From positions 3,470,501-3,534,500 of the forward strand of contig NZ_CP018099.1 of NCBI RefSeq assembly GCF_001886815.1: a stretch of DNA of 64,000 nucleotides. Direction: 5' to 3'. Shown here piece by piece: positions 1 to 64,000 of this stretch. This stretch comes from Caldithrix abyssi DSM 13497. GTDB lineage: Bacteria; Calditrichota; Calditrichia; Calditrichales; Calditrichaceae. The notes beneath the pieces were generated by a model. The model was not told the origin of the DNA and ran no database searches. It saw only the letters and a list, made by a program, of their open reading frames with translations. Each line of letters starts with the position of its first letter. Positions within the stretch are counted from its first letter, which is position 1. The position numbers and the translations under genes were made by a program.

Positions 1-55
1 GGCGAGAAATTTACGCGGGTTTAAGTTCAATTATCAAATTTAGGAGGATTCCATC

Positions 56-901
56 ATGCGTTTACTCAAAATAGCTACCATTATCCTATTTTTATCTTCA
101 ATATTTGCCGGTCAACTTTTGGCCCAGAGCGGGCCGGCCTGGCTGCAACAGGGGAATTTACAGTATGCCGATAAAATATGGGCATTTTTGGAAATTCCTA
201 ATACAAACATCATTTTTGCAGGCGGGCGCTCCGACAGAGATGAAGCCGGAATATGGAAAAGTACTAATGGTGGGCAAACCTGGGAACAGAAACTTCGAAA
301 ATGGTACTCCAGTGAAGGCGTGAGACAATTTGCTTTTGACGAATCTAGAAATCTTATTTTTGCCTGTATTTCAAACGTTAACGGTGGGTATGACCTTGAG
401 TGGAAAACCATTTATTATTCCGATGATCTGGGAGAAACATGGAAATATATTTACCATCCAGCACAACTTGGTTACCGGGCAGGTGCTCATTCCATTGTTC
501 TTTTAAATAATAAATTGTACGTCGCTTTTGAAGACAGACACCCTGAAAATGGCAATGATTACCAGTACATTTATTCGGCTGATTTACTAAGATTAGACAT
601 CTCTAATGCCAATTCGGATTACTGGTACTGGGAACATTGTATGCATTATCCGGAACTCGACTATATTATGCGGTTAAGTGTGAAGGATAATAAAATTTAT
701 GTATTTGGCAAAGATAAAGAAACCGATGGTATTCGCATTTTTATCTATAATACGGAAACCATGGGAAAAACCGCATCTAATCTCGGTACCATTCAAGAAA
801 ATGAAAAAACAATTAAACTTTTAAAACAACAGCAAGCGGCATTTAATGAAGAACAGACTAGCGGTACAACTCCAGAAAATATTGGAGGAGAAGTACGATG
901 A
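56..901 (+). CDS. Secreted Asp-box/BNR-like propeller protein (short paralogue)
   Basis: A 281-residue protein with a clear signal peptide (hydrophobic residues 5-22, cleavage near GQLLAQ). The ATG follows a strong AGGAGG at about 42-47. One Asp-box-like motif (STNGGQTWE) and a second (SDDLGETWKY) point to a BNR or photosynthesis-assembly-type beta-propeller. It resembles the first ~220 residues of the next gene (both start with a 'GPAWLQQGNL / PPGWVNTGNL' segment and share a 'GLWKS' stretch), so the pair looks like a tandem duplication. The last ~50 residues are a polar, coil-like tail, and there is no C-terminal sorting domain, unlike the neighbour. Its stop overlaps the next start (ATGA at 898-901), so the two are translationally coupled. 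Function unknown; probably exported. Confidence 0.75.
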   Translation: MRLLKIATIILFLSSIFAGQLLAQSGPAWLQQGNLQYADKIWAFLEIPNTNIIFAGGRSDRDEAGIWKSTNGGQTWEQKLRKWYSSEGVRQFAFDESRNLIFACISNVNGGYDLEWKTIYYSDDLGETWKYIYHPAQLGYRAGAHSIVLLNNKLYVAFEDRHPENGNDYQYIYSADLLRLDISNANSDYWYWEHCMHYPELDYIMRLSVKDNKIYVFGKDKETDGIRIFIYNTETMGKTASNLGTIQENEKTIKLLKQQQAAFNEEQTSGTTPENIGGEVR

Positions 902-3900
902 AAACCAAGCAATGGTTGTTCATACTGTTTTTGACTGTGCAAGTTGGCTTTGCACAGGAGCCGCCCGGATGGGTAAATACAGGCAATTTGCAAGACGCAA
1001 CGTTTTTAAAGGATTTCTTACAATTGCCATGGAATCCGGACATCGTTCTGGCATGCGGTGCGGATAGAACCGGCAGTTACCACGCAGGCCTCTGGAAAAG
1101 TAATGATAAAGCGCAAAGCTGGGAATATAAATTTTGGGTTGGCGAAAGCTATGATTATTTCACTGAGATGAGGCTGGATTCGTCAAAATATCGCATCTGG
1201 TTGGTAGGAAAGTTAACCTATTCAACCCTCCAGCATGGGCTTTACTACTCCATGGATGATGGAGAAAACTGGACATCCGTAGATTATCCGGACGCCATAG
1301 AGAATATTGGTGATGGCTATGCCATAGGAATTGTTAATTCACACATTTATTATGGTGGCACAAGCAATAACAGCACGCAAATAAAGCTTTACCGATATAA
1401 TACCTCAAGTAGCAACCCCGGTGACTGGGCTTGGGAATATGTTAACACTTTTCAAGATGCAGATGGAATTCCGCATATTTTCACCGAAGGTAACTATGCC
1501 TATCCCTGTGTCAGAGCCAATGATCGTACGAAAATCAAAATCTATAAAGTTGACGATGCTTCTAAGAATATCCAATTTATTTCTACAGTAAATTTAACCT
1601 TTGTACAAGATTTTATAAAGAATAAAGGTGATTATTTTATTGCCGGTGACTCGGCCGGGATAGCACGAATTTATAAATCGGCCGATCTAATTAACTGGAC
1701 CAAAGTGGGCGAATGGATGCCCGGCGGTGATAACACTTATGTGGAATCGGTTCTATTTTATAATGATACTTTGTTTGCTTCAATGAGAATTACGAATGAA
1801 AATTTAACGATATACAAATCTCCTGATAAAGGTGGTTCGTGGATTGGTTGTTATAATCCCGCCGGCGTCAATAATTCTTTTAAATTACGCCTGATAGACA
1901 ATGAAATGTGGGTGGCCACTGGCCATGATTATGGTGATATTTTTAAAGCGACGTGGAATGTCCAGACAGGTGGGGATTATCAGTATGGGCCGACGTACGT
2001 TTTCACTTCGCGCTTAAACGGAAATGACCTTTATTTTACGACAAATTACAAATATGGAGAAGTTTACAAAAAAAGCGGAACATCGCCAGCGGAAAAATTT
2101 GCTACTTTTGCCGATGCCAACCAATGCTTTAGTATTGAATGGGATCAGGATACTATCTTAGTCGCGACTGATGGAGGGAACTTAGTTAAACGAAGCGATG
2201 ATGGCGGTTCAACATGGAAAGACACATTTAAACCACAGGGCGCTTCGGATGCGCTATCATTAAAAAAACTTGAGAGCGGACAGCTTATCTTAGGCACCGA
2301 TTGGTATGGCGATGTTTTTCTTTCTACCAATCGCTTTGCTACTGGCGGAACTTACTTATATGGCCCCACTTTTGTCTATAAGTCCCGGAACCACAACGAT
2401 CTGATCTATTTTACAACCGATTACACAAACGGCGAAATATATACAGTTGATACAACGGCTAACGTTTCACTCTGGAAAAATTTTAGTGATGCCACTTTAG
2501 CAACGGATTTATTATGGGAAAGCGATACGATTTTTGTTGCGCTTGACGCGCCCAATTTGATTAAAAAAAGCACCGATGGCGGGAATAGTTGGGAAGATGT
2601 TTTTAAACCGCAGGGCGCCAGTCATGTGCTTTCAATGATAAAAACAATAAATAAAAAGATGTTTATTGGCACCGATTGGTTAGGCGACGTTTTCCTGGCT
2701 ACCGACCGTTACGAAACAGGTGGAACCTATCTATATGGCCCGAATTATGTTTTTGATATTAAGTTTTGTGGCGAAACAGGCTATATCGCAACTAATTATG
2801 ATAATGGAGAGATATGGAAAACGGAAGACGGGGGCGTAAACTGGGCCAATCTTACAAAATATCTCCAACCATGGTCTCAAGTATTTTCACTGGTGACCTT
2901 CGGGAATACCATTTATGCCGGTACGGATTACAATGGGGATGTTTACAAGTCTGAAGATGGCGGCCAATCTTGGGTTGCCACTGGAGATTTATTAAATGCC
3001 TCCGAAGTACTAAGCCTGCATTTAAGTACCGATGCCCAAAGAAACAAAATATTTGCCGGAACAGGTTGGTATGGCGATGTATTTATTTCGGACGAGGAGG
3101 TGATGACGCTTGAGGCGCCGGAGATTGTTCTTGAGCCAAAATTTACGCAGGGAACCAATAATACCGTTTACTGTCGGAACAATGGAAGCGATGGCTATCA
3201 ATTCGAAATGGCTTCTGATTCTATGTTTAACGATATTCTCAAACGAAGTCCGGTGACAACGGATACTTTTTACACCTTCACCAATTTGTATGATGGCAAA
3301 ACATATTATTATCGTGTATATGGCCGTAACTGTAGCTACTCCAGCAAGGCTTCATCTACCACTTTTTCTACACAGGATGCTAAAGCGCCTAAAATCTATG
3401 CAGAATCTCCAACCAATCGAACATGGATAAATGACAGTCAGCCGGAAATACTGGCTCATTTGAAAGACGATGGAATCGGCGTTGATACTACGGCGGTAAC
3501 TATGATGGTTGATAGCATCTCGGTGCAACCGCAGGTAATCACTCCAACTAAAATAAAGTATGATCCACCTGCATCTTTGAAACAAGGTTGGCACACGGTA
3601 ATTGTAACCGCCAAAGATTACTTTGATCAGAGTTCCGAGTTTTCCTGGCAGTTTGCGGTCGATGTGGAGAAACCGACCATTCCGAAACTAATTTCGCCAA
3701 CGGATAGCGCTATTTTAGCGACCCAATCCGTAACTTTCCATTGGCAAACATCAATCGATACGCTTTCGGGTGTAAAATATTATATGCTGCAATATTCCAT
3801 CGATCCGAACTTCAAAAATCAGGTGGACACGGTCATAACGGTTCAGACTAACTATTCTGCCACATTAAACGATACAACGTATTACTGGAAAGTAACAGTT

Positions 3901-4875
3901 TTTGATTCGGCAGGCAATTCACGCAATAGCAATGTTTGGCGCGTAATTATAGACGCCCACGCTCCGGACGTTCCTGTTTTACACCAACCGGTTAAAGGTG
4001 TGTGGTTAGCTTCAAACAATGTCCTCTTTAGTTGGGATGCCGTATCCAAACAGACAGAAGTCGATGGTAATGATTTTTCAGACCAAAACGAAAAAATATT
4101 ATCTACTGCTGTACAATATATTATTAAAGTAAATAAAGACACTTCTATTATAATCCAGGATACGGTTTCGGTTAATGAATATCAAACCAGATTAATAGAA
4201 GGAAAATATTACTGGCAGGTATTGGCTTTTGATGAAGCGCAAAATGAATCGGGTTGGACGGAAGTTGATTCTTTTGGCGTGGATCTTACACCGCCGGTTA
4301 TCGATTCAGTTACCGTACTTCAGGATACCGCCAACTATTTTGGGCCTTTTGAAATAAGCGCGATTGTTTCTGATTCCATCGGGGAAATCGACACCACACT
4401 GCTCATTTATCGATTCGATTCTGAACCATTCGACACAACGGGCATGCACTTTGAAAGCAGTGTATTTAAAGGAACAATTCCCAGCAGCGACTCAACAGAA
4501 CACCAAATCAGCTATTTCGTAATCACTCGAGACAAAGTTGGGCAAAGCGCAGTAAGTGATACCATTATTTTTAACACGTTAATTACAGGAATTAATGATA
4601 TTGTCACTAATATTCCTGAACAATTTGTGATAAAGAATTTATGGCCCAATCCTACCAACGGCGCTTTGCGTTTACGTTTTGGCTTACCAAAGGCTTCTCA
4701 TGCAATAGTGGAAATTTATAACGTGCTGGGCCAACGTATCTGGAGCAAAGAGCAAAACTATCAAGCTGGGTGGCATGAACTTCAGATTCCTGCAGATTTC
4801 CCAAGCGGCCAATATTTTATTCGTTTAAAAACAAAGATGGGTGAAAGAACAGTTAAAGGGATTATCATCAAATAA
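898..4875 (+). CDS. Large secreted Asp-box propeller protein with type IX sorting domain
   Basis: A 1325-residue exported protein. Residues 1-19 are a signal peptide. Residues ~20-735 carry repeated Asp-box motifs (DDGENW, DKGGSW, DDGGSTW, TDGGNSW, EDGGVNW, EDGGQSW), as in BNR/sialidase-like beta-propellers. Within this, three tandem repeats begin with TGG-Y-YGP at residues 357, 482 and 607, exactly 125 residues apart. Residues ~735-830 look like a fibronectin III domain, followed by several Ig-like domains to ~1220. The end (from about NIPEQFVIKNLWPNPTNG) is a type A por/T9SS C-terminal sorting domain. The start overlaps the previous stop by four bases, and an intrinsic terminator follows. 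Likely cell-surface or secreted and adhesive or binding; no catalytic motif was seen. Confidence 0.85.
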   Translation: MKTKQWLFILFLTVQVGFAQEPPGWVNTGNLQDATFLKDFLQLPWNPDIVLACGADRTGSYHAGLWKSNDKAQSWEYKFWVGESYDYFTEMRLDSSKYRIWLVGKLTYSTLQHGLYYSMDDGENWTSVDYPDAIENIGDGYAIGIVNSHIYYGGTSNNSTQIKLYRYNTSSSNPGDWAWEYVNTFQDADGIPHIFTEGNYAYPCVRANDRTKIKIYKVDDASKNIQFISTVNLTFVQDFIKNKGDYFIAGDSAGIARIYKSADLINWTKVGEWMPGGDNTYVESVLFYNDTLFASMRITNENLTIYKSPDKGGSWIGCYNPAGVNNSFKLRLIDNEMWVATGHDYGDIFKATWNVQTGGDYQYGPTYVFTSRLNGNDLYFTTNYKYGEVYKKSGTSPAEKFATFADANQCFSIEWDQDTILVATDGGNLVKRSDDGGSTWKDTFKPQGASDALSLKKLESGQLILGTDWYGDVFLSTNRFATGGTYLYGPTFVYKSRNHNDLIYFTTDYTNGEIYTVDTTANVSLWKNFSDATLATDLLWESDTIFVALDAPNLIKKSTDGGNSWEDVFKPQGASHVLSMIKTINKKMFIGTDWLGDVFLATDRYETGGTYLYGPNYVFDIKFCGETGYIATNYDNGEIWKTEDGGVNWANLTKYLQPWSQVFSLVTFGNTIYAGTDYNGDVYKSEDGGQSWVATGDLLNASEVLSLHLSTDAQRNKIFAGTGWYGDVFISDEEVMTLEAPEIVLEPKFTQGTNNTVYCRNNGSDGYQFEMASDSMFNDILKRSPVTTDTFYTFTNLYDGKTYYYRVYGRNCSYSSKASSTTFSTQDAKAPKIYAESPTNRTWINDSQPEILAHLKDDGIGVDTTAVTMMVDSISVQPQVITPTKIKYDPPASLKQGWHTVIVTAKDYFDQSSEFSWQFAVDVEKPTIPKLISPTDSAILATQSVTFHWQTSIDTLSGVKYYMLQYSIDPNFKNQVDTVITVQTNYSATLNDTTYYWKVTVFDSAGNSRNSNVWRVIIDAHAPDVPVLHQPVKGVWLASNNVLFSWDAVSKQTEVDGNDFSDQNEKILSTAVQYIIKVNKDTSIIIQDTVSVNEYQTRLIEGKYYWQVLAFDEAQNESGWTEVDSFGVDLTPPVIDSVTVLQDTANYFGPFEISAIVSDSIGEIDTTLLIYRFDSEPFDTTGMHFESSVFKGTIPSSDSTEHQISYFVITRDKVGQSAVSDTIIFNTLITGINDIVTNIPEQFVIKNLWPNPTNGALRLRFGLPKASHAIVEIYNVLGQRIWSKEQNYQAGWHELQIPADFPSGQYFIRLKTKMGERTVKGIIIK

Positions 4876-4881
4876 TTTTTT

Positions 4882-4915
4882 AGAGCTTGCCGTTTTTTCT
4901 GGCAAGCTCTTTTTA
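4882..4915 (+). terminator. Intrinsic terminator
   Basis: A perfect 10-bp stem (AGAGCTTGCC / GGCAAGCTCT) with a 9-nt loop is followed by a T-run, seven bases after the stop of the large propeller gene. Confidence 0.9.
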
Positions 4916-5133
4916 TCCTTATAAAAATTCTTTTGTGCTATTAAAAATAAATGCTTGCTTAATTATGATGAATGATCATTCTATTGTGCTAAATGTTTAT
5001 ACACTTAGGTGTTACATCTGCTCTAAACTATTTAAAATATTGTGAGGCAAAATGGATAAGAATAGACGACAAGCCGGGAAAGTTCAACTTACACTATTTT
5101 TCAATAGAAATTTATTCATAAGGGGGCGTTGGA

Positions 5134-6246
5134 ATGAGGAAATGTTTGATAAGGTTTTTTGTGAAAACTTTTGTTCAGATACTCAAACATCGCACACAAT
5201 ATGTACTGTTCCTTTCATTATTTTGGTTTGTTTTTTTCTCAACGCCATGCTTAGCGCAATTTAGTTACGAACAGTTTCTTGTTTCAGATTTAGCTGATTT
5301 TCAATTAGTCCAGAATGCCACGCTTGAAGGAACTAAGATTAGATTAACTTTAAATAGTGGCGGACAGGTTGGCGCTTTATGGTATAAAATAAAACAACAA
5401 ATTGATGAAGGTTTTGAAACAGAATTTACTTTTCAGATAACAGATATTGGTGGATGGGGCGGCGGCGATGGGTTTGCCTTCGTCATCCAGAATTATACGT
5501 TAGATGCAATCGGTGAAGGCGGTGGAGATATAGGGTATACGGGAATTCCGAATTGCGTGGCTATCGAATTTGACACGTGGGCAAACTCTGGCGATCCCAA
5601 TAGTAATCATATTGCTGTTCATACACAAGGTACATCTGCAAATACCAGTGATAAAAGCGCCTTAATAGGCTACACAACAGATATTGCACCGCTTGATGAT
5701 GGAGCACTTCATCATGTAAAGATTGCCTATACTCCCCCATTATTAGAGATTTACCTGGATTCATTAAATAGCGCGCCGGCACTCTCGGTTACGCTTGATT
5801 TATCAGATACACTGCAACTGGATGAAGGTAGAGCATGGATTGGCTTTACTGCGGGCACAGGCGCTGCTTACGAAAAACACTATATTCTTTCCTGGAAATA
5901 TGTACCGGCCAGTTCCGTGGGGATACAAGAAAAATTGCAAAATCAGATTCCTCGCCAATTTGCCTTACTACAAAACTATCCCAATCCCTTCAACCCCACT
6001 ACCATCATCACTTACGAATTACCCAAAACCAGTAGGGTTTCATTAACCATTTACAACCTGCTCGGTCAAAAAGTGCGCACATTGATTAACACGCACCAAC
6101 CCGCCGGCCAGTACCAGGTACAATGGGATGGTAAAGATGATTTTGGCAATCCGCTGGCCAGCGGAATTTATTTGTACGAATTAAAAGCACGAACCGTTTT
6201 GAAGGAAAATTTTATTCAGGTGAAAAAGCTGGTATTCATAAAATAA
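5134..6246 (+). CDS. Secreted L-type lectin-domain protein with type IX sorting domain
   Basis: A 370-residue protein. The N-terminus is long and basic, with a hydrophobic core at residues ~24-40 ending in CLAQ, consistent with a signal peptide. Residues ~43-260 match the L-type (legume-like) lectin fold: 'GWGGGDGFAFVIQN', 'VAIEFDTWAN' and 'HHVKIAYTP' are typical carbohydrate- and metal-binding sandwich segments. Residues ~275-370 are a FlgD-like/type A C-terminal sorting domain containing the signature LLQNYPNPFNPTT and ending in KLVFIK. The ATG has a strong GGGGG-type ribosome site (AAGGGGGCG). Role: secreted sugar binding, possibly for adhesion or polysaccharide capture. The ligand cannot be told from sequence. 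Confidence 0.85.
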   Translation: MRKCLIRFFVKTFVQILKHRTQYVLFLSLFWFVFFSTPCLAQFSYEQFLVSDLADFQLVQNATLEGTKIRLTLNSGGQVGALWYKIKQQIDEGFETEFTFQITDIGGWGGGDGFAFVIQNYTLDAIGEGGGDIGYTGIPNCVAIEFDTWANSGDPNSNHIAVHTQGTSANTSDKSALIGYTTDIAPLDDGALHHVKIAYTPPLLEIYLDSLNSAPALSVTLDLSDTLQLDEGRAWIGFTAGTGAAYEKHYILSWKYVPASSVGIQEKLQNQIPRQFALLQNYPNPFNPTTIITYELPKTSRVSLTIYNLLGQKVRTLINTHQPAGQYQVQWDGKDDFGNPLASGIYLYELKARTVLKENFIQVKKLVFIK

Positions 6247-6260
6247 ATAGGAGGTGTGAG

Positions 6261-6398
6261 ATGAAAAAATTTTTTAACCTTGTATTACTAACTCTGTTCT
6301 TAAGTTTTCTATTTTCCTGCGCTACAGTTAAAGAAGCGAAAAAAGAATCAATCCCTGTAAATGTTAAAGAATTAAAACAAACTAATAAAAATCAATGA
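6261..6398 (+). CDS. Small lipoprotein (45 aa)
   Basis: ATG at 6261 is preceded by AGGAGGTG with ideal spacing and opens a 45-codon frame ending TGA at 6396-6398. The product starts MKKFFNLVLLTLFLSFLFSC, a compact lipoprotein signal with lipobox L-F-S-C20, followed by only ~25 polar, lysine-rich residues. It lies 14 nt downstream of the lectin gene and 16 nt upstream of another lipoprotein gene, so the three are probably co-transcribed. No family is recognised. Confidence 0.65.
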   Translation: MKKFFNLVLLTLFLSFLFSCATVKEAKKESIPVNVKELKQTNKNQ

Positions 6399-6414
6399 AG
6401 AAAGGGGGATTAAA

Positions 6415-7188
6415 ATGAAAAGAGCATTGGTTTATTTGACTTTGCAAATTATTCTTTTCTCTTTGTTCAGTTGTGCCTCACAAATGAGACCCGTTTTGGT
6501 TCAGGATTATTATGAAGAATTTGGAGGAAAAAACCTAATAGTGAATGTAAAGATGAAAAATCTGGATTACGACGGAAAAACTGTTTACGGAGTGCCGAGT
6601 GAACAACATGAGAATGTTTTTGCAGTATTATTTAAAAGTAAAGACGAAAGCTCGAATTATGATACAAACTATGGGAATACAATTACAATTGAAAAAAATC
6701 ATATTGAAATGGTAAAAAATAGTAATGAAAAAAAGGCGGCCATTTCAGTTGAAAAATACTTTTACACCAAATTGTCCCCTCTCGGTTGTATTTTTGCCAC
6801 TTTAAATTCTTTACCTTGTACCTACTATTTCGACGAGCTTAGGATTACTAAAGACGAGAAAGGAAAATGGGGTGGTAACAAAATTGGAATGGATTTTATT
6901 CATAAAAAAGAAATTCACGAGAAAATTTTTATTACCAATATAGGAAATGCACCTACTAAAACGCCCTTTATTGTAGTTGAAACATTGCCTGACTTTTTAA
7001 AATTTAAATCTGCAAAATATATCAAAAAGAACTGCGTTCAAAACGTAACTTATGATATTCATGAAATTGGAAATAAGCAAGTGCTAATTTTCAAAATCTA
7101 TCCTAATTCTAAAAAAGGATTTAATTCGAATGATCAAATATCAATTTTGCTTGATCTACAGCCTCTTCCAGAAAACTTAAACACATAA
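6415..7188 (+). CDS. Lipoprotein of unknown function
   Basis: A 257-residue protein with a lipoprotein signal (hydrophobic residues 5-18, lipobox L-F-S-C20), preceded by a GGGGG-type ribosome site (AAGAAAGGGGG). The mature part is lysine- and asparagine-rich with many predicted beta segments; a 'NIGNAPTKTPFIVVETLP' stretch resembles an Ig-like or DUF11-type strand pattern. No family was recognised. It probably shares a transcript with the small lipoprotein just upstream, and a long perfect hairpin follows at 7257-7295. Confidence 0.65.
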   Translation: MKRALVYLTLQIILFSLFSCASQMRPVLVQDYYEEFGGKNLIVNVKMKNLDYDGKTVYGVPSEQHENVFAVLFKSKDESSNYDTNYGNTITIEKNHIEMVKNSNEKKAAISVEKYFYTKLSPLGCIFATLNSLPCTYYFDELRITKDEKGKWGGNKIGMDFIHKKEIHEKIFITNIGNAPTKTPFIVVETLPDFLKFKSAKYIKKNCVQNVTYDIHEIGNKQVLIFKIYPNSKKGFNSNDQISILLDLQPLPENLNT

Positions 7189-7256
7189 TTGTAGAATAAT
7201 AAATAAGGCCATTGATAAGATTAGACTCCGTTTAAAGAACAGATATGTTAAAAGCG

Positions 7257-7295
7257 AATTTTCCCCAGAAGGCTCAGCCCCTTCTGGGGAAAATT
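7257..7295 (+). terminator. Strong hairpin, probable terminator
   Basis: A perfect 16-bp stem (AATTTTCCCCAGAAGG and its complement) closes a 7-nt loop. The A/T ends of the stem give T-rich flanks on both strands, so it could act in either direction. It lies about 70 bp after the lipoprotein stop. Confidence 0.75.
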
Positions 7296-7341
7296 TAATG
7301 TTTAAATGTTTTTTGACCCGAATAAAGTAATTTTTAGGTAG

Positions 7342-7391
7342 TTTAAATAAAACAATAGGCCCATTGAAATAAAATTCGATAATGATACCTT
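7342..7391. repeat. Dispersed intergenic repeat, copy 1
   Basis: This stretch (TTTAAATAAAACAATAG...ATTCGATAATGATACCTTTT) closely matches 12649-12701 in the same orientation. It lies in a 309-bp gene-free gap that otherwise holds only the hairpin at 7257. Confidence 0.55.
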
Positions 7392-7497
7392 TTCAGAGTG
7401 GACTCGTATCTTTTAATAAAATTATTTTGTTCTGGCTCCTCCAGGTTAAGGGAGGGAATATTGTTTCAAAAGAAAAATGAAGTTGGAGTGTTTACTA

Positions 7498-8982
7498 ATG
7501 AAAAGAATTCTTTTGTTTGTTTTAGGATATTTTCTATTGGTGCTCTCTTTTTCTGTTGTTTATGCAGATGAATTACATGATGCTGCTAAAGAGGGAGATA
7601 TAGAGAAAGTAAAACAATTAATAACACAAGGAGCAGATATCAATGCAACTCATGATGGTTATACGCCATTGCATATTGCCGTTCAAGAAGGACATAAAGA
7701 AGTAGTGGAATTGCTAATTTCCAGAGGCGCTGTTGTAAATATAAAAAATAATGATGGCTATACACCATTGCATTTAGCTTCCTATAAGGGTTACAAAGAA
7801 ATTGCAAATCTATTAATTTCCAACGAGGCAGATGTGAACGCAAAAAGTAATAGTCATTTTACACCTTTACATTTTGCGGCGCAGGAAGGTTATAATGATA
7901 TTTGTGAACTATTAATCGCTGCCGGGGCTAATATTCATGCCAAAAATATTGACGGAGCAACCCCGTTACATGTGGCAGCCTTAAATGGGCAAACACCGAT
8001 TTGTGAGTTGCTTCTTATACACGGGGCTAATGTTAATGATGAAGATGAAAAGGATAGCAGCCCTTTATTTTATGCCATATATAATAATAATTATGAAACG
8101 GCAAAGCTATTGATTGAAAAAGGAGCCAATGTAGATATATCTGATGACTCCGGATGGACGTTGTTACACAATGCTGTTTTTTATCAGGATATATCGGCGT
8201 TTGATCTATTGCTTGCTCATGGCGCAAACCCAAATTTAAAAACAGATGAAGGAATGACACCACTCCATCTGGCCTGTAAATACGATGAACTTTATATGGT
8301 AAAAAAATTAATTGAAAAGGGGGCAGATGTAAATGTCAGATGTAAAAATTTTGAAACGATTAGTAGTTGGTCTCCCTTGCATTTTGCTGCCGAGGCTGGT
8401 GATCCAGCAGTTTGTGAGCTGTTAATAAAACATGGAGCTGATGTTAACGCCCGGGATTCTTCCATTATAGAAGGCACGAAAGGCCAAACGCCGCTACATG
8501 TTGCGGCAAATATGAAGAATATTGAAGTATGTAAAGTATTGATTAAGCAAGGGGCAGATTTAAGTTTAATAGGACAACACCACGTTGCAGAGATAAACGG
8601 TACCCCCCTGCATTTTGCTGTGCGTGCCAACGATACGGAAATCTGCTCTTTACTGATCGAAAAAGGAGCTAAAGTGGATGCGCCAAATCAATACGGTGAA
8701 ACGCCCTTAGTATATTTTTTCATTTTTGCAGATAATGATGAATCGGATATTCCATCATTGCTTATAAAAAAAGGAGCTAATGTGAACGCAAAGGATGAAG
8801 AGGGTAATACCCCATTACATATGGCAGTAGAAATGGGGTCGTCAAAATACTGCCAATTACTCTTGAAGGCTGGCGCGGATGTAAATATTCAAAATAAAAA
8901 AGGGATAACTCCTATCGACTTAGCCAGTGAATATGGTAAAGATGCAATAATTAAGCTTTTAACTCAAGGCCAAAATGATTAA
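7498..8982 (+). CDS. Secreted ankyrin-repeat protein
   Basis: Start chosen at 7498 (MKRILLF...), which has a GGAG site 9 bases upstream. An in-frame ATG 21 bp earlier (7477) lacks a good site and would spoil the signal peptide. The 494-residue product has a signal peptide (residues 1-23, ending VYA), then about 14 ankyrin repeats filling the rest of the chain. They are recognisable from GxTPLH at each first helix and GA(D/N)VNxK at each hairpin; repeats 6, 7 and 12 deviate (SSPLF, WTLLH, ETPLV). Ankyrin stacks bind proteins, and the signal peptide places this one in the periplasm or outside. It sits 21 bp before a large lipoprotein gene and may be its partner, which is inference only. Confidence 0.85.
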   Translation: MKRILLFVLGYFLLVLSFSVVYADELHDAAKEGDIEKVKQLITQGADINATHDGYTPLHIAVQEGHKEVVELLISRGAVVNIKNNDGYTPLHLASYKGYKEIANLLISNEADVNAKSNSHFTPLHFAAQEGYNDICELLIAAGANIHAKNIDGATPLHVAALNGQTPICELLLIHGANVNDEDEKDSSPLFYAIYNNNYETAKLLIEKGANVDISDDSGWTLLHNAVFYQDISAFDLLLAHGANPNLKTDEGMTPLHLACKYDELYMVKKLIEKGADVNVRCKNFETISSWSPLHFAAEAGDPAVCELLIKHGADVNARDSSIIEGTKGQTPLHVAANMKNIEVCKVLIKQGADLSLIGQHHVAEINGTPLHFAVRANDTEICSLLIEKGAKVDAPNQYGETPLVYFFIFADNDESDIPSLLIKKGANVNAKDEEGNTPLHMAVEMGSSKYCQLLLKAGADVNIQNKKGITPIDLASEYGKDAIIKLLTQGQND

Positions 8983-9003
8983 AATGCTCGGAGGACAATA
9001 AAA

Positions 9004-11346
9004 ATGTTTTATTTAAGAGGCATTACATTGCTCCTAATATTTTTAGGCTGTATTACCGCTTGTTTTGATAAAAAATCCACTAATCCTCAAGACGATAATA
9101 TCCCACGAAAGACTATTCAGGGAACTATTAAATTACCCAATGATGATCTGATAAAAGTGAAAAATTTACGGATTGTTCATTACCTCGGGGAGTATCCATT
9201 AGAAGGGAATAGCTTTCAGATGGATGTTTATGCTTCTAATAAACAGCAAGTCTTTTTCGTTGCAGATTTACAAAACCAACCTTACTTATTGGGTATTTTG
9301 GATACTACAGAAATCATATTAAATTTCAGCGCTGCTTCAACGGCCAAAGCCCTTGCTTTAATAACGCCCTTTTGCTGGGGAACAACCTATGAAACGCGTA
9401 AATTATTTTTGCAAAAAATAGAATTAAATCCCCGGTACAGCCAACTGGTGAATTTGATTAATCAAAATTTAATAGAACAAAAAACTTTAAGCCTGGAACA
9501 ACAACCAGAAGTTTTTCAAATAGCCTTTTTACTGGCAGAAGAAATTTATAAATCAATAATTCCTCAGAATAAAATTGAACGACAAGATAAAGATGTTCCC
9601 TGGATTGAAGGGACCACGCCCGTTATGAAATTTTTCAACCCGAAAACTGTTTATTATGGAGCAGGCATCTATTACATTCGAAATAATGGGGAGACCAATT
9701 GGGAACATCCCGATAAAACTGCACTAATAGAAGCAAAATCCGGTTTAATAGATTTCTGGAATCTTTCTTTAATGCCACCTGCTGAGACTGAGGTAGAAGT
9801 AGAAATACATCAACAATACCATGTCGTTTTACACAAAGGCACAGGTATAGGATTAGACCTTGAGACCTGGCAATCAGATACACCACAGGGAATTGGCGCA
9901 AGAGCAAATGTGGGCCAGGCCATTTTACATATTGTTGATTTAATTCCCGGCACCATCATCCCGACGAGTATAAGCTTTGGAGGATTAGCAAATATCTCGA
10001 TAGATGTAAGAGACCTGAAAGACCTTGGTATGGCAGCCTATGAAGGGGATGCATGGGGATTTGCCTCAAAGGTTGCCTTTATTATCGGCGATAATGCTGA
10101 GGAGATCGGTCTGTGGTTGTGGGAAGAAGGCGTTCGCGGCGCAGCGTCGAGTTCCGAATTCTGGGGACTCCTGGGTGATGTGGCTGGCGATGTGTCTTTA
10201 GTTGGAGACCTTTTAGATAAAGGACCTTTCATCTATGATCTTTTGACAGCCCCTGTTGTGCTCTACTATGATATCTGTATTTCTAATAACGCCTTTGTGG
10301 AATGCGGTACGCTAAATCCGCCCGTCGCCAACTTTACCATAAGCCCCCCCTCAGGAGATATTGGCACTGCTTTTGTACTGGACGCCTCCACTTCCACCGA
10401 TATGGAAACGCCAGTCGATAGGCTGGAGGTCCGCTGGGATATTTACAACGACGGTATTTTTGAAACTAACTGGTCCACCAATAAAATCTTTCGCGTTTCT
10501 TTTGAAGAAAGAGGAATCAAAGAAATTTATTTGGAAGTACGGGATGAGGACGGATTGATATCGAATGTAATTCGAAAATTAAACGTTTCTGGCGGTTTTG
10601 CTTCGGGAAAACATATTTTGATTTTTAGAGATGTACTGCCCTGGAATAATGTAAGAATAGAAGATTTTTTAAATTATCACGGTTATACAGAAGGTAGTGG
10701 CTTGGGTGAATATTCTATCCATAATAGCGCTGAAATGGCCTCTATCAATCTTAAACCGGGGTACGATTTTGTTATTATTTCCAATTCTCAAGACCAGAAT
10801 TTTTACAACACCTATGCTCAGTGGAATGTTAAATTCTCCGATTTTGTTTATAAAGGCGGAAGTATGTTGTGGGAAGCGTGCGACAATGGATGGTATAACA
10901 ACGACCCTTTTAATAATATTGGCGGCGATATGGCTGTTGCAGGCGTAGTAATCCCGGGGAATATCTCCAATAATTTTGAATTAGACAACTATAATTATCT
11001 TACAGGGATTAGTTCACCGCTAACAACAGGCTTGCCAGACCCTCTTTTCGGAAATTTTGCCTCCCATCAGTCCTTTTCACATCTGCCGGAAAATGCTGTA
11101 ATTTATACCGTGAATAGCTATAATAATGCAACATTGATTGAATATCAATTTGGGGACGGCTTTATGTTAGTTACGGGCCAACCTTTAGAACACGCTTATT
11201 TTCATGGATACTCCATCGGCGAACTACTTCCCAGAGTAGTTGCCTACGTCCTTGGCGTTGAAAATCAAACGACAAACACGTTCAGAAAAAAAACACCGGA
11301 TCAACATCCAAGTTCTATTCCATACTCTGTAACAAACAGAAAATGA
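9004..11346 (+). CDS. Large lipoprotein with PKD domain and GATase-like C-terminal domain
   Basis: A 780-residue protein, ATG after GGAGGAC. The lipoprotein signal has two possible lipidation cysteines, C16 (FLGC) or C20 (ITAC); the following 'DKKSTNP' is a typical linker. Residues ~40-430 are not assigned to a family; they hold a hydrophobic, glycine-rich section around residues 295-425. Residues ~438-530 match a PKD/Ig-like domain ('PVANFTISPPSGDIGTAF', 'YLEVRDEDGLIS'). Residues ~533-750 resemble the class I glutamine-amidotransferase-like or ThuA-like fold often found in secreted proteins ('HILIFRD', 'YDFVIISNSQD', 'MLVTGQPLEHAY'), without an obvious catalytic Cys-His pair. Surface-attached; function unknown. 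Confidence 0.7.
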   Translation: MFYLRGITLLLIFLGCITACFDKKSTNPQDDNIPRKTIQGTIKLPNDDLIKVKNLRIVHYLGEYPLEGNSFQMDVYASNKQQVFFVADLQNQPYLLGILDTTEIILNFSAASTAKALALITPFCWGTTYETRKLFLQKIELNPRYSQLVNLINQNLIEQKTLSLEQQPEVFQIAFLLAEEIYKSIIPQNKIERQDKDVPWIEGTTPVMKFFNPKTVYYGAGIYYIRNNGETNWEHPDKTALIEAKSGLIDFWNLSLMPPAETEVEVEIHQQYHVVLHKGTGIGLDLETWQSDTPQGIGARANVGQAILHIVDLIPGTIIPTSISFGGLANISIDVRDLKDLGMAAYEGDAWGFASKVAFIIGDNAEEIGLWLWEEGVRGAASSSEFWGLLGDVAGDVSLVGDLLDKGPFIYDLLTAPVVLYYDICISNNAFVECGTLNPPVANFTISPPSGDIGTAFVLDASTSTDMETPVDRLEVRWDIYNDGIFETNWSTNKIFRVSFEERGIKEIYLEVRDEDGLISNVIRKLNVSGGFASGKHILIFRDVLPWNNVRIEDFLNYHGYTEGSGLGEYSIHNSAEMASINLKPGYDFVIISNSQDQNFYNTYAQWNVKFSDFVYKGGSMLWEACDNGWYNNDPFNNIGGDMAVAGVVIPGNISNNFELDNYNYLTGISSPLTTGLPDPLFGNFASHQSFSHLPENAVIYTVNSYNNATLIEYQFGDGFMLVTGQPLEHAYFHGYSIGELLPRVVAYVLGVENQTTNTFRKKTPDQHPSSIPYSVTNRK

Positions 11347-11786
11347 AATAGAACTTTGAATAACAATAAATTTAAAGGACCTGCGCTTTATTATTTTCGG
11401 CGCAACATTCGATTTAAAATGTTTCGTTTTGGGCAAAGCGCCTTTTAAATTGGCAGGACTGTGGCGGTAGTAAGCAGCCATAATTAAAAACGGCTATGAA
11501 TTCAGTCCATTTAATTTTTTTCACAAGAAACCTTTCTATGGTAGAATTTTTTTTGTAGCTTACTCCCGCCAACACTTTTTTCATAAATTGTGAAATATCA
11601 GCGCGGTTTGGCAGCCGACGTCAAATATGGGCTATGAATGTTTGGAAATTCGTTACCTCCAGCCGGTTGGGATCAATGCCAGGAGGCGGATATTCTCTTC
11701 TCCGGCAGTCGTTATTGCAATAGCCGGTTTTTTCTAAAGTTACAATATGGCGTTTTAACACGTTCAACCAATGAGGGAGTAAACCA
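11347..11786. other. Gene-free interval
   Basis: 440 bp with no convincing coding frame. It contains a short inverted repeat (ATTTAAAA at 11412 and TTTTAAAT at 11443) and, before the amidase-like gene, a T-rich stretch. No tRNA or known RNA fold was recognised. Confidence 0.4.
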
Positions 11787-12422
11787 ATGAAATTTCAAAA
11801 TTACTTTAAATTTGTCTTCCTGACCCTGCTCTTTACCCTTTTTATCGCCCTGCCCTTTCTGCAGGCCCAAACGGCTTCCACCATTACCATCCTCATCGAT
11901 CCCGGGCATGGCGGGAAGGATCCCGGCTACGTATGGTCGGCTGATGTTCAGGAAAAAAATATCGCCATGCTATATGCGCAGGAACTTGCCCGACAATTAC
12001 AAAATCAGGGCTTTGCCACGCACTTCACCCACCAATCAGCCGATTCATTTGTCAGGCTTGAAAAGCGTGTAAAAAAAATCGATCAAGCACGGGCCGATGC
12101 GTTCATAACCATCCACCTCAATCCCACTACTGCCGATAGCCAGACCGTCGAGCTGCTGATCAGCGACCAGGACACAACCAGCGCCCAACTACCCCGTTCT
12201 TTGCAAGCTGCCCTGATTGAACAGAATATTAACACCAGTATTTCGAAAGCAAAATTATTTGTTCTCCGCTATGCCACTGCTCCGGCGGTGATGGTCAATT
12301 TGCGCTGCGGGAAAAGTGCCAAAAGCGTAAGCCACTGGCAAAACGCCACTCGCCGCAAACAAATTTGTCAGGCGCTGGCTCTGGGACTAACACGCTTTTT
12401 CCACGAAAATCCCGTTCGCTGA
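11787..12422 (+). CDS. Amidase_3-type (AmiC-like) protein lacking the usual catalytic Glu
   Basis: A 211-residue protein with a signal peptide (to about A27) and then an N-acetylmuramoyl-L-alanine amidase fold of the zinc-dependent Amidase_3 family, which cleaves the lactyl-amide bond in peptidoglycan. The three zinc ligands are visible: H41 in IDPGHGGKDPG, E56 in QEKNIAM and H110 in FITIHLNP. The family normally ends with a catalytic Glu in a 'PAVLVE-GF' strand; here that strand reads APAVMVNLRCG, so N171 stands in place of Glu. The chain is also short after the second zinc His. It may be an inactive, wall-binding or regulatory form, or use another residue. Confidence 0.75.
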   Translation: MKFQNYFKFVFLTLLFTLFIALPFLQAQTASTITILIDPGHGGKDPGYVWSADVQEKNIAMLYAQELARQLQNQGFATHFTHQSADSFVRLEKRVKKIDQARADAFITIHLNPTTADSQTVELLISDQDTTSAQLPRSLQAALIEQNINTSISKAKLFVLRYATAPAVMVNLRCGKSAKSVSHWQNATRRKQICQALALGLTRFFHENPVR

Positions 12423-12648
12423 GTAGTAACTATTCATCGGTACGTATCGAAACGAGCGTGCGTGATAAAAAGATATCTCCTCTGCCGGACAGATTCGAAA
12501 TGACATCCCCCTGCTCGTTGAGCAACCTATTAATTGACAATAAATATCGCACAGACCAGATTTAATCCTTGTAATAAATCGCAAATATATGAGTTCAGTA
12601 TAAAAACCACGAATTTCACGAATGGACACGAATATATTTTATGTAATT

Positions 12649-12701
12649 TAAATAAAAAACAATAGCTGCACTTAAATGAAGTTCGATACTAATACCTTTT
12701 T
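12649..12701. repeat. Dispersed intergenic repeat, copy 2
   Basis: Matches 7342-7391 in the same orientation (TTTAAATAAAA, CAATAG, TTCGATA, ATACCTTTT blocks). It is followed at 12738-12790 by a GAAAATTTTTGTGCTG...TTGAATGGTTGAATGG segment that recurs inverted at 30483-30547. Confidence 0.55.
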
Positions 12702-12917
12702 AGGATACTTCCTCTGGAAGATCTAACTTAAAAGCATTTGAAAATTTTTGTGCTGCCAAAATGGTTAATTAGTTGAATGGTTGAATGGTTAGTCTGTCAT
12801 TTCAAATCTATTTCTGTAAAGGTGGTGAATTCCTGCCACTGTTGGAAAAGGGAAAGGTGTGTAACAGTTTAAATGGCCTCCGCTCTGTCCTTACTGATTC
12901 CAATTTATGGGTTAAGG

Positions 12918-13170
12918 GAGCGCAGTCGATGGAAGTTCCTTCACAATCAACGGTTGCTTCGACTTCGCTCAGCAACCGTAATCCCCCACCGAGGAAAATT
13001 CGCTCCCTGAGCGGAGTCGAAGGGAGCGGAGCCGAAGGGGAGCAAAGTCGATGGAAGTTCCTTCACAATCAACGGTTGCTTCGACTTCGCTCAGCAACCG
13101 TAATCCCCCACCGAAGAAAAAACCGCTCCCTGAGCGGAGCCGAAGGGAGCGTAGTCGAAGGGAGCGGGAT
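12918..13170. repeat. Hairpin repeat cluster (two ~123-bp units)
   Basis: Two near-identical units start at about 12925 and 13048. Each holds GGTTGCT...AGCAACC and CTCCCT...AGGGAG palindromes around a shared core (GAGCGNAGTCGA or its complement). The same elements make up the 99-bp array at 25.2-25.9 kb. A frame spanning 12785-13213 is open only because of the repeats and is not called. The rest of 12423-13197 has no gene. Confidence 0.85.
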
Positions 13171-13197
13171 AAACTCTGAGATTACAAATACTAAACG

Positions 13198-14121
13198 CTA
13201 TTTATTCACCTGAAAAGTACGATCGCCTTTTTCAAAAAAGTTGACGATCTGGCGGGCGGCAGCCAATCCGGCATTAATATTCGCTTCCGCCGTCTGAGCG
13301 CCCATCTTTTTAGGCGTAAAAAAGTAGCGTCCTTCATATTTTTCTGCAATTTCTGCAGCGCAGTCGGGCGCAATATCCGAGATGTACTTAAAATCTTCTC
13401 GCTCGGCAAACATCTTCAACAGGCCTTCTTCATCGATAATTTCCTTACGGGCCGTATTCACCAGCACAGCGTTATGCGGCATACGCGACAACAACTCAAA
13501 ATTAATGGACTTCATTGTTTTTTCATTGGCCGGTATGTGCAGCGAAACATATTGACATTTTTCGTACAATGCTTCAACCGATTTAACCGGCGTAACGCCT
13601 TCTTTTGAAATTTCTTCATCAGAAATAAAAGGATCAAAGGCAAACAATTCCATACCAAAACCGCTGGCAATCTGAGCCACGCGTTTGCCCACGTGCCCAA
13701 AAGCGTGGATCCCCAGCGTTTTCCCTTTAAGTTCCGTGCCAGGCTTGCCGTTGAACTGATTGCGCGCCAGGTAAACCATCATTCCCAGAGCCAGTTCGGC
13801 AACCGCATTGGAGTTTTGACCGGGCGTGTTCATCACCACAATTCCCCGCTCCGTGGCCGCCTGCAGATCAATATTATCGTACCCTGCCCCGGCCCTGACC
13901 ACAATTTTCAGATGCGGCGCTGCTTCCATAATACCTTTGTGGATTTTATCGCTGCGTACGATCAGAGCATCGGCATCGGAAACCGCCTCTTTCAACTGCT
14001 CTTCCGAATCATACTTTTCCAGCAAGGCAAATTCATAACCAGCATCTTCAATAATCTTTTTGATTTGCTCAACGGCCACGGGGGCAAACGGCTTTACTGT
14101 CGCGACTAAAACTTTGGGCAT
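13198..14121 (-). CDS. serA: Short-type D-3-phosphoglycerate dehydrogenase / 2-hydroxyacid dehydrogenase
   Basis: A 307-residue NAD-dependent D-2-hydroxyacid dehydrogenase; the ATG follows AGGAG. Substrate-domain and NAD-domain signatures: 'VVRAGAGYDNIDL' carries the substrate-binding Arg, the Rossmann loop is GIHAFGHVGKRVA, and 'NTARKEIIDE' is the usual late strand. There is no regulatory ACT domain, so this is the short form; full SerA proteins exceed 400 residues. The catalytic His motif (TPH-GAST in most members) reads FTPKKMGAQTAEAN, with Lys in place of His. I recall similar short SerA forms in Bacteroidota, so the change may be a lineage feature. Likely first step of serine synthesis (3-phosphoglycerate to 3-phosphohydroxypyruvate), but another 2-hydroxyacid substrate is possible. 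Confidence 0.75.
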   Translation of the reverse strand: MPKVLVATVKPFAPVAVEQIKKIIEDAGYEFALLEKYDSEEQLKEAVSDADALIVRSDKIHKGIMEAAPHLKIVVRAGAGYDNIDLQAATERGIVVMNTPGQNSNAVAELALGMMVYLARNQFNGKPGTELKGKTLGIHAFGHVGKRVAQIASGFGMELFAFDPFISDEEISKEGVTPVKSVEALYEKCQYVSLHIPANEKTMKSINFELLSRMPHNAVLVNTARKEIIDEEGLLKMFAEREDFKYISDIAPDCAAEIAEKYEGRYFFTPKKMGAQTAEANINAGLAAARQIVNFFEKGDRTFQVNK

Positions 14122-14304
14122 GTTTTATTCTCCTACTTTTTGATTAACCAGTCTTTGTCGAAATGAAAATTATCACATATTTTTTTAAAACACAATAGTT
14201 TTTGACGAATTCTTTGAAGAAATCGGGATCAGAGTAAAAAGCTTCATATCCGCCAGCGAAACAGTTCCCATAAAAAACACGTTAGCGCCTTTTACGGGAG
14301 TTTC

Positions 14305-14679
14305 TCAACGCAATTCATCCAAAATAAGCTGCGGCTGCACCAACATCTTTTTGAATTTCTGGATGACCACACTGCCCGGTTTCGCGCCGCGCGGCTTTTT
14401 AACGTCAAATACTCTGCAATAGTGAACGGCGACCTTCTTTGCATTACGCATTTTCGAAAAATAGGCGGCCAATTGCGCCGCTTCCTTTATGCTTTGTTTA
14501 TCCGCTTCAACCTCTGTCTCGCCGCAACGTAAAATCACGTGACTGCCGGGAAAACCGTGTACATGGAACCATAAATCGTTGCCATGGCTCTCTTTAAAAG
14601 TTAATTGGTCGTTGGTCGCGTCGTCCATTCCCACCCAGATATCCAGGCCGGAAGTAGAACGGAATTTTTTAACTTTCAT
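14305..14679 (-). CDS. Stand-alone NFACT-R (DUF814) domain protein
   Basis: A 124-residue protein matching the NFACT RNA-binding domain found at the C-terminus of RqcH/NEMF/FbpA proteins: 'TSGLDIWVGMDDATNDQLTF', 'NDLWFHVHGFPGSHVILR', 'AAQLAAYFSKMRNAKKVAVHYC' and 'KKPRGAKPGSVVIQ' are its conserved blocks. The NFACT-N and helical parts of full RqcH (which elongates stalled nascent chains with alanine on the 50S subunit) are missing, so this is the isolated R domain. Its ATG overlaps the stop of the upstream Ntn-hydrolase gene (ATGA, 14676-14679), indicating translational coupling. Probably binds RNA or ribosome; the precise role of solo NFACT-R proteins is unclear. Confidence 0.8.
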   Translation of the reverse strand: MKVKKFRSTSGLDIWVGMDDATNDQLTFKESHGNDLWFHVHGFPGSHVILRCGETEVEADKQSIKEAAQLAAYFSKMRNAKKVAVHYCRVFDVKKPRGAKPGSVVIQKFKKMLVQPQLILDELR

Positions 14680-15896
14680 TGGCCTTCTTCCAATTTCACA
14701 TCAAACTTTTGTCCGTAAAATTGTTTCACGGCCTTTTCAATCTTATTGTAAAATTTTTCGATATCTTCTTTACGGTTTTTACTGTCCTGCAACACGGCCT
14801 CAAATTTCGTCGTTTGCTTAAAAATAGAACGTTCAAACGGCAAAATTTTCTGCAGAATGCCGCTGCCTTCTTTGTTCCACAAAACGGGCAGATTAAGATA
14901 ATAAGGGCCGTTTCCTCGCCTGATCGGAAAGCATTTTTCTTTTAGCGCCAGCGAAGCCTCACACAATGGCGCGTTGCGGTCTGCCCCCGGTTTTAACAAC
15001 AATGGTATGTCGTCCATATTTTCCACCCACAACGGCAGGCTGACGCCGGTCAATGGAAATCCCAGAATGGTCCACATTAAACTTTTGGCTGGATCCTCGC
15101 CGCTCTCAACGCCCCGTACCAATACAACCGAAACCGAACTCTTACGCGGAATAAAATCACGAAACGACACAAACGATTGATCACTGGCAGTCAAATCGAC
15201 TCCGGTCAAAGCGTGTTTTAAACAGCGGCTTACCCGGCTTAAAATATATTCCGCATCCAGTTGATTGCCGATCGCCGCCTGTTTAAATAACTGTTCCGCC
15301 ATTTGATAGCGAATATAGCCATATCCCGCATCCGGCTTGCCGCTAAAGGAAAAGTTGGTGCGAATCAAATAACCCTCCGGCGCCACAAGCGAATCATTCG
15401 CATCAAATTTCTGGTAAGCAAAATTACCGGTTTCGTAATATGCGGCGCCGCCCTGCGCATCGATCACGCCAAAATTGGCTTCAACGCCCAACGGCTTTGG
15501 CAATGAATCCAACAAACGTTCAAAATCCTCCAGCGTGGCACAAAGCCTGAGCGCCATTTTCATCAGCTCGCCTTCACGGTCTTTAATGGCGGTGGTGTCC
15601 TCTGCCGTCTTCAGGTTGTAGGATGCGGAATTCATGATGGCAAATCCGCTTTCATTAACGCCGGCCCACACCTCTTTGCCCGTGCTGTCGCTGGCGTTTA
15701 CCAGTCCAAAATAGCGAAATCGTCCGTCCGCAAACAAGCGAATCACATTCTGTTCATGGCCCGAATCGCGGTGTTTCCACAGCCGCGGCCTGCCATCCGG
15801 TGTGGCCCGGCCAGAAACAATGGCCGTGGTGCAGGGCAATACCAATAATGGAATGAGCCAGAACAATGCAAACCATTTAACCGTTTTAAACTGCAT
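14676..15896 (-). CDS. Secreted C45-like Ntn-hydrolase (acyltransferase/amidohydrolase)
   Basis: A 406-residue protein; the ATG follows a GAGGG site. A hydrophobic signal segment (residues 7-21) ends directly before C22 in LPCTTAIVSGRATPDGRP. In the C45/isopenicillin-N acyltransferase-like and choloylglycine-hydrolase-like Ntn families the chain is cleaved just before such a Cys, which becomes the N-terminal nucleophile. 'LLWKHRD' type (here RLWKHRD), 'GVNESGFAIMNS' and 'PEGYLIRTNFSF' are further family blocks. It should hydrolyse or transfer an amide-linked acyl group outside the cytoplasm; the substrate is unknown. It is coupled to a cytoplasmic RNA-binding NFACT-R gene, an unexplained pairing. 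Confidence 0.75.
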   Translation of the reverse strand: MQFKTVKWFALFWLIPLLVLPCTTAIVSGRATPDGRPRLWKHRDSGHEQNVIRLFADGRFRYFGLVNASDSTGKEVWAGVNESGFAIMNSASYNLKTAEDTTAIKDREGELMKMALRLCATLEDFERLLDSLPKPLGVEANFGVIDAQGGAAYYETGNFAYQKFDANDSLVAPEGYLIRTNFSFSGKPDAGYGYIRYQMAEQLFKQAAIGNQLDAEYILSRVSRCLKHALTGVDLTASDQSFVSFRDFIPRKSSVSVVLVRGVESGEDPAKSLMWTILGFPLTGVSLPLWVENMDDIPLLLKPGADRNAPLCEASLALKEKCFPIRRGNGPYYLNLPVLWNKEGSGILQKILPFERSIFKQTTKFEAVLQDSKNRKEDIEKFYNKIEKAVKQFYGQKFDVKLEEGQ

Positions 15897-15988
15897 AACA
15901 CCCTCGCATTTTTTATTTCAAAGATTGTTTTCACCGCAGCGCAGATTTTCCCTGATTTTCTGCTTGCCTGCCTTTGAAATTGGTCACG

Positions 15989-18466
15989 TTATTTGACCAG
16001 AATCAACTTGCCGTTGTGCAACGTTTTGCCCTCTTCTGCTGTTATTAATTGAAAGAAATACATTCCGCCTGACAAATTTCTGCCCCGCCCATCGCGGCCG
16101 TCCCACGTCACTCGTTGCCTGCCAGCCGCCAGCGCTTTTTTCAGCCCCAGAACCTGTTGCCCCAATACATTAAAGATACGCAGTTCAACCGTCGTATTGC
16201 GCGACAACTGAAACTCAAAAACAGTGCGGTTATTAAACGGATTGGGGTACTGTTTGATAAAGCGGAACCTTTCGGGAAGGACATCGGCCGCTTGGTCGAT
16301 GGCCAATGGCTGGCTAAAATAGTTGAGAACGGCCGCGGCCAGGTCCTGCCGTTTTTGCAAGGGATAAATGGTTTCGAAAGGCACGGTCAAATAAAGCAAT
16401 CGGCTTTCCCGGGTGGATGCGCCAAAAGTGCCTTTGTAATAGACAGCCGCTCCGCCATTGCTTACATCCACCCCAGAAAAGACCAGACCAGCCTGAGCCC
16501 CGCCGAGGGGTCGAATGGCATCCGGCCAGTCCACGTCGTACGTTCCATAACTCCCGTTGTCAAATTCTAAAGCGCCCAGCGAGGCAAAGATGGAGCCGGC
16601 AAGTCCTTCAAGGGAATAGTAAGTAGCCTTTCTGCCCAACGGCGCGTCGCTGACATATTCCGCTTTCAAATAATTCTGGTAAAAATCGCGATCGTCTTGC
16701 GAGCCCTTCTCCACCAGGTCATAACCGATTTCCGATCCGGAAATGAAAAAATTCCCGCCGTTTTCAAGATAGCGTCGGATGCGCTGCTTTTCCGTTTCGT
16801 TCAGCGTAAAATCGGCCTGACTCTCATCGCCGCACATCCAGTCAATCATTTTAAAAGAATCGAGCTGGCAAATATTCTGAACAACCGCTTCGTTGGTGGC
16901 TGAGGCAAGGGCCTGTCCTCTGCCCCAAAAGGCCTTTGCGTGCTGAATTAAATAGGCAAACGTATTTTGATTCTGATCGTTGCGCTCAAAGCCATCCACC
17001 AACAACATGGGATTCAGCCGTGAACAGGTAGCCGCCAGCACGCCGGAAAACGAACTGCTGCCTCGGGCATTAAAACTGCGCACTTTTAAAAAATAGAGGT
17101 CGTTAAGGGCCAGATTTTCAAGCGTCATCTGATTGTTCGAAGAAGACTTAGCCAGCGTAAAATTCTGGCCATCCGTGCTTAAATAGACCTCGTAGCCCTG
17201 TGCGCCGTACACCGTTTCAAATTCTACCCGTAATTGACCGATCTCATCGCCAGCCTGAACAAAAATGGCCGACGGCGCGACGGGCTGCGGCGCGCTTTGC
17301 GGCAAATAGCGCTGACGCAACAAATTCCACAGCTCCTGCCGGCCATCGTCATAGCCCAGCGCCCACATGCCCACGCCGCGTAAATTTTTGCTATCGGCCA
17401 GATCATATTTTAAAGCAAGGCTGCGAGCGTCGTCAAACCACACTTGATACCACTGGCTGCCAATCTGGTAGCAAAACCACGGCGTTTGACTGCTGGAATG
17501 CCATAGACGGCCATAGTTTTGCGCTTCTTTTTCCGCCGGAGAAAACTTTGCGCTGCCCATGAATTCCGTTGTAGAGGCGCCGGCTTGCGGGCCTGGGGTC
17601 TTCCAACGATGGCCATAGTAAGGCAGGCCCAAAATCAACTTTTGCGGATTTTCATTGGTTACCGAAGCGTACTGCACTGTGACGGTATTGGTAATATTGT
17701 AGCTGCCGCCGCTCAACGGAGCGTTGGCGCCCGTAGTGGAGCTCCAGCTTCCGGCAAAAGCGTAGCCCATAATAAAAACGTAATCGCAGGATTTTGCCAG
17801 GCCTTTTAAATCCCATCCGCCCCAGTTCACGGCCGGACCGGCAAAGGAAATTTCGGCGTCAGGAAAATCATTTTTAATCGATGCAGAAAGATCCGCCATA
17901 AAACCGTTTAGCAGCGAACCGCGGTCGGCGGTGTACAATCCTTCAAAATCGATATTAACGCCGTCCAGATTGTATTGATTTAAAAGCGCCTTCAGATTGG
18001 AGAAGAAATTTTGTTTAGCCTGCTGGTTGGTAAGTAAGTTGTGGATGTCGTCGGCGTTAAAATTAACAGCCGTTAAAATGATCTTTACGCCGTGGGCATG
18101 CGCCGCATTGATTACATCCGTCCACGGCCAGTAAGAGGGCTTTGAAATGGCTCCGCTTGCAGAAACGGTAAAATCAAAGGCGGCAATGTGCGTCAGTAAA
18201 TCGTACTGCAAAAACGCGCGCGTCGAAAGGTATTGCCAGTCGGGCAAATAACCAAATACGGCCACGGAGGGCTTTTGCACGCTCATGCTCTTTGCCAGAC
18301 GAATAATTCCTCTGCCTGTTGAATCGAATAACGACGGTTGTTTGGGCAGTGAACGATGTAATTCATATTCCAGCTGATGAATCGATTTACTATCGACGCC
18401 CGGCTGAGCGAAAAGCGTCGCGCTCCATGCCAATAAGCTAAGAAACAAAATCCATTTTACTTGCAT
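15989..18466 (-). CDS. Secreted GH18 (chitinase-like) protein with FnIII and type IX sorting domains
   Basis: Start taken at ATG 18466 (an in-frame GTG lies at 18475), giving about 825 residues with a signal peptide ending LFAQ. Residues ~50-400 are a glycoside hydrolase family 18 barrel: 'VAVFGYLPDW' opens it and LDGVNIDFEG carries the catalytic-acid Glu of the DxxDxDxE motif, with Asn replacing the middle Asp. 'VFIMGYAFAG' and 'GVGMWALGYD' are later strands. A fibronectin III domain follows (~residues 405-490), then an unassigned GATase-like segment, and a FlgD-like/type A sorting domain at the end (KQYPNPFNNRTVF ... GKLILVK). GH18 enzymes cut chitin or other GlcNAc-containing polymers, sometimes peptidoglycan. 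Confidence 0.85.
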   Translation of the reverse strand: MQVKWILFLSLLAWSATLFAQPGVDSKSIHQLEYELHRSLPKQPSLFDSTGRGIIRLAKSMSVQKPSVAVFGYLPDWQYLSTRAFLQYDLLTHIAAFDFTVSASGAISKPSYWPWTDVINAAHAHGVKIILTAVNFNADDIHNLLTNQQAKQNFFSNLKALLNQYNLDGVNIDFEGLYTADRGSLLNGFMADLSASIKNDFPDAEISFAGPAVNWGGWDLKGLAKSCDYVFIMGYAFAGSWSSTTGANAPLSGGSYNITNTVTVQYASVTNENPQKLILGLPYYGHRWKTPGPQAGASTTEFMGSAKFSPAEKEAQNYGRLWHSSSQTPWFCYQIGSQWYQVWFDDARSLALKYDLADSKNLRGVGMWALGYDDGRQELWNLLRQRYLPQSAPQPVAPSAIFVQAGDEIGQLRVEFETVYGAQGYEVYLSTDGQNFTLAKSSSNNQMTLENLALNDLYFLKVRSFNARGSSSFSGVLAATCSRLNPMLLVDGFERNDQNQNTFAYLIQHAKAFWGRGQALASATNEAVVQNICQLDSFKMIDWMCGDESQADFTLNETEKQRIRRYLENGGNFFISGSEIGYDLVEKGSQDDRDFYQNYLKAEYVSDAPLGRKATYYSLEGLAGSIFASLGALEFDNGSYGTYDVDWPDAIRPLGGAQAGLVFSGVDVSNGGAAVYYKGTFGASTRESRLLYLTVPFETIYPLQKRQDLAAAVLNYFSQPLAIDQAADVLPERFRFIKQYPNPFNNRTVFEFQLSRNTTVELRIFNVLGQQVLGLKKALAAGRQRVTWDGRDGRGRNLSGGMYFFQLITAEEGKTLHNGKLILVK

Positions 18467-18724
18467 GTTCCTCACAGTCTGTTTTTTAGATAAAAAGTTT
18501 TTTAAAAATAACAGAAAAATTTAATAATTCAAATTCAATTTTATTGGGTGAGGATGAAATTTGGCCTGGAAAATGGTACATAAAAATGCCGGTTTTGCAT
18601 TTTTTGAGTTCGCTCTAAAAAAGGTGATTTATTGTTTCTAAAAGAAAGAGAAATCTTATAACTCCTATTAAAACAATCTAAACGGTAGGCTCGAAAAAAC
18701 TTTTTTAAAAAAAATGACGTTGCC

Positions 18725-18760
18725 TTATTGCAACATTGTTCAGCTAAAATGTTGCAATAA
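18725..18760. promoter_or_regulatory. Perfect inverted repeat, probable activator (UAS) site
   Basis: Arms TTATTGCAACATT (18725-18737) and AATGTTGCAATAA (18748-18760) are exact complements, separated by 10 nt. The centre lies ~100 bp upstream of the -24 element of the sigma-54-type promoter at 18840, the usual place for an NtrC-family enhancer. An NtrC-type regulator is encoded 5 kb downstream at 23667, and the ATGTTGCA half-site recurs before its operon at about 20931. Confidence 0.6.
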
Positions 18761-18839
18761 TGTAACACCGTTCGATCCAGAATTTATTAAATACCGTCCA
18801 ATTTATTGAAAAATCAAAGAAAATTTAAATATCGATAAA

Positions 18840-18854
18840 TGGCACAATAGTTGC
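18840..18854 (+). promoter_or_regulatory. Sigma-54 (-24/-12) promoter
   Basis: TGGCACAATAGTTGC matches the RpoN consensus TGGCACGNNNNTTGC with exactly 10 bases between the -24 GG and the -12 GC. The expected start is near 18866, giving a ~50-nt leader before the lipoprotein ATG at 18916. Confidence 0.75.
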
Positions 18855-18915
18855 AACCTAATTATAAAATCATAAAAACCTTTGACACAACCGTTTTAAC
18901 AAATTGGAGGTTATC

Positions 18916-19377
18916 ATGAAAATTTTAGTTACGTTATTTATGGGAATTCTGTTGAGTTCAGTACTGTTTTTAGGCTGTGGGCAGGATGGTGAAGACGGAA
19001 AAGCCTATCTCTCTTTTACCTGGGATTGGTATGTTGACAGCTATACGGATAATAATCCAGGAGTTCCCTCCACAATTCATGAATATACCGATTATGAGGT
19101 TGCCCCTGGAACCTATTACTATGAGTATTACTGTTCAGATGGTCTGGGAAATTACTGGGGCTATGAAGGAACATACAAAATAACCATTAATAAAGGTGAA
19201 AAAGGCGGATTTTTAGTGGACGGAGAGGATGGTGAAGATAATTACTTCAGAATGACTTTGAGTGGATCAGGACCAAGTATGTCGTTAAATAAATCAATAA
19301 AAATTTCTGAAAAAAAATCATCTTTAACACCTGTTAAAAATTTGGCTCTACTGGGATTCCTGTGGAAAAAGGTCTAA
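18916..19377 (+). pseudogene. Lipoprotein gene, 5' part, interrupted by ISL3-type element
   Basis: ATG 18916 is preceded by GGAGG. The product has a lipoprotein signal (MKILVTLFMGILLSSVLFLGC, lipobox F-L-G-C) and then an acidic 'GQDGEDGKAYLSF' start and a tyrosine-rich beta-like body; no family is recognised. Native sequence ends at 19343 (the end of the target duplication); the remaining codons to 19377 belong to the IS end. Removing the IS and one 8-bp repeat restores a 180-codon frame that continues at 20640-20754. It is driven by the sigma-54 promoter at 18840. The truncated product may still be made, with ~11 foreign residues replacing the last ~38. Confidence 0.85.
19336..19343. repeat. 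Target-site duplication, left copy
   Basis: AAAAATTT directly precedes the element and is repeated at 20632-20639. Eight bases is the typical ISL3-family duplication. Confidence 0.9.
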
Positions 19378-20631
19378 TTTACCAAGAAAGAAAAGTATTG
19401 CTATCCTAAAATTTTCAAATTTTCTAAAGCCTCTACCAACTGTTTTTATCTCCTGTATCTTGCCGTTCAACCATTCGGCTACTGAATTATCTATCTGATA
19501 TCTTATATAGTTTAATAAGCCATCTGAATGAGCAATGAGCATTTTTGCTACTTTAATCATTTTATTTAAAGAACGTCCCTTAATATCCTGATACCATTCC
19601 GCAAAAAAGAATTTCGCATCATTTATTGTTTCACTCCTAAAGAATTCTTTGAAGTTCTCTTTGGCCGCCCAAGCCTGGGAAGTGATAAGGTTAAGTTCTT
19701 GAATTTTTCTGAAACGCGATAATTGCTTGTCCGTCATATTTTCCGGATTCTTTAAAAATAAATATTTACTTTTCACTAAGGTTTTATCATTAGATTTTTG
19801 TAATTTACGGGCTTCCTCTCGTCTGGTTTTATCCACTCCATCATTTAAATACTTCATTATATGAAATTTGTCATGCACTATGGAAGCATTGGGAAGCTCC
19901 TTTTGAACAGCTTTAATAAAAGCTTTCCACATATCCATACTGACCGCTTTGAGGCCCTCCTTTTGTTTCTCTGTTAATCCCTTGTTTATTAAGGAACTGG
20001 CAGAGCTTGTTGTGCGACCTTCACTTACATCTATTACACGTCTTCTTTCACTATCGGATAATACGCTTACATAAGTATGACCTCTTTTCATACTCTTCTC
20101 ATCTATCCCGATATATTTAATGTCCTCTTCCGTTCGGCGTGATAGCCCGCGTTCCACTGCTTTGCTCATTATATGATGAAGCATATCAAAGCTGATCCGT
20201 AAAAATTGTGCCGTTTTGCTCTGGTTTTTGGAGGCCAGTAATAACTCAATAGCAAAACGTTCAAATAATAAAGTCGTTCGACTCGACTTTTCTGCCCAAG
20301 GAACTTTGATCGTTTTTACTCCGTGTTCCTTGCATTTAATGCGGGGAACTTTGCAGACAATATAGGTCTTCATTTGGCATGTATCCAAATGCCGCCAACG
20401 ACGTTTTTCGCGATGATCATAAATATCATATTCCACTTCGCATTCGGGACAAAAACCTTTTTTTGACTTATAGATAATCTCTATTTCTACTTCCTCATTC
20501 GCAATATCTAAGTCAACTTTAGACACTTCCCAGGGATGCGAAAGTCCCAAAATCTGTTTAAATAATTCTTTATCTTTCATAAACTCAATCTAAGGATTAT
20601 TTTTGTTTTTCACAAAAATCCCAGTAGAGCC
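19344..20631 (-). mobile_element. Complete ISL3-family insertion sequence (1288 bp)
   Basis: The ends are GGCTCTACTGGGATT at the left and its exact complement at the right; the similarity extends imperfectly to ~25 bp. An 8-bp direct repeat (AAAAATTT) flanks both ends. It holds one transposase gene on the minus strand whose stop codon is only a few bases from the left end. All parts look intact, so it may be active or recently so. Confidence 0.95.
19348..20580 (-). CDS. ISL3-family transposase
   Basis: A 410-residue DDE transposase. The N-terminal zinc finger has cysteines in CPEC (residues ~44-47) and further C/H residues ('HLDTC', 'IKCKEHG'). The catalytic domain shows 'YIGIDEKSMKRGHTYVSVLSD' (first Asp), 'AVSMDMWKAFIKA' (second Asp) and 'NSVAEWLNGKIQEIK' (Glu). 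This pattern and length are typical of ISL3 (IS1167-like) transposases, which move DNA by cut-and-paste or circle formation. A frameshifted relative of its first third is at 57937-58226. Confidence 0.95.
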   Translation of the reverse strand: MKDKELFKQILGLSHPWEVSKVDLDIANEEVEIEIIYKSKKGFCPECEVEYDIYDHREKRRWRHLDTCQMKTYIVCKVPRIKCKEHGVKTIKVPWAEKSSRTTLLFERFAIELLLASKNQSKTAQFLRISFDMLHHIMSKAVERGLSRRTEEDIKYIGIDEKSMKRGHTYVSVLSDSERRRVIDVSEGRTTSSASSLINKGLTEKQKEGLKAVSMDMWKAFIKAVQKELPNASIVHDKFHIMKYLNDGVDKTRREEARKLQKSNDKTLVKSKYLFLKNPENMTDKQLSRFRKIQELNLITSQAWAAKENFKEFFRSETINDAKFFFAEWYQDIKGRSLNKMIKVAKMLIAHSDGLLNYIRYQIDNSVAEWLNGKIQEIKTVGRGFRKFENFRIAILFFLGKLDLFPQESQ

Positions 20632-20639
20632 AAAAATTT
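20632..20639. repeat. Target-site duplication, right copy
   Basis: AAAAATTT directly follows the IS end, identical to 19336-19343. Confidence 0.9.
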
Positions 20640-20754
20640 TAATAGCAATGACTATAAAAAATTATATGTGGGCGACGAAATTATAGAAACGATATATTCA
20701 AATAACGGAAAAATGGTAATACGGAAAAAAATGTTTAAATGGATAAAAAATTAG
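20640..20754 (+). pseudogene. Lipoprotein gene, 3' part, cut off by the IS
   Basis: Joined to 19343 after removal of the IS and one duplication, this stretch reads on in frame as F-NSNDYKKLYVGDEII...MFKWIKN followed by TAG at 20752-20754. It has no start of its own and is followed by a 12-bp stem at 20786-20836. Confidence 0.85.
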
Positions 20755-20785
20755 CCTGAACATTTTATCAATACTATAAACCCAG

Positions 20786-20836
20786 CCAGGGAAGTAACCA
20801 GCGCCTTATTTAACATTATAAAGTTTACTTCCCTGG
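20786..20836 (+). terminator. Hairpin after the disrupted lipoprotein gene
   Basis: CCAGGGAAGTAA (20786-20797) and TTACTTCCCTGG (20825-20836) form a perfect 12-bp stem with a 27-nt loop, 31 bp past the original stop. There is no clear T-run, so termination is plausible but not certain. Confidence 0.5.
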
Positions 20837-20859
20837 CCGGATTGCAAAAGTTAAGAAAA

Positions 20860-20891
20860 TTTTTTTATTTTTCACACATCCCAGCTGAGCC
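20860..20891. repeat. Solo IS end-like sequence
   Basis: This T-rich stretch ending TTCACACATCCCAGCTGAGCC resembles the right end of the ISL3 element (TTCACAAAAATCCCAGTAGAGCC), sharing TTCACA, ATCCCAG and GAGCC blocks, but no element adjoins it. Confidence 0.5.
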
Positions 20892-20924
20892 AATATTTAT
20901 ATATTACCACATCGTTGCATTGTC

Positions 20925-20985
20925 ACTTTTTATGTTGCAGGCATACAACATTTATATTTTTTTGTTGCTTTTTGACAACATTATT
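20925..20985. promoter_or_regulatory. Cluster of GTTGC/CAAC half-sites before the kinase operon
   Basis: ATGTTG-CAGGCATA-CAACAT is an inverted repeat sharing ATGTTGCA with the palindrome at 18725-18760; a second GTTG...CAAC pair follows. This fits binding by the same regulator and autoregulation. No -24/-12 element was seen next to it. The rest of 20755-21142 holds only the hairpin and the solo IS end. Confidence 0.4.
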
Positions 20986-21142
20986 TGCTTTATTTTTTAA
21001 ATTTGCGTATATATATTTACATAATCGAAAATGCAAAAAACTTTAACGCAAGAAAACAGTACAAAAGGGAATTGGACTTTTCTAAATATCAGGTTCTGTA
21101 TCCTTTAATAATTAAGTTTAATGGAATAAACTGTTTGGCTTA

Positions 21143-23677
21143 ATGGAACCAGAGAAATATACTGACCAAAAAAAACGCATAACTCTGCACAGGATTTACT
21201 TTCTTTCCGCTGTGCTGGCAATTCTTATCGCCTTTTTAACCATGCAGGCGCTTAAGCCTTTTTTTGCGCCCAACCGCGTCCAGATCGATAAAAAAACTTT
21301 CTTTAAACAAAAAATCGGAGAATTTTATTATAATGACTTCGATCACGACGGCTTTAGCGAGCATGTAATATTTAAAACCATTCCGGAATGGTCGGAAATT
21401 GGCGTTAAATATTACAATTCAAAAGATATGCTGGTCGATCAGTGGAATTTCTCCGAACGCTGGATACATAAGGCGGTTTTTTTTGCCGATTTTGATAATG
21501 ATTCATACGATGAAATCTATTTTTTTACTCAAGGCAACGATTCGATCTTTCTTTACAGTTTTGATCCTCGCTTTACCAATCAATTTTTAATCTATCGCCA
21601 ATTTATTGTCCGGGCGCCTGAACCAAATCCCCATCCGCAAAAAGCCTGGGATGTGCAAAATGTTGATGCGGTTTTTTATGATTCCGACCATGACGGCTAC
21701 CAGGAAATGTTCATCAACATAATGACCGGGCATAGTCTTCAGCCGCGTCGCATATTCAAGTTCGACATTAAACGCCGGCGCATTGTGGCAAAATCGCCCC
21801 TCATGGGCGCCTATGGGGGAAAATTAAGATTATTTGATTTGGACGGCGACAAAACGCCGGAACTGTTCTTTCAGGCTAGCTACGCTCCAAACAACTACGC
21901 CCCCCAATCCATCCCCTATCCCGATAATCAAAGCTGGCTGATGGTTTTTAATCTCGATCTGCAATTTGCTTTTGAGCCCATTCCCTTCCCCCCGGCTTTT
22001 TCAGTTAATTATTATACCATTTTCCAAACCAACGTTCAAACCTATATAGCTGCTTGCAAAACATATATAGGCAAACTGGATGTACAGCCTGCTCTGTACC
22101 TGTTCACTCCGGACGGTCAATTAATTCGCGAACGTAAATTGGTTTCAGAAAATCACTGGACTGTTTTTGGCTTGCCTTTTGACAATCCCCGCCATCTTTA
22201 TGTATGCAATTTTAATGGCAATCTTTATGAATTGGATCATAATCTCAAAACCGTCAAAACGATTAAGCCACCTTATGCCATATATGCAATTATAGATCAA
22301 ATGGATTATGACAATGATCTTCAGGATGAATACCTGGCTAGCGGCGCATCCGGCATTCTGATGATTATCGAACCGGATTTTGAAGAAATAACGGTAATCC
22401 CTGAAGAAATTAACTATGGCTATGCAACCATTTACTCGGTGTGTAAACGCGGAAAAGCAGAAACCGATTTAATCTTTCAAACCGACTCTTTGGTTTATGC
22501 CGTGCAGTACAAACACAATCCATGGTACGTATTTCGTTATCCGATAGAGATAGGGATGGCGTTTGTTTTATTTTTTGTTATCACCGGATTGTTATTTCAG
22601 GCGCAGCGTTTTTCTTCTTCAATACAAATGCGTCGGCAATTATTCCATTTTTCGCCTATCGGATTTTTATTGCTGGATTTTAAGGGACGATTGCGAAGTG
22701 TGAATAGTAAATTTGAACAAACTTTAAAACTTTCAGCGCCTTTATCGCCAGGCGTTCATTTTAGCGAAGCATTGCAAGAGCGGCCTCAAATTGTTTCATT
22801 TATTCAGCATCTAATACACAGCCAGAAATTAAAGGAAAGAGAATTCCGGTTATTTCTGCCCGATGGCAACACGCAGTTTTTGTTACGCGGGTTTGTTCAT
22901 AAAGGCCTGCTTGGTACGCCTTCTGGATATTTAATCGAAGTGGTGCCCTTAAACAATGAACAATCGGAGCGAAAACTACAATTGTGGAGCAAAACAATCC
23001 AGAAGATGGCCCACGATATCAAAACGCCGCTTTCTACCGTTCAATTGCTTGTGCAAACAGCGCGCATCCGACTTTCAAAACACCCACAAAATCAGGCTGA
23101 TGAAATCGGGAAAGATCTGGACACGGCCAGTCAACAGTTATCGCGCATCCGCGAAATGGCCAAACAATTTTTGCGTTTTACCAATCTGGAAAGGCCTAAC
23201 TTACAACGCGTCTCCCTTCGTTCGTTACTGGAACATACTTTACAGCGCTTTTCTTTTTATCTGGATGAAGATTTACATATTGAATGGGAGCTGGATGAAC
23301 AGCACGATCAGATTTTTGTGGATCCAACGCTCATAGAAATGGTTTTTCAGATCATTATCGAAAATGCCATTGACGCCATGAACGGGAAAGGCACCATTTT
23401 GATTACTTCCAATCTCGTGGAAAATATTGAAGAAAATTTTAAAAAATACATTGAAATCGAATTCATTGATAACGGTCCCGGCATGGACAAAGACATATTA
23501 AAACATATCTTCGATCCCTTTTTCACTACCAAAGAGAACGGCACAGGTATGGGGCTGACCCTGGCCCGTAAAATTATTGAAGACCATTTGGGGAAAATCA
23601 GTGTTTTTTCGGAATCAGGAAAATCTACAGTAATTCGCATTACCATACCCTATCGAGAGGAAACCTATGGCATTTAA
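21143..23677 (+). CDS. Sensor histidine kinase with FG-GAP/VCBS-like periplasmic sensor and PAS domain
   Basis: An 844-residue membrane kinase. TM1 is at residues ~17-34; a large periplasmic region (~35-465) carries calcium-loop-like repeats typical of FG-GAP/VCBS propellers (DFDHDGFSE, DFDNDSYDE, DSDHDGYQE, DLDGDKTPE, DYDNDLQDE). TM2 is at ~468-490. A PAS domain follows ('FSPIGFLLLDFKGRLRSVNS'), then HisKA with phospho-acceptor H624 (KMAHDIKTPLS). The HATPase domain has N box 'IIENAIDAM', G1 'DNGPGMD', F box 'FDPFFTTK' and G2 'GTGMGLTLA'. The last 11 bases overlap the response-regulator gene, so the two form a two-component pair. The signal is unknown; a propeller sensor suggests a surface, polymer or calcium cue. 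Confidence 0.9.
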   Translation: MEPEKYTDQKKRITLHRIYFLSAVLAILIAFLTMQALKPFFAPNRVQIDKKTFFKQKIGEFYYNDFDHDGFSEHVIFKTIPEWSEIGVKYYNSKDMLVDQWNFSERWIHKAVFFADFDNDSYDEIYFFTQGNDSIFLYSFDPRFTNQFLIYRQFIVRAPEPNPHPQKAWDVQNVDAVFYDSDHDGYQEMFINIMTGHSLQPRRIFKFDIKRRRIVAKSPLMGAYGGKLRLFDLDGDKTPELFFQASYAPNNYAPQSIPYPDNQSWLMVFNLDLQFAFEPIPFPPAFSVNYYTIFQTNVQTYIAACKTYIGKLDVQPALYLFTPDGQLIRERKLVSENHWTVFGLPFDNPRHLYVCNFNGNLYELDHNLKTVKTIKPPYAIYAIIDQMDYDNDLQDEYLASGASGILMIIEPDFEEITVIPEEINYGYATIYSVCKRGKAETDLIFQTDSLVYAVQYKHNPWYVFRYPIEIGMAFVLFFVITGLLFQAQRFSSSIQMRRQLFHFSPIGFLLLDFKGRLRSVNSKFEQTLKLSAPLSPGVHFSEALQERPQIVSFIQHLIHSQKLKEREFRLFLPDGNTQFLLRGFVHKGLLGTPSGYLIEVVPLNNEQSERKLQLWSKTIQKMAHDIKTPLSTVQLLVQTARIRLSKHPQNQADEIGKDLDTASQQLSRIREMAKQFLRFTNLERPNLQRVSLRSLLEHTLQRFSFYLDEDLHIEWELDEQHDQIFVDPTLIEMVFQIIIENAIDAMNGKGTILITSNLVENIEENFKKYIEIEFIDNGPGMDKDILKHIFDPFFTTKENGTGMGLTLARKIIEDHLGKISVFSESGKSTVIRITIPYREETYGI

Positions 23678-25037
23678 AGTTTTCCTGATCGATGATGACG
23701 TGGTTTATTTAAAATCATTGAAAGAGTTTCTCGAAGTAAACAACTTTCAGGCTGAGATTTCTTCTAATCCGCGCAAGGCGGTTGCAACGTTTCAAAATAA
23801 GGAATTCGATTGCGTTTTACTCGATTTAAAAATGCCGGGATTGGATGGTATCCAATTACTGGAAAAATTTCTGGAAATCCGGACGGATGTTCCGATTATT
23901 ATGGTTTCCGGAGAAGGAACCATTCCCCTGGCCATTAAAGCCATACGTATGGGCGCTTATGATTTTATTGAAAAATCAGATGATCCTAACCGTATTTTAA
24001 TCACTTTAAGTAATGCTATCGAAAAACGAAAACTATTTCTGGAAAAATCCGTTTTAAAAGCTCAAATTGACGAAACCTATTCCATCGTCGGCCAAAGCGA
24101 AGCCATTCAGAAAATCTTAGATAAAATAGAGATGGTAGCCAGAAGCAACGCCAAAGTATTAATCACCGGCGAAAGCGGCACCGGCAAGGAATTAGTAGCC
24201 CGCGCCATTCATAACAATAGTTTGCGAGCCGGCAAACCGTTTGTTAAAATCAACTGCGCAGCCATCCCATCCATGCTTCTGGAAAGCGAACTGTTCGGAC
24301 ACAAAAAGGGGGCGTTTACCGGGGCGCATCAGGATTACAAAGGCAAATTTCTGGTTGCCGACGGAGGTACGCTCTTTTTAGATGAAATCGGAGATATGAG
24401 TCCGGAGCTGCAGGCCAAACTGTTAAGAGTATTAGAAAACAATGAGGTAGAGGTAATCGGTAACCCCTTACCAATCAAAGTGGATGTGCGATTGATTGCC
24501 GCTACCAACCAGAATCTTCCACAATTGATCCGCGATGGAAAATTTCGCGAAGACCTTTTCCATCGTTTAAACGTCATTCAGGTTCACATTCCCCCATTAC
24601 GCGAGCGTCCGGAAGATATCCCGCCTCTTGCGGATCATTTTATCAAGATGTTTGCCCAAACCTATAACAAACCGGTTCGGGGAATTAGCGAACAGGCCTT
24701 GCAAATTTTAAAACAAAATGAGTGGACGGGAAATATCAGAGAATTGCGAAATGTTATTGAAAAGGTGATTGTTTTGACCGATAAAGAAATTATTGACGCG
24801 CAGGAAATTAACGAGGCTTTGGGCAGCGCGCCAACAGCCCAACGCCTTTCTTTCTCCAACGGCAAAAGCCTGAAAAAAGCGCTGGAAGAATACGAAAAGT
24901 TTTATATTGAACAAACATTAAAACAACATTCCTGGAAAATTCTGGATTCTGCCAAAGCCCTGGACATTGATCGAACGGCCCTGTTCAGAAAGATGCGTAA
25001 ATTTGGCATCCAGAAAGATGACTACGTTCGTTCGTAG
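23667..25037 (+). CDS. NtrC-family sigma-54-dependent response regulator
   Basis: A 456-residue regulator in three parts. The receiver domain (residues 1-~120) has acidic pocket D9-D11, phospho-acceptor D53 in LLDLKMPG and the conserved Lys in 'YDFIEKSD'. The AAA+ domain (~140-370) has Walker A GESGTGKE, the sigma-54 contact loop GAFTGA, Walker B 'GTLFLDEIGD' and the arginine-finger region 'FREDLFHRLNV'. The Fis-type helix-turn-helix at the end reads 'DSAKALDIDRTALFRKMRKFGI'. It overlaps the kinase gene by 11 bp. It should bind upstream sites and open RpoN promoters; the palindrome at 18725 with the -24/-12 promoter at 18840 is the obvious local target. Confidence 0.95.
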   Translation: MAFKVFLIDDDVVYLKSLKEFLEVNNFQAEISSNPRKAVATFQNKEFDCVLLDLKMPGLDGIQLLEKFLEIRTDVPIIMVSGEGTIPLAIKAIRMGAYDFIEKSDDPNRILITLSNAIEKRKLFLEKSVLKAQIDETYSIVGQSEAIQKILDKIEMVARSNAKVLITGESGTGKELVARAIHNNSLRAGKPFVKINCAAIPSMLLESELFGHKKGAFTGAHQDYKGKFLVADGGTLFLDEIGDMSPELQAKLLRVLENNEVEVIGNPLPIKVDVRLIAATNQNLPQLIRDGKFREDLFHRLNVIQVHIPPLRERPEDIPPLADHFIKMFAQTYNKPVRGISEQALQILKQNEWTGNIRELRNVIEKVIVLTDKEIIDAQEINEALGSAPTAQRLSFSNGKSLKKALEEYEKFYIEQTLKQHSWKILDSAKALDIDRTALFRKMRKFGIQKDDYVRS

Positions 25038-25187
25038 AGTAAGAGTTGATTGGATACAGGCTTCTGCCATTCCGTGGATCGTCTCCCATCCTTGCCCTGT
25101 GATTTCAAGCATCCCACACCGGTGGGAGACGAGAAATCTTTTTCCTTGTTCAACGGGCACCTTTACCGCTCCCCTTGGACTGCGCTC

Positions 25188-25885
25188 CCTTCGACTCCGC
25201 TCAGGGAGCGGGAGTACAGTTGCCGAGAGAACTCGAAAACCGGTTGCTGAGCGAAGTCGAAGCAACCGTTGATCGTGAAGGGACTTCCTTCGACTACGCT
25301 CAGGGAGCGGGAGTACAGTTGCCGAGAGAACTCGAAAACCGGTTGCTGAGCGAAGTCGAAGCAACCGTTGATCGTGAAGGGACTTCCTTCGACTACGCTC
25401 AGGGAGCGGGAGTACGGTTACTGAGCGAAGTCGAAAACCGGTTGCTGAGCGAAGTCGAAGCAACCGTTGATCGTGAAGGGACTTCCTTCGACTACGCTCA
25501 GGGAGCGGGAGTACGGTTACTGAGCGAAGTCGAAAACCGGTTGCTGAGCGAAGTCGAAGCAACCGTTGATCGTGAAGGGACTTCCTTCGACTCCGATCAG
25601 GGAGCGGGAGTACGGTTACTGAACGTAGTCGAAAACCGGTTGCTGAGCGAAGTCAAAGCAACCGTTGATCGTGAAGGGACTTCCTTCGACTACGCTCAGG
25701 GAGCGGGAGTAAGGTTACTGAGCGTAGTCGAAAACCGGTTGCTGAGCGAAGTCGAAGCAACCTTTGATCGTGAAGGAACTTCCTTCGACTCCGCTCAGGG
25801 AGCGGGAGTACGGTTGCTGAACGTAGTCGGAAACCGGTTGCTGAGCGAAGTCGAAGCAACCGTTGATCGTGAAGGGACTTCCATC
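25188..25885. repeat. 99-bp-period tandem repeat array (seven units) of hairpin elements
   Basis: The block GGTTGCTGAGCGAAGTCGAA recurs at 25242, 25341, 25440, 25539, 25638, 25737 and 25836, each 99 bp after the last. Each unit contains CTCCCT-like/AGGGAG and GGTTGCT/AGCAACC stems around the common core GAGCGNAGTCGA or its complement. Because 99 is a multiple of three, long frames stay open on both strands (25175-26077 plus, 24918-25562 minus); they are repeat artefacts and are not called. Confidence 0.9.
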
Positions 25886-26075
25886 GACTTTGCTCCCCTT
25901 CGGCTCCGCTCCCTTCGGCTCCGCTCAGGGAGCGGTTTTTCCATCGGTGGGGGATTACGGTTGCTGAGCGAAGTCGAAAACCGGTTGCTGAGCGAAGTCG
26001 AAGCAACCGTTGATTGTGAAAAGACTCCCTTCGACTGCGCTCCCTTCGACTACGCTCAGGGAGCGGATTGTTTGT
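25886..26075. repeat. Degenerate hairpin repeats after the 99-bp array
   Basis: Further CTCCCTTCG...CGCTCAGGGAG and GGTTGCT...AGCAACC elements continue without the strict 99-bp period. The section resembles the 12.9-13.2 kb cluster (both contain a CGGTGGGGGATTACGGTTGC-type link in one orientation or the other). Confidence 0.75.
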
Positions 26076-26183
26076 AGTCCCGCAGCGACGATAAATCTTT
26101 TCCCTGTCCACCACTTCTCCCTTGCATCCTTTTGCATAATTCCTTTATTTTGTTATGTTCGTTCAAAAAAAAATGGAATTACT

Positions 26184-26768
26184 ATGAAAGTCAAAATTCT
26201 AAAAAAAGAACGCCTGCTCGATGACTTTTTTAAAGTGGACAGCGCCGAACTGATTCACGAAAAATTTGACGGAACGCTCTCGCCGGTCGTTCGCCGCTTA
26301 AACCTGGAGCGCGGCCAGGCCGTCGCCGTGCTGATTCATCTAACAGACCGCGACTCTCTGGTGCTCATTCGTCAATTCCGCTACGCCGTTTACGAGGCCG
26401 GGGAGGATGGCTGGATCGATGAAATTGTGGCCGGCGTGTTGGACGATGAATCGCCTGAAGCCTGCGCCCGCCGCGAATGTCTGGAAGAAGCAGGCTACGA
26501 GCTGGAACGCCTTGAACACATGGCCACCATTTACGTCAGTCCGGGCATTACCACCGAACGGATTCATATCTTCATCGGCTACACCGATTCCACAAAAAGG
26601 ATCAATGACGGCGGCGGCCTGGACAGCGAAAACGAAGACATTCAAGTTGTTGAATGGACGAGAGAAGAAGCCTTTAAAAAATTGATGAACAAAGAGATTG
26701 AAGATGGCAAAACGCTGTTGGCTGTCCAGCATTTTTTTCTTAACGATCTGCTGAAACGGCGCGGCTAA
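26184..26768 (+). CDS. Nudix hydrolase, NudK/ADP-ribose-pyrophosphatase-like
   Basis: Start taken at ATG 26184 (MKVKILKKERLLDDFFKV); the frame is open further upstream only through the repeat array. The 194-residue product has the Nudix box AGVLDDESPEACARRECLEEAGYEL with the REcLEEaG metal-binding core. The loop before the core is one residue shorter than the standard box, as I recall for GDP-mannose pyrophosphatase NudK, and 'YVSPGITTERIHIFIG' also resembles that group. It should hydrolyse a nucleotide-sugar or ADP-ribose type diphosphate. It stands alone, between the repeat array and the PLP-synthase gene. Confidence 0.85.
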   Translation: MKVKILKKERLLDDFFKVDSAELIHEKFDGTLSPVVRRLNLERGQAVAVLIHLTDRDSLVLIRQFRYAVYEAGEDGWIDEIVAGVLDDESPEACARRECLEEAGYELERLEHMATIYVSPGITTERIHIFIGYTDSTKRINDGGGLDSENEDIQVVEWTREEAFKKLMNKEIEDGKTLLAVQHFFLNDLLKRRG

Positions 26769-26982
26769 CCGGTTTCCGTTTAAGACGGCAACGGCTGATG
26801 CGGTTTCAGAAATTTTAGGGGCCGCCCGTAAAGGGTTTTAGCTACAGCCTGTAAAAATTTAATCGCCCAAATAAAAATAATACAGCCCAATTGCCCTTTT
26901 CTTATGTAAAAATTTTCCCTATATTTCGCCCTGACTTTTGAGAGGGGTAACTGGTTTAATCTTTGGTTAGAGGGAAAACAGC

Positions 26983-27936
26983 ATGACTGTAATGGGAAAG
27001 GTGCATCCAAACCTGCTGGATGCCATTGGCAACACGCCTTTAGTAAAACTTAATTTTGTAACCCAAGGTTTAAAGGCCAACATCTTCGCCAAGCTGGAGT
27101 TCATGAATCCGGGCGGAAGCATTAAAGACCGCATTGCGCGCTACATGATCGAAAAAGCCGAACAGAGCGGGCGAATAAAACCGGGCGACACAATCATCGA
27201 GAACTCTTCCGGCAATACGGCCATCGGTCTGGCCATGGTGGCCATCCAGAAAGGCTACAAGTGTAAGATCGTCATTCGCGACACCACCAGTCCGGAAAAG
27301 ATCCGCATGTTGCAGCATTTAGGAGCCGAAACGATTTTGGTGGACGCTTCTCTACCGCCGGAAGATGAAAAGTCCTACAACCATTTCGCCGAACATCTGG
27401 CAAAACGCACGCCCAACGCCTATTATGTGGATCAACACAACAATCTGGACAACAACGAAGCGCACTACAAAACCACCGGCCCGGAAATCTGGCAGCAGCT
27501 TTCAGGAAAGATCGATTACCTGGTTTGCGGCATTGGCACGGGCGGCACCTTGTTTGGCGCCGGTCGCTATCTAAAAGAAAAGAATCCGCAAATCAAATTA
27601 ATCGGCATCGATCCGCAGGGTTCGGTTTTTTACCACTACTTCAAACACCATAAAAAGGTTCGGCCCGCTCCCTACCGTCTGGAAGGCCTGGGCGACGAAT
27701 TTATCTTAAAAACCGTTGAATTCGAACTGCTGGACGACATGCTTCAGGTGGACGACGAAACGGCTTTTGACTACAGCCGACGCCTGGCGCGCGAAGAGGG
27801 CATAATCGCCGGCGGCTCCAGCGGCGCTAATTTATACGGCGCGCTGGAAATTGCCCGCAAGATCGATCGCGAAGTGAATATCGTTACCATCTTCCCCGAT
27901 TCGGGCTTTCGCTATTTAAGTAGTATTTTTGTTTGA
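26983..27936 (+). CDS. PLP-dependent cysteine synthase / cystathionine beta-synthase family enzyme
   Basis: A 317-residue fold-type II PLP enzyme. Visible motifs: 'LDAIGNTPLVKL' at the N-terminus, the PLP Schiff-base Lys in 'MNPGGSIKDRIA', the substrate loop 'ENSSGNTAIGLAM', the phosphate-binding loop 'CGIGTGGTLFGAG' and 'AGGSSGANLYGA' near the end. There is no CBS regulatory domain, so it is the short catalytic form. It should make cysteine from O-acetylserine (or O-phosphoserine), or cystathionine from serine and homocysteine; sequence alone does not decide. The gene ends just before murB (5 bp from its ATG). Confidence 0.85.
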   Translation: MTVMGKVHPNLLDAIGNTPLVKLNFVTQGLKANIFAKLEFMNPGGSIKDRIARYMIEKAEQSGRIKPGDTIIENSSGNTAIGLAMVAIQKGYKCKIVIRDTTSPEKIRMLQHLGAETILVDASLPPEDEKSYNHFAEHLAKRTPNAYYVDQHNNLDNNEAHYKTTGPEIWQQLSGKIDYLVCGIGTGGTLFGAGRYLKEKNPQIKLIGIDPQGSVFYHYFKHHKKVRPAPYRLEGLGDEFILKTVEFELLDDMLQVDDETAFDYSRRLAREEGIIAGGSSGANLYGALEIARKIDREVNIVTIFPDSGFRYLSSIFV

Positions 27937-27940
27937 AAGT

Positions 27941-28942
27941 ATGAACGTGTTCATTAAAACCGCCCTGAAAATGGGCCTGAATGTTTTAACGGATTTTCCG
28001 CTTGCGCCCCTGACCACCTTTGGCATTGGGGGGCCGGCAAAGTATTACCTTAAAGTCCACACAGCGCAGCAGTTGATGGACGCCATGCGCCTGGCCCGGC
28101 AGTTCGATCTTCCTTTTAAAGTACTGGGCCAGGCCAGTAATGTGCTCATCTCCGACGCGGGATACAACGGATTAATCATTCACAATCATTCCGCGCATTT
28201 TGAAGAACTGCCCGCCGCCGATGATTTAAAACCGCCCGTTTTTCCCCGCTTCCCCGAATTGTTTGAAGTAAACGCGAAAGACTGCCGACCGCTGCTGCTC
28301 AGGATCGCTTCCGGCATGCGCCTGAGCGCGCTGATCCGTGCCATGCACCGCCAGAACATGCTGGGGCTGGAATGGTTTGCCGGTATTCCGGCCACCACAG
28401 GCGGCGCGCTTTACATGAACGCGCACGGCGGCCCCTGTTTTTTCGGAGATTTTGTCCACTCAGCGCGATTATTCGACGGCCGGCAGGTGAAAAGCGTCGA
28501 TGCTTCTTATTTCCGCTTTGCTTACGATTACAGCATTTTGCACCAGACGGGGGAAATTGTGCTGGACGTTGTGCTTTACGGATGGCAAGGGCCCGTTGAC
28601 AGGGCAAAACAATTTTACAAATGGTGGGCATCGCAAAAACGCATTCAGCCCCAGACTTCGGCCGGATGCATCTTCCAGAATCTCGACGAACAAGATCGGC
28701 AGCGCTTAAACCTGCCCACGTCTTCCGTGGGATATTTTATCGACCGCGTGCTGGGCGTAAAAGGTGTGCGCAAGGGCGGCGCCATAATCTCCAACGCCCA
28801 CGCCGCTTTTATTGAAAATACAGGAAAGGCCCGCGCCTCAGACGTGCTGTTTTTAATCAATCTAATTAAAAACGAAGCGCTTAACAAAACCGGCGTGCGT
28901 TTGAAACTGGAAATTGAATTAATCGGCTTTGATGAAATGTAG
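27941..28942 (+). CDS. murB: UDP-N-acetylenolpyruvoylglucosamine reductase
   Basis: Start taken at ATG 27941, although an in-frame TTG lies at 27929. The 333-residue flavoenzyme reduces UDP-GlcNAc-enolpyruvate to UDP-MurNAc in the cytoplasm. FAD-binding motifs: 'TTFGIGGPAKYY', 'LGQASNVLISDAGYNGLII' and 'WFAGIPATTGGALYMNAHGG'. The proton-donor position, Ser in the usual AGS-FKNP motif, reads SAGCIFQN here, with Cys in place of Ser. The C-terminal 'NTGKARASDVLFLINLI...LEIELIGF' block, with the late Glu, is present. It sits directly upstream of murA, which supplies its substrate, so the two steps are encoded side by side. Confidence 0.9.
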   Translation: MNVFIKTALKMGLNVLTDFPLAPLTTFGIGGPAKYYLKVHTAQQLMDAMRLARQFDLPFKVLGQASNVLISDAGYNGLIIHNHSAHFEELPAADDLKPPVFPRFPELFEVNAKDCRPLLLRIASGMRLSALIRAMHRQNMLGLEWFAGIPATTGGALYMNAHGGPCFFGDFVHSARLFDGRQVKSVDASYFRFAYDYSILHQTGEIVLDVVLYGWQGPVDRAKQFYKWWASQKRIQPQTSAGCIFQNLDEQDRQRLNLPTSSVGYFIDRVLGVKGVRKGGAIISNAHAAFIENTGKARASDVLFLINLIKNEALNKTGVRLKLEIELIGFDEM

Positions 28943-28966
28943 TTTTTTAACGATAAAGGGAGCAAA

Positions 28967-30226
28967 ATGGCCAGATTTTTAATTACAGGCGAACAACAAC
29001 TACAGGGCGAAATAAAAACGGCAGGCAATAAAAACGCCGCGCTGCCTATCATCGCCGCCACCTTGTTGACCGAAGAAAGCTGTATCCTGCGCAACATGCC
29101 GGAAATTCGGGACGTGCATGCCATGCTCGCCTTGCTCAAAAGCGTTGGTAAAAAGGTGGAACGCCTGAAACCCAATGTTTACCGAATTAACGGGCAGGTC
29201 AACAACCAACAACTGCCCTATGAGATGGGCACCAATTTACGGGCTTCGGTTCTTTTTCTGGGCGGTTTGCTGCCGGTCACGGGCGAGGTTCGCCTGCCTC
29301 CGCCGGGTGGCTGCGTGATTGGCCGACGAAATCTGGATGCGCATTTTGATGTGGCCGCTTCTTTTGGCGCGCAAGTTGAATTTGACGAGAGTGTTTACGT
29401 TTTTCGCGCATCGGGCGTTCTTCCCGCGCATATCTGGTTGCGCGAGGCTTCGGTTACGGCAACGGCCAACGCGCTGTTGATCGCCGCCAGAACCGCCGGG
29501 CAAACCGTCATCGAAAACGCCGCTTCCGAACCGCACATTGGCGATTTGTGCAATGTTCTGACTAAAATGGGCGCGCAGATCGAAGGCATCGGCTCCAACA
29601 AATTACGAATCATCGGCCGTGAGCGCCTAACAGGCTTTGAGCACGATATCGTGCCCGACCACATCGAAGCCGGAACCTTTGCCATTACCGCGGCCTGTCT
29701 GCAAAGCGAGCTGGTTATCCACGACGCCCTGCAGGAACACCTGCGTATGATCGCCTTTCACTTACAGCAGATGAATGTCGATCTGCAATTCATTGATAAC
29801 AGAACTCTGCACATCAAGCCGTCAAAGTTAATTTCGAAGACCGGCAAAGTGCAGGTGGGGCTGTGGCCCGGCTTCCCCACCGATTTAATGAGTCCGATGA
29901 TTGTGCTGGCCACCCAGGCGCAGGGCATGACGCTCTGCCACGACTGGATGTACGAATCGCGCATGTTTTTTGTCGATAAGCTTTCCATTATGGGCGCCAA
30001 CACCATCTTGTGCGATCCACACCGCGTGATTGTGCACGGCCCATCCCCTTTAAAAGGGCAGGAACTAAGCAGCCCGGATATCCGCGCTGGCATTGCCTTG
30101 CTCATCGCCGCCATGGCCGCCAGAGGCCAGAGCGTGATCGATCGTATTGAACTGATTGACCGCGGTTACGAAAACATCGACGTCAGGTTGAACAAAATCG
30201 GCGCCGACATCCAAAGAGTGGATTAA
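28967..30226 (+). CDS. murA: UDP-N-acetylglucosamine 1-carboxyvinyltransferase
   Basis: A 419-residue EPSP-synthase-fold enzyme that transfers enolpyruvate from PEP to UDP-GlcNAc, the first committed step of peptidoglycan synthesis. 'GEIKTAGNKNAALPIIAATLLT' carries the conserved Lys/Asn pair (KTAGNKNA). The catalytic Cys is present in the flexible loop PPPGGCVIGRR, so the enzyme should be of the fosfomycin-sensitive type. 'PDHIEAGTFAITAACL' and 'GFPTDLMSPMIVLATQAQG' are later family blocks. It lies 24 bp after murB with its own GGGAG ribosome site. Confidence 0.95.
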   Translation: MARFLITGEQQLQGEIKTAGNKNAALPIIAATLLTEESCILRNMPEIRDVHAMLALLKSVGKKVERLKPNVYRINGQVNNQQLPYEMGTNLRASVLFLGGLLPVTGEVRLPPPGGCVIGRRNLDAHFDVAASFGAQVEFDESVYVFRASGVLPAHIWLREASVTATANALLIAARTAGQTVIENAASEPHIGDLCNVLTKMGAQIEGIGSNKLRIIGRERLTGFEHDIVPDHIEAGTFAITAACLQSELVIHDALQEHLRMIAFHLQQMNVDLQFIDNRTLHIKPSKLISKTGKVQVGLWPGFPTDLMSPMIVLATQAQGMTLCHDWMYESRMFFVDKLSIMGANTILCDPHRVIVHGPSPLKGQELSSPDIRAGIALLIAAMAARGQSVIDRIELIDRGYENIDVRLNKIGADIQRVD

Positions 30227-30712
30227 GACACGCGGAACAAAACGTTGTTTTAGCAAGGAGATTTTCCCTTTTGCCGGAGGCTGCGACTGCCGAATGAGCG
30301 AGGTTGCTGTTTTTTTCAATTAGATTGTATTTCCAGGGCCGCAAAGCCGCAACCAAAAACGAACCACCAAGAGCGCAAAGAGTGTTAAAAATTTAAAATA
30401 GTTTTAATTGCCCTCACCCTCTTGATCTCCTTTTTCAAGAATAAAAGTCTGGGAGAGGGGAACGCTGAAAGTGGACAGTTGCCATTCAACCATTCAACTA
30501 ATCAACTATTCAACCAATCCAGCAGCACAAAAATTTTCGCACGCTAATGCATTACATTTTTTGAAGGAAGTATTCTAAATTTAGCAAGAGGCAGCGGCCG
30601 GTAAATCTATGTCTTGCGGGCGGGCTGCACAGATCAGGGGATTCTTCGCTTGGCGAAGAATCCCATTCAAGCGACCTAAAAAATTAAAAGCGGGCTGAAC
30701 CTCGCCTTTCTC
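30227..30712. other. Convergent intergenic region with dispersed repeat
   Basis: 486 bp between convergent murA and the GWxTD gene, without a coding frame. Positions 30483-30547 (ATTCAACCATTCAACTAATC ... CAGCACAAAAATTTTCGC) are an inverted copy of 12738-12790. Generic 'CGCAAAGCCGC' and 'AGAGCGCAAAGAG' motifs also occur. The hairpin at 30638 is listed separately. Confidence 0.5.
30638..30664. terminator. Perfect short-loop hairpin, possible bidirectional terminator
   Basis: GGGATTCTTCGC and GCGAAGAATCCC form a perfect 12-bp stem with a 3-nt loop between convergent genes. There is no T-run on either side. Confidence 0.5.
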
Positions 30713-32011
30713 TTAATAATCATACTCCATATCGTAATATCGCGGATCCAGACGGTAGTCGCCAAAACCGGTGTAATCCACAAACAAAAACGTCTTGCGC
30801 AGCGTGTAGTACTGCCATATCTCGTAAGGCGGACTATCGATTTCAAACGGATGGCGCTCAATATCGTCGGGAAAGCCAAATTTAATTAAAATGCGCCCGC
30901 GATCGGTCTCCCAGCCATCCTGGGTCATGGTCGAAAAATAGGTGTTGGCGTAGTTGACGCGCTTGAAATATTCGTCCTTCAACTCGTTTTTAGCCGTGGT
31001 CGGATCCGGATCGCGCTCCTTCCAGTAGCGTTCAAAAAAAGCCTTCTTTTCTTCCAGCGAAGCATTTAAGTATTTTTTTAAAGTGTCCGCGTTTAAGATG
31101 TAAGACATCTGATGCAGAGCCAGGTCGATATCTTCTTCTGTGCTGGGAACCGTTGACCAGAAGAAAGAAAAGCTCTGCGAAACCTGCGCTTTTTTGTTGC
31201 CAACGATGGCTTCTACGGTGAGTAAATATTTATTCCGTTTCAGGCGTTCTCTTTTTAACGTGAATAATTGTGAAAAGATATGGTTTTGTGGTATCACCGT
31301 GATCATGCTGTCGATCTCAACAATTTTCTTTTTACTGCGCCGTTTTTCGCCTTTAAAAATGTAGCGCAGGGTTACCGGTTGGCCAATCTGTTTTACGTAA
31401 ACATCATAATAAACGTAAAAAATGCCGGCCTTTACCGTAAAGTTGTTGCTGAAGGTCGGTTCATAATCGACTACCTGCCCGCTGGAATCCTGAGTCACAC
31501 TCTGTAAAAAGAGCAAACTGCCCAGCGCAACGGGTTTATCGCTAAACTCCTTAAAAGTAAATTTGATTTTACGCTTGGCCGATTTATTGGTGATTAAATC
31601 CGTGGCTTTAGCCAGCAACGAATATTCTCCCGGCGGCAATTTAAATTCTTCTTTCAGAACCACCGCCTCTTCCCGGCTGTTGGTCAAATCAAACGAAGGC
31701 ACGTTGATTTTGCGGTTAACGGTGCGCATCATAACCACATTTTCGTTCTGATCATAAATAGCAAATAGCATTTCGAACTGCGTGTCAAAACCGCTGGTAT
31801 CGCTTTTGATAAAAGTTAAATCATCGTACAGATGGCTGGACATGATCAGCAGACGATGGTGTTTTAAATCCGCATCGAAACGATGCTGGTAGGTAAGCTC
31901 AAAAAAGGGCAGGCCTACCCCGCTCTGCTGGTTGGTTCCCATATACTGGGCAAAGGCGGCGCCGCTAACAAAACCTAACAAAAGGACGATTAAAGAAACT
32001 TTAAATTTCAT
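30713..32011 (-). CDS. GWxTD-domain protein
   Basis: Start taken at ATG 32011 (MKFKVSLIVLLL), with a TTG alternative at 32023. The ~432-residue product has a signal peptide ending near 'AAFAQ'. The middle part holds beta-rich segments. The C-terminal ~110 residues match the GWxTD domain: 'RYWKERDPDPTTAKNELKDEYFKRVNYAN' leads into 'DGWETDRGRILIKFGFPDDIERHP' and the tail 'FLFVDYTGFGDYRLDP'. GWxTD proteins are common in Calditrichota, Ignavibacteria and related phyla; their function is not established. It follows rimO on the same strand by 75 bp. Confidence 0.85.
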   Translation of the reverse strand: MKFKVSLIVLLLGFVSGAAFAQYMGTNQQSGVGLPFFELTYQHRFDADLKHHRLLIMSSHLYDDLTFIKSDTSGFDTQFEMLFAIYDQNENVVMMRTVNRKINVPSFDLTNSREEAVVLKEEFKLPPGEYSLLAKATDLITNKSAKRKIKFTFKEFSDKPVALGSLLFLQSVTQDSSGQVVDYEPTFSNNFTVKAGIFYVYYDVYVKQIGQPVTLRYIFKGEKRRSKKKIVEIDSMITVIPQNHIFSQLFTLKRERLKRNKYLLTVEAIVGNKKAQVSQSFSFFWSTVPSTEEDIDLALHQMSYILNADTLKKYLNASLEEKKAFFERYWKERDPDPTTAKNELKDEYFKRVNYANTYFSTMTQDGWETDRGRILIKFGFPDDIERHPFEIDSPPYEIWQYYTLRKTFLFVDYTGFGDYRLDPRYYDMEYDY

Positions 32012-32086
32012 CTTTTTTCTCAAACTCTAATTCCAACATATCCTGTTAAAAATACAAAAATATTGGCCAATTGTAAAATCTTAACT

Positions 32087-33382
32087 TCATATTTTAGCGT
32101 ACAATTCATATTCCGTGGCGTCAACAATCTCAACTTGCGCAAAATGGCCCACCGCCAGTTCTGCTCCGGACGGATTCAAAATAATCACTTCATTGTCAAT
32201 TTCCGGGGCGTCCTGGTAGGTGCGCGCCAGATAAAAGTTCATTTCCGCATTGTATTCGTCGATCAGCACGGAATACTTTTGGCCGATCAACCGCTGATTT
32301 TTTTCCTGCGAGATTTCTCTTTGCAGCTCCATCAATTGTTCCTGCCGCTCGCGCGCCGTCTGTTCCGGCACTTTATCCGTCAGCTCAAAGGCCGCGGTGC
32401 CCTCTTCATCAGAATACAAAAAGGAGCCCAGCCGATCGAATCGGAAGGCCTCGACAAACTGCAGCAACTCCTGAAAGTCCTCTTCCCGCTCGCCGGGATG
32501 GCCGACAATCACCGTCGTCCTGAACGTCATATCGGGCACCAGTTTTCTGGCCGTTTGCAGAATATTTTCAATGGACTCCCGCGTTTCGGCGCGCCGCATC
32601 TTTTGCAAAACGTTTTGGCTCACATGTTGTATGGGCAGATCGAGATAGTGTAGCAATTTTTTACTCTCGCGCATCCAGTGCAGCACTTCCATGGGAAAAT
32701 TGGTCGGATACCAGTAAAGAACTCTGATCCATTCAATGCCCTCCACTTCTTCCAGTCGTTGGAGCAATTCTACAATACTCTGCTTTCCGTAAAGATCCTT
32801 ACCGTAATAGGAAGTATCCTGCGAAACGATGATCAGCTCTTTGGCGCCGTTGGCGGCCAGCACGCGGGCTTCTTCCACCAGCTGCTCCATGGGTTTGCTG
32901 CGGTGTTTTCCGCGGATGGCGGGAATGGCGCAAAAAGCGCAGGTGTGGTTACAACCTTCCGAAATTTTTAAATAGGCGTAATGGCGGGGCGTGGTTATTA
33001 AACGCGAACGGTACAGGGTATCCATGGCGGCGTGTCCCCGACCCAGGGCTTTCAAAATCTCCGTGTACTCTTCCGTACCGAAAATGGCGTCCACCTCGGG
33101 GATTTCCTGCTCGATCTCTTTACGGTAACGCTGGGTCAAACAACCAGCCACAAACACCTTTTTGTGCGGATCGTTTTTCTTGAGTTCCAGCGCTTCTAAA
33201 ATGGCCTGGATGGATTCTTCCTTGGCGTCATTGATGAATCCGCAGGTATTGATGATTAAAACGTCCGCTTCTTCTGGCGTTTGTCCGATCTCAAATTGAT
33301 TGATTTTTAACAACCCCAGCAAATTTTCGGAATCGACAATATTTTTGGGGCAGCCTAACGTGGTAACATGAATCTTTTTCAT
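32087..33382 (-). CDS. rimO: Ribosomal protein S12 methylthiotransferase
   Basis: A 431-residue radical-SAM methylthiotransferase that adds a methylthio group to the conserved Asp of ribosomal protein S12. The UPF0004 domain has its cluster-binding cysteines in 'TLGCPKNIVDSE', 'INTCGFINDAKEESI' and 'VAGCLTQRY'. The radical-SAM motif is C-x3-C-x2-C in 'SEGCNHTCAFCAIPAIRGKHRS'. A TRAM domain closes the chain. The 'LGCPKN...DSE' signature distinguishes RimO from MiaB. Its ATG overlaps the ftsY stop by four bases (ATGA), so the two are translationally coupled. Confidence 0.95.
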   Translation of the reverse strand: MKKIHVTTLGCPKNIVDSENLLGLLKINQFEIGQTPEEADVLIINTCGFINDAKEESIQAILEALELKKNDPHKKVFVAGCLTQRYRKEIEQEIPEVDAIFGTEEYTEILKALGRGHAAMDTLYRSRLITTPRHYAYLKISEGCNHTCAFCAIPAIRGKHRSKPMEQLVEEARVLAANGAKELIIVSQDTSYYGKDLYGKQSIVELLQRLEEVEGIEWIRVLYWYPTNFPMEVLHWMRESKKLLHYLDLPIQHVSQNVLQKMRRAETRESIENILQTARKLVPDMTFRTTVIVGHPGEREEDFQELLQFVEAFRFDRLGSFLYSDEEGTAAFELTDKVPEQTARERQEQLMELQREISQEKNQRLIGQKYSVLIDEYNAEMNFYLARTYQDAPEIDNEVIILNPSGAELAVGHFAQVEIVDATEYELYAKI

Positions 33383-34284
33383 TCTTTTGCAAACAACCCT
33401 TCTAAAAATTCCTGTGGATTAAACAGTTCAAAATCGGTCATTTTTTCGCCCAGGCCGATGTATTTGACCGGAATGCCCAGCTGGCGTTTAATGGATAGCA
33501 CCACACCGCCCCTGGCCGTTCCGTCCAGTTTGGTTAAAAAGATGGAATTGACTTTAACCGCTTTCACGAACTCCCGGGCCTGATTGACGGCGTTTTGTCC
33601 GTTGCCGGCGTCGATCACCAGAATGACCTCGTGGGGCGCGCCGGGAATTTGTTTATCGATCACGCGGTAGATTTTACTCAACTCGCTCATCAAATTCACC
33701 TTGGTGTGCAGACGTCCGGCCGTGTCAATAATCACATAATCTACATTCCGCGCTTTAGCCGCCGTTAGCGCGTCGAACACCACGGCCGCCGGATCGGCGC
33801 CCGGTTGATGTTTGATAATCTCACAGCCCAGACGCTGCGCCCAGATATCCAGTTGTTCGATGGCCGCCGCCCGAAAGGTATCGGCCGCAGCCAGCAACAC
33901 GTTTTTGCCCTGCTGCTTGTAATGGTGCGCCAGCTTGGCGATGGAAGTGGTTTTACCCGTGCCGTTTACGCCCACCACCAATACCACATAAGGCCTGTGC
34001 GTTACCGATTCTTCCGGCGGAGCCAGCAACTGCCGACTCAACTCTTCTTTCAAAATCTTTTGCAGGTCTTCGGGAGATTCCGCCTTTTGCCGTTTGGCCT
34101 GCTGACGCAAATGCTCGATGATCTCCATGGTCGTATCCACGCCCACATCGCCGGTGATTAATATCTCTTCAATCTCTTCCAATAAATCTTCATCGATTTT
34201 TTTATGCGCGCTGAACACATTGTTCAGTTTGGAAAAAACATTTTCTCTGGTTTTCTTTAATCCCTGTTTAATTTTCCCTAACAC
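33379..34284 (-). CDS. ftsY: Signal recognition particle receptor FtsY
   Basis: A 301-residue SRP-type GTPase with an AAGGAG site before its GTG start (MLGKIKQGLKKTRENV). The N-terminal four-helix NG domain precedes the G domain: G1 'GVNGTGKTTSIAKLA', 'DTFRAAAIEQLDIWA', G3 'DTAGRLHTK', G4 'TKLDGTARGG' and the terminal 'GLGEKMTDFELFNPQEFLEGLF'. The acidic A domain of E. coli FtsY is absent, as in many bacteria. It docks SRP-ribosome complexes at the inner membrane. Overlaps rimO downstream. Confidence 0.95.
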   Translation of the reverse strand: MLGKIKQGLKKTRENVFSKLNNVFSAHKKIDEDLLEEIEEILITGDVGVDTTMEIIEHLRQQAKRQKAESPEDLQKILKEELSRQLLAPPEESVTHRPYVVLVVGVNGTGKTTSIAKLAHHYKQQGKNVLLAAADTFRAAAIEQLDIWAQRLGCEIIKHQPGADPAAVVFDALTAAKARNVDYVIIDTAGRLHTKVNLMSELSKIYRVIDKQIPGAPHEVILVIDAGNGQNAVNQAREFVKAVKVNSIFLTKLDGTARGGVVLSIKRQLGIPVKYIGLGEKMTDFELFNPQEFLEGLFAKE

Positions 34285-34350
34285 CGACTGTCAACTCCTT
34301 TCCTTAATTAAAAGACCGTTTAACCCATTTAAAGAAAAAAAGATTCCCTG

Positions 34351-35322
34351 TTAACCTTTCCCCTGAAAGTTAGGATAATCGAATTGAAAACGCGCTTTAA
34401 AATACCAGCGCGTAAAATAAAAACCGGCCGCCATTAACGCAAAATAAAATGGAATTTTTAAACACACAGCCAGCGCAAAAAACAAGATGCTGAATTTAGT
34501 GGCCCGGATGGTAGCCGAAACCTCGGGCAGCCGCAGCGTCCACACAAAAAAAGGCAACGCTGGCGCCACCATGATTAGCGCCAGCCGATCTTGCAAAACA
34601 ACGGCGCTGATTAAGCCTGCCAGATAAAAAAGAAAGGCAACGTACACTATGGTTTTAATGCCAAACTGCACAGCCAGCGTTTTTTTACCGGCCGCCCGAT
34701 CTCCCTCCACATCGGGCAGTGTGGTGTAAAAATAAAGAGCCGTGTTAAACAACAAATAGGGCAGCGCATCCAGCAATAATACGCAGGAAAACTGTTGATG
34801 AACGGCCAGCCAGCCCAGACAAAAGGCCAGAAAGCCCATGGCCATGTTGGCCCACAAACTCCACCAGGGTTTATCCTTAAAACGAAAAGGCTTAAAGTTG
34901 TACAAATAACCGGTAATCACAATAAATATCAGGATGGTAGCAAAAATACGCCAATCAACAGCCAGCGCAAGAACCAGCGACAGAGCGAGCAGTACAATCA
35001 CTTCCACCACGGCGTTTTTGCGAGGAATGTGGCCTTTTGAAATCAAAAACAATTTATTATTTTTCAAATCCGATTCCACGTCGGCCAGCTGGTTTAGCAA
35101 AAAACTTCCGCCCATGGCCAGCGCAAAAGAGACGAATAAAACAGCCAGCAGGCCAAAATCCAGCTCGCTCCATTCTGACGGGGTTAAGGCCCAGCGATGC
35201 TTGAACACGATCAAATATCCGGCCAGCAAGGTGGACCATCCCGGGTAAAAGAGCATGGGACGCAAGACAAAAAAATAGTCCAGATAGTTAAGCCACTTAG
35301 TTTGCTTGTTTGCGCTTTTCAA
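34351..35322 (-). CDS. UbiA-family prenyltransferase
   Basis: A 323-residue integral membrane protein with about eight hydrophobic segments. The two aspartate-rich, Mg-diphosphate-binding motifs are clear: 'LLNQLADVESDLKNNK' (NQxxDxxxD) and 'YTTLPDVEGDRAAGKKTLAV' (DxxGDxxxGKxT). The start is a TTG (MKSANKQTKWL), because no ATG occurs before residue 23 and conserved sequence begins earlier. The enzyme transfers a prenyl chain to an aromatic or lipid acceptor, as in menaquinone, heme O or archaeal-type lipid synthesis; the neighbours do not reveal which. It lies 66 bp upstream of ftsY. Confidence 0.85.
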   Translation of the reverse strand: MKSANKQTKWLNYLDYFFVLRPMLFYPGWSTLLAGYLIVFKHRWALTPSEWSELDFGLLAVLFVSFALAMGGSFLLNQLADVESDLKNNKLFLISKGHIPRKNAVVEVIVLLALSLVLALAVDWRIFATILIFIVITGYLYNFKPFRFKDKPWWSLWANMAMGFLAFCLGWLAVHQQFSCVLLLDALPYLLFNTALYFYTTLPDVEGDRAAGKKTLAVQFGIKTIVYVAFLFYLAGLISAVVLQDRLALIMVAPALPFFVWTLRLPEVSATIRATKFSILFFALAVCLKIPFYFALMAAGFYFTRWYFKARFQFDYPNFQGKG

Positions 35323-35529
35323 TTTTTCAGTTCACTTTCTGTTTCCAACAAACCCAATACAAGGTGACGATTTTCCGCGGAAATTCTTCCACGTTTGTGT
35401 TCAGAGTTCTTTTATTGACCTTTTGATGATCAAACATTCCACCTCTAAACCACTAAACTCCTAAACCTCTAAACCTTCTTTTAAACCATTTCCTCAACCA
35501 ACGGCGTTCGGCCTTTCCAGTACTGGTCC

Positions 35530-36585
35530 TCACTCCAGGCGGATGTGGTTGGAATAAATCCAGGGTCGATTTTCCACATGCGCTTCCACTCGGTAAACGC
35601 CCCTTTCCTTGCCTTTAAATTCCAGATTTCGACCTGTTTTTTGGGCCAGGGTTTTGCCATTATGGATAAACAGCACGCTGGCTTCCTTGGGCAGTTCAAC
35701 CTTAAAGACGGTGTCCGGTTCAAAAATCAGGCCCTCGCCCATGGTGGCCTGACCATGAACGTTTTCGGCAAAAAAGGAAAACGTACTGGCATCGCCCAGA
35801 TAGACATGAGAAATAAAACAGCGCGCTTGTTTGATGGCGCGGTAAATCTTTTTTAACGCATGACGGTAATCTTCATTTTTTTTAATGGGCTCAGCGGTTA
35901 ACACATGCGTGCGGATGGTTCTGAAAGAGACCTTGTAGCGAAACACCCTGATGGAGAACGGCCCCCATAACTGATGTAAATAGCCATGGGCGTCCACCCC
36001 GCCGATGCCCACGACCTTTCGTTTCAGATTGAGTCGATCCCAGCGTTTCAATGTTTCCGGCTTTGGCGAGATAATGGAACGGCGCGGTTGCCAGATGCGC
36101 CACAACTTGTTAAAATGCGTCAGACCTTCCATCCATTCCGACATCTGGTTCCATATTTCGATGCCATGAAACAGTTCCGAATCCCAAAGGGTCCAGGGAT
36201 AGGGTTTGTATTTGGCAATGTGCCGGCGTTTTTCATCCGGATGGGCGATAATTCCCAATCCGCCCGCCTGATGTACGCGCTTCAGATATTCTTTGGCCGA
36301 CAGATGGGGCCCCAGTTCTTCATCGACATCAAAAACCAGATAATGATTTTTATCCTGCGCGTCGTTCACCTCGCTGCCAATACCAACCAGCACGTTGCCA
36401 TACCACCCTTCAAAGCCTTCGCGTTTGCCGCGCAACGTATTGTGATCGGTAATGAGCAAAAAATCCACATCCAGCTCGTGGGCGATCTGAGCGATTTCCG
36501 GGATGGGACGCGTGCCGTCGCTAAAGACCGAATGCACATGAATAATGCCGTTGTAGCGAAAGTACGTTGACTTATTTAAGCTCAA
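35530..36585 (-). CDS. PHP-domain metal-dependent phosphoesterase
   Basis: A 351-residue protein started by TTG 36585, which has a strong GGAGG site 7 bases upstream. PHP motifs are in order: 'IHVHSVFSDGTRP' (HxH), 'LLITDHNTL' (TDH), 'GIGSEVN' and 'GLGIIAHPDEKRRH', all metal ligands for a trinuclear phosphoesterase site; the late 'GGVDAHG' gives the DxH. An extra ~100-residue beta domain follows. The start lies 14 bp inside the upstream YfiM-like gene. Probably hydrolyses a phosphoester; the substrate is unknown. Confidence 0.85.
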   Translation of the reverse strand: MSLNKSTYFRYNGIIHVHSVFSDGTRPIPEIAQIAHELDVDFLLITDHNTLRGKREGFEGWYGNVLVGIGSEVNDAQDKNHYLVFDVDEELGPHLSAKEYLKRVHQAGGLGIIAHPDEKRRHIAKYKPYPWTLWDSELFHGIEIWNQMSEWMEGLTHFNKLWRIWQPRRSIISPKPETLKRWDRLNLKRKVVGIGGVDAHGYLHQLWGPFSIRVFRYKVSFRTIRTHVLTAEPIKKNEDYRHALKKIYRAIKQARCFISHVYLGDASTFSFFAENVHGQATMGEGLIFEPDTVFKVELPKEASVLFIHNGKTLAQKTGRNLEFKGKERGVYRVEAHVENRPWIYSNHIRLE

Positions 36586-36958
36586 GAATCAGCCTCCCCA
36601 GCGCCGTTCCCAGACAATCGGCTGTCAGGTCTTTCCAGGAAAAAAAGTTGTTTGGCTGTCTGGAATCGCGTAACTCTTTGGTCACGCCAAGCGAGATGGA
36701 AAAGCCGATGGCCCAGGCGCGGCTACGTCCTTTATTGAAATCAAACTGCTGTTCCAGCGTTTTAGCCGAAGCAATGGTAGCCATCATGCTCCCTAAAAAA
36801 TGCAACCCTTTGTCCGGCGCAATCCAGTAGTCTTTGATCGCCGGCTTTTGCAGTTTAACAGAATCCGCCGGCACAGGCTGTGCGCCATGTACCTTTAAAG
36901 GCCATAAAAAGAGAATTATGAATCCTGCCGTTAAAAAACTAAAACTTAATTTGCGCAT
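36572..36958 (-). CDS. YfiM/DUF2279-like membrane protein
   Basis: Start taken at ATG 36958 (MRKLSFSFLTAGFI), preceded by GTGGGG; an earlier TTG at 36970 is less likely. The 128-residue product has an N-terminal signal or anchor, then 'DKGLHFLGSMMATIASAKTLE' and 'SLGVTKELRDSRQPNNFFSWKDLTADCLGTALG', the conserved blocks of the YfiM family of small envelope proteins. It overlaps the DUF5683 gene upstream by 20 bp and the PHP gene downstream by 14 bp, so all three are tightly coupled. Function unknown. Confidence 0.75.
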   Translation of the reverse strand: MRKLSFSFLTAGFIILFLWPLKVHGAQPVPADSVKLQKPAIKDYWIAPDKGLHFLGSMMATIASAKTLEQQFDFNKGRSRAWAIGFSISLGVTKELRDSRQPNNFFSWKDLTADCLGTALGRLILELK

Positions 36959-37694
36959 GGAACCCCACAAATCTTAAATCCACCACGGGCACAACGGTTA
37001 ACTTCATGGCCTGGTCAAACTTGTACAAATAAGCGCTGGCGTAAGCGTCGGCAACGGTCAACAAATAGGCCGCCCCCAGATACCAGCTAAACTTAGAACG
37101 TTCATCGCGATATTTGGTCTCCCGCGTCGAACGATAGTTGATGTCGGCCTGATGGGCGCGGAAGGCCAGATAAAGATCTGTTAGCGCAAAGGCCAATCCC
37201 TTTAAATAGGACTCTGTGTAAACCTGTCCCCAGCCGGGCACCATGGCGGAACGCAGGGCGGCGCCGCGCGGCGATTTTAACGGTTTGTCTGAGAACAAAC
37301 CACCCTGCCAGCCGGTGGGTCTTTTACGAAAAGAGACGTCGGCCGCGTCGAGTACGTTGACCAGATGAACAAAAAGAGCGGCGTTTAAATTCCAGCGAAA
37401 CGCATGGTAATGGCGCCGGGCTTTTCCCTTATTGTAATGGTAAAGATGAAAAAAGGCATTGTAGTAAAAATGCAAACTGCCAAAATAAAAAACGGCGCCT
37501 TCCCACAGGCGCTCCTGATTGACCTGCCCCCAGCCGGGCAGCAGCGCGGATTTAAGCGTTGTGGTGTACGGATTTAAAGAGCGGCTGGAATCCGCAAATT
37601 CGCTTTGCGCAAAGAGACTTTGCGCAGCTGCCAGCCAGCATGCCAGCAAAAGAACGCCCCACATCATTCGCTTCGGCAATATCAATCTCTTCAT
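36939..37694 (-). CDS. DUF5683-type membrane protein with duplicated GWGQ motif
   Basis: Start taken at ATG 37694, which overlaps the upstream stop by one base (TGATG). The ~251-residue product has a signal peptide ending 'LFAQ'. It contains two copies of the DUF5683 hallmark: 'KSALLPGWGQVNQERLWEGAVFY' and 'RSAMVPGWGQVYTESYLKGLAF', each followed by a hydrophobic segment, so the protein is an internal duplication. Short proteins of this kind are frequent in Bacteroidota and relatives, and their role is unknown. Confidence 0.75.
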   Translation of the reverse strand: MKRLILPKRMMWGVLLLACWLAAAQSLFAQSEFADSSRSLNPYTTTLKSALLPGWGQVNQERLWEGAVFYFGSLHFYYNAFFHLYHYNKGKARRHYHAFRWNLNAALFVHLVNVLDAADVSFRKRPTGWQGGLFSDKPLKSPRGAALRSAMVPGWGQVYTESYLKGLAFALTDLYLAFRAHQADINYRSTRETKYRDERSKFSWYLGAAYLLTVADAYASAYLYKFDQAMKLTVVPVVDLRFVGFHAQIKF

Positions 37695-38563
37695 CAACAA
37701 ATAATTTCCAACCCACGAGGAATGATTTCAATGTCCAATTTCTGCACGCTTAACGAAAACAGTTCGCCGTCCACATGAACGCCAAACGGCTGGCGCGATT
37801 CCACACGTAAATGATCGGTGCGGTGCATCTCCACTCGCGGGTCTTCTTTGTGCGTGCCGCTATAAACTTTTATTAAATTCCTAAGAATGGAAACCGTCGG
37901 CATATTTTGAATAAGACACAGGTCAAACAGGCTGTCGTCGATCTCCGCATCGGGCGTTAAATAAAAACCGCCGCCCATGGAAACGCCGTTGCCCACCGAG
38001 ATCATAAAGTAATCATCAATCTTAACCGAACCGTTAAAACTAAGTTCAAGCGGAACCGGTTTGTATTTCATTAACGTGCGTAAAACCGAGTACAGGTAAA
38101 TGGCATTGCCGCGCAATCGTTTGACGCCCAGACTGGTGTGCACCACCCAGGCGTCAAAGCCGATACCCACGCCGTTGTGAAAATAACGTTCGTTGGCCTT
38201 GCCAATGTCCACTTTTCTCTTTCGGCCTTTTAACAGAACCTCCAGCGCCTGGTCAAAATCGAAAGGGATGTTAACTGCCCGGGCAAAGTCGTTGCCGCTG
38301 CCCACCGGAATTAATCCGAGCGCCGTACCGCTTTCCACCACTCCGTTGAGCACTTCGTTCATGGTGCCGTCGCCGCCCACGGCCACCACAACCGAATGAG
38401 ACCTGGCGCCGCGTTCGGCAAGTTCAATGGCGTGCCCGGGCCTTTCTGTCCACACCATTTCGAAATTAATACTCAGCCGGCTCAAACGTTCTGCCAGGCG
38501 CTGTCCTAAAACTTTGCCTCTGCCCCGGCCGGAAACGGGATTTACAATAAAATAATAGTTCAC
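37694..38563 (-). CDS. Diacylglycerol/lipid kinase family protein (YegS/DgkB-like)
   Basis: A 289-residue soluble lipid kinase of the DAGK catalytic family: 'NPVSGRGRGKVLGQRL' at the start, ATP-loop 'VVAVGGDGTMNEVLNGV' and 'LGLIPVGSGNDFARAVNIP'. 'VHVDGE' near the C-terminus is the usual substrate-side motif. It phosphorylates a membrane lipid such as diacylglycerol or a long-chain base. It is 8 bp downstream of ridA and overlaps the next gene by one base. Confidence 0.9.
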   Translation of the reverse strand: MNYYFIVNPVSGRGRGKVLGQRLAERLSRLSINFEMVWTERPGHAIELAERGARSHSVVVAVGGDGTMNEVLNGVVESGTALGLIPVGSGNDFARAVNIPFDFDQALEVLLKGRKRKVDIGKANERYFHNGVGIGFDAWVVHTSLGVKRLRGNAIYLYSVLRTLMKYKPVPLELSFNGSVKIDDYFMISVGNGVSMGGGFYLTPDAEIDDSLFDLCLIQNMPTVSILRNLIKVYSGTHKEDPRVEMHRTDHLRVESRQPFGVHVDGELFSLSVQKLDIEIIPRGLEIIC

Positions 38564-38571
38564 CTGCTATC

Positions 38572-38949
38572 CTATTTTTTTTCTGCAATACAATCCACTT
38601 CGATTAAAACGTCTTTGGGCAGGCGGGCCACTTCCACGGTCGATCGCGCCGGCACGGCCTTGCCAAAATAGGCGGCGTAAATTTCATTGACCTTTGAAAA
38701 GTCGTTCATGTCTTTCAAAAAAATGGTCGTCTTGACCACATGATCCAGATCGGAGCCTGCAGCCTCAAGAACGGCTTTTAAATTTTCGAACACCTGCTTT
38801 GCCTGCTCAACCACACCGCCTTCAATGAGCGCGTTGGTTTGCGGATCGATGGCAATCTGACCCGATGTAAAGATCAGCCCGCCGGACTCCATGGCCTGCG
38901 AATAAGGGCCGATGGGCGCCGGCGCTTTATCGGTTTTAATGGCTTTCAT
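38572..38949 (-). CDS. ridA: RidA-family enamine/imine deaminase
   Basis: Start taken at ATG 38949 (MKAIKTDKAPAPIGPYSQAM), preceded by GGAGG; the frame extends upstream without support. At 125 residues it has the family's usual length. 'APIGPYSQAMESGGLIFTSGQI', 'EAAGSDLDHVVKTTIFLKDMNDF' and 'PARSTVEVARLPKDVLIEVDCIA' are RidA signatures, with the Arg that binds the substrate carboxylate (R in PARSTVEVARLP). It hydrolyses reactive 2-aminoacrylate and similar enamines from PLP enzymes. Confidence 0.95.
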   Translation of the reverse strand: MKAIKTDKAPAPIGPYSQAMESGGLIFTSGQIAIDPQTNALIEGGVVEQAKQVFENLKAVLEAAGSDLDHVVKTTIFLKDMNDFSKVNEIYAAYFGKAVPARSTVEVARLPKDVLIEVDCIAEKK

Positions 38950-39229
38950 AAATCGTTTCCTCCGTTTTAAACAGAACATAAATAGAAACAAGAAAATACC
39001 AAAGGTTAGGTAACGAGTCAATACTTTGTGATTGATGATCTGAATGTCCACCAAAATTTGGAGAATAACAAAATCTTTGCTAAATACGATTATCAACTTA
39101 CCCCCTAACTCCGGCCATTCCAGCATGATGGGTGGGGTTATCTTGCCTTCTCTTTGAAAAAAGCAAGGAGGTGAAATAAGGGTGTGAATTTTTCAGAAAC
39201 AAACCTCTCTAATGCTTTAAATATCATAT

Positions 39230-40735
39230 GATTAAAGTCTTCCCCGCCCGATGAATCAGCGGGCTATTCTCAATCGTGTCTGACGGGACGGATTCATTGG
39301 CGGTACGTAATGTAAAGTTTTTGTAGGATATGTCAAATTCTTGTTGGAGTAAAAATTAAATCCCGAAGGGATTGTTGAGAATAACGCGGCAGTTCACTGC
39401 CGGGAAAAGGGAAACCACACAAAATGTAAAAATGTCCCGTAGGGACATCTGAATTTTCATCCCGCCAGTTTCAACCGTCTCTACGGAACGGGATTGTGGC
39501 TTGCGGTGGTTAATTCTTCCCGCCGTTGAAACGACGGGCTATTCTCAATCGTCTCTGACGGGACGGATTCATTGGCGGTACGTAGTGTGAAGTTTTTGTA
39601 GATATGTCGAATTCTCGTTTGACATAAATTAAATCCCGTAGGGATAATTGAGAATAACGCGGCAGTTTACTGCCGGGGAAAGGGAAACCACACAAAATGT
39701 AAAAATGTCCCGTAGGGACATCTGAATTTTCATCCCGCCAGTTTCAACCGTCTCTACGGGACGGGATTGGGGTTGGTGCGGTTCATCATCCCCGCCGTTG
39801 AAACGACGGGCTATTCTCAATCGTCCCTGACGGGACGAAATTAATTTGACGTTTCGAGTGTAAAATTCCTGTAGATGTGTCGAATTCTCGTCTGGCATAA
39901 ATTAAATCCCGTAGGGATAATTGAGAATAACGCGGCAGTTCACTGCCGGGAAACGGGAAACCACACAAATGTAAAAATGTCCCGGAGGGACATCTGAATT
40001 TCCATCCCGCCAGGTTCAGCCGTCCCTACCGGACGGTATTTAGGTTTAGGGATCGTCTTCCCCGCCGATGAATCAGCGGGCTATTCTCAAACGTCCCTAC
40101 GGGACTGGATTGAGTTTGGTGCGGTTCATCATCCCTGCCGTTGAAACGACGGGCTATTTTCAAATGTCCCTGACGGGACGGAAATTTTTAGAAAAATCCC
40201 GTAGGGATTGTTGAGAATAACGCGGCAGTTCACTGCCAGGAAACGGGAAATAACACAAATGTAAAAATGTCCCGGAGGGACAATTGAATTACCATTACGC
40301 CAGGTTTCAGCCTTCCCTACGGGACGGATTCATTGGCGGTACGTAATGTGAAATTTTTGTAGATATGGCAAATTCTTGTTGGAGTAAAAATAAAATCCCG
40401 TAGGGATTGTTGAGAATAACGCGGCAGTTCACTGCCGGGAAAAGGCAAACCACACAAAATGTAAAAATGTCCCGGAGGGACATCTGAATTTCCATCCCGC
40501 CAGGTTCAGCCGTCCCTACCGGACGGTATTTAGGTTTAGGATCGTCTTCCCCGCCGATGAATCAGCGGGCTATTCTCATTCGTCCCTACGGGACTGGATT
40601 GGGTTTAGTGCGATTCATCATCCCCGCCGTTGAAACGACGGGCTATTGTCAATCGTCCCTGACGGGACGGGTTTGGTTGGTGTTGGGATGGCACATTGTT
40701 CCCGCCATTGAGATGACGGGCTATTGTCAAACCAG
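39230..40735. repeat. Hairpin-rich REP/BIME-like repeat array
   Basis: About 1.5 kb of gene-free DNA built from three recurring pieces. (a) A CCCGCCGTTGAAACGACGGG-type hairpin followed by CTATTCTCAA and a CGTCCCTGACGGGAC palindrome occurs about eight times (e.g. 39261, 39534, 39808, 40638). (b) TCCCGTAGGGAT then TTGAGAATAACGCGGCAGTT and a CACTGCCGG arm occurs five times (39374, 39648, 39921, 40211, 40410). (c) A GTCCCGTAGGGAC-type palindrome follows each (b). Pieces (a) and (b) are inverted relatives of each other. Spacing of (b) copies is 274, 273, 290 and 199 bp. No gene was found between 38950 and 40842. Confidence 0.9.
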
Positions 40736-40775
40736 TTTTAAAAATTCGGAAATGGTGGATTTTAATTCAAAAAAA

Positions 40776-40820
40776 TTTGACAGGGGTTGATTTTGTTTCT
40801 TATATTTTTAATGTTTGAAA
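40776..40820 (+). promoter_or_regulatory. Promoter with operator half-site before the GbsR-type gene
   Basis: TTGACA at 40776-40781 and an A/T-rich TTATAT 18 bases on suggest a promoter. ATGTTTGAAA at 40811-40820 lies about where transcription would start and repeats part of the palindrome at 41405-41420. Confidence 0.4.
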
Positions 40821-40842
40821 ATTTGCAAAAGTTGGAAACAAA

Positions 40843-41337
40843 ATGAGTCCTGGCGAAAAAATCAAACAAGAAATGCTGCAGGAATTTGGGCACGCCTACC
40901 AGGCCTTCGGTTTGAATAAACTGATGGGCTTTGTGGTGGCTCTGCTTATCTTCTCGTCTGAGCCGCTTTCCCTGGATGAAATCACCGAACAACTGGGCAT
41001 GAGCAAAGGCCCGATCAGCCAGATTACGCGCCGCCTGCTGGACCACAACCTCATTCGACGCGTCTGGAAGCCCGGCGAACGCAAGAATTATTTTGAGATT
41101 CAACCGGAAATTTTCGGCTCCGCCTTTCGCAATAATTTTGAATTAATTAAAAACAACCTGCGCATTGCCCGTCAACTAAAAAAAGAAGTTGAAGCCGCTA
41201 ACGATCCTTCTCTGCAAACGCTGCATGTCCGACTGAAAGAAATGGAAACCTTCTACGATCTAATGTGCAGGCATTTTCAATCTTTTCTGGAAGAATGGAA
41301 AAAAGAACGGGAAAAAATTTATCAGGATCACGCATAA
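40843..41337 (+). CDS. GbsR/MarR-family transcriptional regulator
   Basis: A 164-residue DNA-binding protein: 'LSLDEITEQLGMSKGPISQITRRLLDHNLIRRVWKPGERKNYF' is the winged helix-turn-helix with wing, preceded by 'MGFVVALLIFSSEPLS'. A C-terminal helical stretch (~residues 100-160) would dimerise. The layout fits the GbsR group. It stands directly upstream of, and in the same direction as, the SDR-to-ligase operon; a shared ATGTTTGAAA element before both genes suggests that it represses itself and that operon. Confidence 0.85.
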   Translation: MSPGEKIKQEMLQEFGHAYQAFGLNKLMGFVVALLIFSSEPLSLDEITEQLGMSKGPISQITRRLLDHNLIRRVWKPGERKNYFEIQPEIFGSAFRNNFELIKNNLRIARQLKKEVEAANDPSLQTLHVRLKEMETFYDLMCRHFQSFLEEWKKEREKIYQDHA

Positions 41338-41404
41338 GATGAGTTGAAAATGTTTTTCTCACCAAATGGCGAGGTGTTTTATTTTGTATTTAAGTTTTGG
41401 ATAT

Positions 41405-41420
41405 TTTCAAATGTTTGAAA
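41405..41420. promoter_or_regulatory. Palindromic operator before the SDR operon
   Basis: TTTCAAATGTTTGAAA has two perfect 7-bp arms around a 2-nt centre and lies 18 bp before the SDR start. Its ATGTTTGAAA half occurs before the GbsR-type gene as well, making it the best candidate binding site for that regulator. Confidence 0.6.
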
Positions 41421-41438
41421 CTTTGAAAGGATATTGCC

Positions 41439-42182
41439 ATGAATCGCCTGCAAAGCAAAATCGCCATCATTACCGGCGGCGCAAGCGGCATTGGCCTGGC
41501 GGCCGTTAAAAAATTTTTAAACGAAGGCGCCACGGTCATTGTATGGGATGTGCAAACTCAAACGGTGGAAGCAATCATTAAAGAACAGCCCGACTACCAG
41601 CGGCGGTTGCAGGCCATGGTTGTGGACGTTGCCGATCTGCAGGCGGTGCAACGGGCTGCCGAAGAAGTTTTTAAACGTTTTGGCCGCATCGACATTTTGA
41701 TAAACAACGCCGGCATTACACGCGATGCCACTCTTTTAAAAATGACGGCAGAGCAATGGCAACAGGTGATTGACGTTAATCTCACGGGCGTGTTCAACTG
41801 CAGCAAGGCCGTTGCCCCCTACATGGTTCAACAACAGGCCGGCAAAATCATCAACACCAGTTCGGTGGTTGGGCTGTACGGAAATTTTGGCCAGACCAAC
41901 TACGTGGCGGCCAAATCCGGGGTTATTGGCATGACCCGGGTCTGGGCACGCGAGCTGGGACGTAAAGGCATTACGGTAAACGCCGTGGCACCGGGCTTTA
42001 TCGCCACGGAAATGACGCAAAAGGTGCCGCCCAACATTCTGGAAAACATTAAAGAAAAAACGCCCCTCAAGCGTCTGGGACAACCGGAAGATATTGCCAA
42101 TGCCTACTGTTTCCTTGCTTCGGACGAGGCTGACTTTATCAACGGCGCCGTGCTCAGTGTGGACGGCGGATTAATTCTTTAA
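41439..42182 (+). CDS. Short-chain dehydrogenase, FabG-like 3-oxoacyl reductase
   Basis: A 247-residue SDR: 'AIITGGASGIGLAAVKKF' is the NAD(P) loop, 'NNAGITRDATLLKM' is the NNAG strand, and S-Y-K catalysis is in 'NTSSVVGLYGNFGQTNYVAAKSG'. 'VAPGFIATEMTQKVP' and the C-terminal 'FINGAVLSVDGGL' are as in FabG. It should reduce a 3-oxoacyl thioester (ACP or CoA) or the reverse. First gene of an operon whose next members are a KAS III-like enzyme, a symporter and an acyl-CoA ligase. Confidence 0.9.
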   Translation: MNRLQSKIAIITGGASGIGLAAVKKFLNEGATVIVWDVQTQTVEAIIKEQPDYQRRLQAMVVDVADLQAVQRAAEEVFKRFGRIDILINNAGITRDATLLKMTAEQWQQVIDVNLTGVFNCSKAVAPYMVQQQAGKIINTSSVVGLYGNFGQTNYVAAKSGVIGMTRVWARELGRKGITVNAVAPGFIATEMTQKVPPNILENIKEKTPLKRLGQPEDIANAYCFLASDEADFINGAVLSVDGGLIL

Positions 42183-42198
42183 ACAGATGGGATGATTC

Positions 42199-43188
42199 AT
42201 GCGAAATGCTTTCATTGCCTCCAGCGCCATGTACGTTCCGGAACGTGTTTTGCCCAACGCCTATTTTAACGCGCTACTGGGCGAAGACGTGGATACGTGG
42301 CTTAAAGAAAACGTGGAAATTTACGAACGACGCTGGTGTGCGGAAAACGAATCCACCGCCGATTTATGTGTGGCCGCCGCGCAAAAAGCCCTGCAGCAGA
42401 GAGGCTTATCGGCCGGCGAGCTCGATTTGATTATCGTGGCCACGGACACGCCCGAATACATTTCGCCCTCCACGGCTTCGGTGGTGCAATACCGGCTGGG
42501 AGCAGCCAAAGCCGGCACCTTCGACATCAATACGGCCTGCGCCGGTTTTGTTACCGGGCTGGACATGGCGGCCAAATACATTCAGTCGGATCAACGCTAC
42601 AACCATATTCTGGTCATTGGTGCCTATGCCATGAGCAAGTATCTGGATTTAACCGATAAAAAGACCGTAACCCTATTTGCCGACGGGGCCGGGGCGGTGG
42701 TTTTGCAGGCGGAAGAAAATACCGATCGCGGCTATTTAACCAGTCTTTTGCACACCGAAGGGCAATACCACGACTGGATGGGCATTTACGCCGGCGGCAC
42801 GCATCAGCCTGTCTCCCCGGAGGCCCTGAAGAACAAAGACCATCTGTTGAAGTTTGTGCGAAAATTTCCCAAAGAGCTGAATCCTCGCATCTGGAGTCGG
42901 ATGATTGAACAAATGGCGCGTGCCTTAAGCATTTCGGTGAACGAGGTGGATTTCTTTCTTTTTACGCAGATCAACATCAACAGCATCCGGCAGACGCTCG
43001 ACCGTTTGAACATCCCGCACGACCGCACTCACACCATCATGCACTATTACGGCTACACCGGTTCGGCCTGTATTCCCATGGCCTTGAGCGAAGCTCTGGA
43101 ACAAAAAAAGATCAAAGCGGGAGACACCGTCTTTTTTATTAGCTCTGGCGGCGGACTGGCTTTTGCCAGCGCGGCTTTTAAATTTTAA
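42199..43188 (+). CDS. KAS III-like (FabH-fold) protein retaining only the catalytic Cys
   Basis: A 329-residue thiolase-fold enzyme. C114 in 'DINTACAGFVTGL' matches the acyl-accepting Cys of FabH. The other two catalytic residues are not in their usual motifs: the PHQAN strand reads 'FLFTQININSI' (Thr where His is expected) and the GNTSAASIP motif reads 'YYGYTGSACIP' (Tyr where Asn is expected). FabH uses His and Asn to decarboxylate malonyl-ACP, so this protein may only transfer an acyl group or condense without decarboxylation. Intact 'LFADGAGAVVLQ' and 'ISSGGGLAFASAAF' segments argue against decay. It lies 16 bp after the SDR gene. Confidence 0.85.
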   Translation: MRNAFIASSAMYVPERVLPNAYFNALLGEDVDTWLKENVEIYERRWCAENESTADLCVAAAQKALQQRGLSAGELDLIIVATDTPEYISPSTASVVQYRLGAAKAGTFDINTACAGFVTGLDMAAKYIQSDQRYNHILVIGAYAMSKYLDLTDKKTVTLFADGAGAVVLQAEENTDRGYLTSLLHTEGQYHDWMGIYAGGTHQPVSPEALKNKDHLLKFVRKFPKELNPRIWSRMIEQMARALSISVNEVDFFLFTQININSIRQTLDRLNIPHDRTHTIMHYYGYTGSACIPMALSEALEQKKIKAGDTVFFISSGGGLAFASAAFKF

Positions 43189-43203
43189 AAAGGAGAACAG
43201 ACC

Positions 43204-44667
43204 ATGAGCGGCAGTCAGTACACGTTAGTGGCTGTTTTAATCTACGCCATTGGCATCGGGCTTCTGGCTTTGCTGGCGCGGCGCAAGGGACAGTCGCTGG
43301 AAAGTTTTGCCATCGGCGGGCGCAAGGACAATCCCTTTTTTATCGGACTTTCGCTGGCGGCCAATATGACCAGCGCGGCTACCTTTGTGATTAATCCCGG
43401 GCTGGTCTATTTGTACGGCTTTTCCGGATTTTTGGGCTATGCCGTGGCCGCACCGGCCGGCATTTTTCTGGGGCTCATTGTGATGAGTAAAAAATTCCGC
43501 CAGATGGGAGAAGCCCGGAATGCGCTGACCATTCCGCAATGGATCGGGCAGCGCTTTAACAACGAAGGAATGACGCGCTTTTTTGCCGTACTTTCTTTTC
43601 TGCAAATTACTTTTATTGTGCTGATTGCCGTGGGCCTGACCATTGTGCTGTCCAGAGTGCTTCAGGCGCCTTACCCGCTCATTCTCTTTCTTGTGCTGGC
43701 TTTTACTCTTTCTTACATCGTCATTGGCGGTGCTTCCATTCATATTCTTACCAACTCCTACCAGGGCATCATCATGAGCGTTGTGGCTGTGCTGCTCATC
43801 ATTTCCGGCCCGCTTTTTGGGCATCTTTCACTGATCGAAATTTTCCAGACTTTAAAAAACATCGATCCCAATCTGGTGCGGCCGACCAATCCAAACAGCC
43901 TGCTTTTTCGCGATCTGTTCGAGGTTTTTATCGCCAATTTTCTGGTGGGCGTGGCCATCATCTGTCAGCCGCACATTTTGTCCAAAGCGCTTTACCTGCG
44001 TTCGGACAAAGACGTAAACGCCTATCTTTTAACCGTGGTTGTTGTGGGCTCGCTTTACTTTTTTGTGCTGTTTAGCGGTCTGTACGCGCGCGTCTTTTTG
44101 CACGGCCCGCTTTTGCCGCCCGATCAATCCATGGCTGCCTATATTAACCAAATTTTTCCGCCGCCCGTGCTGGCTTTAGTAACGCTGGGCATTTTAGCGG
44201 CCGGCTTTTCGACCCTGGAGGGATTGTTCATCGCCCTGTCTACCATTTTCTCCATCGACCTGCTCAAATCGTTTTTGCAGAAAAGGTTTGCCTTCAATGA
44301 ATCCGTGGTCGAACAAAAGACGTTGCTGGGCACGCGCGTCTTTCTGATCGTTCTGGCGGTTGTTGTTTACTTTTTGTCGGTCTGGCAGATCGAGCATCCG
44401 TCGCTTTCGGTTGCCATCTTTGCCCAGAATGGGGTTTACGGTTTATTTGTGGCCACCTTCTGGCCCATTTTTACGGGGCTCTTTCTACCGCGCATTAAAG
44501 CCTGGGTGCCCTTCTGGGCCGGGGCGCTTGGGCTGGTGGTGCATTTTGGCATGTACTACGGAAAGATTACCCATTATCACACCAATCCCGGTGTTTGCGC
44601 GGCCATCGCTCTGCTGGTCGGCGGGCTGTTTGTGCTTGTGTTCTATCGCGCAGGAGGGAAATCATGA
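43204..44667 (+). CDS. Sodium:solute symporter (SSS) family transporter
   Basis: A 487-residue inner-membrane protein with about 12-13 hydrophobic segments. The beginning 'ESFAIGGRKDNPFFIGLSLAANMTSAATFV' is the typical SSS TM1-TM2 segment, with the Na+-site helix, and 'GILAAGFSTLEGLFIALSTIFSID' matches the later SSS signature. These carriers co-transport Na+ with organic acids, sugars, proline or pantothenate. Its place beside an acyl-CoA ligase suggests a monocarboxylate substrate (inference). RBS AAGGAG; its stop overlaps the ligase start (ATGA). Confidence 0.9.
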   Translation: MSGSQYTLVAVLIYAIGIGLLALLARRKGQSLESFAIGGRKDNPFFIGLSLAANMTSAATFVINPGLVYLYGFSGFLGYAVAAPAGIFLGLIVMSKKFRQMGEARNALTIPQWIGQRFNNEGMTRFFAVLSFLQITFIVLIAVGLTIVLSRVLQAPYPLILFLVLAFTLSYIVIGGASIHILTNSYQGIIMSVVAVLLIISGPLFGHLSLIEIFQTLKNIDPNLVRPTNPNSLLFRDLFEVFIANFLVGVAIICQPHILSKALYLRSDKDVNAYLLTVVVVGSLYFFVLFSGLYARVFLHGPLLPPDQSMAAYINQIFPPPVLALVTLGILAAGFSTLEGLFIALSTIFSIDLLKSFLQKRFAFNESVVEQKTLLGTRVFLIVLAVVVYFLSVWQIEHPSLSVAIFAQNGVYGLFVATFWPIFTGLFLPRIKAWVPFWAGALGLVVHFGMYYGKITHYHTNPGVCAAIALLVGGLFVLVFYRAGGKS

Positions 44668-46172
44668 TTGGCTGTGACTGGATAGGCCGTTGGGCGTTTT
44701 ACGCTCCTGACAAAATGGCTTTGAAGGAATATGAGAGCGGGCGGACGCTGACCTATCGGAAACTGAATGCCCTGGCCAATCACGCGGCTCATTTCCTGAA
44801 AAAAGATTATGGAATTACCAGGGGCGATCGTCTGGCCGTTCTGGCGGAGAATTGTCTGGAATACTTCATCCTATTTTCAGCCGCTCAGAAAGCCGGTTTT
44901 ATTTTAGTCCCGCTGAACTACCGTCTGGCTCCGGCTGAGCTGGACTTTATGCTTCAGGACGCCATGCCTTTGCTGACCATTTCGGAAAAAAAATTCACAG
45001 AGAAAGTTTCGCGTTCAGTACAAACCATCCTGCTTCTGGAAGAACTGCAGGAAATGCTGTGGTCAAAGGCGGAAATTAAGGCCGAGCCTTTTCCGCAGGC
45101 GCCCATAAAAGCCGACGACCCACTGTTTATTCTGTACACCTCCGGAACCACCGGCACGCCCAAAGGCGCCCTTTACACGCACAAGATGCTTTTCTGGAAC
45201 GCCGTTAACACCGAAATGCGGCTGGACATTACCTCCGCCGACCGTTCTGTAAGCTGTACGCCCCTGTTCCATACCGGCGGCTGGAATGTGATTCCCACGC
45301 CATTTTTGCATCGCGGCGCCTACTTTTGCTTGATGAAAACATTCGAACCGGCCGTGGTCAATCAGCTTTTGCAAGAAGAGAAAGCCACCATGTTCATGGG
45401 CGTGCCGACCATGCTGCGCCTGATGGCTGACGCCGAAAACTTTGAGCGCACGGATTTCAGCAGCCTACGTTTTTTTGTCATCGGCGGCGAACCCATGCCC
45501 CTGCCGCTCATTGACCGCTGGCACAATAAAGGGGTTCCGGTGCGTCAGGGGTACGGCTTAACCGAATGCGGGCCCAGTATCACCAGCTTACATCAGGACG
45601 ACGCCATTCGCAAACGCGGTTCCATCGGCACGTTAAATTTTTACATCGAAAAGCGTATCATCGACGAAGCAGGCAACGATGTTCCGCCCGGCAATGTGGG
45701 CGAGCTGTTGTTAAAAGGCCCGGTTATTACGCCCGGCTACTGGCAAAATCCCGAAGCCACTAAAAAGGCCTTCACCAACGGCTGGTTCCATACCGGCGAT
45801 CTTGTTAAACAGGATGCAGAAGGTTATCTGTACATCGTGGATCGCAAAAAGAACATGTACATCTCCGGCGGAGAGAATGTGTATCCCGCGGAAGTCGAAA
45901 AGGTGCTTTACCAGCATCCGGCGGTCAGCGAAGCGGCCATCATTGGCGTTCCGGACAAAAAATGGGGAGAAGTGGGCATGGCCTTTGTGGTTCTAAAGGA
46001 AAAGGCAAACGTAACGGATCAGGAATTGATCGCTTTTTGCCAGGAAAGGCTGGCCCGATTTAAAATCCCAAAATATTTCAAATTTATTAAAGAAATTCCC
46101 AAAAGCGATACTGGTAAAATTGATCGTAAAGCTTTAAAACGTTTAACCCAATTTAAGGAGGATTACCCATGA
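44664..46172 (+). CDS. Acyl-CoA synthetase (AMP-dependent ligase)
   Basis: Start taken at ATG 44664, which follows AGGAGGG and overlaps the symporter stop; the frame is open further upstream only by chance. The 502-residue ANL enzyme activates a carboxylic acid to its acyl-AMP and then acyl-CoA. 'FILYTSGTTGTPKGALYTH' is the P-loop; 'GYGLTECGPSIT', 'NGWFHTGDLV' and 'DRKKNMYISGGENVYPAEVE' follow; and 'PKSDTGKIDRKAL' holds the catalytic Lys of the mobile domain. It probably activates the acid imported by the symporter. Confidence 0.9.
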   Translation: MIGCDWIGRWAFYAPDKMALKEYESGRTLTYRKLNALANHAAHFLKKDYGITRGDRLAVLAENCLEYFILFSAAQKAGFILVPLNYRLAPAELDFMLQDAMPLLTISEKKFTEKVSRSVQTILLLEELQEMLWSKAEIKAEPFPQAPIKADDPLFILYTSGTTGTPKGALYTHKMLFWNAVNTEMRLDITSADRSVSCTPLFHTGGWNVIPTPFLHRGAYFCLMKTFEPAVVNQLLQEEKATMFMGVPTMLRLMADAENFERTDFSSLRFFVIGGEPMPLPLIDRWHNKGVPVRQGYGLTECGPSITSLHQDDAIRKRGSIGTLNFYIEKRIIDEAGNDVPPGNVGELLLKGPVITPGYWQNPEATKKAFTNGWFHTGDLVKQDAEGYLYIVDRKKNMYISGGENVYPAEVEKVLYQHPAVSEAAIIGVPDKKWGEVGMAFVVLKEKANVTDQELIAFCQERLARFKIPKYFKFIKEIPKSDTGKIDRKALKRLTQFKEDYP

Positions 46173-46684
46173 AGCGTTATTTAAACTGGTTATTGGTTGC
46201 CGTGCTGAGCAGCGCCTTCATTATGTCGGCCTGTTCCAAAAGCGACAGCGGCACCAATAATGACAAAGAGCAATTGCCCATTGTGGGTAGCTGGCTCTCC
46301 GAAGGACAGAATGTTGCGCCATTGTTGCTGGGGTTAGGTATTGTTAAGATTGAAGCGCAGTTTAATGACGACAACACTTACACCGTGGTAAGTTACGACA
46401 CTTCCAATGCCATGGTTACCTACGAAGGTACGTATACTGCGGAAAAGAGCGACGTGGACAACATTTACAACATCACCATTAATCAATCCAAGCCAACTGC
46501 TTTAACCAGTGTGGGCATTTTTATGGTAGATGAAACGAAAGATCCGCGTGAGATGACCTACGAAATCGTCCAGACCCAACCGGACATTGGCGCCACCCCG
46601 CCCACGCCAAAAGACGGCTTTGGCAGCACCAATGGCGGCGCTCTTGGCACCTGGAATGTACAAAAATATGTAGAAGTAAAATAG
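46169..46684 (+). CDS. Lipoprotein with lipocalin-like domain
   Basis: A 171-residue lipoprotein (lipobox M-S-A-C22 after a hydrophobic signal). The start overlaps the ligase stop (ATGA), so it belongs to the same operon. The mature part, beginning 'LPIVGSWLSEGQNVAP', then 'AQFNDDNTYTVVSYD' and 'TYEGTYTAEKSDVDNIYNITI', follows the pattern of small lipocalin-like or DUF4923-type barrels (GxW near the start, then repeated strands). It may bind a small hydrophobic molecule; this is inference. A strong terminator follows immediately. Confidence 0.7.
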   Translation: MKRYLNWLLVAVLSSAFIMSACSKSDSGTNNDKEQLPIVGSWLSEGQNVAPLLLGLGIVKIEAQFNDDNTYTVVSYDTSNAMVTYEGTYTAEKSDVDNIYNITINQSKPTALTSVGIFMVDETKDPREMTYEIVQTQPDIGATPPTPKDGFGSTNGGALGTWNVQKYVEVK

Positions 46685-46697
46685 GGCTACAGCTTGC

Positions 46698-46731
46698 AAC
46701 GGCCTTCGTCTGATTCGAAGGCCGTTTTTTC
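46698..46731 (+). terminator. Intrinsic terminator
   Basis: AACGGCCTTCG and CGAAGGCCGTT form a perfect 11-bp stem with a 7-nt loop followed by a T-run. It ends the gene set from the SDR to the lipoprotein. Confidence 0.9.
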
Positions 46732-46765
46732 TAACCATGTTTCCCTAACGTGTGAGGGATGGATC

Positions 46766-48319
46766 ATGAAGACGTTGTGTTTCTTTTTAATTTTTTCCCT
46801 GTTCTCCCTGCTCGGGGCGCAAAATTTCTGGAATACGCCGCCTACCAGCGTTCCCAAAAAGCCGGTAAAAGAGCTGACTTTTATCGCCTATTTTTTTAAT
46901 AAAGCCGTGCTGAACAATATTTACGCGCGCAATGATTTTTTAAAGGGCCAGGTGGTTGGGCGACTTTTTGGCGGAAACACCACCAACACCTCTTCCGCTG
47001 AATCGTTTTATTTTGAACAGCGTTTATTACCTTTTTTTATCTACCAGCCTAAATTGTTTGACGGACGGGCCATCTTACGCGCCAGCTTTGAAATCGACTG
47101 GACCTGGGGCGACGCTTCCTATGGCGTGGGTGGTAATTTTGGTTCGGCATTTTCCGCCGATCAGGTGAATCTTCAAACCCAGAATGTGGAGTTAGAACTC
47201 ATTCCGCGCAAGGGCTGGGCCGTCAATTTAGGTTTGCAAAGGCTGTTTGACACGCCGTACAATCCATACCGCACCTTTTTTGAAACCATGACGCTAACCG
47301 GTTACCGGCTGGCTTTTTGGGGCAGCGACGCCGTGGGCATCAGCGTTCGGCATGACCGCGATTATTCCCGCTTTAAAGCTGGATACTACCAGCTTTACGA
47401 AAATAATATCGAACAGAAAGACGACGTGGTTTTATGGGAATTAATGGCTGAAAAAGATTTGACCCCAACCTGGCGTCAGGGCGTTTCATTATGGTATGTG
47501 CAGGATCGCGCTTCCGGCGAAGGCGGAGTTTCCATTCTGGGCCAGGGATTGAATAGCCTTTTAAACGATTACAACGGCGTTTTTCGTTTTAACACCATTG
47601 GCTCGCAAAAGTACAAAGCCGATATCTTCTGGCTGGGCACATTCTGGAATCGGAATGCGGAATACAAACTGGACCGCCTGGCGCTTGGCGGCTTTGCCGT
47701 TGCCAATCTTGGGAAGGTACAAATTCAAACCGCAGACGGCTGGCAAAAATTAGCGGACATCGCCGGGTTTGCCGCCAACTTCCGCTGCGGTTACCGCTAC
47801 GGGCAAACGCGCCGGGATGTTTTTGAAGCGGATATTTTACTCTCCTCCGGCGATGATAACGGTCTGCAGGATAAAAAATACCAGGGCGTAATCACGGGCA
47901 ACACCTGGGGCTCGCCCGGGGCCATTTTTATCAGCAGCGGTAGTTACCTGCTCTTTCCGCATGGGAACGTCGTTAACCGCTATCTGGCGCTCGTACCCGA
48001 TCTTTCAAATATGGGACGCGGATTACTCGGCGGCACGCTCAATTTTCACCGGGCGTTTATTCCCAACAAATTGTACGGTAAGGCAGGGCTGGCTGTTGGT
48101 TCGGCTTTTTCCGCTCCTACCGGCGGCGGCAATTTAATCGGGTACGAAGCCAATGCCATGCTTGGCTACCAGGCCGGCGTTTTTATGAACACTGAATTGC
48201 ACGCAGCCCACGCCTGGCTGGGCGATTTCTACAAAAGCCGTCAGGTCAATGGCGATCAGCCTGGCAAACCACACAACCCATGGACCGTTTTTCTGGCCTT
48301 TAAATGGCTGATGTTCTAA
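46766..48319 (+). CDS. Outer-membrane beta-barrel protein
   Basis: Start taken at ATG 46766 (MKTLCFFLIFSLFSLLGAQ), with GAGGGA upstream; the frame is open further upstream but that part covers the terminator. The ~517-residue product has a signal peptide and alternating amphipathic strands rich in Tyr/Trp/Phe and Gly, ending in a Phe ('FLAFKWLMF') as outer-membrane barrels do. No specific family was recognised; alginate-export-like or porin folds are possible. It follows a terminator, so it may have its own promoter but lies between two lipoprotein genes of the same locus. Confidence 0.75.
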   Translation: MKTLCFFLIFSLFSLLGAQNFWNTPPTSVPKKPVKELTFIAYFFNKAVLNNIYARNDFLKGQVVGRLFGGNTTNTSSAESFYFEQRLLPFFIYQPKLFDGRAILRASFEIDWTWGDASYGVGGNFGSAFSADQVNLQTQNVELELIPRKGWAVNLGLQRLFDTPYNPYRTFFETMTLTGYRLAFWGSDAVGISVRHDRDYSRFKAGYYQLYENNIEQKDDVVLWELMAEKDLTPTWRQGVSLWYVQDRASGEGGVSILGQGLNSLLNDYNGVFRFNTIGSQKYKADIFWLGTFWNRNAEYKLDRLALGGFAVANLGKVQIQTADGWQKLADIAGFAANFRCGYRYGQTRRDVFEADILLSSGDDNGLQDKKYQGVITGNTWGSPGAIFISSGSYLLFPHGNVVNRYLALVPDLSNMGRGLLGGTLNFHRAFIPNKLYGKAGLAVGSAFSAPTGGGNLIGYEANAMLGYQAGVFMNTELHAAHAWLGDFYKSRQVNGDQPGKPHNPWTVFLAFKWLMF

Positions 48320-48332
48320 AGAGAGGTGCGTC

Positions 48333-49289
48333 ATGAAAAAAGCGTTTATATTTTGGAGTTTAATATTGCTTTTAACCGCCTGTATGCAACCTTACAAAGG
48401 TTTAAAACCCATGGAATTTTCTGAGCTTAGCTATCCCTTTCCCGTCCGGTACCAGCAATTAGCCAATCAGATTAACCTGGCTTATATGGAGCTTGGAACC
48501 GAAGGCCCGGCGCTGATTTTTATTCATGGCCTGGGCAGTTACGCTCCGGCCTGGAAAAAGAACCTGCCGGAACTAAGCAAAATAGCCCGTTGCTTTGCCG
48601 TCGATTTACCCGGCTATGGAAAATCCAGCAAAAGCGCGTATCCCTTTACCATGGAATTTTACGCCGATGTCATCAAAGAATTTGCCGCGGCCAAACAATT
48701 GTCCAGGGTGATCATTGTGGGGCATTCCATGGGCGGACAGATTGGCATGGTCATGGCGCTGAAATATCCGCAACTGGTTTCCGGACTGGTGCTGATTGAT
48801 CCTGCGGGCTTCGAAGCTTTTACGCCCGGCGAAAAGCAGTGGTTTAAAGAGGTAATGAGCGTCGATCTGGTAAAAAATACGCCGGTACAAACCATTCGCG
48901 CCAACGTAGTGGCGAACTTTTACAACCTGCCCAAAGACGCGGAGTTCATGATCACCGACCGCATCGCCCTGCGGCAGGCCGGGGATTTTGAATGGTACTG
49001 CTATGCCGTTTCGCGTTCCGTGGCCGGCATGGTCGATCAACCCGTTCTCGATAAGCTGGATAAAATCATGCAGCCCACGCTCATCATATTCGGAAAAAAC
49101 GACAACCTGATTCCCAATCCTTATTTACATGGCGGGAAAACGGAAGATATTGCGCGCCTGGGTAAGGAAAAGATCGCCAACAGTCAATTGCTACTTATCC
49201 CTAACTGTGGACACTTCGCGCAGTTCGAAAAGGCACAGGAGGTTAATAAGGCCATTAAGCAATTTCTCAATCAATGGAAACAAGACTGA
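48333..49289 (+). CDS. Lipoprotein alpha/beta hydrolase
   Basis: A 318-residue protein with lipobox L-T-A-C17, then an alpha/beta-hydrolase fold: 'LIFIHGLGSYAPAWKKNLPELS' oxyanion segment, nucleophile Ser in VGHSMGGQ, acid Asp in 'IIFGKNDNLIP' and His in 'PNCGHFAQFEKA'. All three catalytic residues are in place, so it is likely an active esterase, lipase or thioesterase held in the outer membrane. It is 13 bp after the barrel gene and probably co-transcribed with it. It could release carboxylates for import by the symporter upstream (inference). Confidence 0.85.
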   Translation: MKKAFIFWSLILLLTACMQPYKGLKPMEFSELSYPFPVRYQQLANQINLAYMELGTEGPALIFIHGLGSYAPAWKKNLPELSKIARCFAVDLPGYGKSSKSAYPFTMEFYADVIKEFAAAKQLSRVIIVGHSMGGQIGMVMALKYPQLVSGLVLIDPAGFEAFTPGEKQWFKEVMSVDLVKNTPVQTIRANVVANFYNLPKDAEFMITDRIALRQAGDFEWYCYAVSRSVAGMVDQPVLDKLDKIMQPTLIIFGKNDNLIPNPYLHGGKTEDIARLGKEKIANSQLLLIPNCGHFAQFEKAQEVNKAIKQFLNQWKQD

Positions 49290-49784
49290 CGCTGCGGCTT
49301 CTTATTCAGTCCTTTTTCTTTGTAGAAAATTAGAGTAAGGTGAGTTTTCCCTGCAAAACCGATCTGTCTCATCCTGTCACTCTGAACGGAACGCCAGTTA
49401 GGGGCGCGTGAATTCGGGACGTAAATCCCGATCATCGCAACGGAGCGAAGAATTTTCTTGTTGTTTTCGGAATGCTTCGGGCCTGTTCCAAAATTTGAAC
49501 TTCACTCAACATTTTTACATTATTGTGTACGCTCTAAAAAAGGCGAGCTATCATTTCTGAGGGTGTCTCAAAAGCGACATCAAATGAATATTTCATTGTC
49601 TTTGACTTTTGGGACAGCCCCAGAACCCTTTTAACTCCAACAAAAACAATCTCACTATGAAAATGTTTTCTTACTGGAATAAAAAAAAATATCTTTTTAG
49701 CGCTAACTCTTAACTTTTTCGAACAAATTCCGTAAATTTGGGTAACACAATTCAAATCTGATCAAAAACTAAGGGAACTTACAC
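49290..49784. other. Gene-free interval with dispersed repeat and palindrome
   Basis: 495 bp without a coding frame. Positions ~49528-49556 (CGCTCTAAAAAAGGCGAG...) match ~18610-18640 in the same orientation, and ~49632-49655 matches 18658-18680. Between these blocks lies a ~60-bp imperfect palindrome (49561-49620), listed separately. Confidence 0.5.
49561..49620. repeat. MITE-like palindrome
   Basis: GGGTGTCTCAAAAG at the left and CTTTTGGGACAGCCC at the right are inverted partners, and the inner parts also pair (CAAATGAAT / ATTTCATTG). The whole ~60 bp could fold as one hairpin. It lies inside a repeat that in its 18.6-kb copy holds only a short unrelated segment there. Confidence 0.55.
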
Positions 49785-50333
49785 ATGAATGAAAAAAACT
49801 TAATGACTTTTTATGCCACCACCATATTGGGAGTCCGCCACAATGGGCAGGTAGCGCTGGCCGGCGACGGTCAGGTAACCCTGGGCAACACCATAATGAA
49901 ACATTCCGCCACCAAGATTCGTCGTTTGTACAATGATAAAATTTTAGCCGGTTTTGCCGGCGCGGCCGCCGACGCCTTTACGCTGTTTGAGCGTTTCGAT
50001 CAAAAACTGGAGCAGTACTCCGGCAATTTGCCCAAAGCGGCGGTAGAACTGGCCAAGGACTGGCGCTCTGACAAATACCTGCGCCGTCTGGAAGCGCTGC
50101 TGGCGGTATTGGATCAAAAATACACCTTTATCATCTCCGGCACGGGCGATATCATTGAACCGGACGACGGCATCGCAGCCATCGGCTCCGGCGGGCCCTA
50201 TGCACTGGCAGCCGCCCGCAGTCTGGTACGCCATTCTGATCTGAGCGCCGAGCAAATCGCCCGAGAAGCGCTTAAAGTCGCCAGTGAAATTTGCATCTAC
50301 ACTAACGACCAAATTCGCGTGGAGGTATTGTAA
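49785..50333 (+). CDS. hslV: HslV peptidase subunit of the HslUV protease
   Basis: A 182-residue Ntn-type peptidase. The mature N-terminal catalytic Thr is T12 in '[17 protein letters not shown]', so an 11-residue leader is removed instead of a single Met as in E. coli; an alternative start at M7 would give a short leader. '[24 protein letters not shown]' is the classic HslV block, with the active-site Lys nearby, and '[17 protein letters not shown]' follows. It forms the double hexamer core of the HslUV ATP-dependent protease. Its stop overlaps the hslU start by one base (TAATG). Confidence 0.95.
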
Positions 50334-51739
50334 TGGATACGATTAAAAACCAGAAGCTATATGACGAAACCATCCGGTTAATGGCTGAATTGACGCCCAA
50401 GGCCATCGTAAAAGAACTGGACAAATACATCATCGGACAGGACAAGGCCAAGAAGATGGTGGCCATTGCCCTGCGCAACCGCTGGCGCCGTCAACAGGTG
50501 CGCCCGGAGCTGCGCGAAGAGATCATGCCCAATAATATCATTTTAATCGGCCCCACGGGTGTGGGGAAAACGGAAATTAGTCGTCGTCTGGCCAGACTTT
50601 CCAACGCTCCCTTTTTAAAGGTCGAAGCCTCAAAGTTTACCGAGGTCGGTTACGTGGGGCGCGATGTGGAATCCATGATCCGCGATCTGGTGGAAATTGG
50701 CGTTCAAATGGTGCGTGAAGAAAAGACTAAAGAGGTGGAGGCCAAAGCGCGCGAACAGGCCATTGAACGCGTGCTTGATCTGCTGCTTCCTCCCATCAGT
50801 CAGCGTCCTAAACCGGTCGGTGAAATGGAAGAGAGCGACGAACTGGAGTTACGCCACCAACGCACCCGCGAAAAACTGCGTTCCCAATTGCTGGCCGGTC
50901 AGCTGGACGATCGCATGGTAGAAATTGACACGCCGGCCGATTCGACGCCCATGATGCAGATCTTTTCGCCCATGGGCATCGAAGAGATGGGCTTGAATAT
51001 TCAGGAACTGTTTGGCGGCCTGATGCCCAAAAAGATGAAAAAGCGTAAAACCACGGTTTCGGAAGCCGTAAAAATCCTTACCCAACAGGAAGCGCAGAAA
51101 CTGATCGACATGGAAGAGGTGGTGCGCATTGCCGTGCACCGTGTGGAAAATTCCGGCATTATTTTTCTGGATGAAATTGACAAAATCGCCGGCCCGTCCA
51201 GCGGCAAACACGGTCCGGATGTCTCGCGCGAAGGAGTTCAGCGCGATTTACTGCCAGTGGTAGAAGGCACCTCCGTTCTCACCAAATACGGCATGGTTAA
51301 AACCGATCACATTCTGTTCATTGCGGCCGGCGCCTTTCATGTGAGCAAGCCGTCGGATTTAATACCTGAATTGCAGGGACGTTTTCCCATCCGCGTTGAG
51401 CTGAACAGCCTTACAGAAGATGACTTTGTGCGCATATTAACCGAGCCTAAAAACGCTCTTATCACTCAATATCAGGCCATGTTAGAAACCGAAGGCGTAA
51501 AACTGACCTTTACGGATGAGGCCATTCGTGAAATAGCCCGCATCGCAACGGTGGTAAATTCTCGCGCTGAAAACATCGGCGCCCGGCGTTTACACACCAT
51601 CCTTTCTACTCTGCTGGAGGAGATTCTGTTTGAAATTCCCGAGAAAAAGCAGGAAGAGCTGGTCATCGACAAAGAAATGGTCAGCAAAACTCTGGAAGCC
51701 ATCGTAGAGGACGAAGACCTGAGCCGGTATATTCTTTAA
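50333..51739 (+). CDS. hslU: HslU ATPase subunit of the HslUV protease
   Basis: A 468-residue AAA+ unfoldase: '[27 protein letters not shown]' is the conserved N-terminal stretch; Walker A is '[17 protein letters not shown]', with pore motif '[18 protein letters not shown]' (GYVG); Walker B is '[13 protein letters not shown]'. The I-domain lies at about residues 110-240, and the C-terminal tail ends 'EDLSRYIL', the conserved hook that activates HslV. It unfolds substrates and feeds them to HslV. Confidence 0.97.
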
Positions 51740-52131
51740 GCAGAGAAGGTCTTGTAGAGGAAGGACGCCGGCTTCCGACCAACAACACAGCGCGACGCAC
51801 GTTAGTTATTTAGACCTGATAGTATTATCCAGATGAGGGAATAGTGTAAATGACATAAACAATGAGGAATTACGAAAGAGTAAACTTTAAGTAGAAGTTT
51901 CAACAAAAACCACCTTGAAAAGCCGATATTTTTTGTAATTATAAGATTTCTCTCTCCGGCCAGAAAGCGGGAGAGAGAAATGACCAATTGCCGTTTTTGA
52001 AGAAATCTTACGAAGCTCGTTGTAAAATCCCCCATTCCCTGCCCATGGTTGTCTGATTATTTTCTATGTTGCGCCTGGTCTTTTTTTAACCTAACTTTAT
52101 CCTAAAACACGAACACAGGTACGATTGTCCA
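51740..52131. other. Gene-free interval with a hairpin
   Basis: 392 bp after hslU with no coding frame. A perfect 11-bp stem (TTTCTCTCTCC at 51947-51957, GGAGAGAGAAA at 51970-51980) with a 12-nt loop may end hslVU transcription, although it lies about 200 bp downstream. Confidence 0.4.
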
Positions 52132-52878
52132 ATGCCAAAAGATTACGCCGATGTCGATTACGCCAGCTTAACCACCGGCGATCGCAATCCAATTAAACGC
52201 CATTTACAAAAACTGCGTTTGCAGCACAGTTTACGCGCCTTAAAAAATGTACAAAAGAATTTTAACGGCGCCATCCTGGATTTTGGCGCAGGAAACGGCG
52301 AACTGTGTAAACAGATCAGCCTGCGCCTCCCCCATTGTACAATAGTGTGCTACGAACCTTCCGCTAAACTGCGCAGGCAGGCGGTTGAAAACACGCAAAA
52401 TTTTCCCAACATTACCGTGATCGGCAACCTGAAAGACAGCCCGGTGGCTACCTTTGATTTTATCTTTTGCCTGGAAGTATTCGAACATCTGCCCGACCAG
52501 CCCATGGAATCAGCCCTGAGCAACCTGCGATCTCTTTTGAAAAAAGAGGGAAAACTGATCATCGGCGTGCCCAACGAACTGTACCTGCCCGCGCTGCTTA
52601 AAGGTAGTTTGCGCCTCATGCGTCGTTACGGCGAGGTGGACGCCCGACCGCTCAATATTCTAAAGGCTTTTGTCGGTCAGCCACCCCAAACACGAGAAAT
52701 CGTTGCTTTTGACGGACTGCCTTACATCTTGCGTCACATGGGCTTTGATTATCGTACATTCCGAAAAAAAATCTTAAATCATTTTCAGATCAAACGCTCT
52801 TACGGCAGCCCGCTCCCCTTTTTGCCGATAGGCTTGAACTTTGAAGTGTATTTTATCTGTCAACACAAAGCGGAGTAA
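52132..52878 (+). CDS. Class I SAM-dependent methyltransferase
   Basis: A 248-residue methyltransferase. 'AILDFGAGNGELCKQI' is motif I (the SAM-binding glycine loop), 'VCYEPSAKLRRQA' the acidic residue that binds the SAM ribose, and 'TFDFIFCLEVFEHLPDQ' the post-loop typical of UbiE/Methyltransf_11 types. The substrate is unknown. The start has no strong ribosome site. It is followed after 3 bp by a second, different methyltransferase, so the two are probably translated together and act on one pathway. Confidence 0.8.
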   Translation: MPKDYADVDYASLTTGDRNPIKRHLQKLRLQHSLRALKNVQKNFNGAILDFGAGNGELCKQISLRLPHCTIVCYEPSAKLRRQAVENTQNFPNITVIGNLKDSPVATFDFIFCLEVFEHLPDQPMESALSNLRSLLKKEGKLIIGVPNELYLPALLKGSLRLMRRYGEVDARPLNILKAFVGQPPQTREIVAFDGLPYILRHMGFDYRTFRKKILNHFQIKRSYGSPLPFLPIGLNFEVYFICQHKAE

Positions 52879-52881
52879 ACA

Positions 52882-53613
52882 GTGGAATTGAAATATCAAA
52901 ATCACGTCAAACACTACCAGATTGATGCCCGGTATTTTGATTATTTTTCTTCGAACAAGTTTTTGGAGGACGAAATTGCCAGACGCTACCAGGCAATCGT
53001 TCACCTTTTAAAACCCACAGTCGGACAAAAAATTCTGGAAATTGGTAGCGGCGGCGGGCAACTTTTAAAACATTTACCGGCTGCCGATTTTTTTTACGTT
53101 CCGCTGGATCTGGCCTTAAGCAATCTTAAAAAGATCAAACAGCAATACACCCAAAAAAATCTGCCGGTTACAGGCGATGTTTTTGCCCTGCCTTTTCGCG
53201 CAAAATCATTTGATATCGTCATCATGGCCGAAGTGCTGGAGCATCTGGATCGTCCGCTCATTGCTTTAAAGGAGTGTCATCGGGTGTTAAAACAAGGCGG
53301 CCGACTGGTCCTTTCTGTTCCATATAAAGAAGTGATCCCATATTACATCTGCATCCATTGCAATAACCCAACGCCCAAAAACGGGCACCTCCATTCGTTC
53401 GATTTAACCAAATTGGAAGAATGGACTCAAAATGCCGGATTTGTTGCCCTTAAGTCCTCCAGATTCCTTAACAAAGCGTTCAATCGCCTGCACTTGAGCC
53501 TGGCCTTAAAAAATTTTCCATTTCCAATATGGAAACGGATTGACGGATTTTTTAATTTTTTGATTGACAGGCCCACTTCCCTAATTCTTCTTTGCAGGAA
53601 AAACAGCGAATGA
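52882..53613 (+). CDS. Class I SAM-dependent methyltransferase (second of pair)
   Basis: A 243-residue protein started by GTG 52882 with CGGAG upstream, the latter overlapping the end of the first gene. 'KILEIGSGGGQLLKHL' is motif I; 'YVPLDLALSNLKKI', 'VTGDVFALPFRAKSFDIVIMAEVLEHLDRP' and 'VLKQGGRLVLSVPYKE' are the later Methyltransf_11 blocks. A cluster of Cys/His (CIHCNNPTPKNGHLH) after the fold could bind metal. The substrate is unknown; sugar, lipid or quinone precursors are all possible. Confidence 0.8.
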   Translation: MELKYQNHVKHYQIDARYFDYFSSNKFLEDEIARRYQAIVHLLKPTVGQKILEIGSGGGQLLKHLPAADFFYVPLDLALSNLKKIKQQYTQKNLPVTGDVFALPFRAKSFDIVIMAEVLEHLDRPLIALKECHRVLKQGGRLVLSVPYKEVIPYYICIHCNNPTPKNGHLHSFDLTKLEEWTQNAGFVALKSSRFLNKAFNRLHLSLALKNFPFPIWKRIDGFFNFLIDRPTSLILLCRKNSE

Positions 53614-53711
53614 ACGAATTTGAGCGCAAGGCATTTAAATAGGAATATAAAATATTCTGAAACTGTTTAAAAATCAGGCAATAACACGTTTTTTTACAGA
53701 GAATACAGCAC

Positions 53712-53819
53712 ATGCAAAATAAATATCAAACAACAGATTGGTTGCCGACCACCGTAAAAGAGGCGCAGCAACGCGGCTGGGATGAACTGGACGTGATTCT
53801 CTTTTCCGGCGACGCCTAT
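53712..53819 (+). pseudogene. ygiQ: ygiQ 5' fragment, cut by IS insertion
   Basis: ATG 53712 opens MQNKYQTTDWLPTTVKEAQQ..., which matches the N-terminus of YgiQ-type radical-SAM proteins (DWLPTT-KE---RGWDELDVIL-SGDAY). Native sequence stops after Y36 at 53819; the frame then runs nine codons into the IS. Joined to 55856 after removing the IS and one 4-bp repeat, the frame reads straight on as GDAY-VDHPAFGTAVIG. Confidence 0.9.
53816..53819. repeat. 4-bp target duplication, left copy
   Basis: CTAT immediately left of the IS end, repeated at 55852-55855. Confidence 0.7.
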
Positions 53820-55851
53820 CCCATCTTGAACACTAAAACGGCTTAAGTTATTTAAAAACAACATGTCGTTCTTTTTTATTACCACTACAATATTTAAATT
53901 CTTATCTTTTTCATACCTAATGGCTTGGGCTTGATCTTAAATGCCTGCGCCATTAAATAATGGATCGCCTCCGGTTCGGTCGTATCTCTTATAACTAATA
54001 AATCTCCTTTCTGCGTTTTCATCTCCACGCTTACTCGCTGCTGTACGGAAAGTAATTCACGAATGGTTGTCCAGCGATGATAAACGCCTGCATCATGTAA
54101 TTGTTTTTGAAGACTTATCAATACATGAAAGGCTAAAATCGAAATGAAAATATGCCCTTCAATGCGTTTATCCTTCTGGTGAAAATTAGGCCTTAAGCCT
54201 AATTCACTCTTCAACGAGCGAAATCCATCCTCCACATCCGTTAAACTGATGTAGAGCTGCCAAATCTCACGATCCGTTAAATCCAGACGACTCGTCCGTA
54301 AATAATACGTGCCGGAAAATCGATCATCCATCTTTTGCTCATCTTTTATCTTCCAGCTGATCTCTGTCACGATACCATTGTGATGCTCAACCGTAATATC
54401 ATAAAAATAGGCCACCTTTGCATGACGTTCCTTTATGCGGCCAATGCGTTCTAAAACCTTGGGATATTTCTTCGTGCCTCGTTTCTTGTGCAAACTCTCC
54501 GCCGCATATTTCAACTCCGCCTCAAAGCGCTGCTGATGAAATTGTCGAATGGCTTCCTCTTTCTTTTGCCTTGAGGCGCTGCGACAGTATAAATAAAGCT
54601 CTTTATCCTTACGGTAAAGATAGGCTTCCACTTTATGGCGTTGATCGTGATTAATCTCTTTAAAAGCATTTTCTTCGATCTCGATTTCCGGTTTACTGCG
54701 TGAGACAACCAGATAGTCGTGTCCACGCTTTGTGATCAGTTGCAAGTTCTCTTCTGTGGCAATCCCGGCATCTAAAATAATCAATTTCCTGACTTTGCCG
54801 CCTATCGTATCCAGAATTTTAGACAAAGTCTCTGGTTCGGAAACATTGCCAGAGAAAAGACGACTCTCCTTGGGGAATCCATCCTCATCCAATACCAGGC
54901 CTAAAGTAACCAGGGGCATATCGTGACGCTTATCTTTACTACGTCCGCGAGCCTTGAGTTCACTGGTACGGCTACTCTCAAAATACGTATTGGTTAAATC
55001 GTACAGGATGATCTTTTCCTGCAAGGAAAATAACAGACGCTCTTGCTCTACTAAACCATTCTCGATTTTGTCCTTATGTTCTAATAATTGATCCGTAATT
55101 CGATAAAGTTTATTGTGAGAAAGTCTTGAAAGGTCTAACTCTAAAAGCTCATCGATGGCGCTTTGCTTTTTGACCCAGCGTAAGGTCGCCCATTCGCTTG
55201 AGGGGTGCACCAGGCGCCCAACGATCAACAGTTCGGCCAGTTTAATATCCTTCTCCTTAAAGCCCAGCTTTTTTAAAAGTTCATTGAACTTAAGCTTTCT
55301 TAACATCATCAAACTGATGTATTCGCCTCCTATACTGCGAGCATCTCTGAATTTGACAGAGCCCGTAAAAATGGTCTCGGTTTCCTGTGGGCTTTCTTTT
55401 TTTTCTACCTTTTCTTGTTTTAGTTTGTTTTGAATTAAAAGCGAGGCATAGCGCTGGGCTAATTGTTCAATTTGCTCATCCACTTCGATCAGTGAAGTTT
55501 GTCCGCTTATGATCTCTTCGATGCGATTGGCAAGTGTTTTCCATTGGTCTTTAGGAATGGTAAGCTTGCCCAGGTTGAGCAATTTTCTTTGTCTTGGGCC
55601 TTTTTCAGTACGATAGGATTCGACCAATTGATGGTAAACGAAGGTTTTATCGTACCCTTTATTCTTTTTTGTGACTTCTTTAATAAACATGTTCAAATAT
55701 AATCATATCAGTCAATTAAGTCAAGGGGGAAACCAATATAGTATGGGGCACTACAACGACATCTCGAAAACTCGATCCAAAAAAACCAATAACTTACAAA
55801 AACCGAAGGTGGAAATTTGGTGATTTGGGCTTAAATTTTGTTCAAGATGGG
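53820..55851 (-). mobile_element. Complete IS1634/IS4-superfamily insertion sequence (~2032 bp)
   Basis: The terminal inverted repeats are CCCATCTTGAACA at the left and its exact complement at the right, flanked by CTAT on both sides. It contains a single transposase gene on the minus strand. The host gene, ygiQ, is restored exactly when the element and one CTAT are removed. Confidence 0.9.
53894..55696 (-). CDS. IS1634-like DDE transposase
   Basis: A 600-residue transposase of the IS4-type DDE fold. First Asp in 'KIILYDLTNTYFESS', second Asp in 'KLIILDAGIATEENLQLI', Glu in the Y-(2)-R-(3)-E-(6)-K-like region 'LTDVEDGFRSLKSELGLRPNFHQKDKRIEGHIFI'. The long N-terminal region and overall length fit IS1634 members. 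No frameshift was seen, so it should be functional. Confidence 0.9.
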   Translation of the reverse strand: MNMFIKEVTKKNKGYDKTFVYHQLVESYRTEKGPRQRKLLNLGKLTIPKDQWKTLANRIEEIISGQTSLIEVDEQIEQLAQRYASLLIQNKLKQEKVEKKESPQETETIFTGSVKFRDARSIGGEYISLMMLRKLKFNELLKKLGFKEKDIKLAELLIVGRLVHPSSEWATLRWVKKQSAIDELLELDLSRLSHNKLYRITDQLLEHKDKIENGLVEQERLLFSLQEKIILYDLTNTYFESSRTSELKARGRSKDKRHDMPLVTLGLVLDEDGFPKESRLFSGNVSEPETLSKILDTIGGKVRKLIILDAGIATEENLQLITKRGHDYLVVSRSKPEIEIEENAFKEINHDQRHKVEAYLYRKDKELYLYCRSASRQKKEEAIRQFHQQRFEAELKYAAESLHKKRGTKKYPKVLERIGRIKERHAKVAYFYDITVEHHNGIVTEISWKIKDEQKMDDRFSGTYYLRTSRLDLTDREIWQLYISLTDVEDGFRSLKSELGLRPNFHQKDKRIEGHIFISILAFHVLISLQKQLHDAGVYHRWTTIRELLSVQQRVSVEMKTQKGDLLVIRDTTEPEAIHYLMAQAFKIKPKPLGMKKIRI

Positions 55852-55855
55852 CTAT
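55852..55855. repeat. 4-bp target duplication, right copy
   Basis: CTAT immediately right of the IS end. Confidence 0.7.
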
Positions 55856-57583
55856 GTGGATCATCCTGCCTTTGGCACGGCGGTTATCGGGCGCCTTATT
55901 GAAACCGAAGGGTTGCGCGTGGCCATTGTGCCTCAGCCCAACTGGCGCGACGACCTGCGCGATTTTAAGAAGTTTGGTCGGCCACGACTGTTTTTTGCCG
56001 TTACAGCCGGGGTAATGGATTCCATGGTCAACCATTACACGGCGCGCAAACGTCGCCGCTCAAACGATGCTTACACGCCTGGCGGTGTACCCGGCTTTCG
56101 CCCCGATTATCCCACCATTGTGTACACCAGCATTCTAAAAGAGCTTTTCCCTGAAGTTCCGGTGGTGATTGGCGGCGTGGAAGCCTCACTCAGACGCCTT
56201 ACGCATTACGATTACTGGGCCGATCGCCTTCGCCCTTCCATTTTGTTCGATTCCGGAGCGGATTTACTGATTTACGGCATGGGCGAACAGCCTCTACGTG
56301 AATTACTGCGTTTGCTCAAAAAAGGCGTACCCTTCCACACGCTTAAAACCATTCGTCAGACAGCCATTTTGTTAGACAGCCGCCAGCCGCCGCCAAAGGT
56401 AAAAAAATGGAACACGCTGGAATTGGCCTCTTTTGAAACCTGCTTAAAGGATAAAAAGGCCTTTGCCCGTAATTTTAAATTCATTGAAAAAGAATCCAAT
56501 ACGCTGGAGCCGGGAACGGTTCTGCTACAAAAAACAGCCAATAAAACGGTTTGGGTCAATCCGCCTTTTCCGGTTATGAGCGAAAAAGAAATGGACTACA
56601 TTTTCGACCTGCCTTACACGCGATTGCCGCATCCTAAATACAAGCGGCGCGGCCCCATTCCGGCTTACGAGATGATTCGTCATTCCATCAACATGCATCG
56701 CGGTTGCTTTGGCGGCTGCAGCTTTTGCACCATCTCCGCGCATCAGGGTAAGTTCATCGCCAGCCGTTCGAAAGAATCGATTTTAAAAGAAGCCAGAGCC
56801 ATCACGCAAATGCCTGATTTTAAAGGCTACATCAGCGATATGGGCGGGCCGTCGGCTAATATGTATCGGATGGCGGGTATTGATCTGGATTTGTGCAAAC
56901 AATGTAAGCGCGCCTCCTGCATTTTTCCCAATATCTGTTTCAACTTGAACATCGACCATCGTCCGATGATCGACATCTATCGTTCTGTTGCGCAAATTCC
57001 GGGAGTCAAAAAAGCCTTTGTCAGCAGCGGCATTCGCTATGACCTGCTGGTAAGCGATCAAAAAGCGTTCGATAAAAAGTACGGCCTGAGCGCCTATCTG
57101 GAGCAGGTGGTTCTACACCACGTTTCCGGACGTTTGAAGGTGGCGCCCGAACACACCTCAGAGCGTGTGCTGCGCATCATGCGCAAACCATCGTTTAAAA
57201 CGTTTTTTGCCTTTAAGAAAAAATTTGACGCCATCAATCGCAAATACCGATTAAAACAGCAATTGATTCCTTATTTTATTTCCAGCCATCCGGGCAGCGC
57301 TCTGGAAGACATGGCGGAACTGGCTGCCATAACCAAAGAGCTGGGATTTCATCTGGAACAGGTTCAGGATTTTACGCCCACGCCGATGACGTTGGCGACC
57401 GTGATTTATTACAGCGGTTACCATCCTTACACCCTGCAAAAAGTGTACACAGCGCACACTATAGAGGAGAAAACGGAACAGAATCGCTTTTTTTTCTGGT
57501 ACAAAAAGGAAAACAGAGGCTGGATCAGAAAGCAATTAAGCCGTATGCGGCGGCCTTATCTGTTAAAGAAATTATTGGGATAA
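55856..57583 (+). pseudogene. ygiQ: ygiQ 3' fragment (radical-SAM part), cut by IS insertion
   Basis: 575 codons of a UPF0313/YgiQ radical-SAM protein without its first 36 residues. The radical-SAM cysteines are intact (HRGCFGGCSFCTISAHQGK), as is a second cluster of cysteines ('LDLCKQCKRASCIFPNICFN'). 'HVSGRLKVAPEHTSERVL' and the C-terminal 'QVQDFTPTPMTLATVIYYSG' are family blocks. The IS right end supplies an in-frame ATG at 55847 (ATGGGCTAT...), so a shortened protein might still be made. It is called broken because of the missing start and N-terminal strand. YgiQ proteins are of unknown function. Confidence 0.85.
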
Positions 57584-57936
57584 ACATTTTTGCCGCCTGG
57601 CTGAAAGAATTTTCAATTATTTGACGTCAGGCCAAACCATCGAACATCCTATTGGCTTTAATATTTGTTGATGATCAGAAAAAAACATTCTTCCTGCCGG
57701 TAGTTTGCTCTGTAATGTTTCAGCGGGCTTGTTTCTGTCAAATCATGGAGTCTGTTAAAACGGGAAGAAGCGCGCACCTTAATGTGAATGCTGTAGGAAT
57801 AGCAGAAAAGACGGAACAACCAGGCCGCCGGGGAATTGATCGGTTTGCTTAATACCTGTTCAGATAGGTGGAGGCCAGAGGTTCATTCCCGCTTTTATGA
57901 CCGCGCCTGTAAATTTTTGTTGCATCGCATATTACG
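57584..57936. other. Gene-free interval
   Basis: About 350 bp between ygiQ and the ISL3 remnant. Short frames exist but none has a ribosome site, a recognisable product or consistent codon use. Confidence 0.4.
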
Positions 57937-58226
57937 ATTCTGCCCAGAGAACGTTGATGACCTTTACGCCGTGATCCTTGCATTTTATTCCTGGCATCTC
58001 GCAGATTACGTAATTCTTCATCTGGCAGGTATCTAAATAGTGCCATCTCTTTCTTCCGTGGTAAAAATAGATATCATATTCTCAACCATATTCAAGACAG
58101 GGGCTTTTTTGAGTTGTAAATAATTTCAATATCTACTTCTTCTTTTTCGACATGTAATTCAACGTTTGCCACTTGCCAGGGACTCGGAAGACCCAGTATC
58201 TGTTTGTATAATTCTTTATCTTTCAT
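57937..58226 (-). pseudogene. Degenerate ISL3-family transposase remnant (5' part)
   Basis: Reading from ATG 58226 on the minus strand gives MKDKELYKQILGLPSPWQVA..., then, after a frameshift and lost CPEC finger, 'RKRWHYLDTCQMKNYVICEM' and 'GIKCKDHGVKVINVLWAES'. This matches the first ~100 residues of the intact transposase at 19348-20580 with substitutions, so it is a different, older member. The rest of the gene is gone. Upstream, TTTTTTTTCAAGAATAG...AGTGCC (58251-58273) could be its worn inverted repeat. Confidence 0.85.
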
Positions 58227-58630
58227 AATTTCAATCTAAACATTATTTCTATTTTTTTTCAAGAATAGAAATAGTGCCATTAAAATTAATGCCCGTTCCT
58301 TTGTGCTAATGAAATTTAGAAAACGTACTGAGCCTCGTTCTTTGAATGAGTGTGGTTATAAAATAAAAGCACGCTGTGCTGAGTGTCGGTTAAGCAACTC
58401 AGGCAAAAATATACTTACGTGTAGGGCTGGAATTTGATTTTTACTATTTTAAAAAGAAAGTGGTTTTAGTTTGACTTTAAAAGCTCTTATTTTTAAAATG
58501 ATAAAACGTTAGCGACCTTTCTGTGGCAGGTAAAATTAAACTTTATTGCAACCAAACGTTCAACCAGACGCCCAGAGGTCAGGGCTGGTTAATCTTATCG
58601 TTGAGCGGCCAATAAGATAAAAGGGAAAAT
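58227..58630. other. Gene-free interval
   Basis: About 400 bp between the transposase remnant and the hsdM fragment, apart from the possible IS end at 58251-58273. No supported gene or RNA was recognised. Confidence 0.4.
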
Positions 58631-58905
58631 ATGGCAAACAAAAAACAAAACGGCGCCAATCTGGTCTTTGAAAACAAACTCTGGGAGATGGCCGATAAGC
58701 TGCGCGGTCACATGGACGTATCGGAATATAAGCATGTGGTACTGGGGTTGATCTTCTCCAAGTACATTTCCGATGCCTTTCAGTAGAAATACGAGGAGCT
58801 CAAAGGCCGACAGGAAACCGATTACACCGACCCGTAAGACCGCGCGACGAGTATCTGGCCGACAACATCTTCTGGGTGCCTCCCGAGGCCAGATGGAGCA
58901 CCTGC
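58631..58905 (+). pseudogene. Broken hsdM N-terminal fragment (different subfamily)
   Basis: ATG 58631 (after AAGGGA) opens [20 protein letters not shown] and runs as '[23 protein letters not shown]', the N-terminus of another type I HsdM subfamily. A TAG at 58784-58786 ends the frame; beyond it 'KYEELKGRQETDYTDP' and, after a further frameshift, 'DRDEYLADNIFWVPPEARWS' are still readable. The rest is replaced by the intact hsdM that follows. Confidence 0.85.
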
Positions 58906-58956
58906 GGGAAGACAGGCACCCGCAATTTATGCAACCTATGTAGAGGGGATTCTTAT

Positions 58957-61095
58957 ATGGAAAATGGCCAACTAACCTGGATCACCAATTTTATCTGGAA
59001 CATTGCCGATGATGTGCTGCGTGACCTGTACGTTCGCGGCAAATATCGCGATGTTATCCTGCCTATGACGGTGATTCGCCGCTTTGATGCAGTGCTGGAG
59101 CCGACCAAACAAGCGGTGTTGCAAATGAAGGAAAATTTAGACCAGGCAGGCATTACCAATCAGGACGGCCCATTGCGCCAGGCAGCCGGACAGGCTTTTT
59201 ACAATACTTCCCCTTTTACCCTGCGAGATTTAAAAAACCGTGCCAGTCGCCAACAACTGGAAGCAGACTTCCGCGCCTATCTGGACGGCTTCTCGCCTAA
59301 TGTGCAGGAGATCATCGACAATTTTGAATTTCGTAATCAAATTCCCCGCCTTTCCAGAGCTGATGCTCTGGGAACACTGATCGAAAAATTTCTTGATCCG
59401 GCCATCAATCTGAGCCCCTATCCCGTCTTGAACAGCGATGGTTCGGTGCGCCTGCCGGGATTGGACAACCACGCCATGGGCACCATCTTTGAGGAACTGG
59501 TGCGCCGCTTTAATGAGGAAAACAACGAGGAAGCCGGCGAGCACTGGACGCCCCGCGATGTGGTAAAGCTGATGGCCCGGCTGATCTTTTTGCCTATTGC
59601 TGACCAGATCGAATCGGGAACCTATCTGCTCTACGACGGCGCCTGCGGTACCGGGGGCATGTTGACCGTAGCCGAAGATACCATGAAGCAACTGGCAACG
59701 GAACATGGGAAACAGGTCACTACGCATCTCTATGGTCAGGAAATTAATGCGGAAACCTATGCCATCTGCAAAGCGGATTTGCTTATCAAAGGGGAAGGTG
59801 AGGAAGCAGAAAACATTGTGGGGGGACCGGAATATTCCACCCTTTCCAATGACGCCTTTCCGCACCTGAAATTTGATTTCATGCTCAGCAATCCCCCTTA
59901 CGGCAAAAGCTGGAAGAGCGACCTGGAGCGCATGGGCGGCAAGCAGGGCATCAAAGACCCGCGCTTTGTGGTGAATCATCGGGGAGAGGAGCTATCCCTG
60001 ATAACGCGCACCAGCGATGGGCAGATGCTGTTTCTGGCCAATATGGTCAGCAAAATGAAGCACGATACCCCACTGGGCAGCCGCATCGCCGAGGTGCACA
60101 ACGGCTCATCCCTATTTACCGGAGACGCCGGCCAGGGGGAGAGCAACATCCGGCGCTACATCATCGAAAATGACTGGCTGGAAGCCATCGTTGCCCTGCC
60201 GCTAAACATGTTCTACAACACCGGCATCGCCACCTACATCTGGGTGCTTTCCAACCGGAAACCGGAACAGCGCAAAGGCAAAGTGCAACTCATCGACGCC
60301 ACGCAGTGGTACCAACCGTTGCGCAAGAACCTGGGCAAGAAGAATTGTGAGCTTTCGGAAGATGATATTCAACGCATCGTGGATGTCTTTCTGAAATTTG
60401 AAGAGAGCGAACAATCGAAGATTTTTCCCAACAAAGCCTTCGGCTACTGGAAGGTGATTGTGGAGCGCCCCCTGCGTTTGCGCGCGGACTTATCGGAAGT
60501 AAAACTGAACCGCTTTGCCCAACTGTGCAAGGAGCAGCAGCAAAGCGGTTTGGGCACCTTTATGAAAAGCGTTGCAAAAATTATGGGCGCCGGACCGCAT
60601 CGGAATTACAATCTTTTTCTGGAAAAATTGACCCAACTGGCGAAAGAGGCAGGTATCAAGCTCAACGGCAAACAACTGAAACTGATCCGGGATCATCTTT
60701 GTGAGCGGGATGAACAGGCCGAACCCGTAATCCGGAAAATCCACCAAGCCGGAACCAAAGCCGATCCGCTCCATGGATTGGTTGAAATCGATCTTCATGG
60801 AAAAGCGCGGGTGGTGGAATATGAGCCGGACAGCGAATTGCGCGACAGCGAGCAGGTGCCTTTGCTGGAAGACGGCGGGATCGATGCCTTTTTGAAACGA
60901 GAGGTACTGCCCTACGCCCCGGACGCCTGGTATGATCCGAGCAAAGTGAAAATCGGCTATGAAATCAATTTCAACCGCTATTTTTACAAACCCAAACCCC
61001 TGCGCAGCCTGGAAGAAATCCGCGCCGATTTGCTGGCCGTGGAGAAAGAGGCCGAGGGACTGTTGGATGAGATTTTGGGAGGAAAAGAAGAATGA
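58957..61095 (+). CDS. hsdM: Type I restriction-modification methyltransferase subunit
   Basis: Start taken at ATG 58957 (MENGQLTWITNFIWNIADDV), which follows GAGGGG with an 8-base spacer; the open frame reaches further upstream only through the relic. The 712-residue protein has the HsdM N-terminal helical domain ('DLYVRGKYRDVILPMTVIRR'), a helical linker and the N6-adenine methylase fold with motif I 'YDGACGTGGML' (D227) and catalytic motif IV 'NPPYGKSW' (from N312). It methylates adenine on DNA sites chosen by HsdS. It has a ~200-residue C-terminal extension. Its stop overlaps the next start (ATGA). Confidence 0.95.
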   Translation: MENGQLTWITNFIWNIADDVLRDLYVRGKYRDVILPMTVIRRFDAVLEPTKQAVLQMKENLDQAGITNQDGPLRQAAGQAFYNTSPFTLRDLKNRASRQQLEADFRAYLDGFSPNVQEIIDNFEFRNQIPRLSRADALGTLIEKFLDPAINLSPYPVLNSDGSVRLPGLDNHAMGTIFEELVRRFNEENNEEAGEHWTPRDVVKLMARLIFLPIADQIESGTYLLYDGACGTGGMLTVAEDTMKQLATEHGKQVTTHLYGQEINAETYAICKADLLIKGEGEEAENIVGGPEYSTLSNDAFPHLKFDFMLSNPPYGKSWKSDLERMGGKQGIKDPRFVVNHRGEELSLITRTSDGQMLFLANMVSKMKHDTPLGSRIAEVHNGSSLFTGDAGQGESNIRRYIIENDWLEAIVALPLNMFYNTGIATYIWVLSNRKPEQRKGKVQLIDATQWYQPLRKNLGKKNCELSEDDIQRIVDVFLKFEESEQSKIFPNKAFGYWKVIVERPLRLRADLSEVKLNRFAQLCKEQQQSGLGTFMKSVAKIMGAGPHRNYNLFLEKLTQLAKEAGIKLNGKQLKLIRDHLCERDEQAEPVIRKIHQAGTKADPLHGLVEIDLHGKARVVEYEPDSELRDSEQVPLLEDGGIDAFLKREVLPYAPDAWYDPSKVKIGYEINFNRYFYKPKPLRSLEEIRADLLAVEKEAEGLLDEILGGKEE

Positions 61096-62936
61096 ACGAA
61101 ATTCAGGGTATAGCGAGAACTATCCGCGAATTGCTTAAAGGTGTAAAATATTCCATTGATTACTATCAACGGGAATATCGATGGGGAACGAAACAGGTTC
61201 TTGAATTACTCAATGACTTGACCAGCAAATTTCTCGAAGGTTACCAACCTGAGCACAAACGAGAACAGGTCGAAAAGTATCCCCACTATTTCCTTGGTTC
61301 AATTATCATAAGTAGCAAAGACGCAGGTAAGTTCATTGTAGATGGACAACAAAGGTTAACATCAATTACTCTCCTCTTGATTTTACTGAGGAACCTGCAA
61401 CAAAATCGAAATGATAAAGTTTATATTGATGATTTAATCTATTCAGAAAAATTTGGAAAGAAATCGTTTAATTTAGTAGTGCCAGAACGCGAAGCCTGTT
61501 TAACTGCATTGTTTGAAGGGAAATCATTTGATTCAAACGGCATGTCAGAATCTGTTATCAATATTTACAATAGATATCAGGACCTTGAAGAACATTTTCC
61601 CGAAGAATTACGTAACCATGCATTACCATATTTCATTGATTGGCTACTGGAAAATGTACACATGGTAGAAATTACTGCTTATTCTGATGAAGATGCTTAC
61701 ACGATTTTCGAAACAATGAATGACCGGGGGCTTTCACTCACTCCAACAGAAATGCTGAAGGGTTATCTTTTAGCAAATCTTATTGAAGAAAAACGGGATG
61801 AAAGTAACCGACTATGGAAAAAACGAATTGAAGAAATAACGGAGTGGGGAAAAGATGTAGAATCCGATTTTTTTAAAAATTGGTTACGTTCCCAATATGC
61901 TCAAAAAATTCGAGAGAGGAAAAAAGGGGCGAAACCAGAAGACTTTGACCGTATTGGGACAGAATATCACCGCTGGATTAGGGAAAATAGCAAAAATATT
62001 GGTCTCACTTCAAGCGATGATTTTTACAATTTTATTCATCGAAACTTTAACTTCTTTATCCGCCAATACAATATGCTCATGAATGCTTCTCATGGAAATG
62101 TTGCGGAATTAAATCATGTGATGTACAATGCCCATCACGGTTTTACGTTGCAATATATGGTGTTATTAGCACCTCTTACGCTTGAAGACACTGAAGCAAT
62201 TATTAAGCGAAAAATTCGTATTGCCGCGCGCTTTATTGACATATTGTTAGCCTGGCGTATCTGGAATTTCAGAAGCATTTCTTATTCAACCATGCAATAT
62301 TCTATGTTTCTGGTAATGAAGGAAATCAGAGGACTGGAACCCAAAAAACTTGCGAAAACTTTGTATAATCGATTACAAAGGGAAGAAGAAAACTTTAGAA
62401 AGAATAGCCCATACCATCGGCGAGAAATTGGATTTTACATGCATCAACAAAATCGTCGTGCAATTCATAGATTGTTGGCAAGATTAACCGAGTATGTGGA
62501 AGTTCAATCTGGTTTAGATTCTAATTATAAAAATTATGTTAGGGAAGAAGGTAAGAACCGTTTTGAAGTTGAGCATATATGGGCGGATAAATACGAATAT
62601 CATGAAGATGAATTTGAGCATCCAAGTGATTTTCAGGAAAACCGAAATCGGATTGGTGGATTGTTGTTGTTGCCTAAATCATTTAACGCCAGTTATGGTG
62701 ATCTAAAATATGGAGAAAAATTACCTCATTACCTTAAACAAAATTTACTAGCGCAGTCGTTGCATCCACAATGTTATGAACACAATCCTGGATTTTTAAG
62801 ATTTATTGAGCAAAGCGGTTTACCGTTTAAGCCTTATGAACATTTTGACAGAAAAGCATTAGATGAACGGTGCGAACTATATCGAATGATTGCCGAACAT
62901 GTTTGGAATCCAGAAGATTTGTTGAGAGAGGTTTAA
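61092..62936 (+). CDS. DUF262/DUF1524 (GmrSD-type) protein embedded in the type I R-M operon
   Basis: A 614-residue protein. The N-terminal DUF262 domain has 'YQREYRWGTKQVLELLNDL' and the DGQQRLTS motif (residues 84-91), which in characterised members binds and hydrolyses nucleotides; 'FETMNDRGLSLTPTEMLKGYLL' is also typical. The C-terminal DUF1524 part has 'FEVEHIWADKY' (H495) and 'NRIGGLLLLPKSFNASYGD' (from N519), an HNH/His-Me-finger nuclease pattern. Related proteins (GmrSD, SspE, BrxU) cut modified or invading DNA. Here it overlaps hsdM by four bases and is 2 bp from hsdS, so it is one unit with the methylase and specificity genes. Confidence 0.9.
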   Translation: MNEIQGIARTIRELLKGVKYSIDYYQREYRWGTKQVLELLNDLTSKFLEGYQPEHKREQVEKYPHYFLGSIIISSKDAGKFIVDGQQRLTSITLLLILLRNLQQNRNDKVYIDDLIYSEKFGKKSFNLVVPEREACLTALFEGKSFDSNGMSESVINIYNRYQDLEEHFPEELRNHALPYFIDWLLENVHMVEITAYSDEDAYTIFETMNDRGLSLTPTEMLKGYLLANLIEEKRDESNRLWKKRIEEITEWGKDVESDFFKNWLRSQYAQKIRERKKGAKPEDFDRIGTEYHRWIRENSKNIGLTSSDDFYNFIHRNFNFFIRQYNMLMNASHGNVAELNHVMYNAHHGFTLQYMVLLAPLTLEDTEAIIKRKIRIAARFIDILLAWRIWNFRSISYSTMQYSMFLVMKEIRGLEPKKLAKTLYNRLQREEENFRKNSPYHRREIGFYMHQQNRRAIHRLLARLTEYVEVQSGLDSNYKNYVREEGKNRFEVEHIWADKYEYHEDEFEHPSDFQENRNRIGGLLLLPKSFNASYGDLKYGEKLPHYLKQNLLAQSLHPQCYEHNPGFLRFIEQSGLPFKPYEHFDRKALDERCELYRMIAEHVWNPEDLLREV

Positions 62937-62938
62937 GG

Positions 62939-64000
62939 ATGATCAAAAAACTCAAACCCTACCCCCAATACAAAGATTCCGGCGTGCCCTGGTTGGGAAA
63001 GGTGCCAGCGCATTGGGAGGTGTTTCCTAACCGTGCTTTGTTCGTTGAAATAAATGATCAAAATAATCTAAATGAACAGCTTCTTTCAGTAACCATTAAT
63101 AGTGGTGTTATACAACAAAGAGAATTGTTGAATGTAAGTTCAAAAAAGGATAGCTCCAGGATTGATAAGTCAAATTATAAGTTAGTTATGCCTGGAGACA
63201 TAGTTTATAACAAAATGAGAGCATGGCAAGGAGCAATCGGCCTTTCTCAATATCGGGGCATTGTTAGCCCTGCTTATGTCGTACAAAAACCGAAATACCA
63301 AGAATCAGGTCGTTTTTTTCATTACTTGTTCAGAACCCCTTTATTCATAAAAGAAGCAGAACGTTGGTCTTATGGTATTACTTCGGATATGTGGAGTTTG
63401 CGGCCTGAACATTTTAAGCTTATATATTCACCCCTCCCGCCTCTCCCCGAACAGCAAGCCATTGTGCGGTTTCTGGATTGGGCAGAGCGGCGCATCCGCA
63501 AAGCCATCCGGTTGCGGCAGCGGCGCATTAAGCTGCTGCAGGAGTACAAACAGGCGCTGATCCACCAGGCGGTTACCGGGCAAATCGACGTACGCACCGG
63601 CCAACCCTACCAGGAATACAAAGACTCCGGGGTGGAGTGGCTGGGAAAGGTGCCAAAGCATTGGGAGGTGGTGCGGCTAAAATATGTAGCACGATTAAAA
63701 AGTGGGGAGTCGATAACTTCAGAAAACATAGAAGAAACAGGTAAGTTTCCTGTTTACGGTGGAAATGGATTGCGTGGTTACACCAATGCATATACGCACG
63801 AAGGCGAATTTGTTCTAATAGGTCGTCAGGGTGCTCTGTGTGGAAATATAAATTATGCATCCGGCAAATTTTGGGCTTCTGAACACGCTGTTGTTGCTCA
63901 ACCAAAACTGAAGTTTTCAGTGAGATGGTTTGGAGAGCTTCTACGAATAATGAACCTTAATCAATACTCTATGGCAGCTGCACAACCTGGCCTCGCTGTG
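62939..64000 (+). CDS. hsdS: Type I restriction-modification specificity subunit (3' end beyond window)
   Basis: ATG 62939 follows GAGAGAGG; the frame is open to the window edge (354 codons seen, product incomplete). It starts MIKKLKPYPQYKDSGVPWLG. Two target-recognition regions begin with near-copies of one segment: 'YKDSGVPWLGKVPAHWEV' (residues ~11-28) and 'YKDSGVEWLGKVPKHWEV' (~223-240). The first recognition domain ends with 'PPLPEQQAIVRFLDWAERRIRKAIRLRQRRIKLLQEYKQALIHQAVTGQID', the conserved spacer helix. The second is cut by the window. HsdS chooses the DNA sequence for HsdM and HsdR. Confidence 0.95.
   Translation, partial: MIKKLKPYPQYKDSGVPWLGKVPAHWEVFPNRALFVEINDQNNLNEQLLSVTINSGVIQQRELLNVSSKKDSSRIDKSNYKLVMPGDIVYNKMRAWQGAIGLSQYRGIVSPAYVVQKPKYQESGRFFHYLFRTPLFIKEAERWSYGITSDMWSLRPEHFKLIYSPLPPLPEQQAIVRFLDWAERRIRKAIRLRQRRIKLLQEYKQALIHQAVTGQIDVRTGQPYQEYKDSGVEWLGKVPKHWEVVRLKYVARLKSGESITSENIEETGKFPVYGGNGLRGYTNAYTHEGEFVLIGRQGALCGNINYASGKFWASEHAVVAQPKLKFSVRWFGELLRIMNLNQYSMAAAQPGLAV

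Follow-up and report, generated by a model that had tools for sequence, protein, structure and literature searches.

Among the described systems, the closest to the locus considered here are the REPINs and BIMEs of E. coli and Pseudomonas, in which inverted hairpin pairs occur in many copies and go together with one Y1 gene present as a single copy, the REPtron layout, and the IS200/IS605 elements (IS608, ISDra2) with their MITEs, which carry a Y1 HUH transposase and a hairpin right after the stop codon of its gene. A survey of the Y1 transposases distinguished a TnpA_Y1 subclass 1.2, with proteins of about 148 aa bearing DH[IV]H, WQ and YIKNQKEHH, a low copy number and a distribution mostly in Cyanobacteria and Bacteroidetes, for which its table gives 'no' under REP or terminal structure (Quentin et al. 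2018, PMC6006769). Rfam family RF01687, "Acido-Lenti-1 sRNA", is typed as 'Gene; sRNA' and was rated likely RNA by Weinberg et al. In addition, CGTC-tagged REPs (Di Nocera 2013) have been described as a single 8-9 bp stem with a terminal CGTC and without associated transposase, and an 18-nt REP-like palindrome of C. abyssi, aAACCGTTgaAACGGTTt, as lying outside any larger repeat (PMC5317091). RF01687, subclass 1.2, the REPINs and the 18-nt C. abyssi palindrome are already known, each separately; no literature connecting a hairpin element with either RF01687 or subclass 1.2 was found in a search lying mostly outside subscription journals, and an earlier link is possible.

The array described here lies in the window, that is, the whole analysed stretch of 64,000 nucleotides of C. 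abyssi DSM 13497. It shares with REPINs and BIMEs the inverted hairpin pairs, the multiple copies and the link to a Y1 gene, but the associated enzyme has the motif Y---Q--HH instead of Y---NP and the repeat consists of two hairpins joined by a CTA linker. The similar transposase and the hairpin after the stop codon recall IS200/IS605, but here several hairpins stand at each end, the gene copy number is low and gene-less units far outnumber gene-bearing ones. Compared with the survey of subclass 1.2 (PMC6006769), a conserved LE/RE pair and a double-hairpin flank are found, and in more phyla. The 46-nt double hairpin is the same as that of RF01687, typed as sRNA in Rfam, whereas here it is interpreted as a DNA element that flanks Y1 transposase genes. 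Assignment to the CGTC-tagged REPs was rejected, the CGTC lying here inside a double-hairpin element tied to transposase genes. The best explanation, with a probability of about 82%, sees in the 273-bp unit a gene-less and hence non-autonomous version of a small transposon of the IS200 type, with a transposase of TnpA_Y1 subclass 1.2.

The array and the anatomy of its unit

An earlier note on this DNA had proposed an array of hairpins in both orientations, which was borne out as an intergenic array of units of about 273 bp running from 39241 to 40735. The features are, in window coordinates:

38572-38949, minus: RidA/Ribonuc_L-PSP gene, left neighbour, outside the element
39241-40735, no strand: whole array of gene-less transposon units, flanked by divergent genes
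39245-39290, plus: A element (double hairpin), remnant of a leading unit
39359-39404, minus: unit 1, B element (double hairpin, inverted)
39434-39446, no strand: unit 1, LE palindrome, GTCCCGTAGGGAC
39475-39491, no strand: unit 1, RE palindrome, CCGTCTCTACGGAACGG
39519-39566, plus: unit 1, A element
39633-39677, minus: unit 2, B element
39707-39719, no strand: unit 2, LE palindrome
39748-39764, no strand: unit 2, RE palindrome
39791-39838, plus: unit 2, A element
39906-39950, minus: unit 3, B element
39979-39991, no strand: unit 3, LE palindrome, GTCCCGGAGGGAC
40020-40036, no strand: unit 3, RE palindrome
40061-40106, plus: unit 3, A element (RF01687, 39.9 bits, above gathering score)
40134-40180, plus: extra A element after that of unit 3
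40195-40240, minus: unit 4, B element
40269-40281, no strand: unit 4, LE palindrome
40311-40327, no strand: unit 4, RE palindrome (this unit has no A element)
40394-40439, minus: unit 5, B element
40469-40481, no strand: unit 5, LE palindrome
40510-40526, no strand: unit 5, RE palindrome
40550-40595, plus: unit 5, A element (RF01687, 41.2 bits, above gathering score)
40623-40669, plus: extra A element after that of unit 5
40701-40730, plus: truncated A element, stem1 and linker only
40843-41337, plus: MarR-like regulator gene, right neighbour, outside the element

The direct repeats follow one another at start-to-start distances of 273, 273, 290 and 199 nt, in agreement with the period of about 273 bp, later shortened, which had been read from the letters. 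Along the array CGGGCTATTCTCAA alternates with its inverted relative, and TCCCGTAGGGA, with at most one mismatch allowed, has 16 matches in the 64-kb window, all of them within the array, against an expected 0.65.

A full unit is composed of four palindromic parts in constant order, namely B (minus), LE (GTCCCGKAGGGAC), RE (CCGTCYCTACSGRACGG) and A (plus), where A and B follow a common plan, stem1-CTATTCTCAA (or TTATTCTCAA)-stem2, shared with RF01687. The earlier note had recognised neither this constant order nor the identity of the double hairpin with an Rfam family. In the arrays of the C. abyssi genome B and A are nearly always separated by 110-116 nt, and A and the following B by about 60-68 nt. 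Folded as single-stranded DNA, a single unit performs far better than its shuffles (z -5.9). By inspection, no GTAG was seen at the hairpin foot, where the minus strand reads AATAG-CCCGC. Membership of RF01687 was decided by a covariance-model score at or above the gathering threshold of 37 bits, and the stem1-CTATTCTCAA-stem2 double hairpin is a member of the family through the copies at 40550-40595 and 40061-40106, the other window copies scoring 14-29 bits. Matches of the array to further Rfam families, TtnuHACA9 among them, were discarded, their scores being at chance level and far below gathering. The approximately 200 bp to the left of the array (39035-39236) belong to a different dispersed repeat, relatives of which lie at 775202, 1192949, 2162413, 2772610, 2994903, 3124881 and 4783291.

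Copies and transposase genes in the C. abyssi genome

The genome consists of one contig of 4,978,541 bases, in which copies were counted by pattern and model searches. The TTGAGAATAACGCGGCAGTT half (B) has 29 genomic copies and the CCCGCCG...CGTCCCT half (A) has 32, both with 0 in the reversed-pattern control, so that the single-copy region which the earlier note had named as its counter-case was not what was found. These approximately 60 copies are clustered at about six to eight chromosomal sites. Moreover, one part of the window array shows 92% identity with an array lying about 680 kb off and 89% with its own adjacent unit; between sites, units have therefore been exchanged or copied. In two congeners (G001 and G003) the orthologous ridA has no such array beside it, and neither has the orthologous marR-like gene in one, the gene order differing there as well; no clean empty site was found in the congeners, synteny being broken at both flanks.

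Three genes for Y1 enzymes are present in the genome (609908, 777941 and 4862096), all of them away from the window array, which has none beside it. An own RAYT gene with the same hairpin, for which the earlier note had suggested looking, did not emerge: the three genes are flanked by hairpins unlike those of the array, and none belongs to the cognate clade, the best being 42% identical. A search of viral contigs for a Y1 of the C. abyssi genome found none. Two other arrays of the family, at L066 5627-6835 and L068 5942-7228, have gaps of 1.5 kb, for which a decayed Y1 gene was considered and rejected, as each array encloses an AAA_14/DUF4143 ATPase gene there.

Other repeats accompany these genes or occur elsewhere in the chromosome. 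The Y1 gene at 4862096 (L077 3020-3540) has AAACCGTTTAAACGGTTT upstream and AAACTGTTAAAACAGTTC directly after its stop codon, and its relative from another genus (L164) has AAACCGTTGAAACGGTT on either side. These flanks suggest that the published REP-like palindrome of the same genome (PMC5317091) goes with the gene at 4862096 and its relative, and not with the window array. Tandem arrays with a 54-nt period at 755 kb are made up of a second family, GGCTATAATCATKTCATCCCTTCGGGATT, which also adjoins the Y1 gene at 609908 (L064 2790-3260, L076 1880-2780). A third repeat, composite and about 310 nt long (L070 4480-5540), combines AAACCGTTGAAACGGTTT, TTTCGTCCCTTCGGGAC and a CTCCCAGAATAAGGTCTGGGAG hairpin.

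Double hairpins beside Y1 transposase genes

Across 40 Calditrichota genomes, RF01687 copies repeatedly adjoin Y1 genes. This association was quantified with a structural scan for double hairpins, blind to gene positions, which returned 32 within 600 nt of 63 Calditrichota Y1 genes (68.7 kb), 1 at more than 1.5 kb (205.6 kb) and 0 in shuffled flanks. At 78 GTDB loci selected by protein similarity alone, 129 elements were found in 90.0 kb near the gene versus 13 in 414.7 kb farther away. Over the two scans, the density within 600 nt of Y1 genes is 46 to 96 times that farther off. The GTDB elements occur at 49 loci, from Calditrichota, Planctomycetota, Verrucomicrobiota, Acidobacteriota, Bacteroidota and Desulfobacterota, a Zixibacteria genome and one gammaproteobacterium being also included (names as in the records). 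Double hairpins hence surround genes of a little-studied class of Y1 transposases in no fewer than seven phyla of bacteria, the strict scan finding no element at 44 of the 63 Calditrichota genes and 29 of the 78 GTDB loci. Rfam's own RF01687 model detects flanking copies at gathering score, at loci which were picked after the GTDB scan and therefore illustrate the association without measuring it.

The arrangement around the genes is also regular. The nearest downstream element is on the plus strand in 49 of 54 cases (minus in 5), usually 41-54 nt past the stop codon, and the nearest upstream one on the minus strand in 33 of 45 (plus in 12), with both sides occupied at 25 loci. In fact, a hairpin starts 2-30 nt past the stop in 77 of 137 genes, as against 5.4% of random places. 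Similar proteins go with similar elements, across phyla too (Mantel r 0.44, p 0.001; labels permuted within phyla).

The associated enzymes, of about 150 aa and bearing DHVH, WQ and YIxNQxEHH, match TnpA_Y1 subclass 1.2. Among 139 proteins HxH is present in all and Y---Q--HH in 124, and 61 of these 124 loci have an element within 300 nt in the strict scan. NCBIfam transpos_IS200 matches the associated enzymes above its cut-off, whereas REP_Tyr_transpos reaches 24.3 bits against a cut-off of 80, or does not match, and the closest solved structures are IS608 TnpA and ISDra2 TnpA. With respect to classical REP/RAYT systems (TnpA_REP, class 2), the multicopy, intergenic and inverted-pair character is present; Y---NP and REP_Tyr_transpos are lacking, and both by its enzyme motif and by a hairpin foot in which no GTAG was seen the system falls outside this class. 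The flanking by elements that is sought for subclass 1.2 was seen in relatives (the G007 locus) and not at the window locus itself, and the C. abyssi genome itself holds no cognate gene. The earlier proposal of a repeat mobilised by a REP-associated transposase was consequently right as to a non-autonomous repeat of a Y1 (HUH) transposase and has to be amended as to the enzyme, which is IS200-like of subclass 1.2 (Y---Q--HH) and not a RAYT (Y---NP).

Gene-bearing and gene-less units

The connection between array and gene is found in G007, a relative from the same family, whose array (L139) is homologous to that of the window, with 76-93% identity over many stretches, and comprises one unit with an intact Y1 gene plus gene-less units. 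The gene sits exactly between LE GTCCCGGAGGGACATC and RE GCCGTCCCTACGGGACGG, two inner palindromes which are both present in each of the window units, and its flanks align with these units. One of the gene-less units of this G007 array likewise aligns over its whole length. In blastn of the window array against Y1 and related loci, 29 matches fell in L139 and one short match in L175. In the full transposon, B (minus) is followed by the LE hairpin and a transposase gene of about 450 nt; the RE hairpin stands immediately after the stop codon, and A (plus) comes last. The window units retain B-LE-RE-A, with about 25-30 nt in the position of the gene.

The same pairing was encountered elsewhere. 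In twelve genomes of other phyla, the distances within minus-plus pairs of RF01687 are bimodal, with 13 pairs at 100-114 nt, a class comprising every such pair under 200 nt, and 5 pairs at 545-591 nt; subtraction of a gene of about 450 nt from the latter gives roughly the former. In three other lineages, a Planctomycetales, an Acidobacteria and a 'Deltaproteobacteria' genome (G049, G047 and G040), the gene-less units align with a gene-bearing unit once the ORF is removed, and B, LE, RE and A are common to both. Both ends are hence shared by gene-less and transposase-bearing copies, as in the MITEs of IS200/IS605, between the window and G007 as well as within G049, G047 and G040. From this shared anatomy, the window array may be described as a stack of non-autonomous REPIN/MITE-like derivatives.

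Other explanations have to be weighed against this one. That the repeats represent a structured small RNA amplified as a multicopy RNA gene agrees with the Rfam class, with the two window copies above gathering score and with the rating of Weinberg et al. Nevertheless, both orientations occur within one array, the inverted and fixed-spacing symmetry around transposase genes is not predicted for a trans-acting RNA, and the pairing would be conserved equally well by a single-stranded DNA hairpin. The structured-RNA option of the earlier note is disfavoured by this symmetry and is considered very improbable, the double hairpin being best read as DNA and not as an RNA gene. Enterobacterial BIMEs have established roles, and the position between divergent genes would suit an array binding gyrase, IHF or a nucleoid protein for chromosome structure or for insulation of ridA and the marR-like gene; the absence at the orthologous flanks of G001 and G003, and an anatomy already explained by the gene association, make this hardly credible.

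The regular 273-nt period, the many units per site and the lack of a cognate gene would also be expected of a BIME-like satellite grown solely by slippage and unequal recombination, in which the transposase link were historical and without present role. Nevertheless, the unit in the window is nearer to the array about 680 kb away than to its own neighbour, and dispersed single units exist in other genomes; copying to new sites has therefore occurred, and a satellite of this kind is regarded as unlikely.

If the unit is a gene-less transposon copy, its behaviour can be outlined by analogy with the TnpA of IS608 and ISDra2. Hairpins exposed as single-stranded DNA at the replication fork would be bound by the Y1 enzyme, whose tyrosine would cut at the unit ends and rejoin them, the unit being moved or copied. 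Gene-less units would ride in trans and may once have been spread by the enzyme, the local 273-bp period probably resulting from tandem duplication via recombination or slippage. Since a gene of the cognate clade was not found, the array in C. abyssi probably either survives as a relic or relies on a distant Y1 enzyme.

In a wider context, we incline to the view that the subclass 1.2 enzymes make up a REP-like system of their own, apart from the RAYTs and extending over at least seven phyla, that RF01687 is the DNA-substrate face of this system and not an RNA gene, and that the window array is a relic population which has outlived its enzyme. Three loose ends would be joined in this way: an Rfam 'sRNA' without function, a Y1 subclass without substrate and the unexplained palindrome arrays of Calditrichota. 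A candidate enzyme substrate can now be read from the gene flanks, which makes each of them testable. The case is also a warning that an Rfam family with many copies can represent the ends of a transposon.
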